Of a DNA stretch of 50,931 bases, positions 1-50,931 are shown one piece after another (position 1 is the first letter of the stretch; each line of letters opens with the position of its first letter). The position numbers and the translations under genes were made by a program. Source of the DNA: Limnohabitans sp. (GTDB lineage: Bacteria; Pseudomonadota; Gammaproteobacteria; Burkholderiales; Burkholderiaceae_C); the NCBI GenBank assembly GCA_021300495.1, contig JAJTDK010000021.1:1-50931 (forward strand), written 5' to 3'. The notes below the pieces were generated by a model, which worked only from the letters and a program-made list of their open reading frames with translations, was not told the origin of the DNA and did not search any database.

Positions 1-1455
1 TACAAAGGGAGCAATGGCTGCGTCAACCCAACACCAAGCGGGGCCCATCAAACATGCCGTCTGGCTCAGTTTGACATTCAGTTGGCTTAGGAACAATGCA
101 CCCTGTTGTCTGTTGGCCAATCCATCGGGCAGGTCGTAGCGATTGGGGTATTTGTAGCGATCTAAGTGGTGCTTAAATTCGCTGTCGCATTGTTGCACCA
201 GCGCCACCGCATCTCGGTGCAAGGAAGTGCCTGCAGTCGACCAAGACTGTGGGTCACTTTGCTGTAAAGCCCAATTAAGGATGTCCAAACTTTCTTCGAG
301 CACTTGGTCCTTCAAAACCAAAACCGGCACAGTGCCTTTGGGCGACACTGCCAACATGCTTGCAGGTTTTTGTGACAACGCAATTTCGCGAATTTCACAG
401 CGTATGCCGCTTGACAACAACGCCAATCTGGCACGCATGGCGTAAGGGCAGCGTCGGAAAGAATACAAAATAGGTGCATCAACTGGTAACAAGGCAGCAA
501 CCCTTTCTTGACGTTGTGGCGTGCCAATGTGATTGGTATGACGCGCCTTGGCAATTTCCCATTGTTTTTGTCTTTCCCGTGCGCTGTTCTTTTGAACCTC
601 GCTGGTGTGATCATGACACCGTGGGCAACTGACGCCCAACTCAAACATGTCTGATGCTTTGGCGCCAGGTGGCAAGGGTTCACGACAAGCACGGCACAAC
701 TCATGGGGGCCCGGTGTCAAGCCATGACCCACAGACACTCGCTCGTCAAACACAAAGCACTCACCCTCCCACAGGCTTTTCTCTGGGGGGACAAGCTCTA
801 GGTATTTAAGAATGCCGCCTTGCAAATGATAGACATCTTCGAACCCATGTTCCAACATCAAAGAGGTTGATTTTTCGCATCGGATACCTCCAGTGCAAAA
901 CATGGCCACTCTTGGCTTCTGCCCATTTTTTGCCTCTAAGACTTTCGCGTGCTTGACCCAGTCAGTCAGTTGCGAAAAGCTTTGTATCTGTGGATCGACG
1001 GCGCCTTTGAAGCTGCCAATTTCAACCTCGTAATCATTGCGCGTGTCGATCACCACCACATCTGGTGCAGAAATAAGATCGTTCCAATCTTCTGGTTTGA
1101 CGTACTGGCCCACTCGCTTGGTCGGGCTGATGCCATCGACACCCAGCGTGACAATTTCTTTTTTAAGTCGAACTTTCATGCGATGAAAAGGCGCTTTGTT
1201 TGAAACAGACTCTTTGTGCTCTAAGTCGGCCAGCTTGGGATCTTGTCGCAAGTAGGCCAGCACCGCATGCACATCTTCTGGCACACCCGCAATCGTGCTG
1301 TTGATGCCTTCACGCGCCAACAATATCAAGCCCTTGACGTTGTGCGCTTCGCAAAATGCCAGCAAGGCAGCACGCCGATCTGCATAGTCAGGCAGATCAA
1401 CAAACTTGTAAAAGGCTGCAGTCAAAAAAGTAGTTTCAGTCGCATTCAAGGTCAT
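1..1455 (-). CDS. trhO: tRNA uridine(34) hydroxylase TrhO fused to a glutathione S-transferase-like domain (3' end outside window)
   Basis: The frame is open from ATG at 1455 to base 1 (485 codons, no stop), so the C-terminus is missing. Residues about 1-310 are a TrhO/UPF0176 protein: an N-terminal ferredoxin-like part, then a rhodanese domain with the active-site loop C187-TGGIR-C193, then a segment with CxxC...CxxC cysteine pairs (CRAC and CPRC). TrhO hydroxylates U34 of some tRNAs to 5-hydroxyuridine. From about residue 325 a second module starts, with CPYA at 336-339, a later TVPVLVL strand carrying the cis-Pro and an ESLDIL motif, as in the thioredoxin-fold half of a glutathione S-transferase. 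A helical C-terminal half follows. E. coli TrhO is about 350 residues, so the GST part is an addition. It is divergent from ggt. Identity of the first half is secure; the role of the second is unknown. Confidence 0.88.
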   Translation of the reverse strand, partial: MTLNATETTFLTAAFYKFVDLPDYADRRAALLAFCEAHNVKGLILLAREGINSTIAGVPEDVHAVLAYLRQDPKLADLEHKESVSNKAPFHRMKVRLKKEIVTLGVDGISPTKRVGQYVKPEDWNDLISAPDVVVIDTRNDYEVEIGSFKGAVDPQIQSFSQLTDWVKHAKVLEAKNGQKPRVAMFCTGGIRCEKSTSLMLEHGFEDVYHLQGGILKYLELVPPEKSLWEGECFVFDERVSVGHGLTPGPHELCRACREPLPPGAKASDMFELGVSCPRCHDHTSEVQKNSARERQKQWEIAKARHTNHIGTPQRQERVAALLPVDAPILYSFRRCPYAMRARLALLSSGIRCEIREIALSQKPASMLAVSPKGTVPVLVLKDQVLEESLDILNWALQQSDPQSWSTAGTSLHRDAVALVQQCDSEFKHHLDRYKYPNRYDLPDGLANRQQGALFLSQLNVKLSQTACLMGPAWCWVDAAIAPFV

Positions 1456-1552
1456 AGCGCTATTTTGCCTTGAGTCAGGTCGGAGACGGGCTGATCTATG
1501 TCAGATGCTTCAAAATACACTGGTTCTGTAGAGAGGCGCTTCGCGTTCAAAA

Positions 1553-3313
1553 ATGATGTTTCAAAGTTCTTTCATCTCTCACCCTCGTCTTAGTCAGAGG
1601 CTTTGCCTCATCTTTTCGCTGCTCAGTACCGCCGCTTTCGCTCAAAGCCCCTATTTTGAGATTACCCAAAAGCCGGCTCAGGTGGCTGTGACCACAGCCC
1701 ACCCCATGGCCACCGAGGCAGCACTCAAAATGCTTCAACAAGGTGGGTCTGCGATCGATGCAGCCATTGCAGCGCAACTGATGCTGGGGCTGGTTGAGTC
1801 ACAATCGTCTGGTTTAGGTGGCGGCACTTTCTTGATGCATTGGGATGCCGCTCAAAAATCACTGAGCAGCCTAGATGGCCTTGCCATTTCTCCTCAAAAA
1901 ACGACCGCCTCCCTCACCACCGATGTAGATGGGAGTCAACTTCCCTCTGCCTCAATGGGCCGTGGCGGCCGGAGTGCAGGCGTTCCAGGCACCCTGCCCT
2001 TGTTAGCCAAAGCGCACGCTAAATTTGGCAAATTGACCTGGCCAACGTTGTTTGTCCCGGCCATAGAGGCCGCCAGCAAGGGCTTTCCCATGCCGGCCTA
2101 TATGCATCAAATTTTGTCAGCGCCAACAGCCGCCAAAGATCACGCCGATATGTTGGCTTTGTATTTTGACGATGCTCAAAAAGTAAAGCCTGTGGGCACG
2201 CTCATTGTCAACCCCGACTATGCCAAGACGCTTCAAAGCATCGCCCTTAAAGGGCCCTCCGCAATTTGGGCTGATGGTGCCAGTACAGATTTTTTGGCTG
2301 CCGTTCAAAGGGGCTACAAGCCGTCTCTGATGACCGAAGAAGATTTAAAAAGCTACCCAGTCGAAGAACGTGAACCCCTGTGTGGTCCCTACCTGCGTTA
2401 CAGAGTTTGCGTCATGGCACCGCCTTCATTTGGCGGCGTGGTGGTTCTTCAAGTGCTGCAAATGTTGGCGGAAAAATCCAGCTTGGGCACTGACTTTAAT
2501 CAGCCCGAGTTTGCGCATGCCTTTGCCGAGGCCGGCAAATTAGCGCAAGTTGACAGGCATCGTTATGTGGCAGACCCTGCATTTTTCAAAGTGCCTGCCA
2601 AGGCCTTGGTCAGCCCGGCTTACGTCAAACAACGCGCAGCTCTGATTCAAACCAACACCCTGCCCAGTTATGGCCCTGGACAGCCAGAAGCCATGTTGGC
2701 TGAGGCATCAGGGCAGTCCATGGCACAAGGCGCAGCAGCACCTAACTCCGATGCAACCAGCCAATTGGCAGTGGTAGATGCACAAGGCAACGCAGTCAGC
2801 ATGACGACCACCAACAATTTGAATTTTGGTTCGCGCATCTTGGTCCAAGGTTATGTGTTGAACAATGCCATGACCAACTTCACCACATCGCCCAAACCAG
2901 GCGAAATAGCACCCAACAAAATGGAACCCCGAAAAAGACCTGTCACCTCCATGGTGCCGACCATGGTTTTTGACGAGGCAGGTCAATTGGTCACGCTAGG
3001 CGGATCGGCTGGCGGTGGACAAATCGTGGACTATGTTTCTGCCAACTTGGTTCGCATGTTGGCCAACCAATTAAGCCCCTTTGAAGCCCTGGCACAAGGG
3101 CACATATCAACGGCCCTCCCCAATCGAGTTCAACTTGAAAAAGGAACTTCAGCAGCCCAATTGGCCGAAGCCCTTCTGGCCAAGGGCCAAAAAGTTGAAG
3201 TCGTGCCCATGAACAGCGGCATGGGATTTTTAAAGCGCGCTGGCAATGGCTGGATCGGATCTGCAGATCCGCGAAGAGACGGTGTTGCTTGGGGCTTTAA
3301 CCCCAAACCTTAG
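1553..3313 (+). CDS. ggt: gamma-glutamyltransferase (secreted)
   Basis: This 586-residue protein is a Ntn-hydrolase of the gamma-glutamyltranspeptidase family, which cleaves glutathione and other gamma-glutamyl amides in the periplasm. Residues 1-30 look like a signal peptide (basic start, hydrophobic LCLIFSLLSTAAFA, likely cleavage after AFA). The autoprocessing nucleophile is probably T402 in DATSQLAVVD. E. coli has TTHYSVVD here, so the second Thr and the His are replaced by Ser and Gln, as in some divergent members. An SAGGG oxyanion-type loop follows in the small subunit. Two ATG codons (1553 and 1556) are possible and no strong Shine-Dalgarno is visible. The last 17 bases overlap the convergent phyH gene. 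Family assignment is firm; the substrate is not known. Confidence 0.9.
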   Translation: MMFQSSFISHPRLSQRLCLIFSLLSTAAFAQSPYFEITQKPAQVAVTTAHPMATEAALKMLQQGGSAIDAAIAAQLMLGLVESQSSGLGGGTFLMHWDAAQKSLSSLDGLAISPQKTTASLTTDVDGSQLPSASMGRGGRSAGVPGTLPLLAKAHAKFGKLTWPTLFVPAIEAASKGFPMPAYMHQILSAPTAAKDHADMLALYFDDAQKVKPVGTLIVNPDYAKTLQSIALKGPSAIWADGASTDFLAAVQRGYKPSLMTEEDLKSYPVEEREPLCGPYLRYRVCVMAPPSFGGVVVLQVLQMLAEKSSLGTDFNQPEFAHAFAEAGKLAQVDRHRYVADPAFFKVPAKALVSPAYVKQRAALIQTNTLPSYGPGQPEAMLAEASGQSMAQGAAAPNSDATSQLAVVDAQGNAVSMTTTNNLNFGSRILVQGYVLNNAMTNFTTSPKPGEIAPNKMEPRKRPVTSMVPTMVFDEAGQLVTLGGSAGGGQIVDYVSANLVRMLANQLSPFEALAQGHISTALPNRVQLEKGTSAAQLAEALLAKGQKVEVVPMNSGMGFLKRAGNGWIGSADPRRDGVAWGFNPKP

Positions 3314-4109
3314 GAAACAATGCGTCGTTCATTTCGGCACCGTCTGGCAAGCGTTTTTCCAAGTCGGTAAAAGGTGGCGACGTGACCCAGCGTCGCACAG
3401 CATGGCGTGCATCGTCGCCCAAGTATCTGGCAGAGAACACGCGCCTTCTTCTTTCAGGTCCAACACCGCTAGAAGCATGCAGAGACAACATCTGAAAAGC
3501 CACGCAATCGCCTGGCTCTAGGGCCCACGCGAGTTGCTTGTATTCATCGGGCTTGTCTTCAATTGATGGCAACTCAGCCAAACTTCCCTCTGGAAACCAT
3601 TTGGCTTGTTGGTCTCTAAACGTTCGAGGCATGTACCAGGTTCCCAAATGCGATTGCGCTACAAACCTGAGCGTGCTGGCCAAAGGCACAGGATCGACCG
3701 GAATCCAAAAACTCACGTTTTGGCGACCACTCACGTTGTAATAAGGTTGATCTTGGTGCCAAGGTGTTGCTTGTTGCGTACCAGGCTCCTTGACCAACAA
3801 ATGATCGTGATAAAGCCGCACGGTTTTTGACTGCATGAGTTGCGCCGCCAAATGGGGCAAGGTCGAATTCAATAAGATGCTTTGATAGCTTGGATTTGAG
3901 GGCCAGGTACAGAAGTCTTCAATGAAGCGCCCAGGATCCTCGGCCTGGCTGGCCACTTGTACCAAAGGACTTAAATGTGCCAGATTGTGTTCAATGCCTT
4001 GTTCGAGTGTTTGAATTTCTTGTGCGTTGAAAACACCGCGCAACACAACAGCACCCAAGCTCTGATAGCTCTCAATGGTTTCGGTCGTCAACACATGTGT
4101 TCTTGACAT
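3297..4109 (-). CDS. phytanoyl-CoA dioxygenase family Fe(II)/2-oxoglutarate oxygenase
   Basis: The product is about 270 residues and belongs to the PhyH family of non-haem iron oxygenases. The iron ligands can be read as H118-x-D120 (WHQDQPYY) and distal H211 (LSLHASSG), with the 2-oxoglutarate-binding Arg expected in RRRRVFSARY. ATG at 4109 is chosen because GAGGTG lies about 5 bases upstream; a GTG at 4118 would add three residues. It is the last gene of the unit that includes rsfS, rlmH and maf and begins about 10 bases after maf. The family includes hydroxylases of lipids, ectoine and small metabolites. Nothing here fixes the substrate, and its place behind ribosome-assembly genes may be incidental. 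Confidence 0.82.
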   Translation of the reverse strand: MSRTHVLTTETIESYQSLGAVVLRGVFNAQEIQTLEQGIEHNLAHLSPLVQVASQAEDPGRFIEDFCTWPSNPSYQSILLNSTLPHLAAQLMQSKTVRLYHDHLLVKEPGTQQATPWHQDQPYYNVSGRQNVSFWIPVDPVPLASTLRFVAQSHLGTWYMPRTFRDQQAKWFPEGSLAELPSIEDKPDEYKQLAWALEPGDCVAFQMLSLHASSGVGPERRRRVFSARYLGDDARHAVRRWVTSPPFTDLEKRLPDGAEMNDALFPKVWG

Positions 4110-4119
4110 AGAACTCACC

Positions 4120-4710
4120 TCAAATGTTCTTCAACAATTCTGCCGTCTCAAAAAGTGGCAAACCCATGATGCCAGTATAGGAGCCCTGAATTTCTGAAAT
4201 ATAAGCAGCGGCCATACCTTGAACACCATAGGCACCCGCTTTGCCAAAGGGCTCTCCACTTGCAACATAGGCTTTGATCTCTGACAACTTCATGGGTGCA
4301 AAAGTCACTTTAGAAACAGACACACTCAAGTCACGCCGACGGCCAGAAGCTACAGCCACGGCGGTTAAGACTCTGTGAGTTTGGCCAGACAAAGTTTTTA
4401 AAATTCGCATGGCATCTTGCTCATTTTCGGGTTTGCCTAAGATCACTCGGCCTAAGGCCACAGTGGTGTCAGCGCACAACACCGGCGCAGGTTTTAAGCC
4501 TCGCGCTTGCATGCGTTTGACGGCGGCTTCAAGTTTCAATTGCGTCACGCGCTTCACGTAGGTCAAAGGGGCTTCACCTGGTACTTCGCGTTCTAGTGAT
4601 TCTGCATCTTCGTCTGGGGAGGCCAACAACAACTCATATCGAACGCCTATCTGTTCGAGCAATTGTTTGCGTCTAGGACTTTGCGAGGCCAGGTAAACGA
4701 AATCTTTCAT
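4120..4710 (-). CDS. maf: Maf-family nucleotide pyrophosphatase (YhdE-type, dTTP/UTP)
   Basis: Maf proteins hydrolyse non-canonical or selected nucleoside triphosphates to the monophosphate. The 196-residue product starts MKDFVYLASQSPRR, with the SQSPRR signature, followed by CADTTV (catalytic Asp) and the C-terminal GKAGAYGVQG and MGLPLFET motifs typical of the dTTP/UTP-specific YhdE branch rather than the m7GTP-specific YceF branch. ATG at 4710 is used because it lies 7 bases after the rlmH stop and gives the normal N-terminus; an upstream in-frame ATG at 4746 would run back into rlmH. It sits between rlmH and phyH. Confidence 0.92.
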   Translation of the reverse strand: MKDFVYLASQSPRRKQLLEQIGVRYELLLASPDEDAESLEREVPGEAPLTYVKRVTQLKLEAAVKRMQARGLKPAPVLCADTTVALGRVILGKPENEQDAMRILKTLSGQTHRVLTAVAVASGRRRDLSVSVSKVTFAPMKLSEIKAYVASGEPFGKAGAYGVQGMAAAYISEIQGSYTGIMGLPLFETAELLKNI

Positions 4711-4717
4711 TGCAAGT

Positions 4718-5185
4718 TTATTCTCGGTGGTAAGGATGGTTGGCATTGATCGACCAAGCTCGATACAACTGTTCGATGAGCAAGACTCTGGCCATGGCGT
4801 GTGGCAGCGTGAGATCGGACAATCGAATGCGTTCGTGTGCTGCATCTCTAAAGGCTGGCTCTAAACCATCTGGCCCCCCAATAATGAGCGCAACATCATC
4901 ACCGCCGAGTTGCCAATCTTTTAAACGCTGTGCCAGCGCCGTGGTCCGCAATGACGTACCGCGCTCGTCTAAAACCACCACTCGGGTACCGCGCGGAATG
5001 ACCGCTTCAATGCGTTGACGCTCTGCAGCGACCAAGGTTTCATAGGTTTTAGAGCCGCGGGGCTCGGTCTTCACAGCCTTGAGCTCTACTTTGAGCTCAG
5101 GGGGAAAGCGCTTGGCGTAATCGTCCCACGCTGTTTGCGCCCAATCGGGGACGCGTTGCCCCACTGCCACGATTAGCAGCTTCAT
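4718..5185 (-). CDS. rlmH: 23S rRNA pseudouridine(1915) N3-methyltransferase RlmH
   Basis: RlmH methylates pseudouridine 1915 in helix 69 of 23S rRNA on assembled 70S ribosomes. The product has 155 residues, the standard length, and shows the SPOUT (trefoil-knot) C-terminus: LIIGGPDGL for AdoMet binding and the [19 protein letters not shown] stretch, ending YHRE. It lies 5 bases after the rsfS stop and 7 bases before maf, a gene order common in proteobacteria that ties it to ribosome maturation. Confidence 0.97.
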
Positions 5186-5190
5186 GAAAC

Positions 5191-5889
5191 TCAGGCCTTA
5201 GGCTTGGCCTTGGCGGAGGACTTGGATGCTGGCTTAGGTGCTGCCTTGGCTGCTGGTTTGGCGCTGGACTTGGCGGCAGGTTTACTGGCAGGTTTAACGA
5301 CAGATTTTGAAACAGACTTGGTGCTTGATTTGGCAGGTGCTTTGCCGGCTGTTTTAGCAGCAGGTTTGCCGCTTGATTTAGCCGGCACTTTGCGCGTGGG
5401 CTTGAGCGCTTCCGAGCCCATGGGCCCCACCGGCACAGAATCACGCCGTGTAGGCGTGCGTCCTGCACTGACATTGGCCTTCTTCTTGGCAACGGGCTTG
5501 CGCACAGGTTCAGCAGGCTTGGGGGCACCCAGCTTCAAACGCACCGGCTTGTCGCCCCAAATTTCTTCAAGGTTGTAATAAGAACGAATGGTGGGCTGCA
5601 TCACGTGCGCCACAACACTGCCGCAATCGACAATGATCCACTCTCCGTTGTCTTCACCCTCAATGCGAGGCTTGGCGAAGCCCGCTTCTTTCACCTTGTC
5701 GCGCACGCTGGCTGCCAAGGCTTTGGTTTGACGGTTGGAAGTACCTGACGCGATGATGACACGCTCAAAAAGAGCGGACATCTCTTCTGTGTCGAACACC
5801 ACAATTTCTTGTGCTTTCACATCTTCCAATGCATCAACAACAATGCGCTGGAGTTTTTGGGTGTCTTTTTTGGCAGAGGTATCGTTCAT
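5191..5889 (-). CDS. rsfS: ribosomal silencing factor RsfS with long lysine/alanine/proline tail
   Basis: RsfS binds L14 of the 50S subunit and blocks joining with 30S during starvation. Residues about 1-120 are the RsfS domain ([47 protein letters not shown]). Most RsfS proteins end about there, at 105-150 residues. This one goes on to 232 with a highly basic low-complexity tail made of AKSS, KPAAK and KPASK-like units, much like bacterial histone-H1-like proteins. The ATG overlaps the nadD stop (ATGA, 5886-5889). The domain call is certain. The tail is likely disordered and may bind RNA or DNA, which is inference. Confidence 0.95.
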
Positions 5890-6482
5890 CGTGCAGGCTG
5901 GTAGAGGTGATGGCTTTGAATATACAGCGCAACGGTCGGTGGGACCAGAGCGTCAATGGCTTGCCCTTGGGCCACCCGTGCTCGAACTTGCGTTGCACTG
6001 TGTGGCAAATTGGGCAATTTCAAGGCCTGAGTGGGGATGTCATGGCTGGGAGCGTCGGAGTCTGAGAATTCGGACATCTCGCGTTCAGCGACGCAAATTA
6101 TAGCTCGCTGGGCAATTTCTCCAATTTCATGCCATGTTGCCAAGGCTTTGCCCTGATCTTCTCCGATGAATAAAAAGAACTGGGCGTCTGGATACTGATC
6201 AGAAAGGCTTCGCAAGGTGTCGATGGTGTAACTGGCGCCCTCTCGGTGCAACTCGATTTCATCCACCCGGGCCTGCCTTAGGTGACTAAAAGCCAGCTTG
6301 GCCATGGCGGCCCTGTGCTCACCATTGCTTAAGTCTCGCGGTTTGTGCCAAGCTTTCCCAGTAGGCACCACAATCAACTCGTCCAAATGAAATTGAACGA
6401 TGGCAGCTTCGGCCATGGCCACATGAGCAATGTGCGGCGGATCAAATGCACCGCCCAAAATGCCAATGCGTTGTGGTGTCAA
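5886..6482 (-). CDS. nadD: nicotinate-nucleotide adenylyltransferase NadD
   Basis: NadD adenylates nicotinate mononucleotide to deamido-NAD. The protein shows the nucleotidyltransferase motifs [11 protein letters not shown] near the N-terminus and [11 protein letters not shown] near the C-terminus. I place the start at TTG 6482. It gives an N-terminus directly before [13 protein letters not shown], it overlaps the hemF stop as TTGA, and AAGGGA stands about 6 bases upstream. The longer reading to 6563 would add residues lying inside hemF. The product is then 198 residues. The 3' end overlaps rsfS by four bases, so translation of hemF, nadD and rsfS is probably coupled. Confidence 0.93.
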
Positions 6483-7396
6483 ACCCAATCCCTTGGTTTT
6501 AAAAATTGACTGGCCAATTGAGCTTCTGCTGAACCGGGCGCATCGACTCTGTTGTAGGACCATGTCACCAAAGAAGGCATGGACAACAAAATCGATTCAG
6601 TGCGGCCTCCTGATTGCAAACCGAAATGAGTGCCCCGGTCCCAGACCAAATTGAATTCGACATAACGACCACGGCGATAAAGTTGGAAATCTCTTTCGCG
6701 TTCGCCATAAGGCGTATCTTTTCTGCGCATCACGAGGGGCATGTAGGCTTTTAAAAGTCCATTGCCCACATCTTGCATCATGGCGAATCCTTTTTCAAAA
6801 CCCAGTTCTGAAAAGTCATCGTAAAAAATGCCGCCAACGCCGCGTGCTTCGTTGCGGTGTTTTAAAAAGAAATACTCATCACACCATTTTTTAAAGCGTG
6901 GGTGTAGATCTGCGCCATAAGGTTGAACAGCGTCTTTGCAGGTTTGGTGAAAGTGCACCGCATCTTCTTCAAAACCGTAATAAGGGGTCAGGTCCATGCC
7001 GCCGCCAAACCACGCCACAGGCGCTTTACCCTCGGGCTTCGCCACAATCATTCGAACATTCATGTGAACGGTGGGCACATAGGGGTTGCGTGGATGAAAG
7101 ACCAAAGACAAGCCCATGGCTTCAAAAGGCGCACCCGCCAACTCTGGTCGATGCTGCGTCGCTGAAGGCGGCAGCTTTGGGCCGGTCACATGTGAGAAGC
7201 CGCAGCCCGCTCTTTCAAATACCGGCCCACCTTCCAGAATTTGGGTAATGCCGTCGCCTTGCAGCATTTCGCCCTCTGGCTTTTTCCAAGCATCGACCAC
7301 AAAAGGCGTGCCATCTAAGTCATGCAAAGACTTGGTAATTCTGGCTTGAAGCTGGATGAGGTATTGCCGAACGCTGTGGGCTTGGCTAACTTGCAT
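6479..7396 (-). CDS. hemF: oxygen-dependent coproporphyrinogen III oxidase HemF
   Basis: HemF oxidatively decarboxylates coproporphyrinogen III to protoporphyrinogen IX in haem synthesis using O2. The 305-residue protein contains the family landmarks [55 protein letters not shown] (conserved residues read in order) and [15 protein letters not shown] at 7396 gives the usual N-terminus and starts 31 bases after the acyltransferase stop. An in-frame upstream ATG at 7480 would overlap that gene by 53 bases and is disfavoured. The stop overlaps the nadD TTG. Confidence 0.96.
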
Positions 7397-7427
7397 GCTG
7401 TGTCTTTCTGAATACTCTGTTTGTTGT

Positions 7428-8087
7428 CTATTGGCTGTTTTCTCTGGCGGGCAAAGGTCGGATAGGGGCGACTTTGTCATTGTGAAAACCTTCTACACCT
7501 TCGTACATTTTTCGAATGCGCGCGTAATCAAGTTCTACATCACCAGTCAGTTTCAAGAAGCCTTCAAACTTCAGCTGCTTTTTGGCGTAGTCGAGATGTA
7601 CCACAGCCAAAGGTAAATTGGCACCCATGGCCAATTGATAAAAGCCACTGCGCCATCCCTCTGTTCGCTTTCGAGTTCCCTCAGGCGACAAGCCAATCCA
7701 CAAGAATTGATTTGCGCGCTGGTGTTCTGCAAAAACCTCGATCATGGCGCCGACGACACCGCGCGACGAAGACCGGTCAATGGGCACGCCACCAATCCAG
7801 CGAAGCCAAGGGCCAAACAAAGGGATTTTCAACAGGGATTCTTTGCACCAAAAAAACAAGGGCAAGCCCATGGTCCATTTGCACAACATGGCTGTGCAGA
7901 AATCCCAATTGCTGGTGTGCGGATAGACAATGGCTACGCCTTGCAAGCTTGGTAAACCCTGGAAATCAACTCGCCAACCAATCAGCTTGAGCAGCCAAGC
8001 GGCCCAAACATGGCCCTTCATTTGATACGCATAGGGCCCAGGAATTAACGCCGATGCGGGGACGGATTGTTCTTCAAGCATGTTCAC
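7428..8087 (-). CDS. PlsC-like acyltransferase (lysophospholipid acyltransferase family)
   Basis: The 219-residue protein has the acyltransferase motifs H57-x4-D62 (PHTSNWD) and SPEGTRKR, which bind the acyl donor and the phosphate of the acceptor in the glycerolphosphate acyltransferase family. It is shorter than PlsC and resembles stand-alone 1-acyl-glycerol-3-phosphate acyltransferase-like proteins that lie between purD and hemF in related bacteria. The start is GTG at 8087, overlapping the purD TGA as GTGA; an ATG two codons downstream (8081) is also possible. The lipid substrate cannot be read from sequence. Confidence 0.85.
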
Positions 8088-9379
8088 GATTTAATGGCCC
8101 TGAATCCAATATCTCTTCGATATTGTTGTCCATCAAAGTGAATCCCTTTGGCCACTTCGTAGGCTTTGTGTTGCGCTTGCTTCACCGAATCGGCCAGCAC
8201 GGTAACGCACAGGACACGACCCCCTGAACTGAGAGTTTGACCCTCCTTTGCAGTCGTCCCCGCATGAAACACCATGGCGTCCAACTCATCTTTAGGCAAT
8301 CCAGAAATGACATCACCCTTGCGTGGGTTCATGGGGTAACCAGCGGCTGCCATGACGACTCCCAAGGCTGTTCTTCTGTCCCACTCCAATTCAACTGTGT
8401 CCAATTTTTCGCTGGTAGCGGCTAACATGACCTCCACCAAATCGCTCTTCAAACGCATCATGATGGGCTGGGTTTCCGGGTCGCCCATGCGGCAGTTGAA
8501 CTCCAATGTTTTGGGCTGGCCTTTCTCATCAATCATGAGACCGGCATACAAAAAGCCGGTGTAGGGAATGCCGTCTTTTTCCATGCCCTTGATGGTCGGC
8601 ATAATCACTTCACGCATGGCGCGTGCGTGCACTTGTGCCGTGACCACGGGTGCGGGAGAGTAAGCGCCCATGCCACCTGTGTTGGGACCTTCATCGTGGT
8701 CTAACAAGCGCTTGTGATCCTGGCTGGTAGCCAAGGCCACCACATTTTTGCCATCACACAACACAATGAAGCTGGCCTCTTCGCCTTGCAAAAATTCTTC
8801 TATCACAACGCGTGGCACAGCAGCGCCATCTGCACCTGCGTTGTGAACTACGCCCAAGCTGTTGTCCAGCAACATGAAGTCAATGGCCTCGTGAGCTTCT
8901 GTAGCCGTCATGGCCACCACCACGCCTTTACCTGCCGCTAAGCCATCTGCCTTCACAACAATGGGCGCTCCCATTTTGTCGACATACGCATGCGCTAGTG
9001 CAACATCCGTGAAGGATTGATAAAGGGCTGTCGGAATACCATGTCTAAGCATGAACGCTTTAGAAAAAGCTTTCGAGCTTTCCAATTGCGCGGCTGCTTT
9101 CGTGGGTCCAAAAATTTTCATGGCATGCGCACGAAACTCATCCACAATGCCTGCAGCCAAAGGGCCCTCAGGCCCTACCACCGTGAGATCGATTTTTTCT
9201 TGTTGCGCCCATTCGCGCAGTGCCTTCACATCGGTGATGGGCACGTCAACCAAGTTGGGATCGCGCGCGGTGCCGCCATTGCCTGGTGCTACAAACACTT
9301 TCTGAATGCGTTGTGATTGCGACAACTTCCAAGCCAAAGCATGCTCTCGTCCGCCACCACCTACTACCAATACTTTCAT
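8084..9379 (-). CDS. purD: phosphoribosylamine-glycine ligase PurD
   Basis: PurD joins 5-phosphoribosylamine and glycine with ATP to form GAR, the second step of purine synthesis. The 431-residue length is standard. The N-terminus VLVVGGGGREHALAWKL, the glycine-rich ATP-grasp segment KADGLAAGKGVVVA and the metal/ATP-binding LEFNCRMGDPETQ are all visible. It begins 10 bases after the yebC stop with AGG just upstream, and its stop overlaps the next gene by four bases. Confidence 0.97.
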   Translation of the reverse strand: MKVLVVGGGGREHALAWKLSQSQRIQKVFVAPGNGGTARDPNLVDVPITDVKALREWAQQEKIDLTVVGPEGPLAAGIVDEFRAHAMKIFGPTKAAAQLESSKAFSKAFMLRHGIPTALYQSFTDVALAHAYVDKMGAPIVVKADGLAAGKGVVVAMTATEAHEAIDFMLLDNSLGVVHNAGADGAAVPRVVIEEFLQGEEASFIVLCDGKNVVALATSQDHKRLLDHDEGPNTGGMGAYSPAPVVTAQVHARAMREVIMPTIKGMEKDGIPYTGFLYAGLMIDEKGQPKTLEFNCRMGDPETQPIMMRLKSDLVEVMLAATSEKLDTVELEWDRRTALGVVMAAAGYPMNPRKGDVISGLPKDELDAMVFHAGTTAKEGQTLSSGGRVLCVTVLADSVKQAQHKAYEVAKGIHFDGQQYRRDIGFRAIKS

Positions 9380-9389
9380 TGATCAAGCC

Positions 9390-10115
9390 TTATTCAGAAA
9401 TGGTTGCGTTGTGGAAAACGTTTTGCACATCGTCCAAATCTTCCAAGATATCCAAGAGTTTTTGCATTTTGGCAGCATCATCGCCTGAAAGGTCAATGCT
9501 GTTCTCTGCGCGCATGGTGACCTCCGCCATGTCTGCCATCAAACCAGCGGCTTCAAGGGCAGTTTTAACTGCTTCAAAATCTGTTGTCGACGTCAGTACT
9601 TCGATGGCGCCATCAACGTCTGCAATGACATCTTCAGCCCCGGCTTCTAGTGCCACTTCCATCACTTTGTCTTCTGAGGTACCTGGCGCAAAAATCAATT
9701 GTCCGCAATGCTTAAATTGAAAAGCCACAGAGCCTTCTGTGCCCATGTTGCCGCCGTGCTTGCTGAAGGCGTGTCGAACTTCTGCCACGGTGCGCACGCG
9801 GTTGTCGGTCATGGTGTCAACAATGATGGCCGCACCGCCAATGCCATACCCTTCATACCGAATCTCCTCGTAAGTCACGCCTTCCAAGTTGCCCGTGGCC
9901 TTGTCGATGTTGCGCTTCACGGTATCGGCTGGCATGTTGGCCGCCTTGGCCTTCTCAATGGCCAGGCGCAAACGGGGGTTGGCCGTAGGATCACCGCCGC
10001 CGGTTCTGGCAGCCACCATGATCTCTCGGACGACACGGGTCCAAATGCGCTGGCGTTTTTCGTCCTGCCGGCCCTTGCGGTGTTGAATATTTGCCCATTT
10101 ACTGTGGCCAGCCAT
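9390..10115 (-). CDS. yebC: YebC/TACO1-family regulator or translation factor
   Basis: The product has 241 residues and begins [18 protein letters not shown], the family hallmark. Acidic residues are frequent in the C-terminal half. Members have been described both as DNA-binding regulators and as factors that help ribosomes through difficult peptide sequences; which applies here cannot be told. It is the first gene of the purD-hemF-nadD-rsfS unit, about 100 bases after the clpA terminator. Confidence 0.95.
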
Positions 10116-10213
10116 CTCAAATTCCTTGATGTGATTTAAATCGTCGAGGCTAGATTTTACTTTTCATCTGAGGGCAGATCGAAAGCACTCGGCTTCGCTT
10201 GTGCTTGCGCAAC

Positions 10214-10241
10214 AAAAAAGCCGGACGAATCCGGCTTTTTT
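10214..10241 (-). terminator. intrinsic terminator after clpA
   Basis: Directly after the clpA stop the minus strand folds AAAAAAGCCGGA-TTCG-TCCGGCTTTTTT, a strong GC stem with a TTCG loop and a six-T tract. The flanking A-run makes it potentially bidirectional, but only clpA reads into it. It separates clpSA from the yebC-purD unit. Confidence 0.9.
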
Positions 10242-12580
10242 CAGTTGGCAGTAGCCTCTTCAGGCTCGTGGGGTTCAGATTTTGAATTGCGGCCTTCCTT
10301 CTTGGGCAAAGGCTGGATGTCCAACAATACCTCGTCCTTTTCGTCCAAATCGACGCTCAAACGACCACCATCGATCAATCGGCCAAACAACAATTCGTCG
10401 GCCAAGGCCTTTCGAATCGTGTCTTGAATCAAACGCTGCATCGGTCTTGCGCCCATGAGCGGGTCGAAGCCTTTTTTGGCCAAGAACTTGCGCAAGTTAT
10501 CGCTGAACGTGACATCAACTTTCTTCTCTGACAACTGTGTTTCAAGTTGCAACAAGAACTTATCGACCACGCGCATGATGATTTGCTCGTCCAAGGCCTT
10601 GAAGCTGACCATGGCATCCAAGCGATTGCGGAACTCTGGCGTGAACAAGCGTTTGATATCGCCCATTTCGTCGCCAGCTTGGCGCGGGTTGGTAAAGCCA
10701 ATGGTGGCTTTGTTCATGGTCTCTGCGCCGGCATTGGTGGTCATGATGATGATCACATTGCGGAAGTCGGCTTTGCGGCCGTTGTTATCTGTCAAGGTGC
10801 CATGGTCCATGACCTGCAGCAACACATTGAAAATATCAGGGTGTGCTTTTTCAATTTCGTCGAGCAACAAAACGCAATGCGGTTTCTTGGTCACAGCTTC
10901 AGTCAGCAAACCACCTTGGTCAAAGCCAACATAGCCTGGAGGCGCACCAATTAAACGGCTAACAGCATGACGCTCCATGTACTCCGACATGTCAAAGCGA
11001 ATGAGGTCAATGCCCATGATGTAGGCCAACTGCTTGGCCGCTTCTGTTTTACCCACACCTGTAGGACCACTGAACAAGAATGAACCAATGGGCTTGTCAG
11101 TTTTACCCAAGCCAGAGCGCGCCATTTTGACAGCGGACGCCAAGACTTCAATGGCCTTGTCTTGCCCAAACACCACACTCTTCAAATCACGCTCAATGGT
11201 TTGGAGTTTGCTGCGATCGTCGTTAGACACATTGGCTGGCGGAATGCGTGCAATCTTGGCCACGATGTCTTCTACTTCGGCTTTGCCGATGGTTTTCTTG
11301 CGCTTAGAAGGCGGCAAGATGCGTTGTGCAGCGCCGGCTTCGTCAATGACGTCAATGGCCTTGTCGGGCAAGTGACGATCGTTGATGAATTTGGCAGACA
11401 ACTCAGCAGCGGCCTGCAAGGCGGCATTGGCATACTTCACGCTGTGATGCTCTTCAAAGCGAGACTTCAAGCCCTTCAAAATGTCCACTGTTTCTGCCAC
11501 AGTGGGCTCGACCACATCCACCTTTTGGAAACGACGTGACAAGGCTGCGTCTTTTTCGAAAATGCCGCGGTATTCGGTGAAGGTGGTGGCGCCAATGCAT
11601 TTCAACTGACCGCTTGAAAGCGCAGGCTTGAGCAAGTTGGACGCGTCCAGAGTGCCACCAGAAGCGGCACCTGCACCAATGAGGGTGTGAATTTCATCAA
11701 TGAACAACACCGCATGGGGCCTGTCTTTGAGCGCTTTCAAGACGCCCTTCAAGCGCTGCTCGAAGTCACCACGGTATTTGGTACCCGCCAAGAGCGCGCC
11801 CATGTCGAGTGAGAAAACCACGGCCTCGGTCAAAATTTCAGGCACGCTGCCTTGCGTGATACGCCAAGCCAAACCCTCTGCAATGGCCGTTTTACCCACA
11901 CCGGCTTCACCCACCAACAAAGGATTGTTTTTACGGCGACGGCACAAGATTTGGATGGTGCGCTCAACCTCATATTCGCGACCAATGAGCGGGTCAATCT
12001 TGCCCTCTTTAGCCAACTGATTTAGGTTCTGAGTGAACTGCTCTAAAGGAGATGCCTTTTCGTTTCGTTCAGAGCCGCCAGTGCCCTCTTCATTTTCAGG
12101 CGCAGGCGCAGAATCACTGCCCTTGGTGGCTTCAGGTGGATCGCTTTTGCGAATACCGTGCGCGATGAAGTTAACAACGTCCAAACGTGTAATGCCCTGC
12201 TGGTGCAAGTAGTACACGGCGTGCGAATCTTTTTCACCAAAAATAGCAACCAGCACATTAGCACCGGTGACTTCTTTTTTGCCACTGCCGGTCGATTGAA
12301 CGTGCATGATGGCGCGCTGAATCACACGCTGAAAACCCAATGTGGGTTGCGTGTCGACTTCTTCTGTTCCCGCCACTTGGGGCGTGTTGTCTTTGATGAA
12401 GGTGGCCAGCGATTGACGCAAATCGTCGACTTGCGCTGAGCACGCGCGCAACACTTCTGCTGCGCTGGGGTTGTCTAGCAATGCCAACAGCAAATGCTCT
12501 ACGGTAATGAACTCGTGTCGCTGCTGACGCGCCTCAACAAAGGCCATGTGCAAACTGACTTCCAATTCTTGGGCAATCAT
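10241..12580 (-). CDS. clpA: ATP-dependent Clp protease ATP-binding subunit ClpA
   Basis: ClpA is the AAA+ unfoldase that feeds substrates, including N-degron proteins delivered by ClpS, into ClpP. The 779-residue protein has the Clp N-domain repeats (residues 1-150), a charged linker, a first AAA+ module with Walker A GEAGVGKT at 224-231 and LFIDEIHTLIGAG, and a second with [21 protein letters not shown] and an arginine-finger region. It lacks the long middle coiled coil of ClpB. GAAGGA stands about 7 bases before the ATG. It follows clpS by about 100 bases. Confidence 0.97.
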   Translation of the reverse strand: MIAQELEVSLHMAFVEARQQRHEFITVEHLLLALLDNPSAAEVLRACSAQVDDLRQSLATFIKDNTPQVAGTEEVDTQPTLGFQRVIQRAIMHVQSTGSGKKEVTGANVLVAIFGEKDSHAVYYLHQQGITRLDVVNFIAHGIRKSDPPEATKGSDSAPAPENEEGTGGSERNEKASPLEQFTQNLNQLAKEGKIDPLIGREYEVERTIQILCRRRKNNPLLVGEAGVGKTAIAEGLAWRITQGSVPEILTEAVVFSLDMGALLAGTKYRGDFEQRLKGVLKALKDRPHAVLFIDEIHTLIGAGAASGGTLDASNLLKPALSSGQLKCIGATTFTEYRGIFEKDAALSRRFQKVDVVEPTVAETVDILKGLKSRFEEHHSVKYANAALQAAAELSAKFINDRHLPDKAIDVIDEAGAAQRILPPSKRKKTIGKAEVEDIVAKIARIPPANVSNDDRSKLQTIERDLKSVVFGQDKAIEVLASAVKMARSGLGKTDKPIGSFLFSGPTGVGKTEAAKQLAYIMGIDLIRFDMSEYMERHAVSRLIGAPPGYVGFDQGGLLTEAVTKKPHCVLLLDEIEKAHPDIFNVLLQVMDHGTLTDNNGRKADFRNVIIIMTTNAGAETMNKATIGFTNPRQAGDEMGDIKRLFTPEFRNRLDAMVSFKALDEQIIMRVVDKFLLQLETQLSEKKVDVTFSDNLRKFLAKKGFDPLMGARPMQRLIQDTIRKALADELLFGRLIDGGRLSVDLDEKDEVLLDIQPLPKKEGRNSKSEPHEPEEATAN

Positions 12581-12683
12581 GTGATTTCCTTCAATGCCTT
12601 GCGGAGGTTAAAAATATTAGGTTGGGTAGATTTGTTAGATTGCAACTGCTTTATGCCACATTCTTGCCGACTTTTTGTGCGAT

Positions 12684-13061
12684 TCATGCCACAGGCTCGC
12701 TTACACACTGAAGTGGGTGTCCGGCCTGATTGGCTGCATCAAGCACTTGGTCGACCTTTGTAGCGGCCACGTCACGAGAGAAAACCCCACAAACGCCCTT
12801 GCCGTCCAAGTGAATTTTCAACATGATTTGAGTGGCAGCTTCTCGGTCTTTGTTAAAAAACTCCTGAAGCACCAAAACAACAAACTCCATGGGGGTGTAG
12901 TCGTCATTCAGCATGACAACTTGGTACATCTGAGGGGGTCCAACTTTGGCAGGACGTCTTTCTAAAACCACAGAATCACTATTTCCAGGGGTGCTCGCAG
13001 GATCCCCAACCGATCCCGGCGGGTTTGGTGAATTTGGTTTTTTAGGTTTCTCTGTTGCCAT
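12684..13061 (-). CDS. clpS: ClpS adaptor for N-degron substrates
   Basis: ClpS binds proteins with destabilising N-terminal residues and passes them to ClpA. The 125-residue product has a disordered Pro/Ser-rich leader of about 40 residues and then the ClpS fold ([33 protein letters not shown]). The [10 protein letters not shown] segment forms the binding pocket for the substrate N-terminus. It is upstream of clpA and divergent from the cold-shock gene. Confidence 0.96.
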
Positions 13062-13162
13062 GATTTCATTCTATAGAGACTCAGCGGGGTTCTGAGCCAA
13101 CCCTCTAAAAAGTCCTTATGTCGCAATGCAGCAATTTTGCATCAGTCGGGTAAACCTTGAAT

Positions 13163-13201
13163 TGACAACGTCAAAAACAGTGCTTTAAATGTCCTATAAA
13201 T
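13163..13201 (+). promoter_or_regulatory. probable sigma-70 promoter region of the cold-shock gene
   Basis: A perfect TTGACA (13163-13168) is followed after 17 bases by TTAAAT, and a perfect TATAAT lies at 13196-13201. TTGACA and TATAAT are too far apart (27 bases) to be one promoter, so either the TTGACA/TTAAAT pair or the TATAAT with a poor -35 is used. Both would give a short leader before ATG 13221. Confidence 0.45.
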
Positions 13202-13220
13202 CAAACGGATGGAGACATGC

Positions 13221-13460
13221 ATGCTCAACGGAACAGTGAAGTGGTTCAATGACGCCAAGGGATTTGGATTTATTCAGCCCGATGGTGGCGGCCCAGACGC
13301 CTTTGCGCACTTTTCTGCCATCACCATGGAAGGCTTTAAAAGCCTTAAAGAAGGTGCCAGGGTGAGCTTTGAATTGACCGATGGCCCCAAGGGTCCTATG
13401 GCCATTAACATTCAGTCTGAACAAGCTGCGGGGCAGGAAATCAAACCCGAGGCGTCTTAA
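13221..13460 (+). CDS. cold-shock domain protein (CspA family)
   Basis: The protein is a small OB-fold nucleic-acid chaperone. It reads [18 protein letters not shown] (RNP1) and DAFAHFSAI (RNP2), with the usual GFKSLKEG turn and a short extra tail of about ten residues ([12 protein letters not shown]). The start is put at ATG 13221 because GGAG (13211-13214) is six bases upstream; ATG 13209 lies before that Shine-Dalgarno. It is followed at once by a strong terminator, so it is monocistronic. Members act in cold or general growth; which is not visible. Confidence 0.93.
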
Positions 13461-13471
13461 GGATTGCCAAG

Positions 13472-13509
13472 AAAAAAGCTCTGAAGAATTAATTCTCAAG
13501 AGCTTTTTT
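13472..13509 (+). terminator. intrinsic terminator after the cold-shock gene
   Basis: AAAAAAGCTCT pairs with AGAGCTTTTTT, with an inner AGAATT/AATTCT pairing and a GA/CA mismatch between. The T-run follows on the plus strand. Symmetry means it could also stop minus-strand transcripts from the tRNA-Pro side. Confidence 0.88.
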
Positions 13510-13519
13510 CAAACATCAA

Positions 13520-13596
13520 TGGTCGGCGTGGCGGGATTCGAACTCGCGACCCCTTGCACCCCATGCAAGTGCGCTACCAGGCTGCGCTACACGCCG
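13520..13596 (-). tRNA. tRNA-Pro (anticodon GGG), CCA encoded
   Basis: On the minus strand a 77-base cloverleaf can be folded: acceptor CGGCGTG/CACGCCG, D arm with AGCGCAGCCTGGTAGCGC, anticodon stem CTTGC/GCAAG with loop ATGGGGT (T33, anticodon GGG, G37), and T arm with GTTCGAATC. The discriminator is A followed by an encoded CCA (13522-13520). GGG with G37 is typical of tRNA-Pro decoding CCC/CCU. Confidence 0.96.
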
Positions 13597-13627
13597 ACAA
13601 GCTTTAAATTATAGCCCGAGAATGCCC

Positions 13628-14104
13628 TCAATTTGAGAGCAAGTCTCTGATATCCATCAATTCACGGCGCAGCGTTGGCAGGCTGCTTGAAGCTTGTAGC
13701 TGTGTAGCCCTTTGAGCACTTTCCATGGCCCTGACAGAAGGTTGCTCATCTTCTGAGTAAGCGGCCATGTTCTCGTCGAAATCTTCAATGATTTCGTCGT
13801 CTGAAGTGCTCAATTCAAGCGCATCTTTTTTCAAGCCTTTTTGAGATTGCGCCAGTTCTTGCATTTTGTTGCGAGCACCACTGATGGTGAAGCCTTGCTC
13901 ATAAAGCAAATCGCGAATACGGCGAATCATGAGCACTTCGTGGTGCTGGTAATAACGGCGATTGCCACGGCGCTTGACCGGGCGAAGTTGCGTAAATTCC
14001 TGCTCCCAATAGCGCAGCACGTGCGGCTTGACACCGCAAAGCTCGCCCACCTCACCAATGGTGAAGTAGCGCTTGGCTGGAATAGACGGGAGGGAGTTCT
14101 CCAT
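13628..14104 (-). CDS. MerR-family transcriptional regulator
   Basis: An N-terminal MerR winged helix is clear: YFTIGEVGELCGVKPHVLRYWE and then RRGNRRYYQHHEVLMIRRIRDLLYEQGFTI (conserved features in order). The C-terminal part lacks metal-binding cysteines and instead has an acidic stretch (DDEIIEDFDEN), so it is not a metal sensor of the classical kind. This MerR gene after ihfA and beside tRNA-Pro is standard in Burkholderiales; its target is not known. ATG 14104 is used; a GTG at 14113 is possible, and neither has a clear Shine-Dalgarno. Confidence 0.88.
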   Translation of the reverse strand: MENSLPSIPAKRYFTIGEVGELCGVKPHVLRYWEQEFTQLRPVKRRGNRRYYQHHEVLMIRRIRDLLYEQGFTISGARNKMQELAQSQKGLKKDALELSTSDDEIIEDFDENMAAYSEDEQPSVRAMESAQRATQLQASSSLPTLRRELMDIRDLLSN

Positions 14105-14248
14105 TGAAATCACTAACTTGCTAGGGGGAATGCAAGCTTACTCTAAGCATGGGGGCCGAGTAAAGGGGCTATTGATTAAATTTTTGAAGGATTCAAGAAA
14201 ATATTTTTGAAGAGACTGGAAGTCAGCAATATTCAGTGAACGTCAATC

Positions 14249-14572
14249 TCACAATTTTTCATCGCCTTGAATGACCGCTTTCAGCTTGTGGCTTGCATGA
14301 AAGGTGGACACACGCCTGGCTTCTATGGGGATCAGTTCACCAGTGCGCGGGTTGCGACCTGGCCGCGGTGCTTTCTCACGAATTTGGAAATTGCCAAATC
14401 CAGAAATTTTGACATCTGTTCCTTGTACCAATTGCGACGCAATCAAATCAAAGAAAGAATCAACCATGTCCTTAGATTCGCGCTTGTTCAGACCGATTTG
14501 TTCGAACAACAAATCAGCCAAGTGAGCCTTGGTGAGGGCTGGCGTTTCGAGACTTTCAACAGAAAAATTCAT
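14249..14572 (-). CDS. ihfA: integration host factor subunit alpha
   Basis: IHF-alpha pairs with IHF-beta to bend DNA at specific sites. The 107-residue protein shows LTKAHLADLLFEQIGLNKRESKDMVDSFF and the beta-arm segment GFGNFQIREKAPRPGRNPRTGE with the intercalating Pro, then an RR-VSTFHASHKLK end. ATG 14572 is preferred over an upstream GTG at 14578. It follows pheT by about 20 bases, as in E. coli. Confidence 0.96.
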   Translation of the reverse strand: MNFSVESLETPALTKAHLADLLFEQIGLNKRESKDMVDSFFDLIASQLVQGTDVKISGFGNFQIREKAPRPGRNPRTGELIPIEARRVSTFHASHKLKAVIQGDEKL

Positions 14573-14591
14573 AGCCACTTTCAGTCAAGCA

Positions 14592-17006
14592 TCAGGTGCG
14601 CAAACGGGCCGCTAACTTCAATGCCAAATGATCCAACACAGACTTGACTGTGGATTCAATTTGCACATCTGTCAATGAGGCTTCGTCGCTGTTCAAAACA
14701 AGTCGCACAGCCAAACTTTTTTCAACGCCAAGGGAGGCCTGTGGACGGAACACATCAAACAACACAGCACTTCGAAGCAGGCCTGCTGTCGGGGCTTCGT
14801 GAACTGCGGCCATCAATTCAGCGTGCGTTACTTTTTCGGCCACCACCACGGCAATGTCTCGCTCGACGGCTTGGAATTTTGCGACGCCTTGCGCCACTGG
14901 CACGTCTCGCTGAAGGACGGCCTCCAAATCGAGTTCAAACAAAATAGGCGCCTGCTGCAGGTCCCATGACTGACGCCAACGAGGATGCAACTCCCCCACA
15001 TGGCCAACCACTTGGCCATTCAAAGAAATTTGCGCACATCGCCCGGGGTGCATGGCAGGATGTTCGGCCGACACAAAAACTGGCTTGGCGGGTGCCAACA
15101 AAGCCTCTAGCTCACCTTTCACGTCAAAGAAATCAACGTTTCGAACCTTACCGCCCCAAGAAGTGGAAGACACAGGCCCATAAGCGACGCCCGACACACG
15201 CATGGGCTGGCTCAAACCTTCAACGGTGGTGTCTGAATCCTTCACCGAGGCATCGCGCAAAAACACCCTTCCCAATTCAAACACACGTACGCGATCGGCT
15301 TTGCGATCTAGGTTGAACTTCACAACTTGCAACAAGGATCCCAGCAGGCTGGTGCGCATCACACTCATTTGGCTGGCAATGGGGTTGAGCAACTTGAGTG
15401 GGTTGGTGTTTCCCGCCAACTCATGCTCCCAGCTTTCTTCCACAAAACTGAAGTTGATGGTCTCTTGGTAACCAAGCGCTGCCAAACTGCGACGCACTGC
15501 AAACGGGCCGCGCACACTTTCTTTGCGAATTTTGGCCGTGATGGGGGCCAAGGGTGGCGTGGTGGGTAACTGGGTGTAGCCCACCATGCGTGCAACCTCT
15601 TCAATGAGGTCTTCTTCAATTTCCAAATCGAAGCGCCAGCTGGGAGGATTGACCGTGATCAGACCTTCTATTTCTGAAATCTCAAAACCCAAGCCACGCA
15701 GTGCATCGGCACATTGTTTCTGGCTCAAGGTCATGCCAATGACTTTGTTGGCACGGGCCACGCGCAATGTGACGGGCTTGCGAACTGGCATGTTCAACTT
15801 TTGATCATCGACAGGGCCAATTTGCGTTGCAGGTGTACCGCAAATATCAATGACCAATTGGGTGATGCGCTCAATGTGTTCAACCGTGCTTTCAGGGTCG
15901 ACACCGCGCTCAAAGCGATGGCCCGCGTCGGTTGAAAAGTTGTAACGGCGTGACCGGCCTGCAATGGCTTTGGGCCACCAGTAGGCGGCTTCGATGTAAA
16001 TGTTTTGCGTGTCATCAGACACCGCAGTGGCATCGCCACCCATGATACCTGCCAAGGACTCTACTTGTGCGTCGTCTGCAATCACACCCACTTTGCCGTC
16101 TACCGTCACGGTGCTGCCATTGAGCAGTTTGAGTGATTCATCGGCGCGGCCCCAGCGAACTTGCAAACCGCCATGAATTTTGTTGAGGTCAAAAATGTGG
16201 GAAGGCCGGCCAAGCTCAAACATCACGTAGTTTGAAATGTCCACCAAGGGGCTCACACTGCGTTGACCACAGCGCGCCAGACGGTCTACCATCCATGCGG
16301 GCGTTTGGGCTTTGGGATTGACGCCCTTCACCACCCTGCCGCTGAATCGGCCGCACAAGTCAGTGGCATGCACTGCCACTGGCAATGTATCTGGAACTTG
16401 TGCCGCGAGTGATTTGAATTCGGGCGCTTTCAAGGGGGCACCCGTTAGGGCAGAAACTTCTCGAGCAATGCCGTAGACACTCAAGCAATGTGCCAAATTA
16501 GGCGTGAGTTTGAGTGTGAAAAGCGTATCGTCGAGCTTCAAATAAGTGCGAATGCTTTCGCCAAGGGGGGCATCGGCAGGCAGCTCTAACAAGCCGCCGT
16601 GATCGTCTGCAATTTTGAGTTCTTTGGCTGAGCACAACATGCCCTGACTTTCGACACCGCGCAGTTTGCCCACCTTGATCTTGAAGGGTTGGCCATCGTC
16701 GCCGGGGGGCAACTCTGCGCCCACCATGGCGCAAGGGATGCGAATGCCTACACGCGCATTGGGAGCGCCGCAAACAATGTTGAGTAAAGTAGGTTGGCCA
16801 ACATCGACTTGGCAAACACGCAAGCGGTCTGCATTGGGATGTTGCTCTGCACTTTTAATTTCACCAACAACCACGCTGGAAAACGGTGGCGCTACAGGCT
16901 GAAGTTCTTCAACTTCCAAGCCCGCCATGGTGAGGGTTTCGGCGAGTTGTTCGGTCGAGAGGGGTGGGTTGCAAAACTCACGCAGCCAAGATTCAGGAAA
17001 TTGCAT
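14592..17006 (-). CDS. pheT: phenylalanine-tRNA ligase beta subunit
   Basis: PheT forms the alpha2-beta2 enzyme with PheS, carries the editing site and binds tRNA. The 804-residue length fits. Visible parts in order are an N-terminal tRNA-binding EMAP-like fold (residues 40-150), the B3/B4 editing region (SPLVDISNYVMFELGRPSHIFD), the B5 domain, a catalytic-like domain (ALGYQETINFSFV) and the C-terminal anticodon-binding ferredoxin fold (FDVFRPQASLGVEKSLAV). It starts 10 bases after pheS. Confidence 0.97.
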   Translation of the reverse strand: MQFPESWLREFCNPPLSTEQLAETLTMAGLEVEELQPVAPPFSSVVVGEIKSAEQHPNADRLRVCQVDVGQPTLLNIVCGAPNARVGIRIPCAMVGAELPPGDDGQPFKIKVGKLRGVESQGMLCSAKELKIADDHGGLLELPADAPLGESIRTYLKLDDTLFTLKLTPNLAHCLSVYGIAREVSALTGAPLKAPEFKSLAAQVPDTLPVAVHATDLCGRFSGRVVKGVNPKAQTPAWMVDRLARCGQRSVSPLVDISNYVMFELGRPSHIFDLNKIHGGLQVRWGRADESLKLLNGSTVTVDGKVGVIADDAQVESLAGIMGGDATAVSDDTQNIYIEAAYWWPKAIAGRSRRYNFSTDAGHRFERGVDPESTVEHIERITQLVIDICGTPATQIGPVDDQKLNMPVRKPVTLRVARANKVIGMTLSQKQCADALRGLGFEISEIEGLITVNPPSWRFDLEIEEDLIEEVARMVGYTQLPTTPPLAPITAKIRKESVRGPFAVRRSLAALGYQETINFSFVEESWEHELAGNTNPLKLLNPIASQMSVMRTSLLGSLLQVVKFNLDRKADRVRVFELGRVFLRDASVKDSDTTVEGLSQPMRVSGVAYGPVSSTSWGGKVRNVDFFDVKGELEALLAPAKPVFVSAEHPAMHPGRCAQISLNGQVVGHVGELHPRWRQSWDLQQAPILFELDLEAVLQRDVPVAQGVAKFQAVERDIAVVVAEKVTHAELMAAVHEAPTAGLLRSAVLFDVFRPQASLGVEKSLAVRLVLNSDEASLTDVQIESTVKSVLDHLALKLAARLRT

Positions 17007-17016
17007 GGTCTTTTAT

Positions 17017-18054
17017 TTATTGAAATTGACTCAAAAAGCGAACGTCGCCATCAAAGAACAAGCGCAAATCATTGACGCCATATCGAAGCATGGTGAGACG
17101 GTCGGGGCCCATGCCAAAGGCAAACCCAATGAATTTTTCTGGGTCGAGGCCCATGTTGCGAACCACATTGGGGTGCACTTGGCCAGAGCCAGCCACTTCT
17201 AACCAGCGACCGGCCAAGGGACCCGTTTGGAATTGAATGTCAATTTCTGCACTGGGTTCTGTGAAAGGGAAAAAACTGGGACGAAAGCGCAAGACCAAGT
17301 CGTCACTTTCGAAAAACGTTCGGCAAAAATCGGTGAACACCACTTTCAAATCTTTGAAGCTGACGTTCTCGCCAATCCACAAACCTTCGCACTGGTGAAA
17401 CATGGGGGAGTGCGTGGCATCGCTGTCAACACGGTAAGTACGACCAGGTGCAATGACCCGAATTTCGGGCATGCCCTGCCCTGCTTCTAACTGCGATTTG
17501 TAACGCTTCACGTGTTGCACCGCATGGCGAATTTGCATGGGGCTGGTGTGTGTGCGCAGCAAATGACCGCCTTCTACGTAAAAGGTGTCGTGCATAGAGC
17601 GGGCTGGATGATCTTCTGGTGTGTTCAAGGCGGTGAAGTTGAACCAATCGGTTTCAATTTCAGGGCCTTGTGCCACTTCAAAACCCATGGAGCCAAAAAT
17701 TTGCTCAATGCGCTCTAAAGTGAGGGAAACGGGGTGCAGGCCGCCTTGTGTGAGGGGGCGCCCTGGCAATGACACGTCGAAAGCTTCTGCTTTCAGTTGA
17801 ACGGACAATTCTGCATCGGCCAAAGCTTGGCGGCGCGCATTCAACGCAGCTTCAATGCCCTGCTTGGCCAAGTTGACGGCAGCACCAAAGCTTTTCTTTT
17901 CTTCAACGCTTAACGCAGCCATGCCCTTCATCATTTCTGTGATGCGGCCTGACTTGCCCAAATACAAGGCTTTGGCATTCTCAAGATCGGCGGGGGTTTG
18001 GGCCTGCGCAAAACTGGCGCTGGCCGCTTCAACCAAACTGTCCAACTCGGTCAT
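17017..18054 (-). CDS. pheS: phenylalanine-tRNA ligase alpha subunit
   Basis: PheS is the catalytic class II subunit that charges tRNA-Phe. In 345 residues it has an N-terminal coiled coil (residues 1-90), motif 1 near [14 protein letters not shown], motif 2 around [18 protein letters not shown] and motif 3 with [14 protein letters not shown]. The leader between rplT and pheS holds a terminator-like hairpin, so pheST may be controlled separately from the ribosomal-protein genes upstream. Confidence 0.97.
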
Positions 18055-18089
18055 GGTGGGAACTTTAAAAGGAACTTAAATTCAAAATG

Positions 18090-18125
18090 AAAAAAGGATT
18101 GAAGCCTTCGCAAGCCTCAACCCCC
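18090..18125 (-). terminator. terminator or attenuator hairpin in the rplT-pheS gap
   Basis: On the minus strand GGGTTGAGGCTT pairs (with G-U pairs and one bulge) with AAGGCTTCAATCC and is followed by six T. It lies about 35 bases before pheS. It may end rplT transcripts or act as an attenuator. No Phe-rich leader peptide is visible in the 100-base gap, so an E. coli pheL-type mechanism is not supported. Confidence 0.7.
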
Positions 18126-18157
18126 TTAATCGACAGTGATATCGACTGCGTGAGTAA

Positions 18158-18520
18158 TTAAGCTGCGGCCAATCTGGCCTTGACTTGGTTCACGATACCA
18201 GCAAAAGCGGCCTTGTCGTGTACGGCGATGTCTGCCAATACTTTACGGTCGATTTCGATGGCAGCCTTTTTCAGGCCGTTGGCAAATTGGCTGTAGGTCA
18301 TACCGCATTCACGAGCCGCTGCATTGATACGAGCGATCCACAACTGGCGGAACACACGTTTCTTGGCACGACGATCGCGGTAGGCGTACTGACCGGCCTT
18401 CATCACCGCTTGTTTAGCGATGCGGAAGACATTACCGCGGCGGCCGCGGAAACCTTTGGCCAGGGCCAATACTTTTTTGTGACGGGCTCTTGCCGTAACA
18501 CCACGTTTTACGCGAGGCAT
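18158..18520 (-). CDS. rplT: 50S ribosomal protein L20
   Basis: The 120-residue basic protein starts [18 protein letters not shown] and has the typical [19 protein letters not shown] and [23 protein letters not shown] segments. AAGGAGAAAAT precedes the ATG. L20 is essential for early 50S assembly and in E. coli represses its own operon; the sequence alone does not show this here. Confidence 0.98.
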
Positions 18521-18544
18521 ATTTTCTCCTTGTTCGTCAGTGAA

Positions 18545-18748
18545 TTACAAGCCAGCCGAAGGCAGCATTTGTGCCATGTGACCCATATTGGTCTCATGCA
18601 CGCCTACTGAACCACGGAGGTGACGTTTGTTCTTGGTTGTCTTCTTGGTCAAGATGTGACGCTTGAAGGCTTGGCCGCGTTTAACGGTACCACCAGGACG
18701 AACTCGGAAGCGCTTTTTAGCGCTGCTTTTGGTCTTCATTTTGGGCAT
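18545..18748 (-). CDS. rpmI: 50S ribosomal protein L35
   Basis: The 67-residue protein starts [20 protein letters not shown], the standard L35 N-terminus. AAGGAG lies about 7 bases before ATG 18748. A longer in-frame reading to 18787 would add 13 unrelated residues and is rejected. It sits 24 bases before rplT. Confidence 0.97.
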
Positions 18749-18853
18749 TTGACTGCTCCTTAATTTGTGCTCGTGAGGCGTCTGCAAACTCCTTGCAGCC
18801 TTGTTGGCCCCGAGACACTTTTAATCAGCCATTCACCGAGGTGAACAGCTGTT

Positions 18854-19450
18854 TCACTCCGAAGCTGCCGGAGCGGCTTCGTTGGCTGTCTTACCAGCCG
18901 GTTTTTTTCGACCTGGTGCAATCATCATGATCATTTGGCGGCCTTCCAACTTTGGAAACTGCTCAACCACAATCAGATCGCCCAAGTCATCACGGATACG
19001 CTGCAACAGTGCCATGCCCAACTCTTGGTGGGTAATTTCGCGACCGCGAAAACGCAAGGTCACTTTGCACTTGTCACCATCGGCCAAAAATCGGCGGATG
19101 TTGCGCATCTTGATGTTGTAGTCACCGTCATCGGTACCAGGTCGGAATTTAATTTCCTTGATTTCAATGACCGTTTGCTTGGCTTTGGCTTCGGCAGCAC
19201 GCTTTTGTTCTTGGTATTTGAACTTGCCGTAGTCCATGAGTCTGCAAACCGGGGGTGTTGCGGTGGCTGCAATTTCAACCAAGTCAACATCCAACTCTCC
19301 TGCCATGCGCAAGGCATCTGCCAAAGAAACGATTCCGAGGGCTTCGTTCTCGGGTCCGGACAAACGGACCTCAGGGAAAGTGATTTCACGGTTCAGGCGA
19401 TGCTTACGCTCTTCGCGCTGACGGCGGTCACGAAATTCAGTGGTAGCGAT
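18854..19450 (-). CDS. infC: translation initiation factor IF-3, ATC start codon
   Basis: IF-3 checks start-codon fidelity and keeps 30S free of 50S. Both domains are present, with [20 protein letters not shown] at the N-terminus and [23 protein letters not shown] and MMIAPGRKK in the C-domain. There is no ATG, GTG or TTG that gives a full-length protein. The first natural start is ATC at 19450 (ATC GCT ACC ACT GAA), with AAAGGA about 8 bases upstream, giving 198 residues. Rare start codons (AUU, AUC) are known for infC and are the basis of IF-3 autoregulation in E. coli. A start at TTG 19363 would lose conserved residues. Confidence 0.95.
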
Positions 19451-19533
19451 GGTTTAAATCCTTTAAAAAATAACTGCACAAGGCAGCCTAAACCGACGAG
19501 CAAGCGTCAAGCTAAAGCAATCGGAAAATACCT

Positions 19534-21453
19534 TCAAACTTTAGATTCAATGTCTGCTTGGATGAGTTCAATGAACGCATCAACAGACATGACACCGAGG
19601 TCTTTGTTACCTCGGGCGCGAACCGCGACAGTACCTGCAGCCTTTTCTTTGTCGCCAGCGACAAGGATATAAGGCGGCTTCTGCATTGAATGCTCGCGTA
19701 TTTTATACGTGATTTTCTCGTTTCGGAGGTCTAAATCGACCCTAAGGCCTTGATTTCCCGCTAGTTTTTGCATTTTTTGGGCAATTTCGCGACAGTAATC
19801 GGCCTGCGAATCGGTGATGTTGCACACAATCACCTGAATGGGAGCCAGCCAAACGGGCAAGGCGCCTGCGTGCTGTTCGATCAAAATTCCAATGAAACGC
19901 TCCATGCTGCCCACGATGGCGCGGTGCAACATGACGGGGCGATGGCGGTTGCCATCTTCGCCCACATACTCAGCATCTAGGCGCTCAGCCATTGAGAAAT
20001 CAACCTGAATGGTGCCGCACTGCCACTGGCGGCCAATGGCGTCTTTCAGTGTGTATTCAATTTTGGGTCCGTAGAAAGCGCCATCACCGGGTGCAATTTC
20101 AAAATCGCAGTTAGAGGCGCGCAAGCTTTCCATCAAGGCGTGCTCAGCCTTGTCCCAGATTTCATCCGAGCCAATTCGCTGCGCGGGTCGTGTCGCCACT
20201 TTGTAGATGATGTCGGTAAAGCCAAAGTCTTTGTAGACCTTTTGTAAAAGCGTGGTGAAGTTAACGCTTTCAGCCAAGATCTGATCTTCGGTACAGAAGA
20301 TGTGTCCATCGTCTTGCGTAAAGCCGCGCACACGCATGATGCCGTGCAAGCCGCCAGTGGGCTCGTTGCGGTGGCACTGACCAAACTCACCATAACGCAG
20401 CGGCAAATCGCGGTAGCTCTTCATGCCCTGCTTGAAAATCAAGATATGACCCGGGCAGTTCATGGGCTTCAAAGCGTAGTCGCGCTTTTCAGACTCCGTG
20501 GTGAACATGTTGTCACGGTACTTGTCCCAGTGACCTGTTTTTTCCCACAAAGATTTATCAATGATTTGTGGGCCCTTCACTTCTTGGTAGCCGTTGTCTT
20601 GGTAAACGGCACGCATGTACTGCTCGACCTTTTGCCAAACAGTCCAACCTTTGGGATGCCAGAACACCAGGCCTGGTGCGTGCTCGTCAATGTGGAACAG
20701 ATCGAGTTCACGGCCTAGTTTGCGGTGGTCGCGTTTTTCAGCCTCTTCCAATTGAGTGAGGTAGTTCTGCAAATCTTCTTTGCTGGTCCATGCCGTGCCA
20801 TAAATACGCTGCAACATTTCGTTTTTGCTGTCACCGCGCCAATAGGCACCGGCCACCTTCATGAGCTTGAAGTGCTTGAGCTTGCCAGTGCTTGGCACGT
20901 GCGGGCCACGGCACAAATCCTCAAACGCGCCTTCTTTGTACAAGCTCACATCTTCATTGGAAGGAATGCTGCCAATGATTTCGGCTTTGTAGTGCTCGCC
21001 CATGCCTTTGAAATATGAAACGGCTTCATCGCGTGGCAAAACGCGACGAAGCACAGGTTCGTCTTTGTTGGCCAACTCGGTCATGCGCTTTTCAATGGCC
21101 GCCAAGTCATCCAAGGTGAAAGGACGGCTGTAAGAGAAGTCGTAGTAAAAACCGTTTTCAATGACAGGGCCAATGGTGACCTGTGCATCAGGGTACAAAT
21201 CTTTGACGGCGTAAGCCAGCAAGTGAGCCGTTGAGTGTCGAACCACTTCTAAGCCATCGGCATCTTTGCCCGTGATGATGGCGAGCTGGGCATTGGCACT
21301 GATGGTGTGACTTGTGTCCACCACCTTGCCATCGACTTTGCCAGCCAAAGCCGCTTTGGCCAAGCCTGCGCCAATGGAGGCTGCAACCTCTGCCACGGTG
21401 ACAGCACCGGGAAATTCACGCAATGAACCGTCGGGAAGTGTGATCTGAACCAT
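19534..21453 (-). CDS. thrS: threonine-tRNA ligase
   Basis: ThrS charges tRNA-Thr and edits Ser-tRNA-Thr. The 639-residue product has a TGS domain ([16 protein letters not shown]), the N2 editing domain ([16 protein letters not shown], the HxxxH metal motif), a class II catalytic core ([39 protein letters not shown]) and an anticodon domain. ATG 21453 gives the standard N-terminus, but no Shine-Dalgarno is seen; a terminator-like hairpin ends only about 10 bases before it. An in-frame TTG at 21525 would put extra residues through that hairpin and is unlikely. It heads the infC-rpmI-rplT-pheST-ihfA unit. Confidence 0.97.
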
Positions 21454-21463
21454 GTTCGAACTG

Positions 21464-21490
21464 AAAAAAAGAAGGCGCCATGAAGGCGCC
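21464..21490 (-). promoter_or_regulatory. hairpin with T-tract just before thrS (possible leader control element)
   Basis: The minus strand reads GGCGCC-TTCAT-GGCGCC-TTCTTTTTTT, a six-pair stem of GC pairs followed by a T-run, ending about 10 bases before the thrS ATG. It could be the second terminator of aceA, with thrS transcription starting inside or after it, or a leader element of thrS. Confidence 0.55.
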
Positions 21491-21497
21491 AGAAATG

Positions 21498-21519
21498 AAA
21501 AACGCGGCAATTGCCGCGC
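21498..21519 (-). terminator. intrinsic terminator after aceA
   Basis: About 50 bases after the aceA stop the minus strand has CGCGG-CAATTG-CCGCG followed by TTTTT. It is the more natural terminator for aceA; a second hairpin follows 8 bases later. Confidence 0.75.
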
Positions 21520-21567
21520 TTTCAAACGCTCAGGTCAGATTTTACGCTGAGCCTGAGGTGTTTTTTA

Positions 21568-22887
21568 TCAATGAAACTGCTCTTCTTCAGTAGAACCGGT
21601 CAAAGCCGTGACGCTAGAGCGGCCGCCTTGAATGACAGTGGTCAACTCGTCAAAGTAACCCGTGCCCACTTCTTGCTGGTGCGACACAAATGAATAGCCG
21701 CGATCTCGGGCCGCAAACTCGGGCTCTTGCACCTTCTCAACATAGGCCGACATGCCCCGTTGAACATAGGCTTGCGCCAAGTCAAACATGCTGTACCACA
21801 TAGAGTGAATACCAGCCAAGGTAATGAACTGGTACTTGTAACCCATGGCGCCCAGTTCTTTTTGGAATTTGGCGATGGTGGCATCGTCCAAGTTTTTCTT
21901 CCAATTGAAAGAAGGTGAGCAGTTGTAAGCCAACATTTTGCCGGGGTGCTTTTTGTGAACGGCTTCTGCAAACTTGCGTGCAAACTCCAAATCGGGCGTG
22001 CCCGTTTCACACCAGACCAAGTCGGCGTAATCGGAATAAGCCACTGCACGGCTAATGGCTTGATCCATGCCCTTCTTGGTTTTGTAGAAGCCCTCAGCGG
22101 TGCGCTCACCCGTTAGGAAAGGCTTGTCGTTTTCGTCGTAGTCGCTGGTCAGCAAGTCAGCCGCTTCTGCATCTGTGCGTGCAATGACCAAAGTAGGTAC
22201 GCCACAAACGTCAGCTGCCATGCGGGCTGCGATCAATTTCTGGCAAGCCTCGACGGTGGGCACCAAGACCTTACCGCCCATGTGACCACATTTCTTCACA
22301 GATGCCAATTGGTCTTCAAAGTGAACGCCGCCTGCACCCGCAGCGATCATGGCCTTCATCAATTCGAACGCATTGAGCACACCACCAAAACCCGCTTCAG
22401 CATCGGCCACGATGGGGGCAAAGTAGTCTGTGTAATCTTTGTCGCCAGGGTTGGTGCCTTTAGACCATTGAATTTCATCAGCACGGCGAAAGCTATTGTT
22501 GATGCGCTCGATCACCTTTGGCACGGAGTCCACGGGATACAGCGATTGATCGGGGTACATGGAAGCGTTGGAGTTGTTGTCAGCAGCCACTTGCCAGCCA
22601 GACAAATAAATGGCCTTGATGCCAGCCTTGACTTGTTGCATGGCTTGACCACCGGTCAGTGCGCCTAAACAATTGATATAGGGTTCGGTGTGAAGCAAGT
22701 CCCAGAGTTTTTCTGCACCGCGACGCGCCAAGGTGTGCTCAATCGGGAAAGAGCCGCGCAAACGCACGACATCTGCTGCGGTGTAGCCGCGCTTGATGCC
22801 CTTCCAACGGGGGTTGGTGGCCCAATCTTTTTCCAATGCGGCAATTTGTTGTTCACGACTCAGTTGTTCAACGATATTTTGTGGCAT
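21568..22887 (-). CDS. aceA: isocitrate lyase
   Basis: Isocitrate lyase splits isocitrate to succinate and glyoxylate, the entry to the glyoxylate shunt needed for growth on acetate or fatty acids. The 439-residue protein has the catalytic loop K198-K-C-G-H202 (C200 is the nucleophile), the N-terminal [19 protein letters not shown] and the metal site in DADTEA-like TDAEAADLL. Size is close to E. coli AceA (434), so it is the short form. No malate synthase lies nearby. The 5' region contains strong palindromes, so transcription is probably controlled by a carbon-source regulator. Confidence 0.97.
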
Positions 22888-22960
22888 GACGATTTCCTTA
22901 GAGGTGGTTGATGTTGAGGCGAAAGATCACTTTAAAAATCTTCTGCACCGAGGAAATTCT

Positions 22961-23006
22961 AAGTCTTATATAAGACTTTTAAAATATTCAATATCTTATA
23001 CAAGAC
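22961..23006. promoter_or_regulatory. paired palindromic operator upstream of aceA
   Basis: 22961-22978 is a perfect 18-bp palindrome AAGTCTTATATAAGACTT. A second, one-mismatch copy of its core, TCTTATACAAGA, lies at 22994-23005. The centres are 30 bp apart, about three DNA turns, and the first is about 80 bp before the aceA start. This is the geometry of a dimeric regulator (for example GntR type) bound on one face of the helix. The regulator is not in the window. Confidence 0.65.
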
Positions 23007-23046
23007 ATTTATTTATTCATTAAATAACAACAACTTATCATGGTAA

Positions 23047-23083
23047 TTTCTCATAGTGAAATAATATTTCTCATATTGAGAAA
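23047..23083. promoter_or_regulatory. TTTCTCATA repeat and palindrome
   Basis: TTTCTCATA occurs at 23047 and 23067, exactly 20 bp apart. The second copy is part of a perfect inverted repeat TTTCTCA-TAT-TGAGAAA (23067-23083); the first is followed by an imperfect TGAAA half. It looks like a second regulator site, serving aceA or the SWIB gene. Confidence 0.5.
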
Positions 23084-23274
23084 AAATGATGCAATGCAAC
23101 AAACCTTTATTTTGTATTATGAAAACAAATTTCAAGATCAAAACCCATGCGCAACAAGAATTCGAAACATCAAGCACACACCTCTGTCAAACACGAACTC
23201 GCTGAGAGAGGGATATCTACAACAGCAAGGGGAAAAAATCTTCACTTCCCCTAGGAAACAGCGTGTTTCTCCAG

Positions 23275-23320
23275 TAGCATGCGCTCAGCCGGATAAATAG
23301 CATGCGCTCAGCCGGATAAA
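23275..23320 (+). repeat. 23-bp perfect tandem duplication
   Basis: The 23-base unit beginning TAGCATGCGCTCAGCCGG is present twice without a gap (23275-23297 and 23298-23320). It is upstream of the SWIB gene, probably in its leader, and each copy carries the left arm of the hairpin that follows. Confidence 0.92.
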
Positions 23321-23333
23321 TAAGTTTCCGGCT
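23310..23333 (+). promoter_or_regulatory. leader hairpin before the SWIB gene
   Basis: AGCCGGA (23310-23316) pairs with TCCGGCT (23327-23333) around a 10-base AT-rich loop. It ends about 30 bases before ATG 23366. The upstream copy of the duplication supplies a second AGCCGGA, so two alternative pairings are possible. The short T content afterwards does not suggest a terminator. Confidence 0.5.
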
Positions 23334-23365
23334 GCGAACCAACTTCCGTCCTAAGGAATTTCAAA

Positions 23366-23800
23366 ATGGCAACTGCAAAAAAATCTCCGGCGAAAAAAGC
23401 TGCTCCTGCAAAAAAGGCAGCACCCGCCAAAAAAACCGTAGCGAAAAAAGCTGCTCCTGCAAAAAAGGCTGCTCCAGCTAAAAAAGCTGCGCCAGCCAAA
23501 AAAGCTGCTCCAGCTAAAAAGCCAGCAGCAAAAAAGGCCCCCGCTAAAAAGCGCACCCCAAATGCTGCTTTCATGAAGGCTTTAACACCAAGCGCCGCAT
23601 TGGCTGCTGTGGTGGGTGCAGCGCCTCTGCCACGTACAGAAGTCGTGAGCAAGTTGTGGGTCTACATCAAGAAGCACGGCCTACAAGACAGCGTCAACAA
23701 GCGCAACATCAACGCTGATGACAAGCTGAAAGCCATCTTTGGCAAATCTCAGGTCACCATGTTTGAATTGGCTGGCTTGATCGGCAAACATCTGAAGTAA
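23366..23800 (+). CDS. SWIB/MDM2-domain protein with histone-H1-like N-terminal repeats
   Basis: Residues 1-66 are built of AKKAAP-type repeats, as in histone H1-like bacterial proteins, giving a very basic chain. Residues about 70-144 form a SWIB domain (LTPSAALAAVVG, LPRTEVVSKLWVYIKKHGLQD, DKLKAIFGKSQVTMFELAGLI), known from eukaryotic chromatin remodellers and from DNA-associated proteins of Chlamydia and betaproteobacteria. TAAGGA lies 8 bases before the ATG. It is monocistronic, ended by a strong terminator. A nucleoid role is inferred from composition; partners are unknown. The repeat region also creates long meaningless frames on the other strand. Confidence 0.9.
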   Translation: MATAKKSPAKKAAPAKKAAPAKKTVAKKAAPAKKAAPAKKAAPAKKAAPAKKPAAKKAPAKKRTPNAAFMKALTPSAALAAVVGAAPLPRTEVVSKLWVYIKKHGLQDSVNKRNINADDKLKAIFGKSQVTMFELAGLIGKHLK

Positions 23801-23818
23801 TTCAGTGTTTACCAAATG

Positions 23819-23848
23819 AAAAAGCCGGGTCACCCCGGCTTTTTTTTG
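23819..23848. terminator. bidirectional intrinsic terminator
   Basis: AAAAAGCCGGG-TCAC-CCCGGCTTTTTTTT stands between the convergent SWIB gene and the ThDP-enzyme gene. The plus strand has an eight-T tract, the minus strand five T, so it can serve both. Confidence 0.92.
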
Positions 23849-23861
23849 GCCCCATGGCAAC

Positions 23862-25613
23862 TCACTTCGTCTTCATGGCATTTTGCGTGATGGCAGATAA
23901 AGTCACGCGAGTTGTGATGGCTTCGGGGTCAAGCATGATTTCTATCAGGGTGCCTTCATTTCGCGCCAATGCGGCTGTGAGTGCGGGCTCGAACTCTTCT
24001 GTTTTCAAAATACGCACCCCCTCATAGCCATAAGCTTTGGCCAAATTGGCAAAGTGTGGATTGTTCAGGTGCGAGCCCATGTTGTGAGTAGGAAAGTCTC
24101 TTTCCTGATGCATCCTGATGGTGCCGTACATCCCATTGTTCAAGAGGACTACGATTGTTTTGGCGCCGTGCTGAGCGGCCGTGGCCAGTTCTTGGCCATT
24201 CATCAGAAAATCGCCATCGCCTGCAATGGTGAAGACAATCCGACCCGTGAGCACCGCCGCCGCAATACCAGCAGGCACGCCGTAACCCATGGCGCCTACG
24301 GTAGGTGCCAGCTGGGTTTTAAATCCCTTGCTGAGGCCGTGATGTTTGTAATAACGGTGCACCCAACTTGCAAAATTACCTGCGCCATTGGTCAGTACCG
24401 CATCCGCAGGCAAATGGCGCTGCAGAACTGAAATGACTTCGGGCATGTTGACAAGACCTTGTGCAGAGTCAGCAGGCAAGCCGGCCAAGGTCTGCGGCAG
24501 AGTGTTGGCAATGTAGTCTGCGTTGGCTTGTGCCGCCCAATCGGTCCAAGGCACAGTGGGCGGCGCTGTTAGAACTTCCAGGCTGCGGGCTGCGGCGTTC
24601 ATGCTTGCGCAAATGGCCAAATCTGCGTGGTAAACGCGATTCAACTCTTCAGCACTGGCATGAATGTGCACCAACTTTTGTTTGGGTTTGGGCACCTCCA
24701 ACAAGGTGTAACCGCTGGTGGTCATTTCGCCTAAGCGCGGGCCAATGGCAATGATCAAATCGCTGTCCTTGATGCGTTGCGATAATTTTGGGTTGATGCC
24801 AATGCCGACATCGCCTGCATACAAAGGGTGAAAATTGTCAAACGTGTCTTGAAAACGAAACGCATTGCCAACGGGCAGATGCCAATTCTCAGCAAAGCGC
24901 TGAAGGGCTTGCGCTGACTGTGGCGTCCACCCCCCTCCCCCGGCAATCACGAAAGGCCGTTGCGCCTTCAACAGCATTTCACGCAACTCCCGCAAGCTGC
25001 CAGGATCACTCCAGGCCTGAACGGGCTCAAGTTTCGGCAGCGGCCTCGAAGAGACCTCATGGGTCAGCATGTCCTCAGGCAAGACAAGCACAACAGGGCC
25101 AGGACGGCCATTCATGGCAGTGGCAAAGGCGCGGGCCACGTATTCCGGAATTCTTTTAGCATCATCGATGCGCTCTACGCGCTTCGCCATGCCTTTGGTG
25201 CTCGGGCCAAAAAAGGAACAAAAGTCGACTTCTTGAAAAGCTTCACGGTCGCGGGTTTCAGTGGCCACATCCCCCACGAACAAAACCATGGGGGTGGAAT
25301 CCTGAAACGCTGTGTGAACACCAATGGAGGCATTGGTGGCCCCAGGCCCTCGGGTTACAAAACAAACCCCTGGACGACCCGTTAAACGGCCTTGTGCATC
25401 GGCCATGAAGGCAGCCCCGCCCTCTTGCCTGCAGGTGACAAACTGAATTCGGTCTTGGTACTTGTGAAAACCATCGAGAGCAGCCAGGTAGCTTTCCCCT
25501 GGAACCCCAAAGGCGTGGGTCACGCCTTGAGCAATAAGGCACTCGACCAGGAGGTGCCCCCCCATTTGAGATGAAGACTCAACTTCTTGCAGTTTGACTT
25601 TTTGATCGCTCAT
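23862..25613 (-). CDS. thiamine-diphosphate-dependent enzyme, acetolactate synthase large-subunit-like
   Basis: The 583-residue protein has the three-domain layout of the POX/acetolactate synthase family: an N-terminal pyrimidine-binding domain with the catalytic Glu64 (CRQEGGAAFMADAQGRLTG), a central domain (residues 190-330), and a C-terminal pyrophosphate-binding domain with GDGDFLMNG from 465 and the closing NN about 26 residues later. There is no adjacent ilvN small subunit and no ilvC, so it is probably not the main acetolactate synthase. Pyruvate oxidase-, glyoxylate carboligase- or oxalyl-CoA-type chemistry is possible. AAGAGG is 5 bases before the ATG, 69 bases after clpB. Substrate unknown. 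Confidence 0.85.
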   Translation of the reverse strand: MSDQKVKLQEVESSSQMGGHLLVECLIAQGVTHAFGVPGESYLAALDGFHKYQDRIQFVTCRQEGGAAFMADAQGRLTGRPGVCFVTRGPGATNASIGVHTAFQDSTPMVLFVGDVATETRDREAFQEVDFCSFFGPSTKGMAKRVERIDDAKRIPEYVARAFATAMNGRPGPVVLVLPEDMLTHEVSSRPLPKLEPVQAWSDPGSLRELREMLLKAQRPFVIAGGGGWTPQSAQALQRFAENWHLPVGNAFRFQDTFDNFHPLYAGDVGIGINPKLSQRIKDSDLIIAIGPRLGEMTTSGYTLLEVPKPKQKLVHIHASAEELNRVYHADLAICASMNAAARSLEVLTAPPTVPWTDWAAQANADYIANTLPQTLAGLPADSAQGLVNMPEVISVLQRHLPADAVLTNGAGNFASWVHRYYKHHGLSKGFKTQLAPTVGAMGYGVPAGIAAAVLTGRIVFTIAGDGDFLMNGQELATAAQHGAKTIVVLLNNGMYGTIRMHQERDFPTHNMGSHLNNPHFANLAKAYGYEGVRILKTEEFEPALTAALARNEGTLIEIMLDPEAITTRVTLSAITQNAMKTK

Positions 25614-25682
25614 AGGGCCTCTTGTAGTGATGGCCGAATGATACTTTCAAAGCGCCAAAGACATCCGCCCTTGGCTCCTTGT

Positions 25683-28283
25683 TTAACTCACAACCCGATC
25701 GAATTTAAAGACGCCAGGCTCATTGACGGGGTCAACATCGACAGGAATGACCGACTTGGGTAAGAACTTGCCTTCCAAAAGCAACTTGGACAAGGGATTT
25801 TCAATCCGTTGCTGAACCGCTCGTTTCAGAGGGCGCGCACCAAACACAGGATCGAATCCCACTTTGGCCAACTCGGCCACAGCAGCAGTCGAAACCTCCA
25901 AATGCAAATCCATCTTGGCCAATCGGGCTTCCAATATTTGAAGCTGAATTTTGGCAATCGACTCAATGTGCTTGGCATCCAAACTGTGAAAAACCACTGT
26001 TTCATCAATTCGGTTTAAAAATTCAGGTCGGAAATGGTTTTTAAGTTCGCCCCAAACAGCATCTTTGATGTCTTCCCTAGGCTCGCCCACCATGGCCTGA
26101 ATCAGGTGGGAACCAATGTTAGAAGTCATCACGATGACTGTATTTTTAAAGTCGACTGTGCGGCCTTGACCGTCTGTTAGGCGACCATCGTCTAGCACCT
26201 GCAACAGCACATTGAACACATCGGGATGGGCCTTTTCAACCTCATCCAACAACAGCACAGAATAGGGCTTGCGACGAACCGCTTCGGTTAAGTAGCCGCC
26301 CTCTTCGTAGCCCACATAGCCGGGGGGCGCACCAATGAGCCGCGCCACAGAATGCTTCTCCATGAACTCGCTCATGTCCATGCGAATGAGGTGATCTTCG
26401 CTGTCAAATAAGAAACCAGCCAGTGCTTTGCATAACTCTGTTTTGCCAACGCCTGTGGGGCCAAGGAATAAAAAAGAGCCAGTAGGTCTTTGCGGATCCG
26501 ATAGGCCAGAACGCGAACGGCGAATGGCATGGGAGACCGCCGCAATGGCCTCGTCTTGCCCCACCACGCGCTCGTGCAACTTGACTTCCATTTGCAACAA
26601 TTTCTCGCGCTCACCCTGCATCATTTTGGACACGGGAATGCCTGTGGCACGGCTGACTACTTCTGCTATTTCTTCGGCGCCCACTTGGGTGCGAAGCAGC
26701 CTAGGCGCAGCGCCTGCTGCCGGATTGAGCTCATTGGCTTGCGTTTCTTTCAGAAGCTTTTCGAGCTCTGGCAACTTGCCGTATTGCAGTTCGGCCACTT
26801 TGTTGAAATCGCCCTTTCGAGTGAGCTCTTCAATTTGCTGACGCAGTTGGTCAATTTTTTCGCGAACGTTTTGACTGCCCTGTGCCTGGGCCTTTTCTGT
26901 CTTCCAAATTTCTTCTAAATCGGCAGCTTCTTTTTTCAAGCTGACGATTTCCTCTTCGATCAAGCCCAAACGTTTTTGCGAGGCCTCATCGGCTTCTTTT
27001 TTAACGGCTTCCCGTTCAATTTGAAGTTGAATCAAGCGCCGGTCTAGTTTGTCAATCACTTCGGGTTTTGAATCAATTTCAATTTTGATTTTGGAGGCGG
27101 CCTCGTCAATCAGGTCGATGGCTTTGTCGGGTAAAAATCGATCCGTGATGTAACGATGGCTAAGTTCAGCAGCCGCCACAATAGCGGGATCGGTGATGTC
27201 AACGCCATGGTGAATTTCATATTTCTCTTGCAGGCCGCGCAAGATGGCAATGGTGGCTTCTACGCTGGGTTCACCGACCAAAATCTTTTGAAAGCGCCGT
27301 TCAAGTGCGGCATCTTTTTCAATGTACTTTCGGTATTCATCCAGCGTGGTGGCACCCACGCAATGCAACTCACCACGCGCCAAGGCAGGTTTCAGCATGT
27401 TGCCAGCATCCATTGCGCCTTCAGCCTTGCCAGCACCCACCATGGTGTGCAACTCATCAATGAACACAATGGTCTGACCTTCATCTTTGGCCAACTCATT
27501 GAGCACTGACTTCAGGCGCTCTTCAAATTCACCTCGAAATTTAGCACCCGCTAGCAAGGATGCCATGTCCAAGGACAAGACCCTCTTGCCTTTTAAGGAA
27601 TCAGGAACTTCACCCGCCACAATGCGCTGGGCCAAGCCTTCCACAATGGCGGTCTTACCAACACCTGGTTCGCCTATGAGCACGGGATTGTTTTTGGTTC
27701 GACGCTGCAAAACCTGAATCGCCCGACGAATTTCATCATCGCGGCCAATCACAGGATCGAGCTTGCCCATGCGTGCTCGCTCTGTTAAGTCCATGCAGTA
27801 TTTTTTGAGGGACTCACGCTGGCCTTCTGCGTCAGCGCTGTTCACATTTTGGCCACCTCGAACGGCGTCCACGGCTGCTTCTAAACTTTGGCGGCTCAAA
27901 CCTGCTGCCTTGACAGTGCGCGTCAATTCAGTCTTGCCATCGGCCAGGGCCAACAAAAAGAGTTCGCTGGCTACAAATGCATCGCCCCTTTTGAGGGACT
28001 CTTTTTCGGCAGCCTGCAACAATTTGACCAATTCTGGCCCAACCTGAACTTGGTCTTGACCTGTGACCTGTGGCAATCGCTCAACCGCGGCACTGGCCGC
28101 TGACATCAGGGCTGTCATATTGACCCCGGCCCTCTGAAGCAAGGCCTTGGGGCCGTCTTGCTGATGCAACATGGCCAACAAAACGTGCGCGGGGTCGATG
28201 TACGCGTGATCCTTGGCCAAGGCCAAGCTCTGCGCATCGCCCAGTGCTTCTTGAAACTTAGTGGTTAGTTTGTCCATTCGCAT
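25683..28283 (-). CDS. clpB: ClpB disaggregase chaperone
   Basis: ClpB works with DnaK to dissolve aggregated proteins after heat stress. The 866-residue protein begins [14 protein letters not shown], has an N-domain, AAA+ 1 with GEPGVGKTA and [12 protein letters not shown], the long middle coiled coil (about residues 405-530, rich in E, K and Q), and AAA+ 2 with GPTGVGKTE and [12 protein letters not shown]. It lacks the IGL/F loop for ClpP. AGGAG is 6 bases before ATG 28283. A sigma-32 promoter is directly upstream. Confidence 0.98.
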
Positions 28284-28304
28284 CGAAAACTCCTGTTACT
28301 GCTC

Positions 28305-28333
28305 ATTTTGGGTCGATCAGGCTATTTTTCAAG
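28305..28333 (-). promoter_or_regulatory. sigma-32 (heat-shock) promoter of clpB
   Basis: On the minus strand CTTGAAA (28333-28327) is followed after 14 bases by CCCAAAAT (28312-28305). This fits the RpoH consensus CTTGAAA-N11-15-CCCCATNT closely. The predicted start falls about 10-15 bases before the Shine-Dalgarno, and clpB is a classic member of this regulon. Confidence 0.8.
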
Positions 28334-28384
28334 TGCCCGCTGCAATTCAGCCTGGCAAGCCATCTATGGCCCTAAAATGGCCAC

Positions 28385-28936
28385 ATGAACATTCACCAGA
28401 TGTCGGTCCAATATGACGAACGTCAAGATCGCTTGGCGCTCAGGGTCAGCAACCAAGACAACCAAGAATTCAGGCTGTGGCTTACGCGGGCCATGACGCT
28501 TCGCTTGTTACCGCATTTACAAGCCTCGGTGGTTCAATTAGAAGCCCGCGACCCTCAAGTCATGGCCACAGACACCACCGCCCAACAAATGCTGGCTGAA
28601 TTAAAGCGTGAGAATTTTCTGGCGCAAGCCGACTTCTCTACCCCCTTTGTTTCAGAAAATCTCAACTTGCCTCTTGGCGAAACACCCATGCTGGTCACCG
28701 ATGTGCAACTCAATTTGCACAACAGCGGCGGCCTGAATTTGTTGTTTCAAGATAAAAGTGGCGACAGCGCAAGTGGTGCATCTTGTGAATTCAATTTGCA
28801 AGCAGCTCTTTTGCATGGCTTGTTGCACCTTATTGAGCAGTCTCTCAAGAAAGCACAATGGCAGCAACCCGATTTCTCGCAACGCTCAGAACACGTTGAA
28901 TCGCCGCACTCAGAGCGCCCAAGCTACAGGCACTGA
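28385..28936 (+). CDS. conserved-looking protein of unknown function
   Basis: I do not recognise the family. The 183-residue product has no signal peptide or membrane segment. It begins MNIHQMSVQYDERQDRLALRVSN, which looks like the edge of a beta sheet, has an amphipathic helix (LWLTRAMTLRLLPHLQASV), a beta-rich middle with LNLHNSGGLNLLFQ and a helix LLHGLLHLIEQSLKKAQW, then a polar tail. It is divergent from clpB with the sigma-32 promoter between, and convergent with moaE. Codon use and the lack of a better frame support a real gene. Confidence 0.7.
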   Translation: MNIHQMSVQYDERQDRLALRVSNQDNQEFRLWLTRAMTLRLLPHLQASVVQLEARDPQVMATDTTAQQMLAELKRENFLAQADFSTPFVSENLNLPLGETPMLVTDVQLNLHNSGGLNLLFQDKSGDSASGASCEFNLQAALLHGLLHLIEQSLKKAQWQQPDFSQRSEHVESPHSERPSYRH

Positions 28937-28950
28937 CCCACACGCAAATC

Positions 28951-29442
28951 TCAGCCCACGTTGCTTGATTGAATGCCCCAACGAGCCAGTGCAGCGTCAT
29001 CAGTCACTCTTGCATCGACCCACTTAGCGCCCTCAGGCGTGGCTTCCTTTTTCCAAAAAGGTGCCTGCGTTTTCAGGTAGTCCATGAGGAATTCACAGGC
29101 CTTGAAACTCTCTCCGCGGTGCGCAGAAGAGACTGCCACCAAGACAATTTGATCCGCAGGTTTTAATTCACCCACACGGTGAATGACATGGGCTTGGTAG
29201 AAGTCAAATCGGTGATGGGCTTCGTCAATCATGGCCTCAATGGCCTTTTCGGTCATGCCAGGGTAGTGCTCTAGCGCCATCGAGACTATTTGATCAGCCG
29301 CATTGCCCGACAGCATGCGGGTGTCGCGCACAGTGCCCACAAAACTGCAGATAGCCCCCACCCTTAAATCACCTGCCCGAAGCTGATCCAATACTTGAGA
29401 CACATTGAAGTCTTCGGTTTGAATGACAACGCGAGCGTTCAC
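28951..29442 (-). CDS. moaE: molybdopterin synthase catalytic subunit MoaE
   Basis: MoaE transfers sulphur from the MoaD thiocarboxylate to cyclic pyranopterin monophosphate. The 163-residue protein has the conserved AICSFVGTVRD, the loop HRVGELKPADQIVLVAVSSAHR and PFWKKEATPEGAKWV with the catalytic Lys residues. The start is GTG 29442, three bases after the moaD stop. Confidence 0.95.
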   Translation of the reverse strand: MNARVVIQTEDFNVSQVLDQLRAGDLRVGAICSFVGTVRDTRMLSGNAADQIVSMALEHYPGMTEKAIEAMIDEAHHRFDFYQAHVIHRVGELKPADQIVLVAVSSAHRGESFKACEFLMDYLKTQAPFWKKEATPEGAKWVDARVTDDAALARWGIQSSNVG

Positions 29443-29445
29443 GTT

Positions 29446-29694
29446 TCATCCTCCAGTGACAGGTGGAAAAAATGCCAACTCGGCGTTTTCTTGAAGCTGT
29501 GCGTCTTCATTGACCATGACCTGATTCAAGGCCAAGCGAACAGAACGCTCACGGCCCAAACAAGCGTAGGCCCCACCTCGATTCAGCAATTCATCGCGCA
29601 CTTGGCCCGCGTTGAGTGCTGTGGTGTGGAGTTCTTCTTGCGAATGGCCAATGGCCTCGCGCAATGAAGCAAAGAAACGCAAAGTGATCTTCAT
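29446..29694 (-). CDS. moaD: molybdopterin synthase sulphur-carrier subunit MoaD
   Basis: MoaD is a ubiquitin-like protein whose C-terminal Gly-Gly is converted to a thiocarboxylate. The 82-residue product ends FFPPVTGG, as required. ATG 29694 overlaps the moeA stop as ATGA, which favours it over the GTG at 29703. moaE follows at once. Confidence 0.95.
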   Translation of the reverse strand: MKITLRFFASLREAIGHSQEELHTTALNAGQVRDELLNRGGAYACLGRERSVRLALNQVMVNEDAQLQENAELAFFPPVTGG

Positions 29695-30971
29695 TGAAGC
29701 CACTCAGAGAAAGGATAGAAATGAACCAAGTCACCCGAGTGAATGGCGTTGGAACCTGGATTGTCAACCACCCCATCGCCCCAGACCACCGAGGTGAGAA
29801 CGCCTGAGCTTTGATTGGGAAACAAGTCTAAGCCACCCTGTGAATTTCGTTTCACTCGCAAAAACTCTCTGCGTTTGTCAGGCTTGGGCATGTCAAAGTT
29901 AGCCTTCAACCGAAGGGGCTCAGTATGCACTTTGCGAACACCCTGAAGGGCCAATAAAAATGGTCTGACCAAAAGTTGAAACGTGACAAAGCTTGAAACA
30001 GGGTTACCAGGCAAGCCCATGAAAAAAGCCGAGTGATCGGAAGCCTGTGATTGGAGAAAACCAAATGCAAAAGGCTTACCTGGCTTCATTGAAATTTGCC
30101 ACAAATTCAAGCCGCCCAAGGCCTCCACCGCAGGCTTGACATGATCTTCTTCTCCCACTGAAACCCCGCCGCTGGTTAACACCAAATCGTGGTGCGAAGC
30201 AGCATCACGCAAGACCTTCAAAGTCGCTTCAAACTTGTCGGGCACGATGCCCAAGTCTGTCACTTCACACCCCAAACGAACCAGCAAGGCTCGCAAGAAA
30301 AACCGGTTGGAATTGTAAATAGCACCGGGCCGCATGTTCTCGGGCGCAACATCGCCGGGCATGACCAATTCATCGCCTGTAGAAAATAAAGCCACGCGAG
30401 GTTTTCGAGTGACTTCCAGTTGGGCCAACCCAATGCTGGCGGCTAAACCCAAACCTGCAGGATCTAGTCGCGTGCCTTTGGGCAAAACCACGGCACCTTG
30501 AGACACATCTTCACCACTGCGGCGAATCCATTGCCCTATACCAGGTACCGTATTGACCAAAATGACGGGTTCGCCTGCCGCTGCATTTTCATTGGAGGTC
30601 ACTTGCGTATCCTCTTGCATGACCACCGCGTTGGCGCCCGGTGGAATGGGTGCACCTGTGAAAATGCGAGCGGCTTCACCCTGTTTCAAAGCATGACCGT
30701 GCTGTCCCGCTGGAATGCGTTGCGTGACTTTTAAGCTTGCGCCCGAGTGTGTGACGTCTTCAACCCGCACTGCGTAGCCATCCATCGAAGAATTGTCTTG
30801 CGGTGGCACTTGCAAACCAGACACCAAGTCATGTGACAACACGCGGCCATCCGCTTCGAATGTTTTGACCCATTCAGTTTGCGTCAAGACAGAAACCTCT
30901 TTCAGGACCGCGCTCAAAGCTTCGTCCAAAGACATTAAGGGAGGACGCTTGGAGGCCTTGTCGTCGGTCAT
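29691..30971 (-). CDS. moeA: molybdopterin molybdenumtransferase MoeA
   Basis: MoeA inserts molybdate into adenylylated molybdopterin. The 426-residue protein has the expected blocks: DNSSMDGYAVR, IFTGAPIPPGANAVVMQED, LFSTGDELV, the GGVSVGEED motif and MGLPGNPVSSFVTF. ATG 30971 lies 4 bases after the thrC stop; a longer frame to 31067 would overlap thrC. The 3' end overlaps moaD. Placing it behind thrC couples it to the threonine genes. Confidence 0.95.
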   Translation of the reverse strand: MTDDKASKRPPLMSLDEALSAVLKEVSVLTQTEWVKTFEADGRVLSHDLVSGLQVPPQDNSSMDGYAVRVEDVTHSGASLKVTQRIPAGQHGHALKQGEAARIFTGAPIPPGANAVVMQEDTQVTSNENAAAGEPVILVNTVPGIGQWIRRSGEDVSQGAVVLPKGTRLDPAGLGLAASIGLAQLEVTRKPRVALFSTGDELVMPGDVAPENMRPGAIYNSNRFFLRALLVRLGCEVTDLGIVPDKFEATLKVLRDAASHHDLVLTSGGVSVGEEDHVKPAVEALGGLNLWQISMKPGKPFAFGFLQSQASDHSAFFMGLPGNPVSSFVTFQLLVRPFLLALQGVRKVHTEPLRLKANFDMPKPDKRREFLRVKRNSQGGLDLFPNQSSGVLTSVVWGDGVVDNPGSNAIHSGDLVHFYPFSEWLQ

Positions 30972-30975
30972 ACGT

Positions 30976-32421
30976 TCAGTCGCAATGTTTTGCAATGTAG
31001 GCTTTGACAGCATCAACCGATTTGGGCATGACCAACACGCGCTTAGGCAAAGATTCAATGCCTTCAAATTTTGCGGGGCGATCGGGTTCGCGGCCTAAAG
31101 CCTCTACCAGGGTGGCGGCAAACTTGATGGGCAATGCTGTTTCTAGCACCAACATGGGAACATTGGGTTTCGCCAAAGGCACGGCCACCTTCAATCCGTC
31201 AGCAGTGTGTGTGTCAACCATGATGTGGTTGTCAGCATAAATAGTTTGAATGGTTTGAAGCCGATCAGCATGGGTGCTCTTGCCACTCAGAAAGCCAAAT
31301 TGTGTTTTGGCTTGTACAAACAGGGGGTCTTGGCCTAAATCAAATTGGCCTGTTTGGTTCAATTGATCGTGGAAAAGATTTTTGACACGTGCTGCATCGC
31401 GATTGAGCAAGTCAAACACAAAGCGTTCAAAGTTGCTGGCCTTGGAGATGTCCATGGAGGGGCTGGATGTCTCATGGGTATCGGCAGAGCCACGCACACG
31501 GTAGACACCCGTTCTAAAGAACTCATCGAGGACATCGTTTTCGTTGGTGGCCACAATGAGATGCTCAATGGGCAAGCCCATCATGCGGGCCACGTGACCA
31601 GCGCAGACATTGCCAAAATTTCCACTTGGCACACTGAAGCTGACTTTTTGATTGTCATTTTGCGTGGCTTGAAAATAGCCTGCAAAGTAATAGACCACCT
31701 GAGCCAACAAGCGCGCCCAGTTGATGGAGTTGACAGTGCCAATTTTGTACTTGCGCTTGAACGCCAAATCATTGCTCACGGCCTTGACAATGTCTTGGCA
31801 ATCATCGAACACGCCTTGGATGGCAATGTTGTGAATGTTGGCATCGAGCAAGCTGAACATCTGCGCTTGCTGAAATGGGCTCATGCGACCCTCAGGGCTG
31901 GTCATGAAGACTCGGACCCCTTTCTTGCCGCGCATGGCGTACTCGGCGGCGCTACCTGTGTCACCCGAAGTAGCGCCGAAGATATTGAGCTCTGCATTGC
32001 GCCGATTGAGTTCGTACTCAAACAAGTTACCAAGCAACTGCATGGCCATGTCTTTGAAGGCCAATGTCGGGCCGTTAGAAAGAGCCTCCAAATAGACAAC
32101 AGCACCAAGTGCAGCTTTGGTTTTGAGCGCCTTGATGGGCACAATTTCAGGCGTCCCAAAACTGGCTTCGGTGTACGTTTTTTGACACAAAGCGCGCAAA
32201 TCGTTGGCAGGTATGTCATCAATGTACAAAGACAACACTTCGAAGGCCAGTGCGGCATAGCCCTGCGTGCTGAGTACCTGACGCAAACGCGCCAACTCTG
32301 CTGCCGATATTTGCGGGTAGGCCTCAGGCAGGTACAAACCACCATCAGGCGCCAAGCCTTCTAGCAAAATTTCACAAAACCTTTTTCGATCTGCATGACC
32401 GCGGGTTGACAAATAACGCAT
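30976..32421 (-). CDS. thrC: threonine synthase
   Basis: ThrC turns O-phosphohomoserine into threonine with PLP. The 481-residue product is the longer bacterial form. It starts MRYLSTRGHADRKRF and has the PLP Lys in PTLAFKDMAMQLLG and the phosphate loop FGATSGDTGSAAEYAM. Its ATG shares a base with the hom stop (TGATG), so translation is probably coupled. Confidence 0.97.
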   Translation of the reverse strand: MRYLSTRGHADRKRFCEILLEGLAPDGGLYLPEAYPQISAAELARLRQVLSTQGYAALAFEVLSLYIDDIPANDLRALCQKTYTEASFGTPEIVPIKALKTKAALGAVVYLEALSNGPTLAFKDMAMQLLGNLFEYELNRRNAELNIFGATSGDTGSAAEYAMRGKKGVRVFMTSPEGRMSPFQQAQMFSLLDANIHNIAIQGVFDDCQDIVKAVSNDLAFKRKYKIGTVNSINWARLLAQVVYYFAGYFQATQNDNQKVSFSVPSGNFGNVCAGHVARMMGLPIEHLIVATNENDVLDEFFRTGVYRVRGSADTHETSSPSMDISKASNFERFVFDLLNRDAARVKNLFHDQLNQTGQFDLGQDPLFVQAKTQFGFLSGKSTHADRLQTIQTIYADNHIMVDTHTADGLKVAVPLAKPNVPMLVLETALPIKFAATLVEALGREPDRPAKFEGIESLPKRVLVMPKSVDAVKAYIAKHCD

Positions 32422-33743
32422 CAGTTCAATTCTTCCTTGCGAATTTTTGTAATGGGTGCCATCACGGTTGGCAATGCTTGCATTTGCGCCAACACTTCGT
32501 TCATCTTGCCTTCAACGGTGTCGTGTGTCAGGATAATCACGTCGGTTTGATTTTCGCCCGCTTGACTCACTTGGTCTGCCTCACGCTGCAGCACGGCATC
32601 GATGCTGATGTTGGCGTCAGCCAACAGACTTGTGAGCTTGGCCAGCACACCCGCTTCGTCGGCTACTCGCAAGCGCAAGTAATAACTGGTAATCACATCA
32701 GACATGGGCAAAATCTGCAAGTTGCTCATGGCATTGGGTTGGAAGGCCAAATGCGGCACACGGTTCAATGGATCGGCCGTGTGCAGGCGCGTGATATCGA
32801 CCAAGTCGGCAATGACCGCACTGGCAGTGGGTTCAGAGCCGGCACCTTTGCCGTAATAAAGCGTGGTGCCAACTGCATCGCCTTGCACCATCACGGCATT
32901 CATTGCGCCTTCCACATTGGCAATGAGGCGTTGTGTTGGCACCAGGCTTGGGTGAACACGCAACTCAATACCTGCTTCGGTGCGCTTGGTGATGCCTAGC
33001 AACTTGATGCGATAACCCAACTGCTCTGCGTACTTGATGTCAGCCGCTCCCAGCTTGGTAATGCCTTCAATGTAAGCCTGGTCAAACTGAACAGGAATGC
33101 CGAAGGCCAATGCGCTCATGAGGGTGACTTTGTGAGCAGCGTCAACACCTTCAATGTCAAAAGTGGGGTCGGTCTCGGCATACCCCAATCGCTGTGCTTC
33201 TTGAAGGACCACATCAAAGTCCAAACCTTTTTCGCGCATTTCGGAAAGAATAAAATTGGTCGTGCCATTGATGATGCCAGCCACCCATTGAATTCTGTTG
33301 GCAGTTAAGCCTTCACGCAACGCTTTGATGATGGGAATGCCACCCGCGACGGCGGCTTCAAATGCCACCATGACGCCCTTGGCGCGAGCGGCTTCAAAAA
33401 TTTCGGTGCCGTGAACTGCCAACAAAGCTTTGTTGGCAGTGACCACATGCTTGCCGGCGGCAATGGCTTCAAGCACCAGCGCTTTGGCAATGCCGTAGCC
33501 GCCAATGAGTTCCACCACAATGTCGATATCGGGATTGGCAATGATTTGGCGCGCATCACTGACCACTTTGACATGGGGGGCGCACAAGGCTTGGGCTTTG
33601 GCGACATCCAAATCGGCCACCATGCTAATTTCAATGCCACGTCCAGCACGGCGTTTGATTTCTTCTTGATTGCGCTGCAACACATTGAAAGTGCCACTGC
33701 CTACGGTGCCCATGCCTAACAGGCCAACTTGTATCGGTTTCAT
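32421..33743 (-). CDS. hom: homoserine dehydrogenase
   Basis: Hom reduces aspartate semialdehyde to homoserine. The 440-residue protein has the N-terminal NAD(P) site VGLLGMGTVGSGTF, the catalytic region GGIPIIKALREGLTANRI and GYAETDPTFDIEG, and a C-terminal ACT domain (residues about 350-440) for threonine feedback. There is no fused aspartokinase. Its ATG overlaps the alaA stop by four bases. Confidence 0.97.
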   Translation of the reverse strand: MKPIQVGLLGMGTVGSGTFNVLQRNQEEIKRRAGRGIEISMVADLDVAKAQALCAPHVKVVSDARQIIANPDIDIVVELIGGYGIAKALVLEAIAAGKHVVTANKALLAVHGTEIFEAARAKGVMVAFEAAVAGGIPIIKALREGLTANRIQWVAGIINGTTNFILSEMREKGLDFDVVLQEAQRLGYAETDPTFDIEGVDAAHKVTLMSALAFGIPVQFDQAYIEGITKLGAADIKYAEQLGYRIKLLGITKRTEAGIELRVHPSLVPTQRLIANVEGAMNAVMVQGDAVGTTLYYGKGAGSEPTASAVIADLVDITRLHTADPLNRVPHLAFQPNAMSNLQILPMSDVITSYYLRLRVADEAGVLAKLTSLLADANISIDAVLQREADQVSQAGENQTDVIILTHDTVEGKMNEVLAQMQALPTVMAPITKIRKEELN

Positions 33744-34987
33744 TGTTTACTCGCTTGAACGGCTGTACCAAAACGCTGACGCGCTTTTTCTAAAAACTTG
33801 GCCATGCGTTCAATGGCCTCACGCAAATCGTCCAAATGGGGCAAAAACACAATTCGGAAATGATCGGGCGCCGACCAATTAAAGCCCGTACCCTGGACCA
33901 ACATGACTTTGGTTTCTTGTAAGACTTCAAGAAAGAACTGCTGGTCGTCCTTGATGGGGTAAATTTGGGGGTCTAGCTTTGGAAACATGTACAGCGCAGC
34001 TTTGGGTTTGACGCAAGACACACCAGGAATGGCGTTGATGAGTTCGTAGGCCAAGTCGCGCTGCTTGCGCAAACGCCCTCCTTCGTTGACCAACTCATTG
34101 ATGCTTTGATGCCCCCCCAACGCGGTTTGAATAGCCCACTGACCCGGCACATTGGCGCAAAGGCGCATGTTGGACAACATGTTCAAACCTTCAATGTAGT
34201 CTTGTGCAGGTCGCTTGTCGCCAGTGACAATCATCCAGCCCGCCCGGTACCCGCATGAGCGATAACTCTTGGACAAAGAGTTGAAGGTCAGCGTCAAAAC
34301 ATCTTGGCTCAAACTGGCAATGGGGGTGTGCTTTAGATCATCGTACAAAACTTTGTCGTAGACCTCATCGGCAAAAATCACCAAGCCGTGGTTTCTGGCG
34401 ATTTCCACAATGCCATTCAGAATCTCATCAGAGTACAAAGCGCCCGTGGGATTGTTGGGATTAATGACCACAATGCCCTTGGTCTTTGGCGTGATTTTGG
34501 CGCGAATGTCGTCCAAATTGGGCGTCCATCCTTTGTCTTCATCGCATACATAGTGCACAGGCGTTCCGCCCGACAAACTGGCCGCAGCTGTCCACAACGG
34601 ATAGTCGGGTGCTGGCAACAAAAGTTCGTCTCCGTTGTCAAGCAAGGCGTTGGTGGCCATCACGATCAATTCGCTGGCGCCATTGCCCAAATAGATGTCA
34701 TCAAGCGTCACGCCCTTGATGCCCTGCTTTTGGGTCTCGTGCATGACAGCCTTGCGGGCACCAAAAATACCTTTGCTGTCTGAATAACCTGCAGAATTGG
34801 GCAGGTTTCGAATCATGTCTTGTTGAATTTCCTCAGGCGCATCGAAACCAAACACGGCTAAATTGCCAATGTTGAGTTTGATGATTTTGTGGCCCTCTTC
34901 CTCCATTTGTCTGGCGTGGTCCATGATGGGTCCGCGAATGTCATAACAAACGTTGGCAAGTTTGGCTGATTTTTGGATAGTTTTCAA
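33740..34987 (-). CDS. alaA: glutamate-pyruvate aminotransferase AlaA
   Basis: This class I PLP aminotransferase matches the AlaA/YfbQ pattern along its 415 residues: SAKLANVCYDIRGPI at the start, NIGNLAVFGFDAPEEI, GNGASELIVMATNALL, PAPDYPLWTAA, INPNNPTGA and the PLP lysine in SLSKSYR. AlaA makes alanine from pyruvate and glutamate. It heads the alaA-hom-thrC-moeA-moaD-moaE unit. In annotation pipelines such genes are sometimes called alaC; the N-terminal motif speaks for AlaA. Confidence 0.92.
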   Translation of the reverse strand: MKTIQKSAKLANVCYDIRGPIMDHARQMEEEGHKIIKLNIGNLAVFGFDAPEEIQQDMIRNLPNSAGYSDSKGIFGARKAVMHETQKQGIKGVTLDDIYLGNGASELIVMATNALLDNGDELLLPAPDYPLWTAAASLSGGTPVHYVCDEDKGWTPNLDDIRAKITPKTKGIVVINPNNPTGALYSDEILNGIVEIARNHGLVIFADEVYDKVLYDDLKHTPIASLSQDVLTLTFNSLSKSYRSCGYRAGWMIVTGDKRPAQDYIEGLNMLSNMRLCANVPGQWAIQTALGGHQSINELVNEGGRLRKQRDLAYELINAIPGVSCVKPKAALYMFPKLDPQIYPIKDDQQFFLEVLQETKVMLVQGTGFNWSAPDHFRIVFLPHLDDLREAIERMAKFLEKARQRFGTAVQASKQ

Positions 34988-35067
34988 AATCCCTCCGAGG
35001 GGTGTTGTCGCTTGGGAAAACCTATAATTTGACCACAGAACTGGCCTTTTTTAAGAAACTCTCAAGC

Positions 35068-35445
35068 ATGAAACTTCATCCTGATGCCAGCAATGGCTTC
35101 TCCATCCAAAGCTACAGCGATGAAGGCGTGGTTGTGAACGGAAAAAGCCAGGTTGGTCCCTTGCTTTTGTGCTCGGTTCAAGGCCCCCAAAAATGGTCTG
35201 CCGAAAGCTTTGCATCTCTCACCCAGTTGTCATTCGACGAGATCCTGCCTTTCTCCCCAGAGTTGGTCTTATTTGGCAGTGGAAAGCGCATTCAATTTCC
35301 CGCACCCAAGTTGCTCCAAGGCCTCATTCAGCGAAGAATAGGGGTAGAAACCATGGACAACGGGGCGGCTTGTCGTACTTTCAATGTCTTGGCTGGGGAG
35401 GGTCGGCGTGTGGTTTTGGTCTTGATCCCTAGCACGGTCACTTAA
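35068..35445 (+). CDS. Mth938-like (DUF498) domain protein
   Basis: The 125-residue product starts MKLHPDASNGFSIQSYSDEG and has the conserved features of the Mth938/Xcc1710 family: ELVLFGSGKRIQFP, VETMDNGAACRTFNVLAGEGRRVV. Its function is not established. ATG 35068 gives the usual N-terminus; the open frame extends upstream to 35002 without homology. It is divergent from alaA, and a perfect TATAAT (35023-35028) upstream has no good -35. Confidence 0.85.
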   Translation: MKLHPDASNGFSIQSYSDEGVVVNGKSQVGPLLLCSVQGPQKWSAESFASLTQLSFDEILPFSPELVLFGSGKRIQFPAPKLLQGLIQRRIGVETMDNGAACRTFNVLAGEGRRVVLVLIPSTVT

Positions 35446-35572
35446 AAACTGTTTTGAGGACAACCAAGAAACTCACAGGCTTTCGGTTAAAATACGCGAT
35501 TGCCGCCGCAGTTTTACTCCTTTAGGGGTTCATTGGCCATGCGGTTCATTTCTGTCACGCGAGATTAGTTTT

Positions 35573-36049
35573 ATGGCGATCGTTGTTAACAAACCCCTCC
35601 CTGAATTTGAAGCAAACGCAACGGGCGGACTTAAGGTTTCAAACACATCTCACAACGGCAAAATCATGATTTTGTACTTCTATCCGAAGGACAACACGCC
35701 TGGTTGCACCACTGAGGCCATGCAATTCCGCGACAAATTCAAAGACTTTGCCAAGGCCGGCGCCACAGTTTTTGGTGTTTCTCGTGACAATATGAAGTCA
35801 CACGATGACTTTAAAACCAAACTTGAACTGCCCTTCGAATTGATTGCAGACACAGAAGAGAAAATGTGTCACATGTTTGGCGTCGTTAAAAACAAAATCA
35901 TGTACGGCAAAAAAGTCAAAGGCATCGAGCGCAGCACCTTCCTGATTGGCCCCGACGGCCTGGTCAAAGAAGAATGGCGTGGCCTCAAAGTGCCCGGACA
36001 CGTTGAAGACGTTTTAAAAGCCGTCAAAGCGCTCAAAAAAGCCGCATAA
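35573..36049 (+). CDS. bcp: Bcp/PrxQ-type peroxiredoxin
   Basis: The product reduces hydroperoxides with thioredoxin. In 158 residues it has the peroxidatic site YPKDNTPGC45TTEA and the downstream IERSTFLIGPDG. The resolving Cys that E. coli Bcp carries five residues later is Met50; the only other Cys is C99, which could resolve from another helix, or the enzyme may be 1-Cys. A terminator follows at 36096. Confidence 0.92.
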   Translation: MAIVVNKPLPEFEANATGGLKVSNTSHNGKIMILYFYPKDNTPGCTTEAMQFRDKFKDFAKAGATVFGVSRDNMKSHDDFKTKLELPFELIADTEEKMCHMFGVVKNKIMYGKKVKGIERSTFLIGPDGLVKEEWRGLKVPGHVEDVLKAVKALKKAA

Positions 36050-36095
36050 TGGCAACATGTCGCTGAAAAACAGCCCCATTTACTCTTACCCTAGC

Positions 36096-36126
36096 AAAGC
36101 CGCCTCGGCCTCAAGGCGGCTTTTTC
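36096..36126 (+). terminator. intrinsic terminator after bcp
   Basis: AAGCCGCCT (36097-36105) pairs with AGGCGGCTT (36114-36122) and runs into TTTTTC. It separates bcp from phoH2. Confidence 0.88.
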
Positions 36127-36168
36127 TTTGCGTCAACACTTTTCACATTTCTACTGAGGCCTTGATTT

Positions 36169-37830
36169 ATGCCACTGCCACCCGCACCAACACAGCGCGC
36201 CTCCTTGCTCGCCACAAAAAACATTGCTAAATTTGAAAAAATATCGGCGCCCCCTCCTTCCTTAAGCAGTGAACTTGCATCTGCCAAAAAATCTTCGGCA
36301 AAAAAGCAGTTGGATGACCATCCTCTGAACTTGGCCCCGCTGCACCCCTCTGAACTTGCGCCTTCAAGTCCAGAGCCCAGCAAACGCGCGCCAATGCCTG
36401 TCGCTTCCCAAAAACCAAAAGCTACCAAGAAGAAAAACGGCCCCACCAAATTGTTTGTGCTGGACACCAATGTGCTCATGCACGACCCGATGTGCCTGTT
36501 CCTGTTTGAAGAACACGACGTTTACTTGCCCATGATTGTTCTGGAAGAACTGGACAGCCATAAAAAAGGCATGACCGAAGTAGCCCGAAATGCCAGACAG
36601 ACCAGTCGATCTCTCGATGCGTTGGCAGCCACACTTGGATCGGACATGAAACTAGGCCTGCCCTTGAATGGCACGGGTCACATCGAAGCCCAAGGCAAGC
36701 TTTTCTTTCAGACCCAAATCATGGACGTGACCTTGCCCATGAGTTTGCCTCAAGGCAAAGCAGACAACCAAATCTTAGGCGTGGTCCAAGCCTTGGTTAA
36801 CCTGCACACTCCCAGAGAAGTGGTCCTGGTGTCTAAAGACATCAACATGCGCGTCAAAGCCAGGGCCTTGGGGTTGGCCGCAGAGGATTATCAAAACGAC
36901 AAAGTATTGGAAGACGGCGACCTGATGTATTCAGGGGCCTTGGCATTGCCCGCCGACTTTTGGAATCGTCATGGCAAAGCCATTGAAAGTTGGCAACAAG
37001 GCAGTCACACTTTTTATCGCTTCAGTGGTCCCTTGGTTCCTAGCTTGCTCATTAACCAATTTGTTTACTTAGAAGCACCCGGAGAGCCTAGCTTGTATGC
37101 CCGCGTCACTGAAATTAGGGGCAAAACAGCGGTCTTGAAAACACTCAAAGATTTTGGGCATGCCAAAAATGCCATTTGGGGCGTGCTGACTCGCAATCGC
37201 GAACAGAACTTTGCCATGAACATGCTGACCGATCCAGAAATTGACTTTGTCACCTTGGCTGGAACGGCAGGCACAGGTAAAACACTCATGGCTTTGGCAG
37301 CGGGCCTCACGCAAGTGCTCGACGACAGGCGTTATACAGAAATCATCATGACCCGCGCCACAGTCAGTGTGGGCGAAGACATTGGCTTTCTGCCAGGCAC
37401 TGAAGAAGAAAAGATGGGCCCATGGATGGGCGCCTTAGACGACAACCTGGAGTTTTTGGCCAAGGGCGATGGCGGCAATGCCGGTGAGTGGGGCCGTGCC
37501 GCCACCACTGAGCTGATTAGAAGCCGCATCAAAATCAAAAGCATGAACTTCATGCGCGGCCGAACCTTCATGAACAAATACGTGATCATTGACGAGGCGC
37601 AAAACTTAACACCCAAGCAAATGAAAACCTTGATCACACGGGCAGGCCCTGGCACCAAAATCATTTGTATGGGTAACTTGGCGCAAATTGACACGCCTTA
37701 TCTCACAGAAGGCTCCTCGGGCTTAACCTACGCCGTCGATCGTTTTAAAGGCTGGGCGCATGGTGGCCACATTACGCTGGCGCGGGGTGAGCGTTCAAGG
37801 CTGGCCGACTTTGCCAGCGAAGTGCTTTAA
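36169..37830 (+). CDS. PhoH2-type protein: PIN ribonuclease domain plus PhoH ATPase
   Basis: The 553-residue protein has a basic, Pro/Ser/Lys-rich leader (1-90) and then a PIN domain (about 95-235) with acidic residues in VLD99TNVLMHDP, EELDSHKKG and VSKDINMR. A linker follows, then a PhoH ATPase with Walker A GTAGTGKT at 365-372 and Walker B VIIDEAQN. Proteins of this layout have been shown to be RNA helicase-nucleases in other bacteria. The gene is not the ybeY-linked phoH. A GAGG is about 9 bases before the ATG. It is convergent with dnaB. Confidence 0.93.
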   Translation: MPLPPAPTQRASLLATKNIAKFEKISAPPPSLSSELASAKKSSAKKQLDDHPLNLAPLHPSELAPSSPEPSKRAPMPVASQKPKATKKKNGPTKLFVLDTNVLMHDPMCLFLFEEHDVYLPMIVLEELDSHKKGMTEVARNARQTSRSLDALAATLGSDMKLGLPLNGTGHIEAQGKLFFQTQIMDVTLPMSLPQGKADNQILGVVQALVNLHTPREVVLVSKDINMRVKARALGLAAEDYQNDKVLEDGDLMYSGALALPADFWNRHGKAIESWQQGSHTFYRFSGPLVPSLLINQFVYLEAPGEPSLYARVTEIRGKTAVLKTLKDFGHAKNAIWGVLTRNREQNFAMNMLTDPEIDFVTLAGTAGTGKTLMALAAGLTQVLDDRRYTEIIMTRATVSVGEDIGFLPGTEEEKMGPWMGALDDNLEFLAKGDGGNAGEWGRAATTELIRSRIKIKSMNFMRGRTFMNKYVIIDEAQNLTPKQMKTLITRAGPGTKIICMGNLAQIDTPYLTEGSSGLTYAVDRFKGWAHGGHITLARGERSRLADFASEVL

Positions 37831-37848
37831 GGCTTGTGGCGTGGTGAT

Positions 37849-39282
37849 TTAGTAATCGCCGCTGCTACCACCCGATGCCAAGCTTTCAAAACGCGTTAAA
37901 GGTTTCAAGAAAGTTAGGCGAACGGCGCCGGTGGGGCCGTTTCGTTGCTTGCCAATGATGATCTCTGCAACACCAGGGTCTTTAGAGTCTTTGTTGTAAT
38001 AATCATCACGGTAAATGAACATGATGATGTCGGCATCTTGCTCAATGGCGCCCGACTCGCGCAAGTCACTCATCATGGGCCGCTTGTCGGTTCTTTGCTC
38101 GACGCCACGGTTAAGCTGAGACAGCGCAATGACTGGGCACTGAAGCTCTTTGGCCAACATCTTCAGGCCCCGAGAGATTTCGCCCAATTCAGTGGCACGG
38201 TTTTCACCATCACCACTGGACGAACCTGTCATGAGCTGCAAGTAATCAACCACAATCAGACCCAACTTGCCACATCTGCGCGCTAAGCGACGCGCGTTGG
38301 CACGCAGTTCGCTGCTTGTGAGTCCAGCTGTTTCATCAATGTGCAGAGAAACAGTTCTGAGTCGCTCAATGGCATCGGTAAGACGTGGCCATTCTTCATC
38401 GCTTAGCTTGCCGGTACGCAAGTGCCCTTGATCAATTCGACCAATCGATCCCACCACGCGCACCGCCAATTGTGCGGCACCCATCTCCATCGAAAAAACA
38501 GCCACAGGCAAGCCCTCGTTCAAGGCAACGTGCTCGGCAATGTTGATGGCAAATGCGGTTTTGCCCATGGAAGGACGTGCCGCCAACACCACCAAATCGC
38601 CTGCTTGCAAACCTGAGGTCATGCGGTCCAGATCGTAGAAACCTGTGGGTACCCCTGTGATGTCGTTAGGGTTGTCGGCCATTTCTTGCACGCGGTCCAT
38701 GAGGTCAACCACCAAGGTTTCCATGGATTGAAAGCCCTGCTTCATGCGAGAGCCTTCTTCACCGATGTTGAAGATTTTTTGTTCGGCTTCGTCTAGGATT
38801 CTCTCAATAGGACGGCCTTGAGGGTTAAAGGCATTGGTGGCAATTTCGTCGCTGGCCGTGACCAACTTGCGCAGAATGGAGCGCTCGCGAACAATTTCTG
38901 CATAGCGCCTGATGTTGCTGGCACTCGGCACATATTGAGCCAAGGAGTTAAGGTAGCCCAAACCACCCATGCCCTCTGCTTTGCCTTGATTTTGCAACTG
39001 CTCATACACCGTGATGACGTCGGCTGGTTTAGAGCCATTGATCAAAGTTGAGATGGCTGCAAAAATTAATTTGTGCTCATGCCGATAAAAATCATTGTCA
39101 GTGAGCAAGTCACCCATTCGATCCCAAGCCGTGTTGTCTAGCAGCAAACCGCCCAACACACTCGACTCGGCCTCGATGGAGTGAGGCGGCACACGCAACT
39201 GTGCAATTTGCTGATCTTGGCTGACTGCGCTGAAACCCAATTCGGATTCAGAGTGCGACTGAGGAGAAAAAAGTGCGGACAT
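37849..39282 (-). CDS. dnaB: replicative DNA helicase DnaB
   Basis: DnaB is the hexameric helicase that drives the fork. The 477-residue protein has the N-terminal collar (residues 30-170), Walker A ARPSMGKTAFA, Walker B LIVVDYLQLM, and the DnaB motif LSQLNRGVEQR. No intein is present. Two DnaA boxes lie 60-105 bases upstream of its ATG, after the rplI terminator, so it appears to have its own promoter. Confidence 0.98.
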   Translation of the reverse strand: MSALFSPQSHSESELGFSAVSQDQQIAQLRVPPHSIEAESSVLGGLLLDNTAWDRMGDLLTDNDFYRHEHKLIFAAISTLINGSKPADVITVYEQLQNQGKAEGMGGLGYLNSLAQYVPSASNIRRYAEIVRERSILRKLVTASDEIATNAFNPQGRPIERILDEAEQKIFNIGEEGSRMKQGFQSMETLVVDLMDRVQEMADNPNDITGVPTGFYDLDRMTSGLQAGDLVVLAARPSMGKTAFAINIAEHVALNEGLPVAVFSMEMGAAQLAVRVVGSIGRIDQGHLRTGKLSDEEWPRLTDAIERLRTVSLHIDETAGLTSSELRANARRLARRCGKLGLIVVDYLQLMTGSSSGDGENRATELGEISRGLKMLAKELQCPVIALSQLNRGVEQRTDKRPMMSDLRESGAIEQDADIIMFIYRDDYYNKDSKDPGVAEIIIGKQRNGPTGAVRLTFLKPLTRFESLASGGSSGDY

Positions 39283-39344
39283 GGACGTTCTAGTTTGAAT
39301 ACTGGATCTTACGCACTGCCGGCACTTTGGTCATGGGACAAGCC

Positions 39345-39386
39345 TGTGGATAAGTCGTTGGTAAGTAAAGAAAGTCTTGTGAATAA
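39345..39386 (-). promoter_or_regulatory. two DnaA boxes upstream of dnaB
   Basis: On the minus strand TTATTCACA (39386-39378) and TTATCCACA (39353-39345) both match the DnaA consensus TTATNCACA without a mismatch. They point the same way, are 33 bp apart (about three helical turns) and lie just before dnaB. Confidence 0.7.
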
Positions 39387-39408
39387 ACTAAAAATATTTG
39401 CAAAAAAG

Positions 39409-39442
39409 AAAAAGCCGCCAGTCATTCGACGGGCGGCTTTTT
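39409..39442 (-). terminator. intrinsic terminator after rplI
   Basis: AAAAAGCCGCC (39409-39419) pairs with GGCGGCTTTTT (39432-39442) around a 12-base loop. On the minus strand the stem runs into TTTTTCTTTTTTG, ending the rpsF-priB-rpsR-rplI unit. Confidence 0.9.
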
Positions 39443-39456
39443 AAATGGCTTAAAAA

Positions 39457-39909
39457 TTAAGCTGTTTCGCCGTAGACGGAAACGGTGACTTCAACCACCA
39501 CGTCTGTGTGCAATGCCACAGCAACTGTAGATTCGCTGACAGTTTTGATCGGGCCATTGGGCATGCGGATTTGGGCTTTGGCCAAACCGTAGCCAGCTTT
39601 GTTCAATTCTTCAGCAATGTCGTGGTTGGTGACAGAACCAAACAAACGACCGTCAACGCCAGCCTTTTGAGTGATTTTGACCACAGCACCCGAAAGCTTT
39701 TCGCCTTGGGCTTGGGCTTCAGCCAATTTGGCTGCTGCTGCTTTTTCGAGTTCGACGCGGCGCGCTTCGAATTCAGCTTTGTTGGCTTCAGTCGCACGGC
39801 GTGCACGGCCACTTGGAATGAGGAAATTGCGAGCGTAACCGTCTTTGACTTTAACGATTTCACCTAAATTGCCAAGGTTCACAACCTTATCGAGCAGAAT
39901 AATTTGCAT
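39457..39909 (-). CDS. rplI: 50S ribosomal protein L9
   Basis: The 150-residue protein begins [22 protein letters not shown], with the N-domain [10 protein letters not shown], a long linking helix, and a C-domain with [22 protein letters not shown] is about 8 bases before the ATG. It is the last gene of the rpsF unit, 11 bases after rpsR. Confidence 0.98.
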
Positions 39910-39920
39910 GGTTGTTCTCC

Positions 39921-40202
39921 TTAAACTTTGTGCTGATCGCTGTAAGGCAACATGGCCAAGAAGCGAGCGCGCTTGATAGCGGTGTTCAGTTGGCGCTGGT
40001 AAATAGCGCGCGTGCCTGTCAAACGTGCGGGAATGATTTTGCCGTTTTCAGCAATGAAGTCGCGCAGTGTGTCGACGTCTTTGTAATCAATCTCTTCCAC
40101 GCCTGTGACTGTGAAGCGGCAGAAACGCTTGCGCTTGAACAGCAGTGACTGGGTGTTGCGCTTGGGGCGCTTGTCTTTGTTAAATTTTTTGAAAGTGGCC
40201 AT
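39921..40202 (-). CDS. rpsR: 30S ribosomal protein S18
   Basis: The 93-residue protein has a basic N-terminal extension and the S18 core ([55 protein letters not shown]). S18 pairs with S6 on the 30S platform. AGGAGG precedes the ATG by about 4 bases. Confidence 0.98.
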
Positions 40203-40217
40203 GGGGCCTCCTGAAAA

Positions 40218-40514
40218 TTAAAGTGTCTTAAATTCTTGAATATGCAGAATCACATTTTTTCCGTTTTTGGGAGTGGCCAAAAAACCGCTGAATTTCCAAA
40301 CACTGCCAATGGGCTGGGTTTGAATTCTCTCTGCAACCGATCCGATGGCAACAGCTTTCACTGTGGCTTTGACCTGTCTGAGAGTTCCCGCTTCTTGGAT
40401 GCTAGAGGCATGCTCTAGGACCAAGTCAATGACTGGCAAGCCAGCCGGTGTGTATCGAATTGCTTTTTGCTCTGCGATACCAGCGGTTAATTCAAGGTGG
40501 TTTTGTTCCGTCAC
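40218..40514 (-). CDS. priB: primosomal replication protein PriB
   Basis: PriB is a dimeric OB-fold protein that binds ssDNA and helps PriA restart stalled forks. The 98-residue product has IRYTPAGLPVIDLVLEH, RQVKATVKAVAIG and WKFSGFLATPKNGK, as in beta/gammaproteobacterial PriB. The start is GTG 40514. Its Shine-Dalgarno is odd: AGGA abuts the GTG with no spacer, and no other in-frame start is present. It sits between rpsF and rpsR, the classical position. Confidence 0.92.
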   Translation of the reverse strand: MTEQNHLELTAGIAEQKAIRYTPAGLPVIDLVLEHASSIQEAGTLRQVKATVKAVAIGSVAERIQTQPIGSVWKFSGFLATPKNGKNVILHIQEFKTL

Positions 40515-40532
40515 TCCTGTTAACGAATGTAA

Positions 40533-40877
40533 TTAGCCTGCAAATTCGGCTTGTTGGGCTTTGCGAGCTTCTTCGCGCTCAACTTGTTTCATCATGGAAG
40601 ATGGGCCTGAATCGGCTTTCTTCTTCAGAACCGTCAAGTGACGCAAAACAGCATCGTTGAACTTGAAAGCATGTTCGAGTTCGGCCATCACAGCCTGATC
40701 AGCTTCAATGTTCACGCACAAGTAGTGGGCTTTGCCCAACTTGTTAATTTGGTAGGCCATCTGACGACGACCCCAGTCTTCGACACGGTGAATCTTGCCA
40801 CCACCGGCAACGATCATGCCTTTGTAACGCTCCAACATGGCTGGAACTTGTTCGCTCTGATCCGGGTGAATCAGCAA
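40533..40877 (-). CDS. rpsF: 30S ribosomal protein S6, unusual 5' end
   Basis: From [19 protein letters not shown] on the sequence is a normal S6 ([39 protein letters not shown]). S6 normally starts MRHYEI directly before this. Here the frame upstream reads A-G-L-P-E-I-I and then L-L-I-H-P-D, so EII is kept but MRHY is absent, and there is no ATG or GTG. TTG 40877 is the only standard start, without a Shine-Dalgarno, and it removes part of the first beta strand. A non-AUG start such as ATC/ATT just upstream, a small deletion, or a sequence error are alternatives. The symporter stop is only 37 bases upstream. Confidence 0.85.
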
Positions 40878-40899
40878 AATGATTTCAGGTAAGCCCGCG

Positions 40900-40905
40900 A
40901 TTATA
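40900..40905 (-). promoter_or_regulatory. possible -10 element before rpsF
   Basis: A perfect TATAAT stands on the minus strand 23 bases before TTG 40877. If used, the mRNA would start about 15 bases before the TTG and have almost no leader. No convincing -35 was found in the end of the symporter gene. Confidence 0.35.
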
Positions 40906-40914
40906 GCCCAGGAA

Positions 40915-43029
40915 CTAGAGTCCAGGATAGGGATTTTGAGAGGGCGCCTGGGGTTCGGGCGTCAGAGGGCGGTCTGGCCAGGCCCAACTGCCCAAAAGAA
41001 TAGCCAAAAATCCAACCGGCACCCCCAAAATACCCGCCGAGATAGGCTGAATGCCCAAAAATAAGCCGCTGTCTGCAGGCCAATGAAACGCTGCCCTCAA
41101 AGTAGGCACATTGAGCGTCATGTAAAGCAGCGTGGTGATCAGGCCCAAAAGCATGCCCAAAACCACGCCCTTGCGACTGGCGCGCTTCCAGAAAATCCCC
41201 ATGACCATGCCAGGAAAGAAGGCGGAAGCTGCCAAAGAAAAAGACGCTGAAACCAAAGCTAGGATTTGAGCAGGCTTCCAAGCGGCCACCAAAGCGGCGC
41301 ACATGGCCACGGCCAACAAAGCAAACTTGGACAAAATCACACGACCATCTTGAGATTCCACGCCATTTTTCATGCCTAAGCGCATGTCATGAACGAAAGC
41401 GTTGCTGATGGTCAAAAGCAAGCCGTCTGCCGTTGACAATGCGGCGGCAAACCCCCCAGCGGCCACCAAGCCAGATATGACGTAAGGCAGCCCAGCCAAT
41501 TCAGGGCTGGCCAACATGATCATGTCTGCACCCAACTTCAGCTCACCAAATTGCAAGATGCCATCTAAGTTCACGTCTGTCACTTCGACCAAGGCGCTGT
41601 CAACCCTTGCCCACTGTGCCAGCCAATGGGGTAGCTCAGAAAAGGAGCTGCCCACCAAGTTGTTCATGACCTCAAACTTCACAAGCACGGCCAATGCGGG
41701 CGCACTGAGATACAAGATCACAATGAAAAACAAAGACCACGCCACCGAAAGCCGCGCCTCGGCCTCGTTGGGCACCGTGTAGAAGCGGGTTAACAAATGA
41801 GGCAGGCCAGCGGTGCCGGCCATGAGACAAAAAATAAGCGCGACAAAATTGATGCGCGAGTGCTGGAAAAGTTCTTGCTCTTGCGGTGTGCCATCGGGCT
41901 CGCCCTGAAAAGCCTTGCCGTGAAGCGGCATGCCACCCAGGGGCTTTGACCGCTCATAGTTGTCAAGCATGGCCTTTTGCCAAACCTCCTTCGCCTCGGC
42001 GGCATTTTTAGGCAATGCCTGCAAGTCGCGCCGTGCTTTTGTGATCACCGAAAATTCAGCGTTTTGAAGTTTTAAATCTCGCACGTGCTGCTCAAGCACA
42101 TACCGCTCATTTTGCAGAGATGCTTCAACATTTTCCAGCTTTGATCGCAGCGCATCTGCTCGGCGCAAATACTCATTCCTGACGGCCAACTCTGCAGGGT
42201 CAGCGATGAGTTTTTGCTCTAGCTCTGCAATCTTAGTCAGTTGCGTGCCATACGCCAGTGGTGCCAAAGGCGTTCCCAGCTGTTTGTAGGCCAGCCATGA
42301 CACAGGAATTAAAAATGCCATCATCAAAATGATGTACTGAGCAACTTGGGTCCAAGTAATGGCTCGCATACCCCCCAAAAAGGAACACAACAAAATACCA
42401 CCCAAGCCCAGCAAAATACCAATTTCAAACTGCACCCCCGTGAGGCGCGAAGCAATCAGGCCAACGCCATAAATTTGCGCAACCACATAGGTGAATGAAC
42501 ACAAAATAGCCGACCAAGCTGCCAACAATCTAGGCCAACGGCCGCCATAGCGCTGACTGAAAAAGTCTGGCAAGGTGTACAAATTCATAGACCGCAAATG
42601 CGGTGCGATCAGCAAGGCCACCAAGCAAAACCCGCCAGTCCATCCCATGACGTAGGCTAAACCGCCTGCTTGATCGCCACTGCCAGAAAAACCTTGTAAG
42701 TAAAGTGCACCAGACAAACTGATGAATGAAGCCGCACTCATCCAGTCTGCGGCTGTGGCCATGCCGTTGTAAAAAGCAGGAATGCGCCGGCCGGCTACGT
42801 AATATTCTTCTGCATTGGAAGTTCGACCTGCGACACCAATGAAGGCGTAGATCATGACCGTCGAAAACAAAAAGATGGGGCCAATTAAATTTCTTGAAAG
42901 GCCTTGATGTTCCGCCCAACCCATGGTGCCCATCAAGCAAAGCAGCAAAATAACGTAAGTCACAACGTTTCGATGCAACCGCCATTGGTAGGCGGCATAC
43001 TTTTGCTGAAATGAGGCTGATGGTTTCAA
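40915..43029 (-). CDS. sodium:solute symporter (VC_2705-like) with coiled-coil insert and EF-hand loop
   Basis: The product of about 704 residues is a Na+/solute symporter of the SSS family. The core has the usual helices ([57 protein letters not shown], and [26 protein letters not shown], read in order). Two departures stand out. Between two helices there is a charged coiled-coil segment of about 110 residues (near 260-370). At 485-496 there is a 12-residue loop [12 protein letters not shown] with the spacing of an EF-hand. The start is put at TTG 43029, which overlaps the ppsA TGA as TTGA with GGAAAAG upstream; TTG 43053 would add eight residues. Cotranscription with ppsA suggests uptake of a small carboxylate, which is inference. 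Confidence 0.85.
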
Positions 43030-45422
43030 TCGGCTTTTCCAAGTTGCGTCCAAGTTTCAACCACGGTGTCTGGATTCAATGAGATGGAGCTGATGCCCTG
43101 CGCCATAAGCCAACGTGCAAAGTCTGGATGGTCGCTTGGACCTTGGCCACAAATGCCCACATATTTCCCCTGACGCAGGCACGCCTGAATGGCCTGTGAT
43201 ATCAAGGTTTGAACTGCCAAATCGCGTTCGTCAAAATCGACAGCCAACAACGCCAAGCCGGAGTCACGGTCTAAGCCCAAGGTAAGTTGCGTCAGGTCGT
43301 TAGAGCCGATTGAAAAGCCATCGAAGTAATCCAAGAACTGCTCAGCCAAGATGGCGTTGCTGGGGACTTCGCACATCATGATGATTTTCAGTTCATCCTG
43401 ACCGCGCTTTAGGCCATGTTTGCCCAACAACTGGGTGACACGATCGGCTTGACCCAAGGTTCGAACAAACGGCACCATGACTTGCACATTGGTCAAGCCC
43501 ATCTCGCCGCGGACACGCTTAATGGCTTCACACTCCATGGCAAAGGCCTCGCCAAAATCTTCGCTGATATAGCGCGCCGCACCGCGAAAACCCAACATCG
43601 GATTTTCTTCTTCGGGCTCGTAGCGGCTGCCGCCAATGAGTTTGCGGTACTCATTGCTCTTGAAATCTGACAAGCGAACAATGACCGGCTTGGGCCAAAA
43701 AGCGGCGGCAATGCTGGCCACGCCTTCTGTGACTTTGTCGATGTAAAACGCCTTGGGTGAAGCATGGCCGCGCGCCACAGACTCCACCGCTTTTTTCAAG
43801 TCGGCATCGATATTGGGGTAATCCAAAATGGCTTTGGGGTGAACACCAATGTTGTTGTTGATGATGAACTCTAAACGCGCCAAGCCTACGCCTTGATTGG
43901 GCAACTGTGCAAAGTCAAATGCCAACTGCGGATTGCCTACGTTCATCATGATTTTGGTGGCAATTTCGGGCATGGTGCCTCTGATCACTTCTGTCACTTC
44001 CGTTTCAAGCAAGCCATCGTATATGCGGCCTGTATCACCTTCAGCGCAACTGACTGTGACAAGCGTGCCATCTTTCAATTGATCCGTGGCATTGCCACAA
44101 CCCACGACCGCAGGAATGCCCAGCTCTCTTGCAATGATGGCAGCATGACAAGTGCGCCCTCCCCGGTTGGTCACGATGGCACTGGCGCGCTTCATCACGG
44201 GCTCCCAATTGGGGTCTGTCATGTCAGTCACTAACACATCGCCGGCTTGCACTTGGTCCATCTCTGAAATGCTGTGTACCAAACGAACAGGGCCTGTGCC
44301 AATTTTTTGACCAATGGCACGACCCTCAGCCAGCACCGCGCCCTTGCCTTTGAGTTTGTAACGAAGTTCTGCGGTACCTTTAGACTGGCTCTTCACGGTT
44401 TCAGGACGGGCCTGCAAAATATAAATCAAACCGTCGACGCCATCTTTACCCCATTCGATGTCCATCGGGCGGCCGTAGTGCTTTTCAATCACCATGGCGT
44501 ATTGCGCCAGCTGCGTAATGTCTGCATCGGACAAGGAGTAGCGATTGCGCAACGCCATGGCCACATCCACCGTTTTCACCAGCTTGCCTGAGCTGGCTTT
44601 TTCTTCGGGTGTGGAAAAAATCATTTGCAGGAGCTTAGAGCCCAAGTTGCGTCGAATGACGGCTTTGTTGCCAGCGGCCAGCATGGGCTTGTGCACATAA
44701 AACTCATCGGGATTCACAGCGCCCTGCACCACTGTCTCGCCCAAGCCATAACTGGACGTGATGAACACCACATCTTCAAAACCTGTTTCGGTGTCAATGG
44801 TGAACATCACACCCGCTGCGCCCAGGTCAGAACGAACCATGCGCTGTACCCCGGCTGACAATGCCACTTCTGAGTGGGCAAAACCTTTGTGCACGCGGTA
44901 ACTGATTGCACGGTCGTTGTACAAGGAGGCAAACACTTCCTTCATCTTGTGCAGAACATCCTCAACGCCAACCACATTCAAAAATGTTTCTTGCTGGCCT
45001 GCGAACGACGCATCGGGCAAATCTTCGGCAGTGGCCGAGGAACGCACCGCAAAGGAGGCTTGCGCATTGCCAGCGCTCAGAACTGCAAACTGCTCACGAA
45101 TGGCCTTCTCCAAGTCTGCAGGAAAAGGCTGCGCCTCGACCATGGCACGGATTTCTGCACCTACTGCGACCAGGGCTCGAACATCCTCCACATCCAAGTC
45201 GTCCAATTTTTGGTTGATGCGATCGACCAAGCCGCCATGCTTTAAAAACTCTCGAAATGCATGCGCTGTGGTAGCAAAGCCTGTAGGGACTCTGACACCG
45301 TTGGGCAGTTGCGAGATCATCTCGCCCAAGCTGGCATTTTTGCCCCCAACAGATTCAACATCCGACATTCGAAGAAGTTCAAAGGGAACGGCCAACGCGT
45401 CCTTTGCAAAAAGCTGAGACAT
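43026..45422 (-). CDS. ppsA: phosphoenolpyruvate synthase
   Basis: PpsA makes PEP from pyruvate and ATP for gluconeogenesis. The 798-residue protein has the N-terminal ATP-binding domain ([32 protein letters not shown]), the swivelling His domain with H426 in [15 protein letters not shown], and the PEP-binding C-domain ([33 protein letters not shown]). GGAG is 6 bases before the ATG. It is divergent from its regulator ppsR and overlaps the symporter start. Confidence 0.97.
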
Positions 45423-45574
45423 AAAAACTCCAATATTAAAAAACGGCTTTGAACCCGAACCAACTCTCAGAATCTTGATTGTTTTTAGACTGGATGACTG
45501 AGCGCCAGCAGGCGGTAGATAATGAAAGTGATTTTAGGTCTCAACTCCCTGTTCACTCCATTAAAATTTCAACA

Positions 45575-46396
45575 ATGCCCAACAGAACCGTTTTTTTCAT
45601 CTCCGACGGCACCGGAATTACGGCCGAAACCTTTGGCAAAGCCATCTTGGCCCAATTTGAGTTGAAAACAAGGTACATCCGGCTTCCTTTTATAGACAGT
45701 GCAGACAAGGCACACCAAGCCGTCCGCCAAATCAACCACACGGCAGAGATCGAGAACATCAAGCCCATCGTTTTCACCACTTTGGTGAACATGGAAGTTC
45801 TCCAAGTGATTCGGGATGGTTGCAAAGGCATGTTGCTGGATATGTTTGGCACCTTCGTCAACCCGCTAGAAGAAGAGTTGGGCATCAAATCGCACCACCG
45901 GGTGGGCCGCTTTTCCGACGTCAGCAAAAGCAAGGACTACCACGACCGCATTGAGGCCATTAACTTCTCACTGGCCCACGATGATGGACAGTCCAACCGT
46001 GATTTGGAGTCAGCTGAGGTGATTTTGGTGGGTGTGAGCCGAAGTGGCAAAACCCCCACCAGCCTGTATTTGGCCATGCAACACGGCTTGAAAGCGGCCA
46101 ACTACCCCCTCATTCCCGAGGACTTTGAACGCAAGCAACTTCCACCGGCTTTGGTGCCACATCGCAAAAAGATCTTTGGGCTCACCATTCACCCAGATCG
46201 ACTTTCAGAAATTCGAACAGAGCGGCGCCCGAACTCAAAATACGCCAGCATTGAAAACTGCCGTCAAGAAGTGGCTGATGCTGAATCAATGATGCGCCGA
46301 TCGGGCATTCGGTGGCTCTCGACCACCACCAAATCGATTGAAGAAATTGCCACCACCATCCTGCAAGAAATCAAACCCGAGCGTTTGATTTACTGA
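45575..46396 (+). CDS. ppsR: PEP synthase regulatory protein (bifunctional kinase/pyrophosphorylase)
   Basis: This DUF299 protein inactivates PEP synthase by ADP-dependent phosphorylation and reactivates it by Pi-dependent dephosphorylation. The 273-residue product starts MPNRTVFFISDGTGITAET and has the P-loop GVSRSGKT at 153-160. ATG 45575 gives the normal N-terminus, although the frame is open upstream to 45479. Its only likely target, ppsA, is divergent beside it. It is nearly tail to tail with glmM (9 bases). Confidence 0.96.
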   Translation: MPNRTVFFISDGTGITAETFGKAILAQFELKTRYIRLPFIDSADKAHQAVRQINHTAEIENIKPIVFTTLVNMEVLQVIRDGCKGMLLDMFGTFVNPLEEELGIKSHHRVGRFSDVSKSKDYHDRIEAINFSLAHDDGQSNRDLESAEVILVGVSRSGKTPTSLYLAMQHGLKAANYPLIPEDFERKQLPPALVPHRKKIFGLTIHPDRLSEIRTERRPNSKYASIENCRQEVADAESMMRRSGIRWLSTTTKSIEEIATTILQEIKPERLIY

Positions 46397-46405
46397 AGTA
46401 CTGAT

Positions 46406-47734
46406 TTAGCGAAGGGTGTTGGCCAATTTTTCAGCGCAGCGTTGCGCCACGGCCAATTCACGCGCCTCGACCATCACGCGAACCAGCGGCTCGGTACCGC
46501 TGGGCCGAATCAGGACGCGTCCCGTGTCTGCCAACTCTGCTTCAACTTCCTTCATGGCTTGTGCCAGCTGAGGGCTGTCTTTCCAGTTTTGATCTTTGGT
46601 CAAGCGCACATTGATCAGCACCTGCGGAAAAAGCGTGACATCGGCCAGTAACTCAGACATTGTTTTGCCGGTGGCTACGCACGCTTGCAAAACCTGTAAC
46701 GCGCTGATCAAACCATCACCCGTGGTGTGCTTGTCTAAAGCCAACAAGTGACCTGAGCCCTCTCCGCCCAGCAGCCAAGCATTCTCTTGCAAGGCTTCCA
46801 ACACATAACGGTCGCCCACCTTGCTTCGAATGAAGGGAATGTTTTTGTTTTTCAGCGCTACTTCAACGGCCATGTTGGTCATGAGGGTGCCCACCACGCC
46901 AGACACCACTTCGTCTCGAGCCAATCGATCGCAGACCATCAGGTACAGCAACTCATCGCCGTTGTACAAGCGACCCGATTTATCGACCAGCTGCAGGCGA
47001 TCGGCATCACCATCTAGCGCAATGCCGTAATCGGCTTGGTGGGTTTTGACGGCCTCTACAACCGCTTCAGGGTGGGTAGCGCCAACCCCTTTGTTGATGT
47101 TCAGGCCATCGGGCGAACAACCGATGGCGATGACATCGGCACCCAGTTCATGAAAAACCTTGGGTGCAATTTGATAGGCTGCGCCATTGGCAGCATCCAC
47201 CACAATCTTCATACCCTTCAAGGTAAAGTCATTGCTGAAAGTGCTTTTGCAAAACTCGATGTACCGGCCCGCAGCGTCGTCTAAGCGCTTGGCCTTGCCC
47301 AGTTCAGCAGATGAAACCCAAACAGGGGGCTGATCGACCAGCGCCTCGACAGAAGTTTCCCAAGCATCACTGAGCTTGGTGCCTTTGGCGCTGAAAAACT
47401 TGATGCCATTGTCTTCAAAGGGATTGTGGCTGGCACTGATGACCACGCCTAAGGAGGCGCGCCTGGCCCGCGTGAGATAGGCCACAGCAGGTGTTGGCAC
47501 AGGGCCCAACAAAACCACATCGACACCTGCCGAATTAAAGCCAGACTCGAGCGCACTCTCTAGCATGTAGCCAGAAATTCGCGTGTCTTTGCCAATCAAA
47601 ACGACAGGGTGGTCCTCCGTTTGGCGCAACACACGGCCGACGGCATGCGCCAGGCGCATGACGAAATCTGGCGTGATGGGTGCTAGGCCAACGGTGCCCC
47701 GAATGCCATCGGTTCCAAAGTATTTTCTGGTCAT
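46406..47734 (-). CDS. glmM: phosphoglucosamine mutase
   Basis: GlmM turns glucosamine-6-phosphate into glucosamine-1-phosphate for UDP-GlcNAc. The 442-residue protein begins [11 protein letters not shown] and has the phosphoserine S102 in [15 protein letters not shown], the metal loop [10 protein letters not shown] and the C-terminal [12 protein letters not shown]. It follows folP by 40 bases, the widespread ftsH-folP-glmM order. Confidence 0.98.
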
Positions 47735-47774
47735 GGTTCTTGTTCTTTTTGGATCGATTGAAAATGAGTAGATT

Positions 47775-48623
47775 TTAAATCTTCAGAGCCTGCCAAACAC
47801 GCAACGCCTGAACAGTTTCTTTCACATCGTGCACTCGAACCACTGAAGCCCCGTTTTGAACGGCAATGAGGGCCGCTGCCACGCTGGCGCCCACTCTGTC
47901 CTTGGGCTCAGGTGCCTTCCCTTGAATAGCAGTCAGCTTGCCCAACGTGCCTTTGCGCGACCAGCCTGCCATCAGCGGATGACCAAGAGACAACAACTCT
48001 GATTGACGCTGTAGCAAACTTAAATTTTGCTCGAGCGTTTTACCGAAACCAATACCTGGGTCTAAAACAATGCGATTGGCCTGTACCCCACTGTGCCTCA
48101 ATTTCAAAACTTGCTGAGTCAAGAAATCTTTGACCAAAGGCAAAGCATCACCGGTCATAGGCTGCGCCAACATGGTGAGCGGTTCTTGGTGCATGTGCAT
48201 CAGGCAGACGCCACATTGAGGATGCCGCGCCACCACCTGCAGGGCACCTGGTTGCCGCAAGGCCCAGATGTCGTTCACGACATCAGCCCCCAAGTCCAAG
48301 GCAGCTTGCATCACTTCTGGCTTGTAGGTATCGACCGAAATAGGCACGTTCCAAGTGAGTGCTACTTGCAAAAATGGCAACACGCGCTTCAACTCTTCTT
48401 CGACGCTGACGGGCTCTGCGCCAGGCCTAGAGGACTCTCCGCCGACGTCCAAAATGTCGGCTCCCTGAGCCAGCAGGGTTTGAGCATTTTCAAGCGCAAT
48501 GGACAAGGTACTGTGACGCCCCCCATCAGAAAAAGAATCGGGTGTGAGATTCACAATGCCCATGACTTTGGGCTGGGTGAGGTCGATCGCGAACCTAGAG
48601 GTCTGCCAAATGGGTTGGGTCAT
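47775..48623 (-). CDS. folP: dihydropteroate synthase
   Basis: FolP joins p-aminobenzoate and dihydropterin pyrophosphate in folate synthesis. The 282-residue protein shows [35 protein letters not shown] and the C-terminal [15 protein letters not shown]. It lies between ftsH and glmM. Confidence 0.97.
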
Positions 48624-48665
48624 GAATTACAACGGATTTGGAATTTAAGTTCAGCAGCTTAGAAA

Positions 48666-48690
48666 CAATAACGGGGCCGAAGCCCCGTAT
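48666..48690 (-). terminator. hairpin with UUCG loop after ftsH
   Basis: On the minus strand ACGGGGC-TTCG-GCCCCGT is a stable stem with the C(UUCG)G tetraloop. The T-run behind it is weak (TTATTGTTTCT), so it may end only part of the transcripts and let some read into folP. Confidence 0.7.
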
Positions 48691-48705
48691 TGATGATGGA
48701 GAGGA

Positions 48706-50625
48706 TCAGGCCGCGTTGGGCTCTGGATCGACTTTGACAGCAGGCGTGCCGCCAGCTGCATCGTCACTGCCAGAAGGTGGAATGCGGGGCGTCCAATCTT
48801 TGGGTGCCTTGGGTTCACGACCCGCCATGATGTCGTCAAGCTGAGTGACGTCAATGGTTTCCCACTCTAACAAGGCCTTGGCCATGGCGTGCATTTTGTC
48901 GCTGTGCTCTTCAATTAAGTTGCGCGCCAATTTGTACTGCTCATCAATGATGCGGCGAACTTCAGCGTCAACCTTTTGCATGGTGGACTCGGACATGTTG
49001 GTGGTCTTGGTGACGGAGCGACCCAAAAACACTTCGCCTTCATTTTCAGCATAAACCATGGGACCCAAGGCGGTGGTCATGCCATAGCGCATGACCATAT
49101 CGCGGGCAATTTGGGTAGCGCGCTCAAAGTCGTTGCTGGCGCCCGTGGTCATTTGTTTCATGAACACTTCTTCGGCAATGCGGCCGCCAAACAACATGCT
49201 GATTTGGTTCAACATGTATTCGCTGTCGTAGCTGTAACGATCGCGCTCGGGCAGGCTCATGGTGACACCCAAGGCACGGCCGCGAGGAATGATGGTGACC
49301 TTGTGCACAGGATCGCACTTGGGCAGCAACTTGCCAATGAGGGCGTGACCCGACTCGTGATAAGCCGTGTTGCGACGCTCGTCTTCAGGCATGACCATGC
49401 TCTTGCGCTCAGGGCCCATGAGAATTTTGTCTTTGGCTTTCTCAAAGTCTTGCATTTCCACAACGCGGGCATTGCGGCGAGCCGCCATAAGGGCCGCTTC
49501 GTTGCACAAATTGGCCAAATCGGCACCACTCATGCCAGGTGTACCGCGAGCAATGACGCCAGGGTTCATGTCTTGGCCGATTGGGATTTTGCGCATGTGC
49601 ACAGCCAAGATTTGTTCGCGGCCGCGAATGTCGGGCAAGGTGACATAGACCTGGCGGTCAAAACGACCGGGGCGCAAAAGCGCTGCATCCAAGATGTCGG
49701 GGCGGTTGGTGGCAGCCACCACAATCACGCCGAGGTTGGTTTCAAAACCGTCCATCTCGACCAGCATTTGGTTGAGGGTTTGCTCGCGTTCGTCGTTGCC
49801 ACCGCCCAATCCAGCACCACGCTGGCGACCGACAGCATCAATCTCGTCAATAAAAATGATGCAAGGCGCATTTTTCTTGGCGTTTTCGAACATGTCGCGA
49901 ACCCGGGCAGCGCCCACGCCCACAAACATTTCTACGAAGTCTGAGCCGGAGATGCTGAAGAAAGGCACCTTGGCCTCGCCTGCAATGCTCTTGGCCAACA
50001 AGGTTTTACCGGTGCCGGGAGGGCCAACCAACAACAAGCCACGTGGAATTCGGCCACCGAGTTTTTGAAACCTAGCGGGGTCCTTTAAGAAGTCGACGAC
50101 TTCTTTCACTTCTTCTTTGGCTTCGTCGCAACCTGCTACGTCGGCAAAAGTAACTTGGTTGGTGTTTTCATCGAGCATGCGGGCTTTGCTTTTGCCAAAG
50201 CTAAAGGCACCGCCTTTGCCGCCGCCTTGCATTTGGCGCATGAAATAAACCCACACACCAATGAGCAAGAGCATGGGGCCCCAGCTGACCAGCAAACTCA
50301 TGAGCAGGGAACCCTCTTCGCGAGGTTTCACATCAAACTTCACGCCATTGGCAATCAGGTCGCCAACCAAGCCACGGTCTAAATAGGTGGCCGTGGTTTT
50401 GATGCGGCGATCGTCGGTGGTGACGGCTGAAATTTCGGTGCCGCCTTGACCCTCTTGGATGGTGGCCGTTTTGATGCGGTTGCCTCTGACCTCTTCTAGG
50501 AAGTCTGAGTAACCCAGGTAACCTGAGCCGACACCCGATCGGTTGTCGAATTGTTTGAATACAGTGAAGAGCACCATGCCAATCACAAGCCATACGGCGA
50601 TCTTTGAAAACCAAGGGTTGTTCAA
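48706..50625 (-). CDS. ftsH: ATP-dependent zinc metalloprotease FtsH
   Basis: FtsH is the membrane-bound AAA+ protease that degrades sigma-32, LpxC and damaged membrane proteins. The 639-residue protein has two N-terminal membrane helices (about 8-24 and 110-130), Walker A GPPGTGKT at 201-208, IIFIDEID and the zinc motif HESGH at 423-427. The start is TTG 50625 with GGGAG about 7 bases upstream. The last 30 residues are Pro/Asp-rich. Confidence 0.98.
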
Positions 50626-50745
50626 GAAGAGCTCCCAGTAAAACGTCTAATGAATGAACATTCTAGACTTTTGAAAGTGCTACGGGGACAATTTACCTTG
50701 ACTTAGCCTTAAAAGTAGAAGGAAATTTACTGTTCTGCGTTGCGA

Positions 50746-50931
50746 TTAAGTCGATTCGGCTGAACTGGGTCTGTTTTTAGGTTCAATTCCCACCAAAAAC
50801 TGCTCTGAGGATTTGTCTCGAGATGCCTTGGGTTTGATCGGTTTGACGATTTTGAAAGAGTCCTTGAACAGCTTCACCAATTGGCTGTAGCCGCTCCCGT
50901 GAAAGACCTTCACCACCAAGGCCCCTTGCGG
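50746..50931 (-). CDS. rlmE: 23S rRNA 2'-O-methyltransferase RlmE, C-terminal end only
   Basis: Only the last 61 residues are in the window; the gene continues beyond its end. They read [36 protein letters not shown] and LVGIEP, with the Lys of the KDKE tetrad and the KASR-x-x-S-E end of RlmE/FtsJ, which methylates U2552 of 23S rRNA. The stop is 120 bases before ftsH, the order seen in E. coli. Confidence 0.9.

Follow-up and report, generated by a model that had tools for sequence, protein, structure and literature searches.

The gene at the edge of the window (the whole stretch of 50,931 nucleotides of Limnohabitans sp. DNA that was analysed) joins, in one open frame, a TrhO-type tRNA hydroxylase to a glutathione S-transferase (GST)-like protein, an architecture found in some freshwater bacteria. 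The genomic link between TrhO and the GST is well supported, and the chemistry that we infer for it is as follows. The fused gene may, with a probability a little short of even, encode an O2-dependent tRNA U34 hydroxylase together with a Cys-type GST, which would re-reduce the essential cysteine of the hydroxylase in a glutathione-dependent manner or supply it with electrons. That the GST binds glutathione, reduces TrhO directly and is required in vivo are putative properties.

The fusion gene occupies positions 1 to 1455 on the minus strand, with 485 codons in the window, reading towards position 1. The genome is in 132 contigs (86% complete), of which the window is C88; this contig ends at base 1, before the frame reaches a stop. 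The last 121 bases of a second contig, C44, match window positions 1 to 121 (113 identical), and C44 supplies the final 58 codons and the stop, giving a whole protein of approximately 543 amino acids. The uninterrupted frame that had been described by the sequence-only reading was therefore confirmed and runs on to a stop in C44, where it is followed by an alpha/beta hydrolase-like gene that adjoins the fusion in relatives too.

The TrhO part comprises residues 1–310 (positions 526–1455, minus strand), its border being approximate: the match to the NCBIfam TrhO equivalog model NF001133 spans residues 13–244, and standalone TrhO proteins of congeners mostly align to residues 313–317. Within this part are a UPF0176_N acylphosphatase-like domain (residues 12–101, positions 1153–1422, minus strand; Pfam PF17773, E 3.3e-28), a Rhodanese domain (residues 122–219, positions 799–1092, minus strand; PF00581, E 3.7e-8) and a four-cysteine region, C254, C257, C277 and C280 (CxxC...CxxC, positions 616–696, minus strand), a putative zinc ribbon. 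The active-site loop C187-TGGIR-C193 (positions 877–897, minus strand) is located where it had been read; comparison of the motifs equates C187 with C200 of the E. coli enzyme and C193 with C206. The NF001133 score is 319.4 bits against a cut-off of 170, over profile positions 2–229 of 229, which bears out the earlier description of a full TrhO. The sulfurtransferase model NF003703 (PRK05320) gave 242.5 bits, under its cut-off of 331, and Rhodanese_C was also under its cut-off (17.5 versus 26.9 bits). The protein shares with E. coli TrhO/YceA (UPF0176) the UPF0176_N and rhodanese domains, the C-TGGIR-C loop and an equivalog match over cut-off, whereas the domain legend for the E. coli protein names Rhodanese and Rhodanese_C and no GST (PMC6599085).

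The linker, approximately residues 311–328 (positions 472–525, minus strand), is in frame in all fused relatives read, and in one of them, L137, it holds an ET repeat. It is followed by the N-terminal thioredoxin-fold domain of the GST (residues 329–401, positions 253–471, minus strand; Pfam PF13417, GST_N_3, match 330–401, E 5.5e-18), with the CPYA active-site motif that had been noted at residues 336–339 in place by motif reading (C336; positions 439–450, minus strand). The C-terminal helical domain (positions 1–252, minus strand) is cut by the contig end, with the remainder on C44. The helical part proposed earlier was recovered in complete relatives: the full-length fusions L113 and L137 score above the GST_C_2 cut-off, and L048 falls just short of it but is just over that of GST_C. 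In structure prediction the GST half of L048 formed a complete GST fold (pLDDT 96) with Z scores of 21–23 to GST-fold chains. In the fused L048 model (pTM 0.61, no tested domain contact) the linker was the least confident inner part, with pLDDT values of 82, 56 and 84 by tens over residues 301–330. As judged by these profile and fold matches, the second half is a member of the GST superfamily, with a thioredoxin-like N-terminal and a helical C-terminal domain.

Among the matches listed, 13 of the 36 genomes from the genus, that of the window included, carry the fusion as a single frame free of stops; a stop or frameshift between the halves, which would have counted against the fusion, was not seen in them. 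The 12 other congener fusions are 69–95% identical to the window protein (the GST of G008 is cut by a contig end), and all of them, like the window protein, retain the C, T, G and R residues of the CTGGIR loop. An assembly or frameshift artefact was ruled out by these 12 further genomes. In 21 congeners, again among the matches listed, TrhO (59–63% identical) and the GST (51–57% identical) are encoded by separate genes, located on different contigs or, in one genome, approximately 685 kb apart. Two further genomes in the same matches, second-type TrhO-family matches aside, are G002, which has the GST only, and G012, in which the end of a GST adjoins the same hydrolase gene at the border of a contig. 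Separate translation of the two halves, the other way in which the fusion might have proved not to be one protein, may occur in some of the genes: an in-frame TTG located 14 codons before the active cysteine, with purine-rich sequence upstream, is present in 10 of 20 fused genes by a crude pattern test. In L049, by contrast, the 65 codons that precede the cysteine are free of in-frame ATG, GTG and TTG.

Selection on the two halves was estimated from nine pairs of fused genes, consisting of eight of twelve initial pairs and L010/L011; L049/L048, which was misaligned, and three pairs in which dS was saturated were dropped. The dN/dS values were 0.03–0.14 for the TrhO part and 0.06–0.15 for the GST part, although several pairs approached saturation in dS, and by this measure both fused halves are under purifying selection.

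The active site of the GST is of the Cys type, as expected of a thiol reductase. The 113 readable GST hits, which include five loci fetched twice, carried CPYA (109) or CPFA (4), and three truncated hits were unreadable; this count is partly circular, since 74 of the 80 loci from the contig scan described below contain the search peptide that holds the active cysteine. The cysteine of CP[YF]A was nevertheless kept in all 34 distinct GSTs chosen independently of it (28 from genome searches and six scan loci found via another peptide), across several classes and in Cyanobacteria. V51, P52 and S64, presumably residues of the glutathione site, were invariant in 63 aligned GSTs. The class of the GST depends on the query: with the family profile, Omega came first in the PDB (GSTO1, 1.3e-16), followed by SspA (1.5e-15) and a 2,4-D inducible GST (4top, 1.3e-14), whereas with the window protein alone SspA-like chains (2.9e-11 to 6.4e-10) came ahead of GSTO1 (2.4e-6). 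In a fold search with the L048 GST half, the scores of SspA and of Tau, Delta and further GST classes were almost the same. To our knowledge, SspA is not a thiol enzyme. The likeness to human GSTO1-1 (Omega GST, PDB 1eem) consists of the catalytic cysteine in CP[FY]A, where other classes have Ser or Tyr, a near full-length profile match (E approximately 1e-16) and a predicted full GST fold; the differences are that the GST described here is bacterial, is paired with TrhO, has a putative activity and is nearly as close to SspA by profile.

The GST-half alignment was scanned against named GTDB contigs, which yielded at least 591 relatives; the analysis continued with the best 80 of them. In 53 of the 80 loci the GST is preceded by TrhO on its own strand, as a separate gene in 47 and fused in six; the 80 loci are those with the highest GST similarity, so that 53 of 80 is not a rate for the family. 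The architecture search beyond the genome that had been proposed as a check was thereby answered, with fusions on five named Comamonadaceae/Burkholderiales contigs and one cyanobacterial contig. One of the five, L048, has the same halves as the fusion of the congener G003 and is probably from the same organism. Of the 27 loci without upstream TrhO, 24 have at least 1.5 kb of upstream sequence and three do not. Linked pairs were found in Comamonadaceae, Alcaligenaceae, Methylobacillus, Sphingomonadales, Rhodospirillales and one Xanthomonadales bin, and all eleven cyanobacterial loci among the best 80 of at least 591 carry the linked pair. The GSTs of unfused loci in this set are 47–60% identical to the GST half of G001. 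Standalone GSTs with the LYSFRRCP/LDRYKYP peptides (Comamonadaceae, Alphaproteobacteria, Cyanobacteria) belong to the same family as the fused half and differ in having a gene of their own, downstream of TrhO in 47 of the best 80 of at least 591 loci and elsewhere apart from it.

Adjacent genes were defined as those with TrhO upstream on the same strand, with nominal gaps of up to 516 nt and small genes in between disregarded. Taking the last ATG or GTG before the match as the start, 20 of the 47 unfused pairs overlap by 1–32 nt, eight of them by exactly 4 nt; three other pairs among the 47 (L099, L107 and L116) have nominal overlaps of 187–268 nt. In G038, which belongs to another family, the ATG of the GST overlaps the TrhO stop as ATGA. 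No other neighbour family was present in more than six of the best 80 loci, when frames antisense to TrhO or the GST were set aside. Two other arrangements were seen. In L129 (G264:C237, 1293–3134, plus strand), from a single bin, TrhO is followed in frame by a P-loop kinase-like part with matches to PRK, AAA and CoaE that are all below cut-off. In G177 (C52:176381–177821), a distant TrhO relative (42%) and a GST are divergent on opposite strands, their matches 73 bases apart, which is possibly a third TrhO/GST arrangement.

Linkage was also counted in even samples of 110 genomes each, in which adjacency was judged by eye and GST matches may include paralogues. In the phylum sample (TrhO called at E <1e-60), 44 genomes had TrhO, 33 the GST and 21 both, with three linked (G106, G134 and G146); a 744-amino-acid frame in G134 was considered as a further fusion and rejected, as there are two frames and the GST starts several hundred bases past the TrhO stop. 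In the order sample (E <1e-100), 11 genomes had TrhO, seven had both genes and one, G038, had them linked. The window's own genome was left out of these two samples, whose linked genomes fall in four families. It was counted in the family sample, for which only TrhO of the close type was scored, one copy running off its contig being counted too, and in which 16 genomes had both genes among the matches listed. Nine of these were linked, two as fusions (the window's genome and G245) and seven as adjacent genes (G170, G196, G204, G228, G229, G243 and G255), and seven were unlinked (G013, G078, G169, G185, G242, G269 and G273). As a genome holds some thousands of genes, linkage in the even samples is far above chance; beyond the family, however, the two genes are apart in the majority of genomes that have them both.

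The partnership is not exclusive, as either gene is often found without the other. In the phylum sample, 23 of the 44 TrhO genomes list no GST match at 1e-25, and 12 of the 33 GST genomes are without TrhO, one of them having a more distant TrhO relative. In the 27 genomes of unlinked or cut GST loci, some of which are incomplete bins, seven have a close TrhO, 12 have only a distant relative (42–48% identical) and eight have none. The GST therefore also serves purposes other than TrhO, and TrhO can dispense with the GST.

Phylogenetic analysis indicated that the fusion arose more than once. In a tree of 109 GST rows, most fusions cluster in a large Comamonadaceae group, which adjoins adjacent pairs from Rhodoferax and others, and there are two single fusions besides: L137, located among Acidovorax-type adjacent pairs, and L113, located inside an otherwise adjacent cyanobacterial group. 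The fused state required three changes on this tree without the truncated L033 and without L082 and L108, and four with them; one common fused clade was mildly disfavoured (AU p 0.034, without the same three rows). The TrhO tree required four changes and again placed L113 and L137 among adjacent pairs; in this tree several long branches were flagged, up to ten congener TrhOs were thinned, the fused L008 is absent, and rows L076, L099 and L122 were left out of the alignment (A3). The adjacent rows L056 and L087 fall inside the large fused group on the TrhO tree and with standalone GSTs on the GST tree. On this tree the standalone TrhOs of congeners form a separate group, so that the two states found within the genus do not simply reflect the splitting of one gene. 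It is likely, from both trees, that at least three separate joins took place, arising from neighbouring pairs, and L113 and L137 appear clearly to have arisen among adjacent pairs. Confinement of the fusion to one genus was ruled out by the same two loci, from the cyanobacterium Aphanocapsa (L113) and from another genus of the family (L137, in G245). The functional link between TrhO and a thiol enzyme that had been suggested from the single fusion thus gained support from at least three separate fusions and from same-strand neighbours in Alphaproteobacteria, Betaproteobacteria and Cyanobacteria and in one Xanthomonadales bin.

Published work on the E. coli enzyme bears on what the GST might do. 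In that study (PMC6599085), TrhO introduces into ho5U34 a base oxygen derived from O2 and does so in vitro without a GST; C200, T201, G203 and R205 are essential, and C206 and G202 are not. The reaction mixture consisted of Tris, NaCl, MgCl2 and 10 mM 2-mercaptoethanol, the words FeSO4, ascorbate and NADPH are absent from the main text, and an excess of enzyme converted 75% of the tRNA (PMC6599085). The mechanism of uridine hydroxylation was left open in the 2019 report of the discovery of TrhO (PMC6599085) and was called unresolved in a 2023 review (PMC10135228). In GSTO1, the cysteine becomes linked to glutathione as a mixed disulfide while a co-substrate is being reduced; a further glutathione then frees it again, a step in which 2-mercaptoethanol can substitute (PMC3621891). 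The single essential motif cysteine of TrhO, a thiol as the only evident reductant in that reaction mixture and a recurring neighbour GST of the Cys type together suggest that the GST may resolve or re-reduce the TrhO cysteine with glutathione.

In the mechanism that we propose, TrhO would form ho5U34 from O2 by means of the single cysteine of its loop that is essential. One oxygen atom would go to the base and the other to water, so that two electrons would be needed from elsewhere, and the cysteine would be left oxidised, as a sulfenate, as a mixed disulfide or in glutathionylated form. C336 of the GST would then take up the oxidising equivalent as a glutathione mixed disulfide, from which a second glutathione would release GSSG; C336 would be needed as the acceptor because TrhO is without an essential second motif cysteine. 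Fusion would raise the local concentration of the reductase. The earlier idea that the GST recycles the TrhO cysteine therefore fits the published facts on cysteine and 2-mercaptoethanol, with the occurrence of each protein alone counting against it and the chemistry being conjectural. More tentatively, and with a probability well below even, TrhO could be a thiol-driven, cofactor-free oxygenase for which glutathione is the physiological donor via the partner GST, which would make wobble hydroxylation glutathione-dependent. The recurrent thiol-type partner is thus a specific candidate for the reductant, or for the partner that resolves the cysteine, which the TrhO reaction has lacked, and the fused protein allows a one-chain test of the reductant idea. 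TrhO is joined to another enzyme of its pathway also in the yceA-trmR fusions of two Phytophthora species and Phaeodactylum, where the partner is a methyltransferase acting on ho5U rather than a thiol-type enzyme (PMC6599085). The literature searched, whose coverage left out preprints and most subscription papers, contained no report of a TrhO-GST pair and no paper for the solved TrhO chain 9j5o.

The nearest rival to this reductase reading is a guard role, in which the GST would deglutathionylate the active cysteine of TrhO or repair its over-oxidation under oxidative stress, coupling wobble modification to the redox state. The same genomic and active-site evidence is consistent with it, and an accessory role fits both the activity of TrhO without a GST in E. 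coli (PMC6599085) and the occurrence of TrhO without the GST in many genomes. A guard role by itself, however, leaves the source of the two electrons unexplained, and no other neighbour family, stress-related or otherwise, recurs in the best 80 of at least 591 loci; we regard it as possible but rather unlikely. The same lack of a further recurring neighbour in those 80 loci argues against a pair that handles persulfide, with TrhO acting partly as a sulfurtransferase and the GST using or reducing glutathione persulfide or a protein persulfide. The related model NF003703 does bear the name sulfurtransferase, but the fused part is over the cut-off for TrhO (319/170 bits) and under that for the sulfurtransferase (242/331), and E. 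coli TrhO inserts oxygen from O2 (PMC6599085), so that this reading is quite improbable.

GST-like domains serve as docking or dimerisation modules in translation factors and tRNA synthetase complexes, and a module of this kind, with no need for catalysis, would be improbable here, albeit deserving of mention. It is favoured by the SspA-like chains that are the best GST-side PDB matches of the window protein, SspA being an RNA polymerase-associated factor (title of 1yy7), and by the likeness, weak and below cut-off, of the cyanobacterial fusion to Arc1p_N_like (E 1.7e-4), and it would gain weight if the kinship with SspA were the truer one; yet the CP[YF]A cysteine is kept in all 34 of the distinct proteins chosen independently of it. 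Least probable, to the point that we would hardly expect it, is a neutral fusion of two unrelated neighbours by loss of a stop. The separate forms are indeed apart in 21 congeners among the matches listed, but such a chance event sits poorly with at least three separate joins, with a neighbourhood kept in distant taxa and with purifying selection on both halves.

Other genes of the ho5U pathway were also searched for. No peptidase U32 gene (the family of TrhP, the other known enzyme for this modification) was found in the window's genome (86% complete) or in the complete fusion genomes G001, G006 and G031, and three congeners without the fusion (G013, G033 and G035) have one or two peptidase U32 genes each by family-level match. 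If the fusion genomes covered by this search make ho5U34, they would thus depend for it on enzymes of the TrhO type. CmoB gave no match over cut-off in the window's genome and seven others.

A second TrhO-family match, approximately 42–46% identical, is present in 12 of the 13 fusion genomes (G003 being the exception) and in none of the 21 congeners with standalone TrhO, among the matches listed. The copy in the window's genome (L044, on G000:C75, 5376–6185, plus strand) scores 389.5 bits with NF003703, over its cut-off, and 222 bits with the TrhO model. The gene has similar flanking genes in the two genomes read, and its neighbour on G000:C75 is presumably dnaE-like. Next to the fusion in the window, two genes at positions 1553–4118, which we take to encode a gamma-glutamyltransferase-like protein and a phytanoyl-CoA dioxygenase-like protein, lie between the fusion and maf. 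The gamma-glutamyltransferase gene (1553–3313) was considered as a clue to glutathione and dropped, as maf takes its place in four congener fusions: maf is located directly beside the fusion in L005, L007, L008 and L009, and L006 shows the dioxygenase-like gene only.
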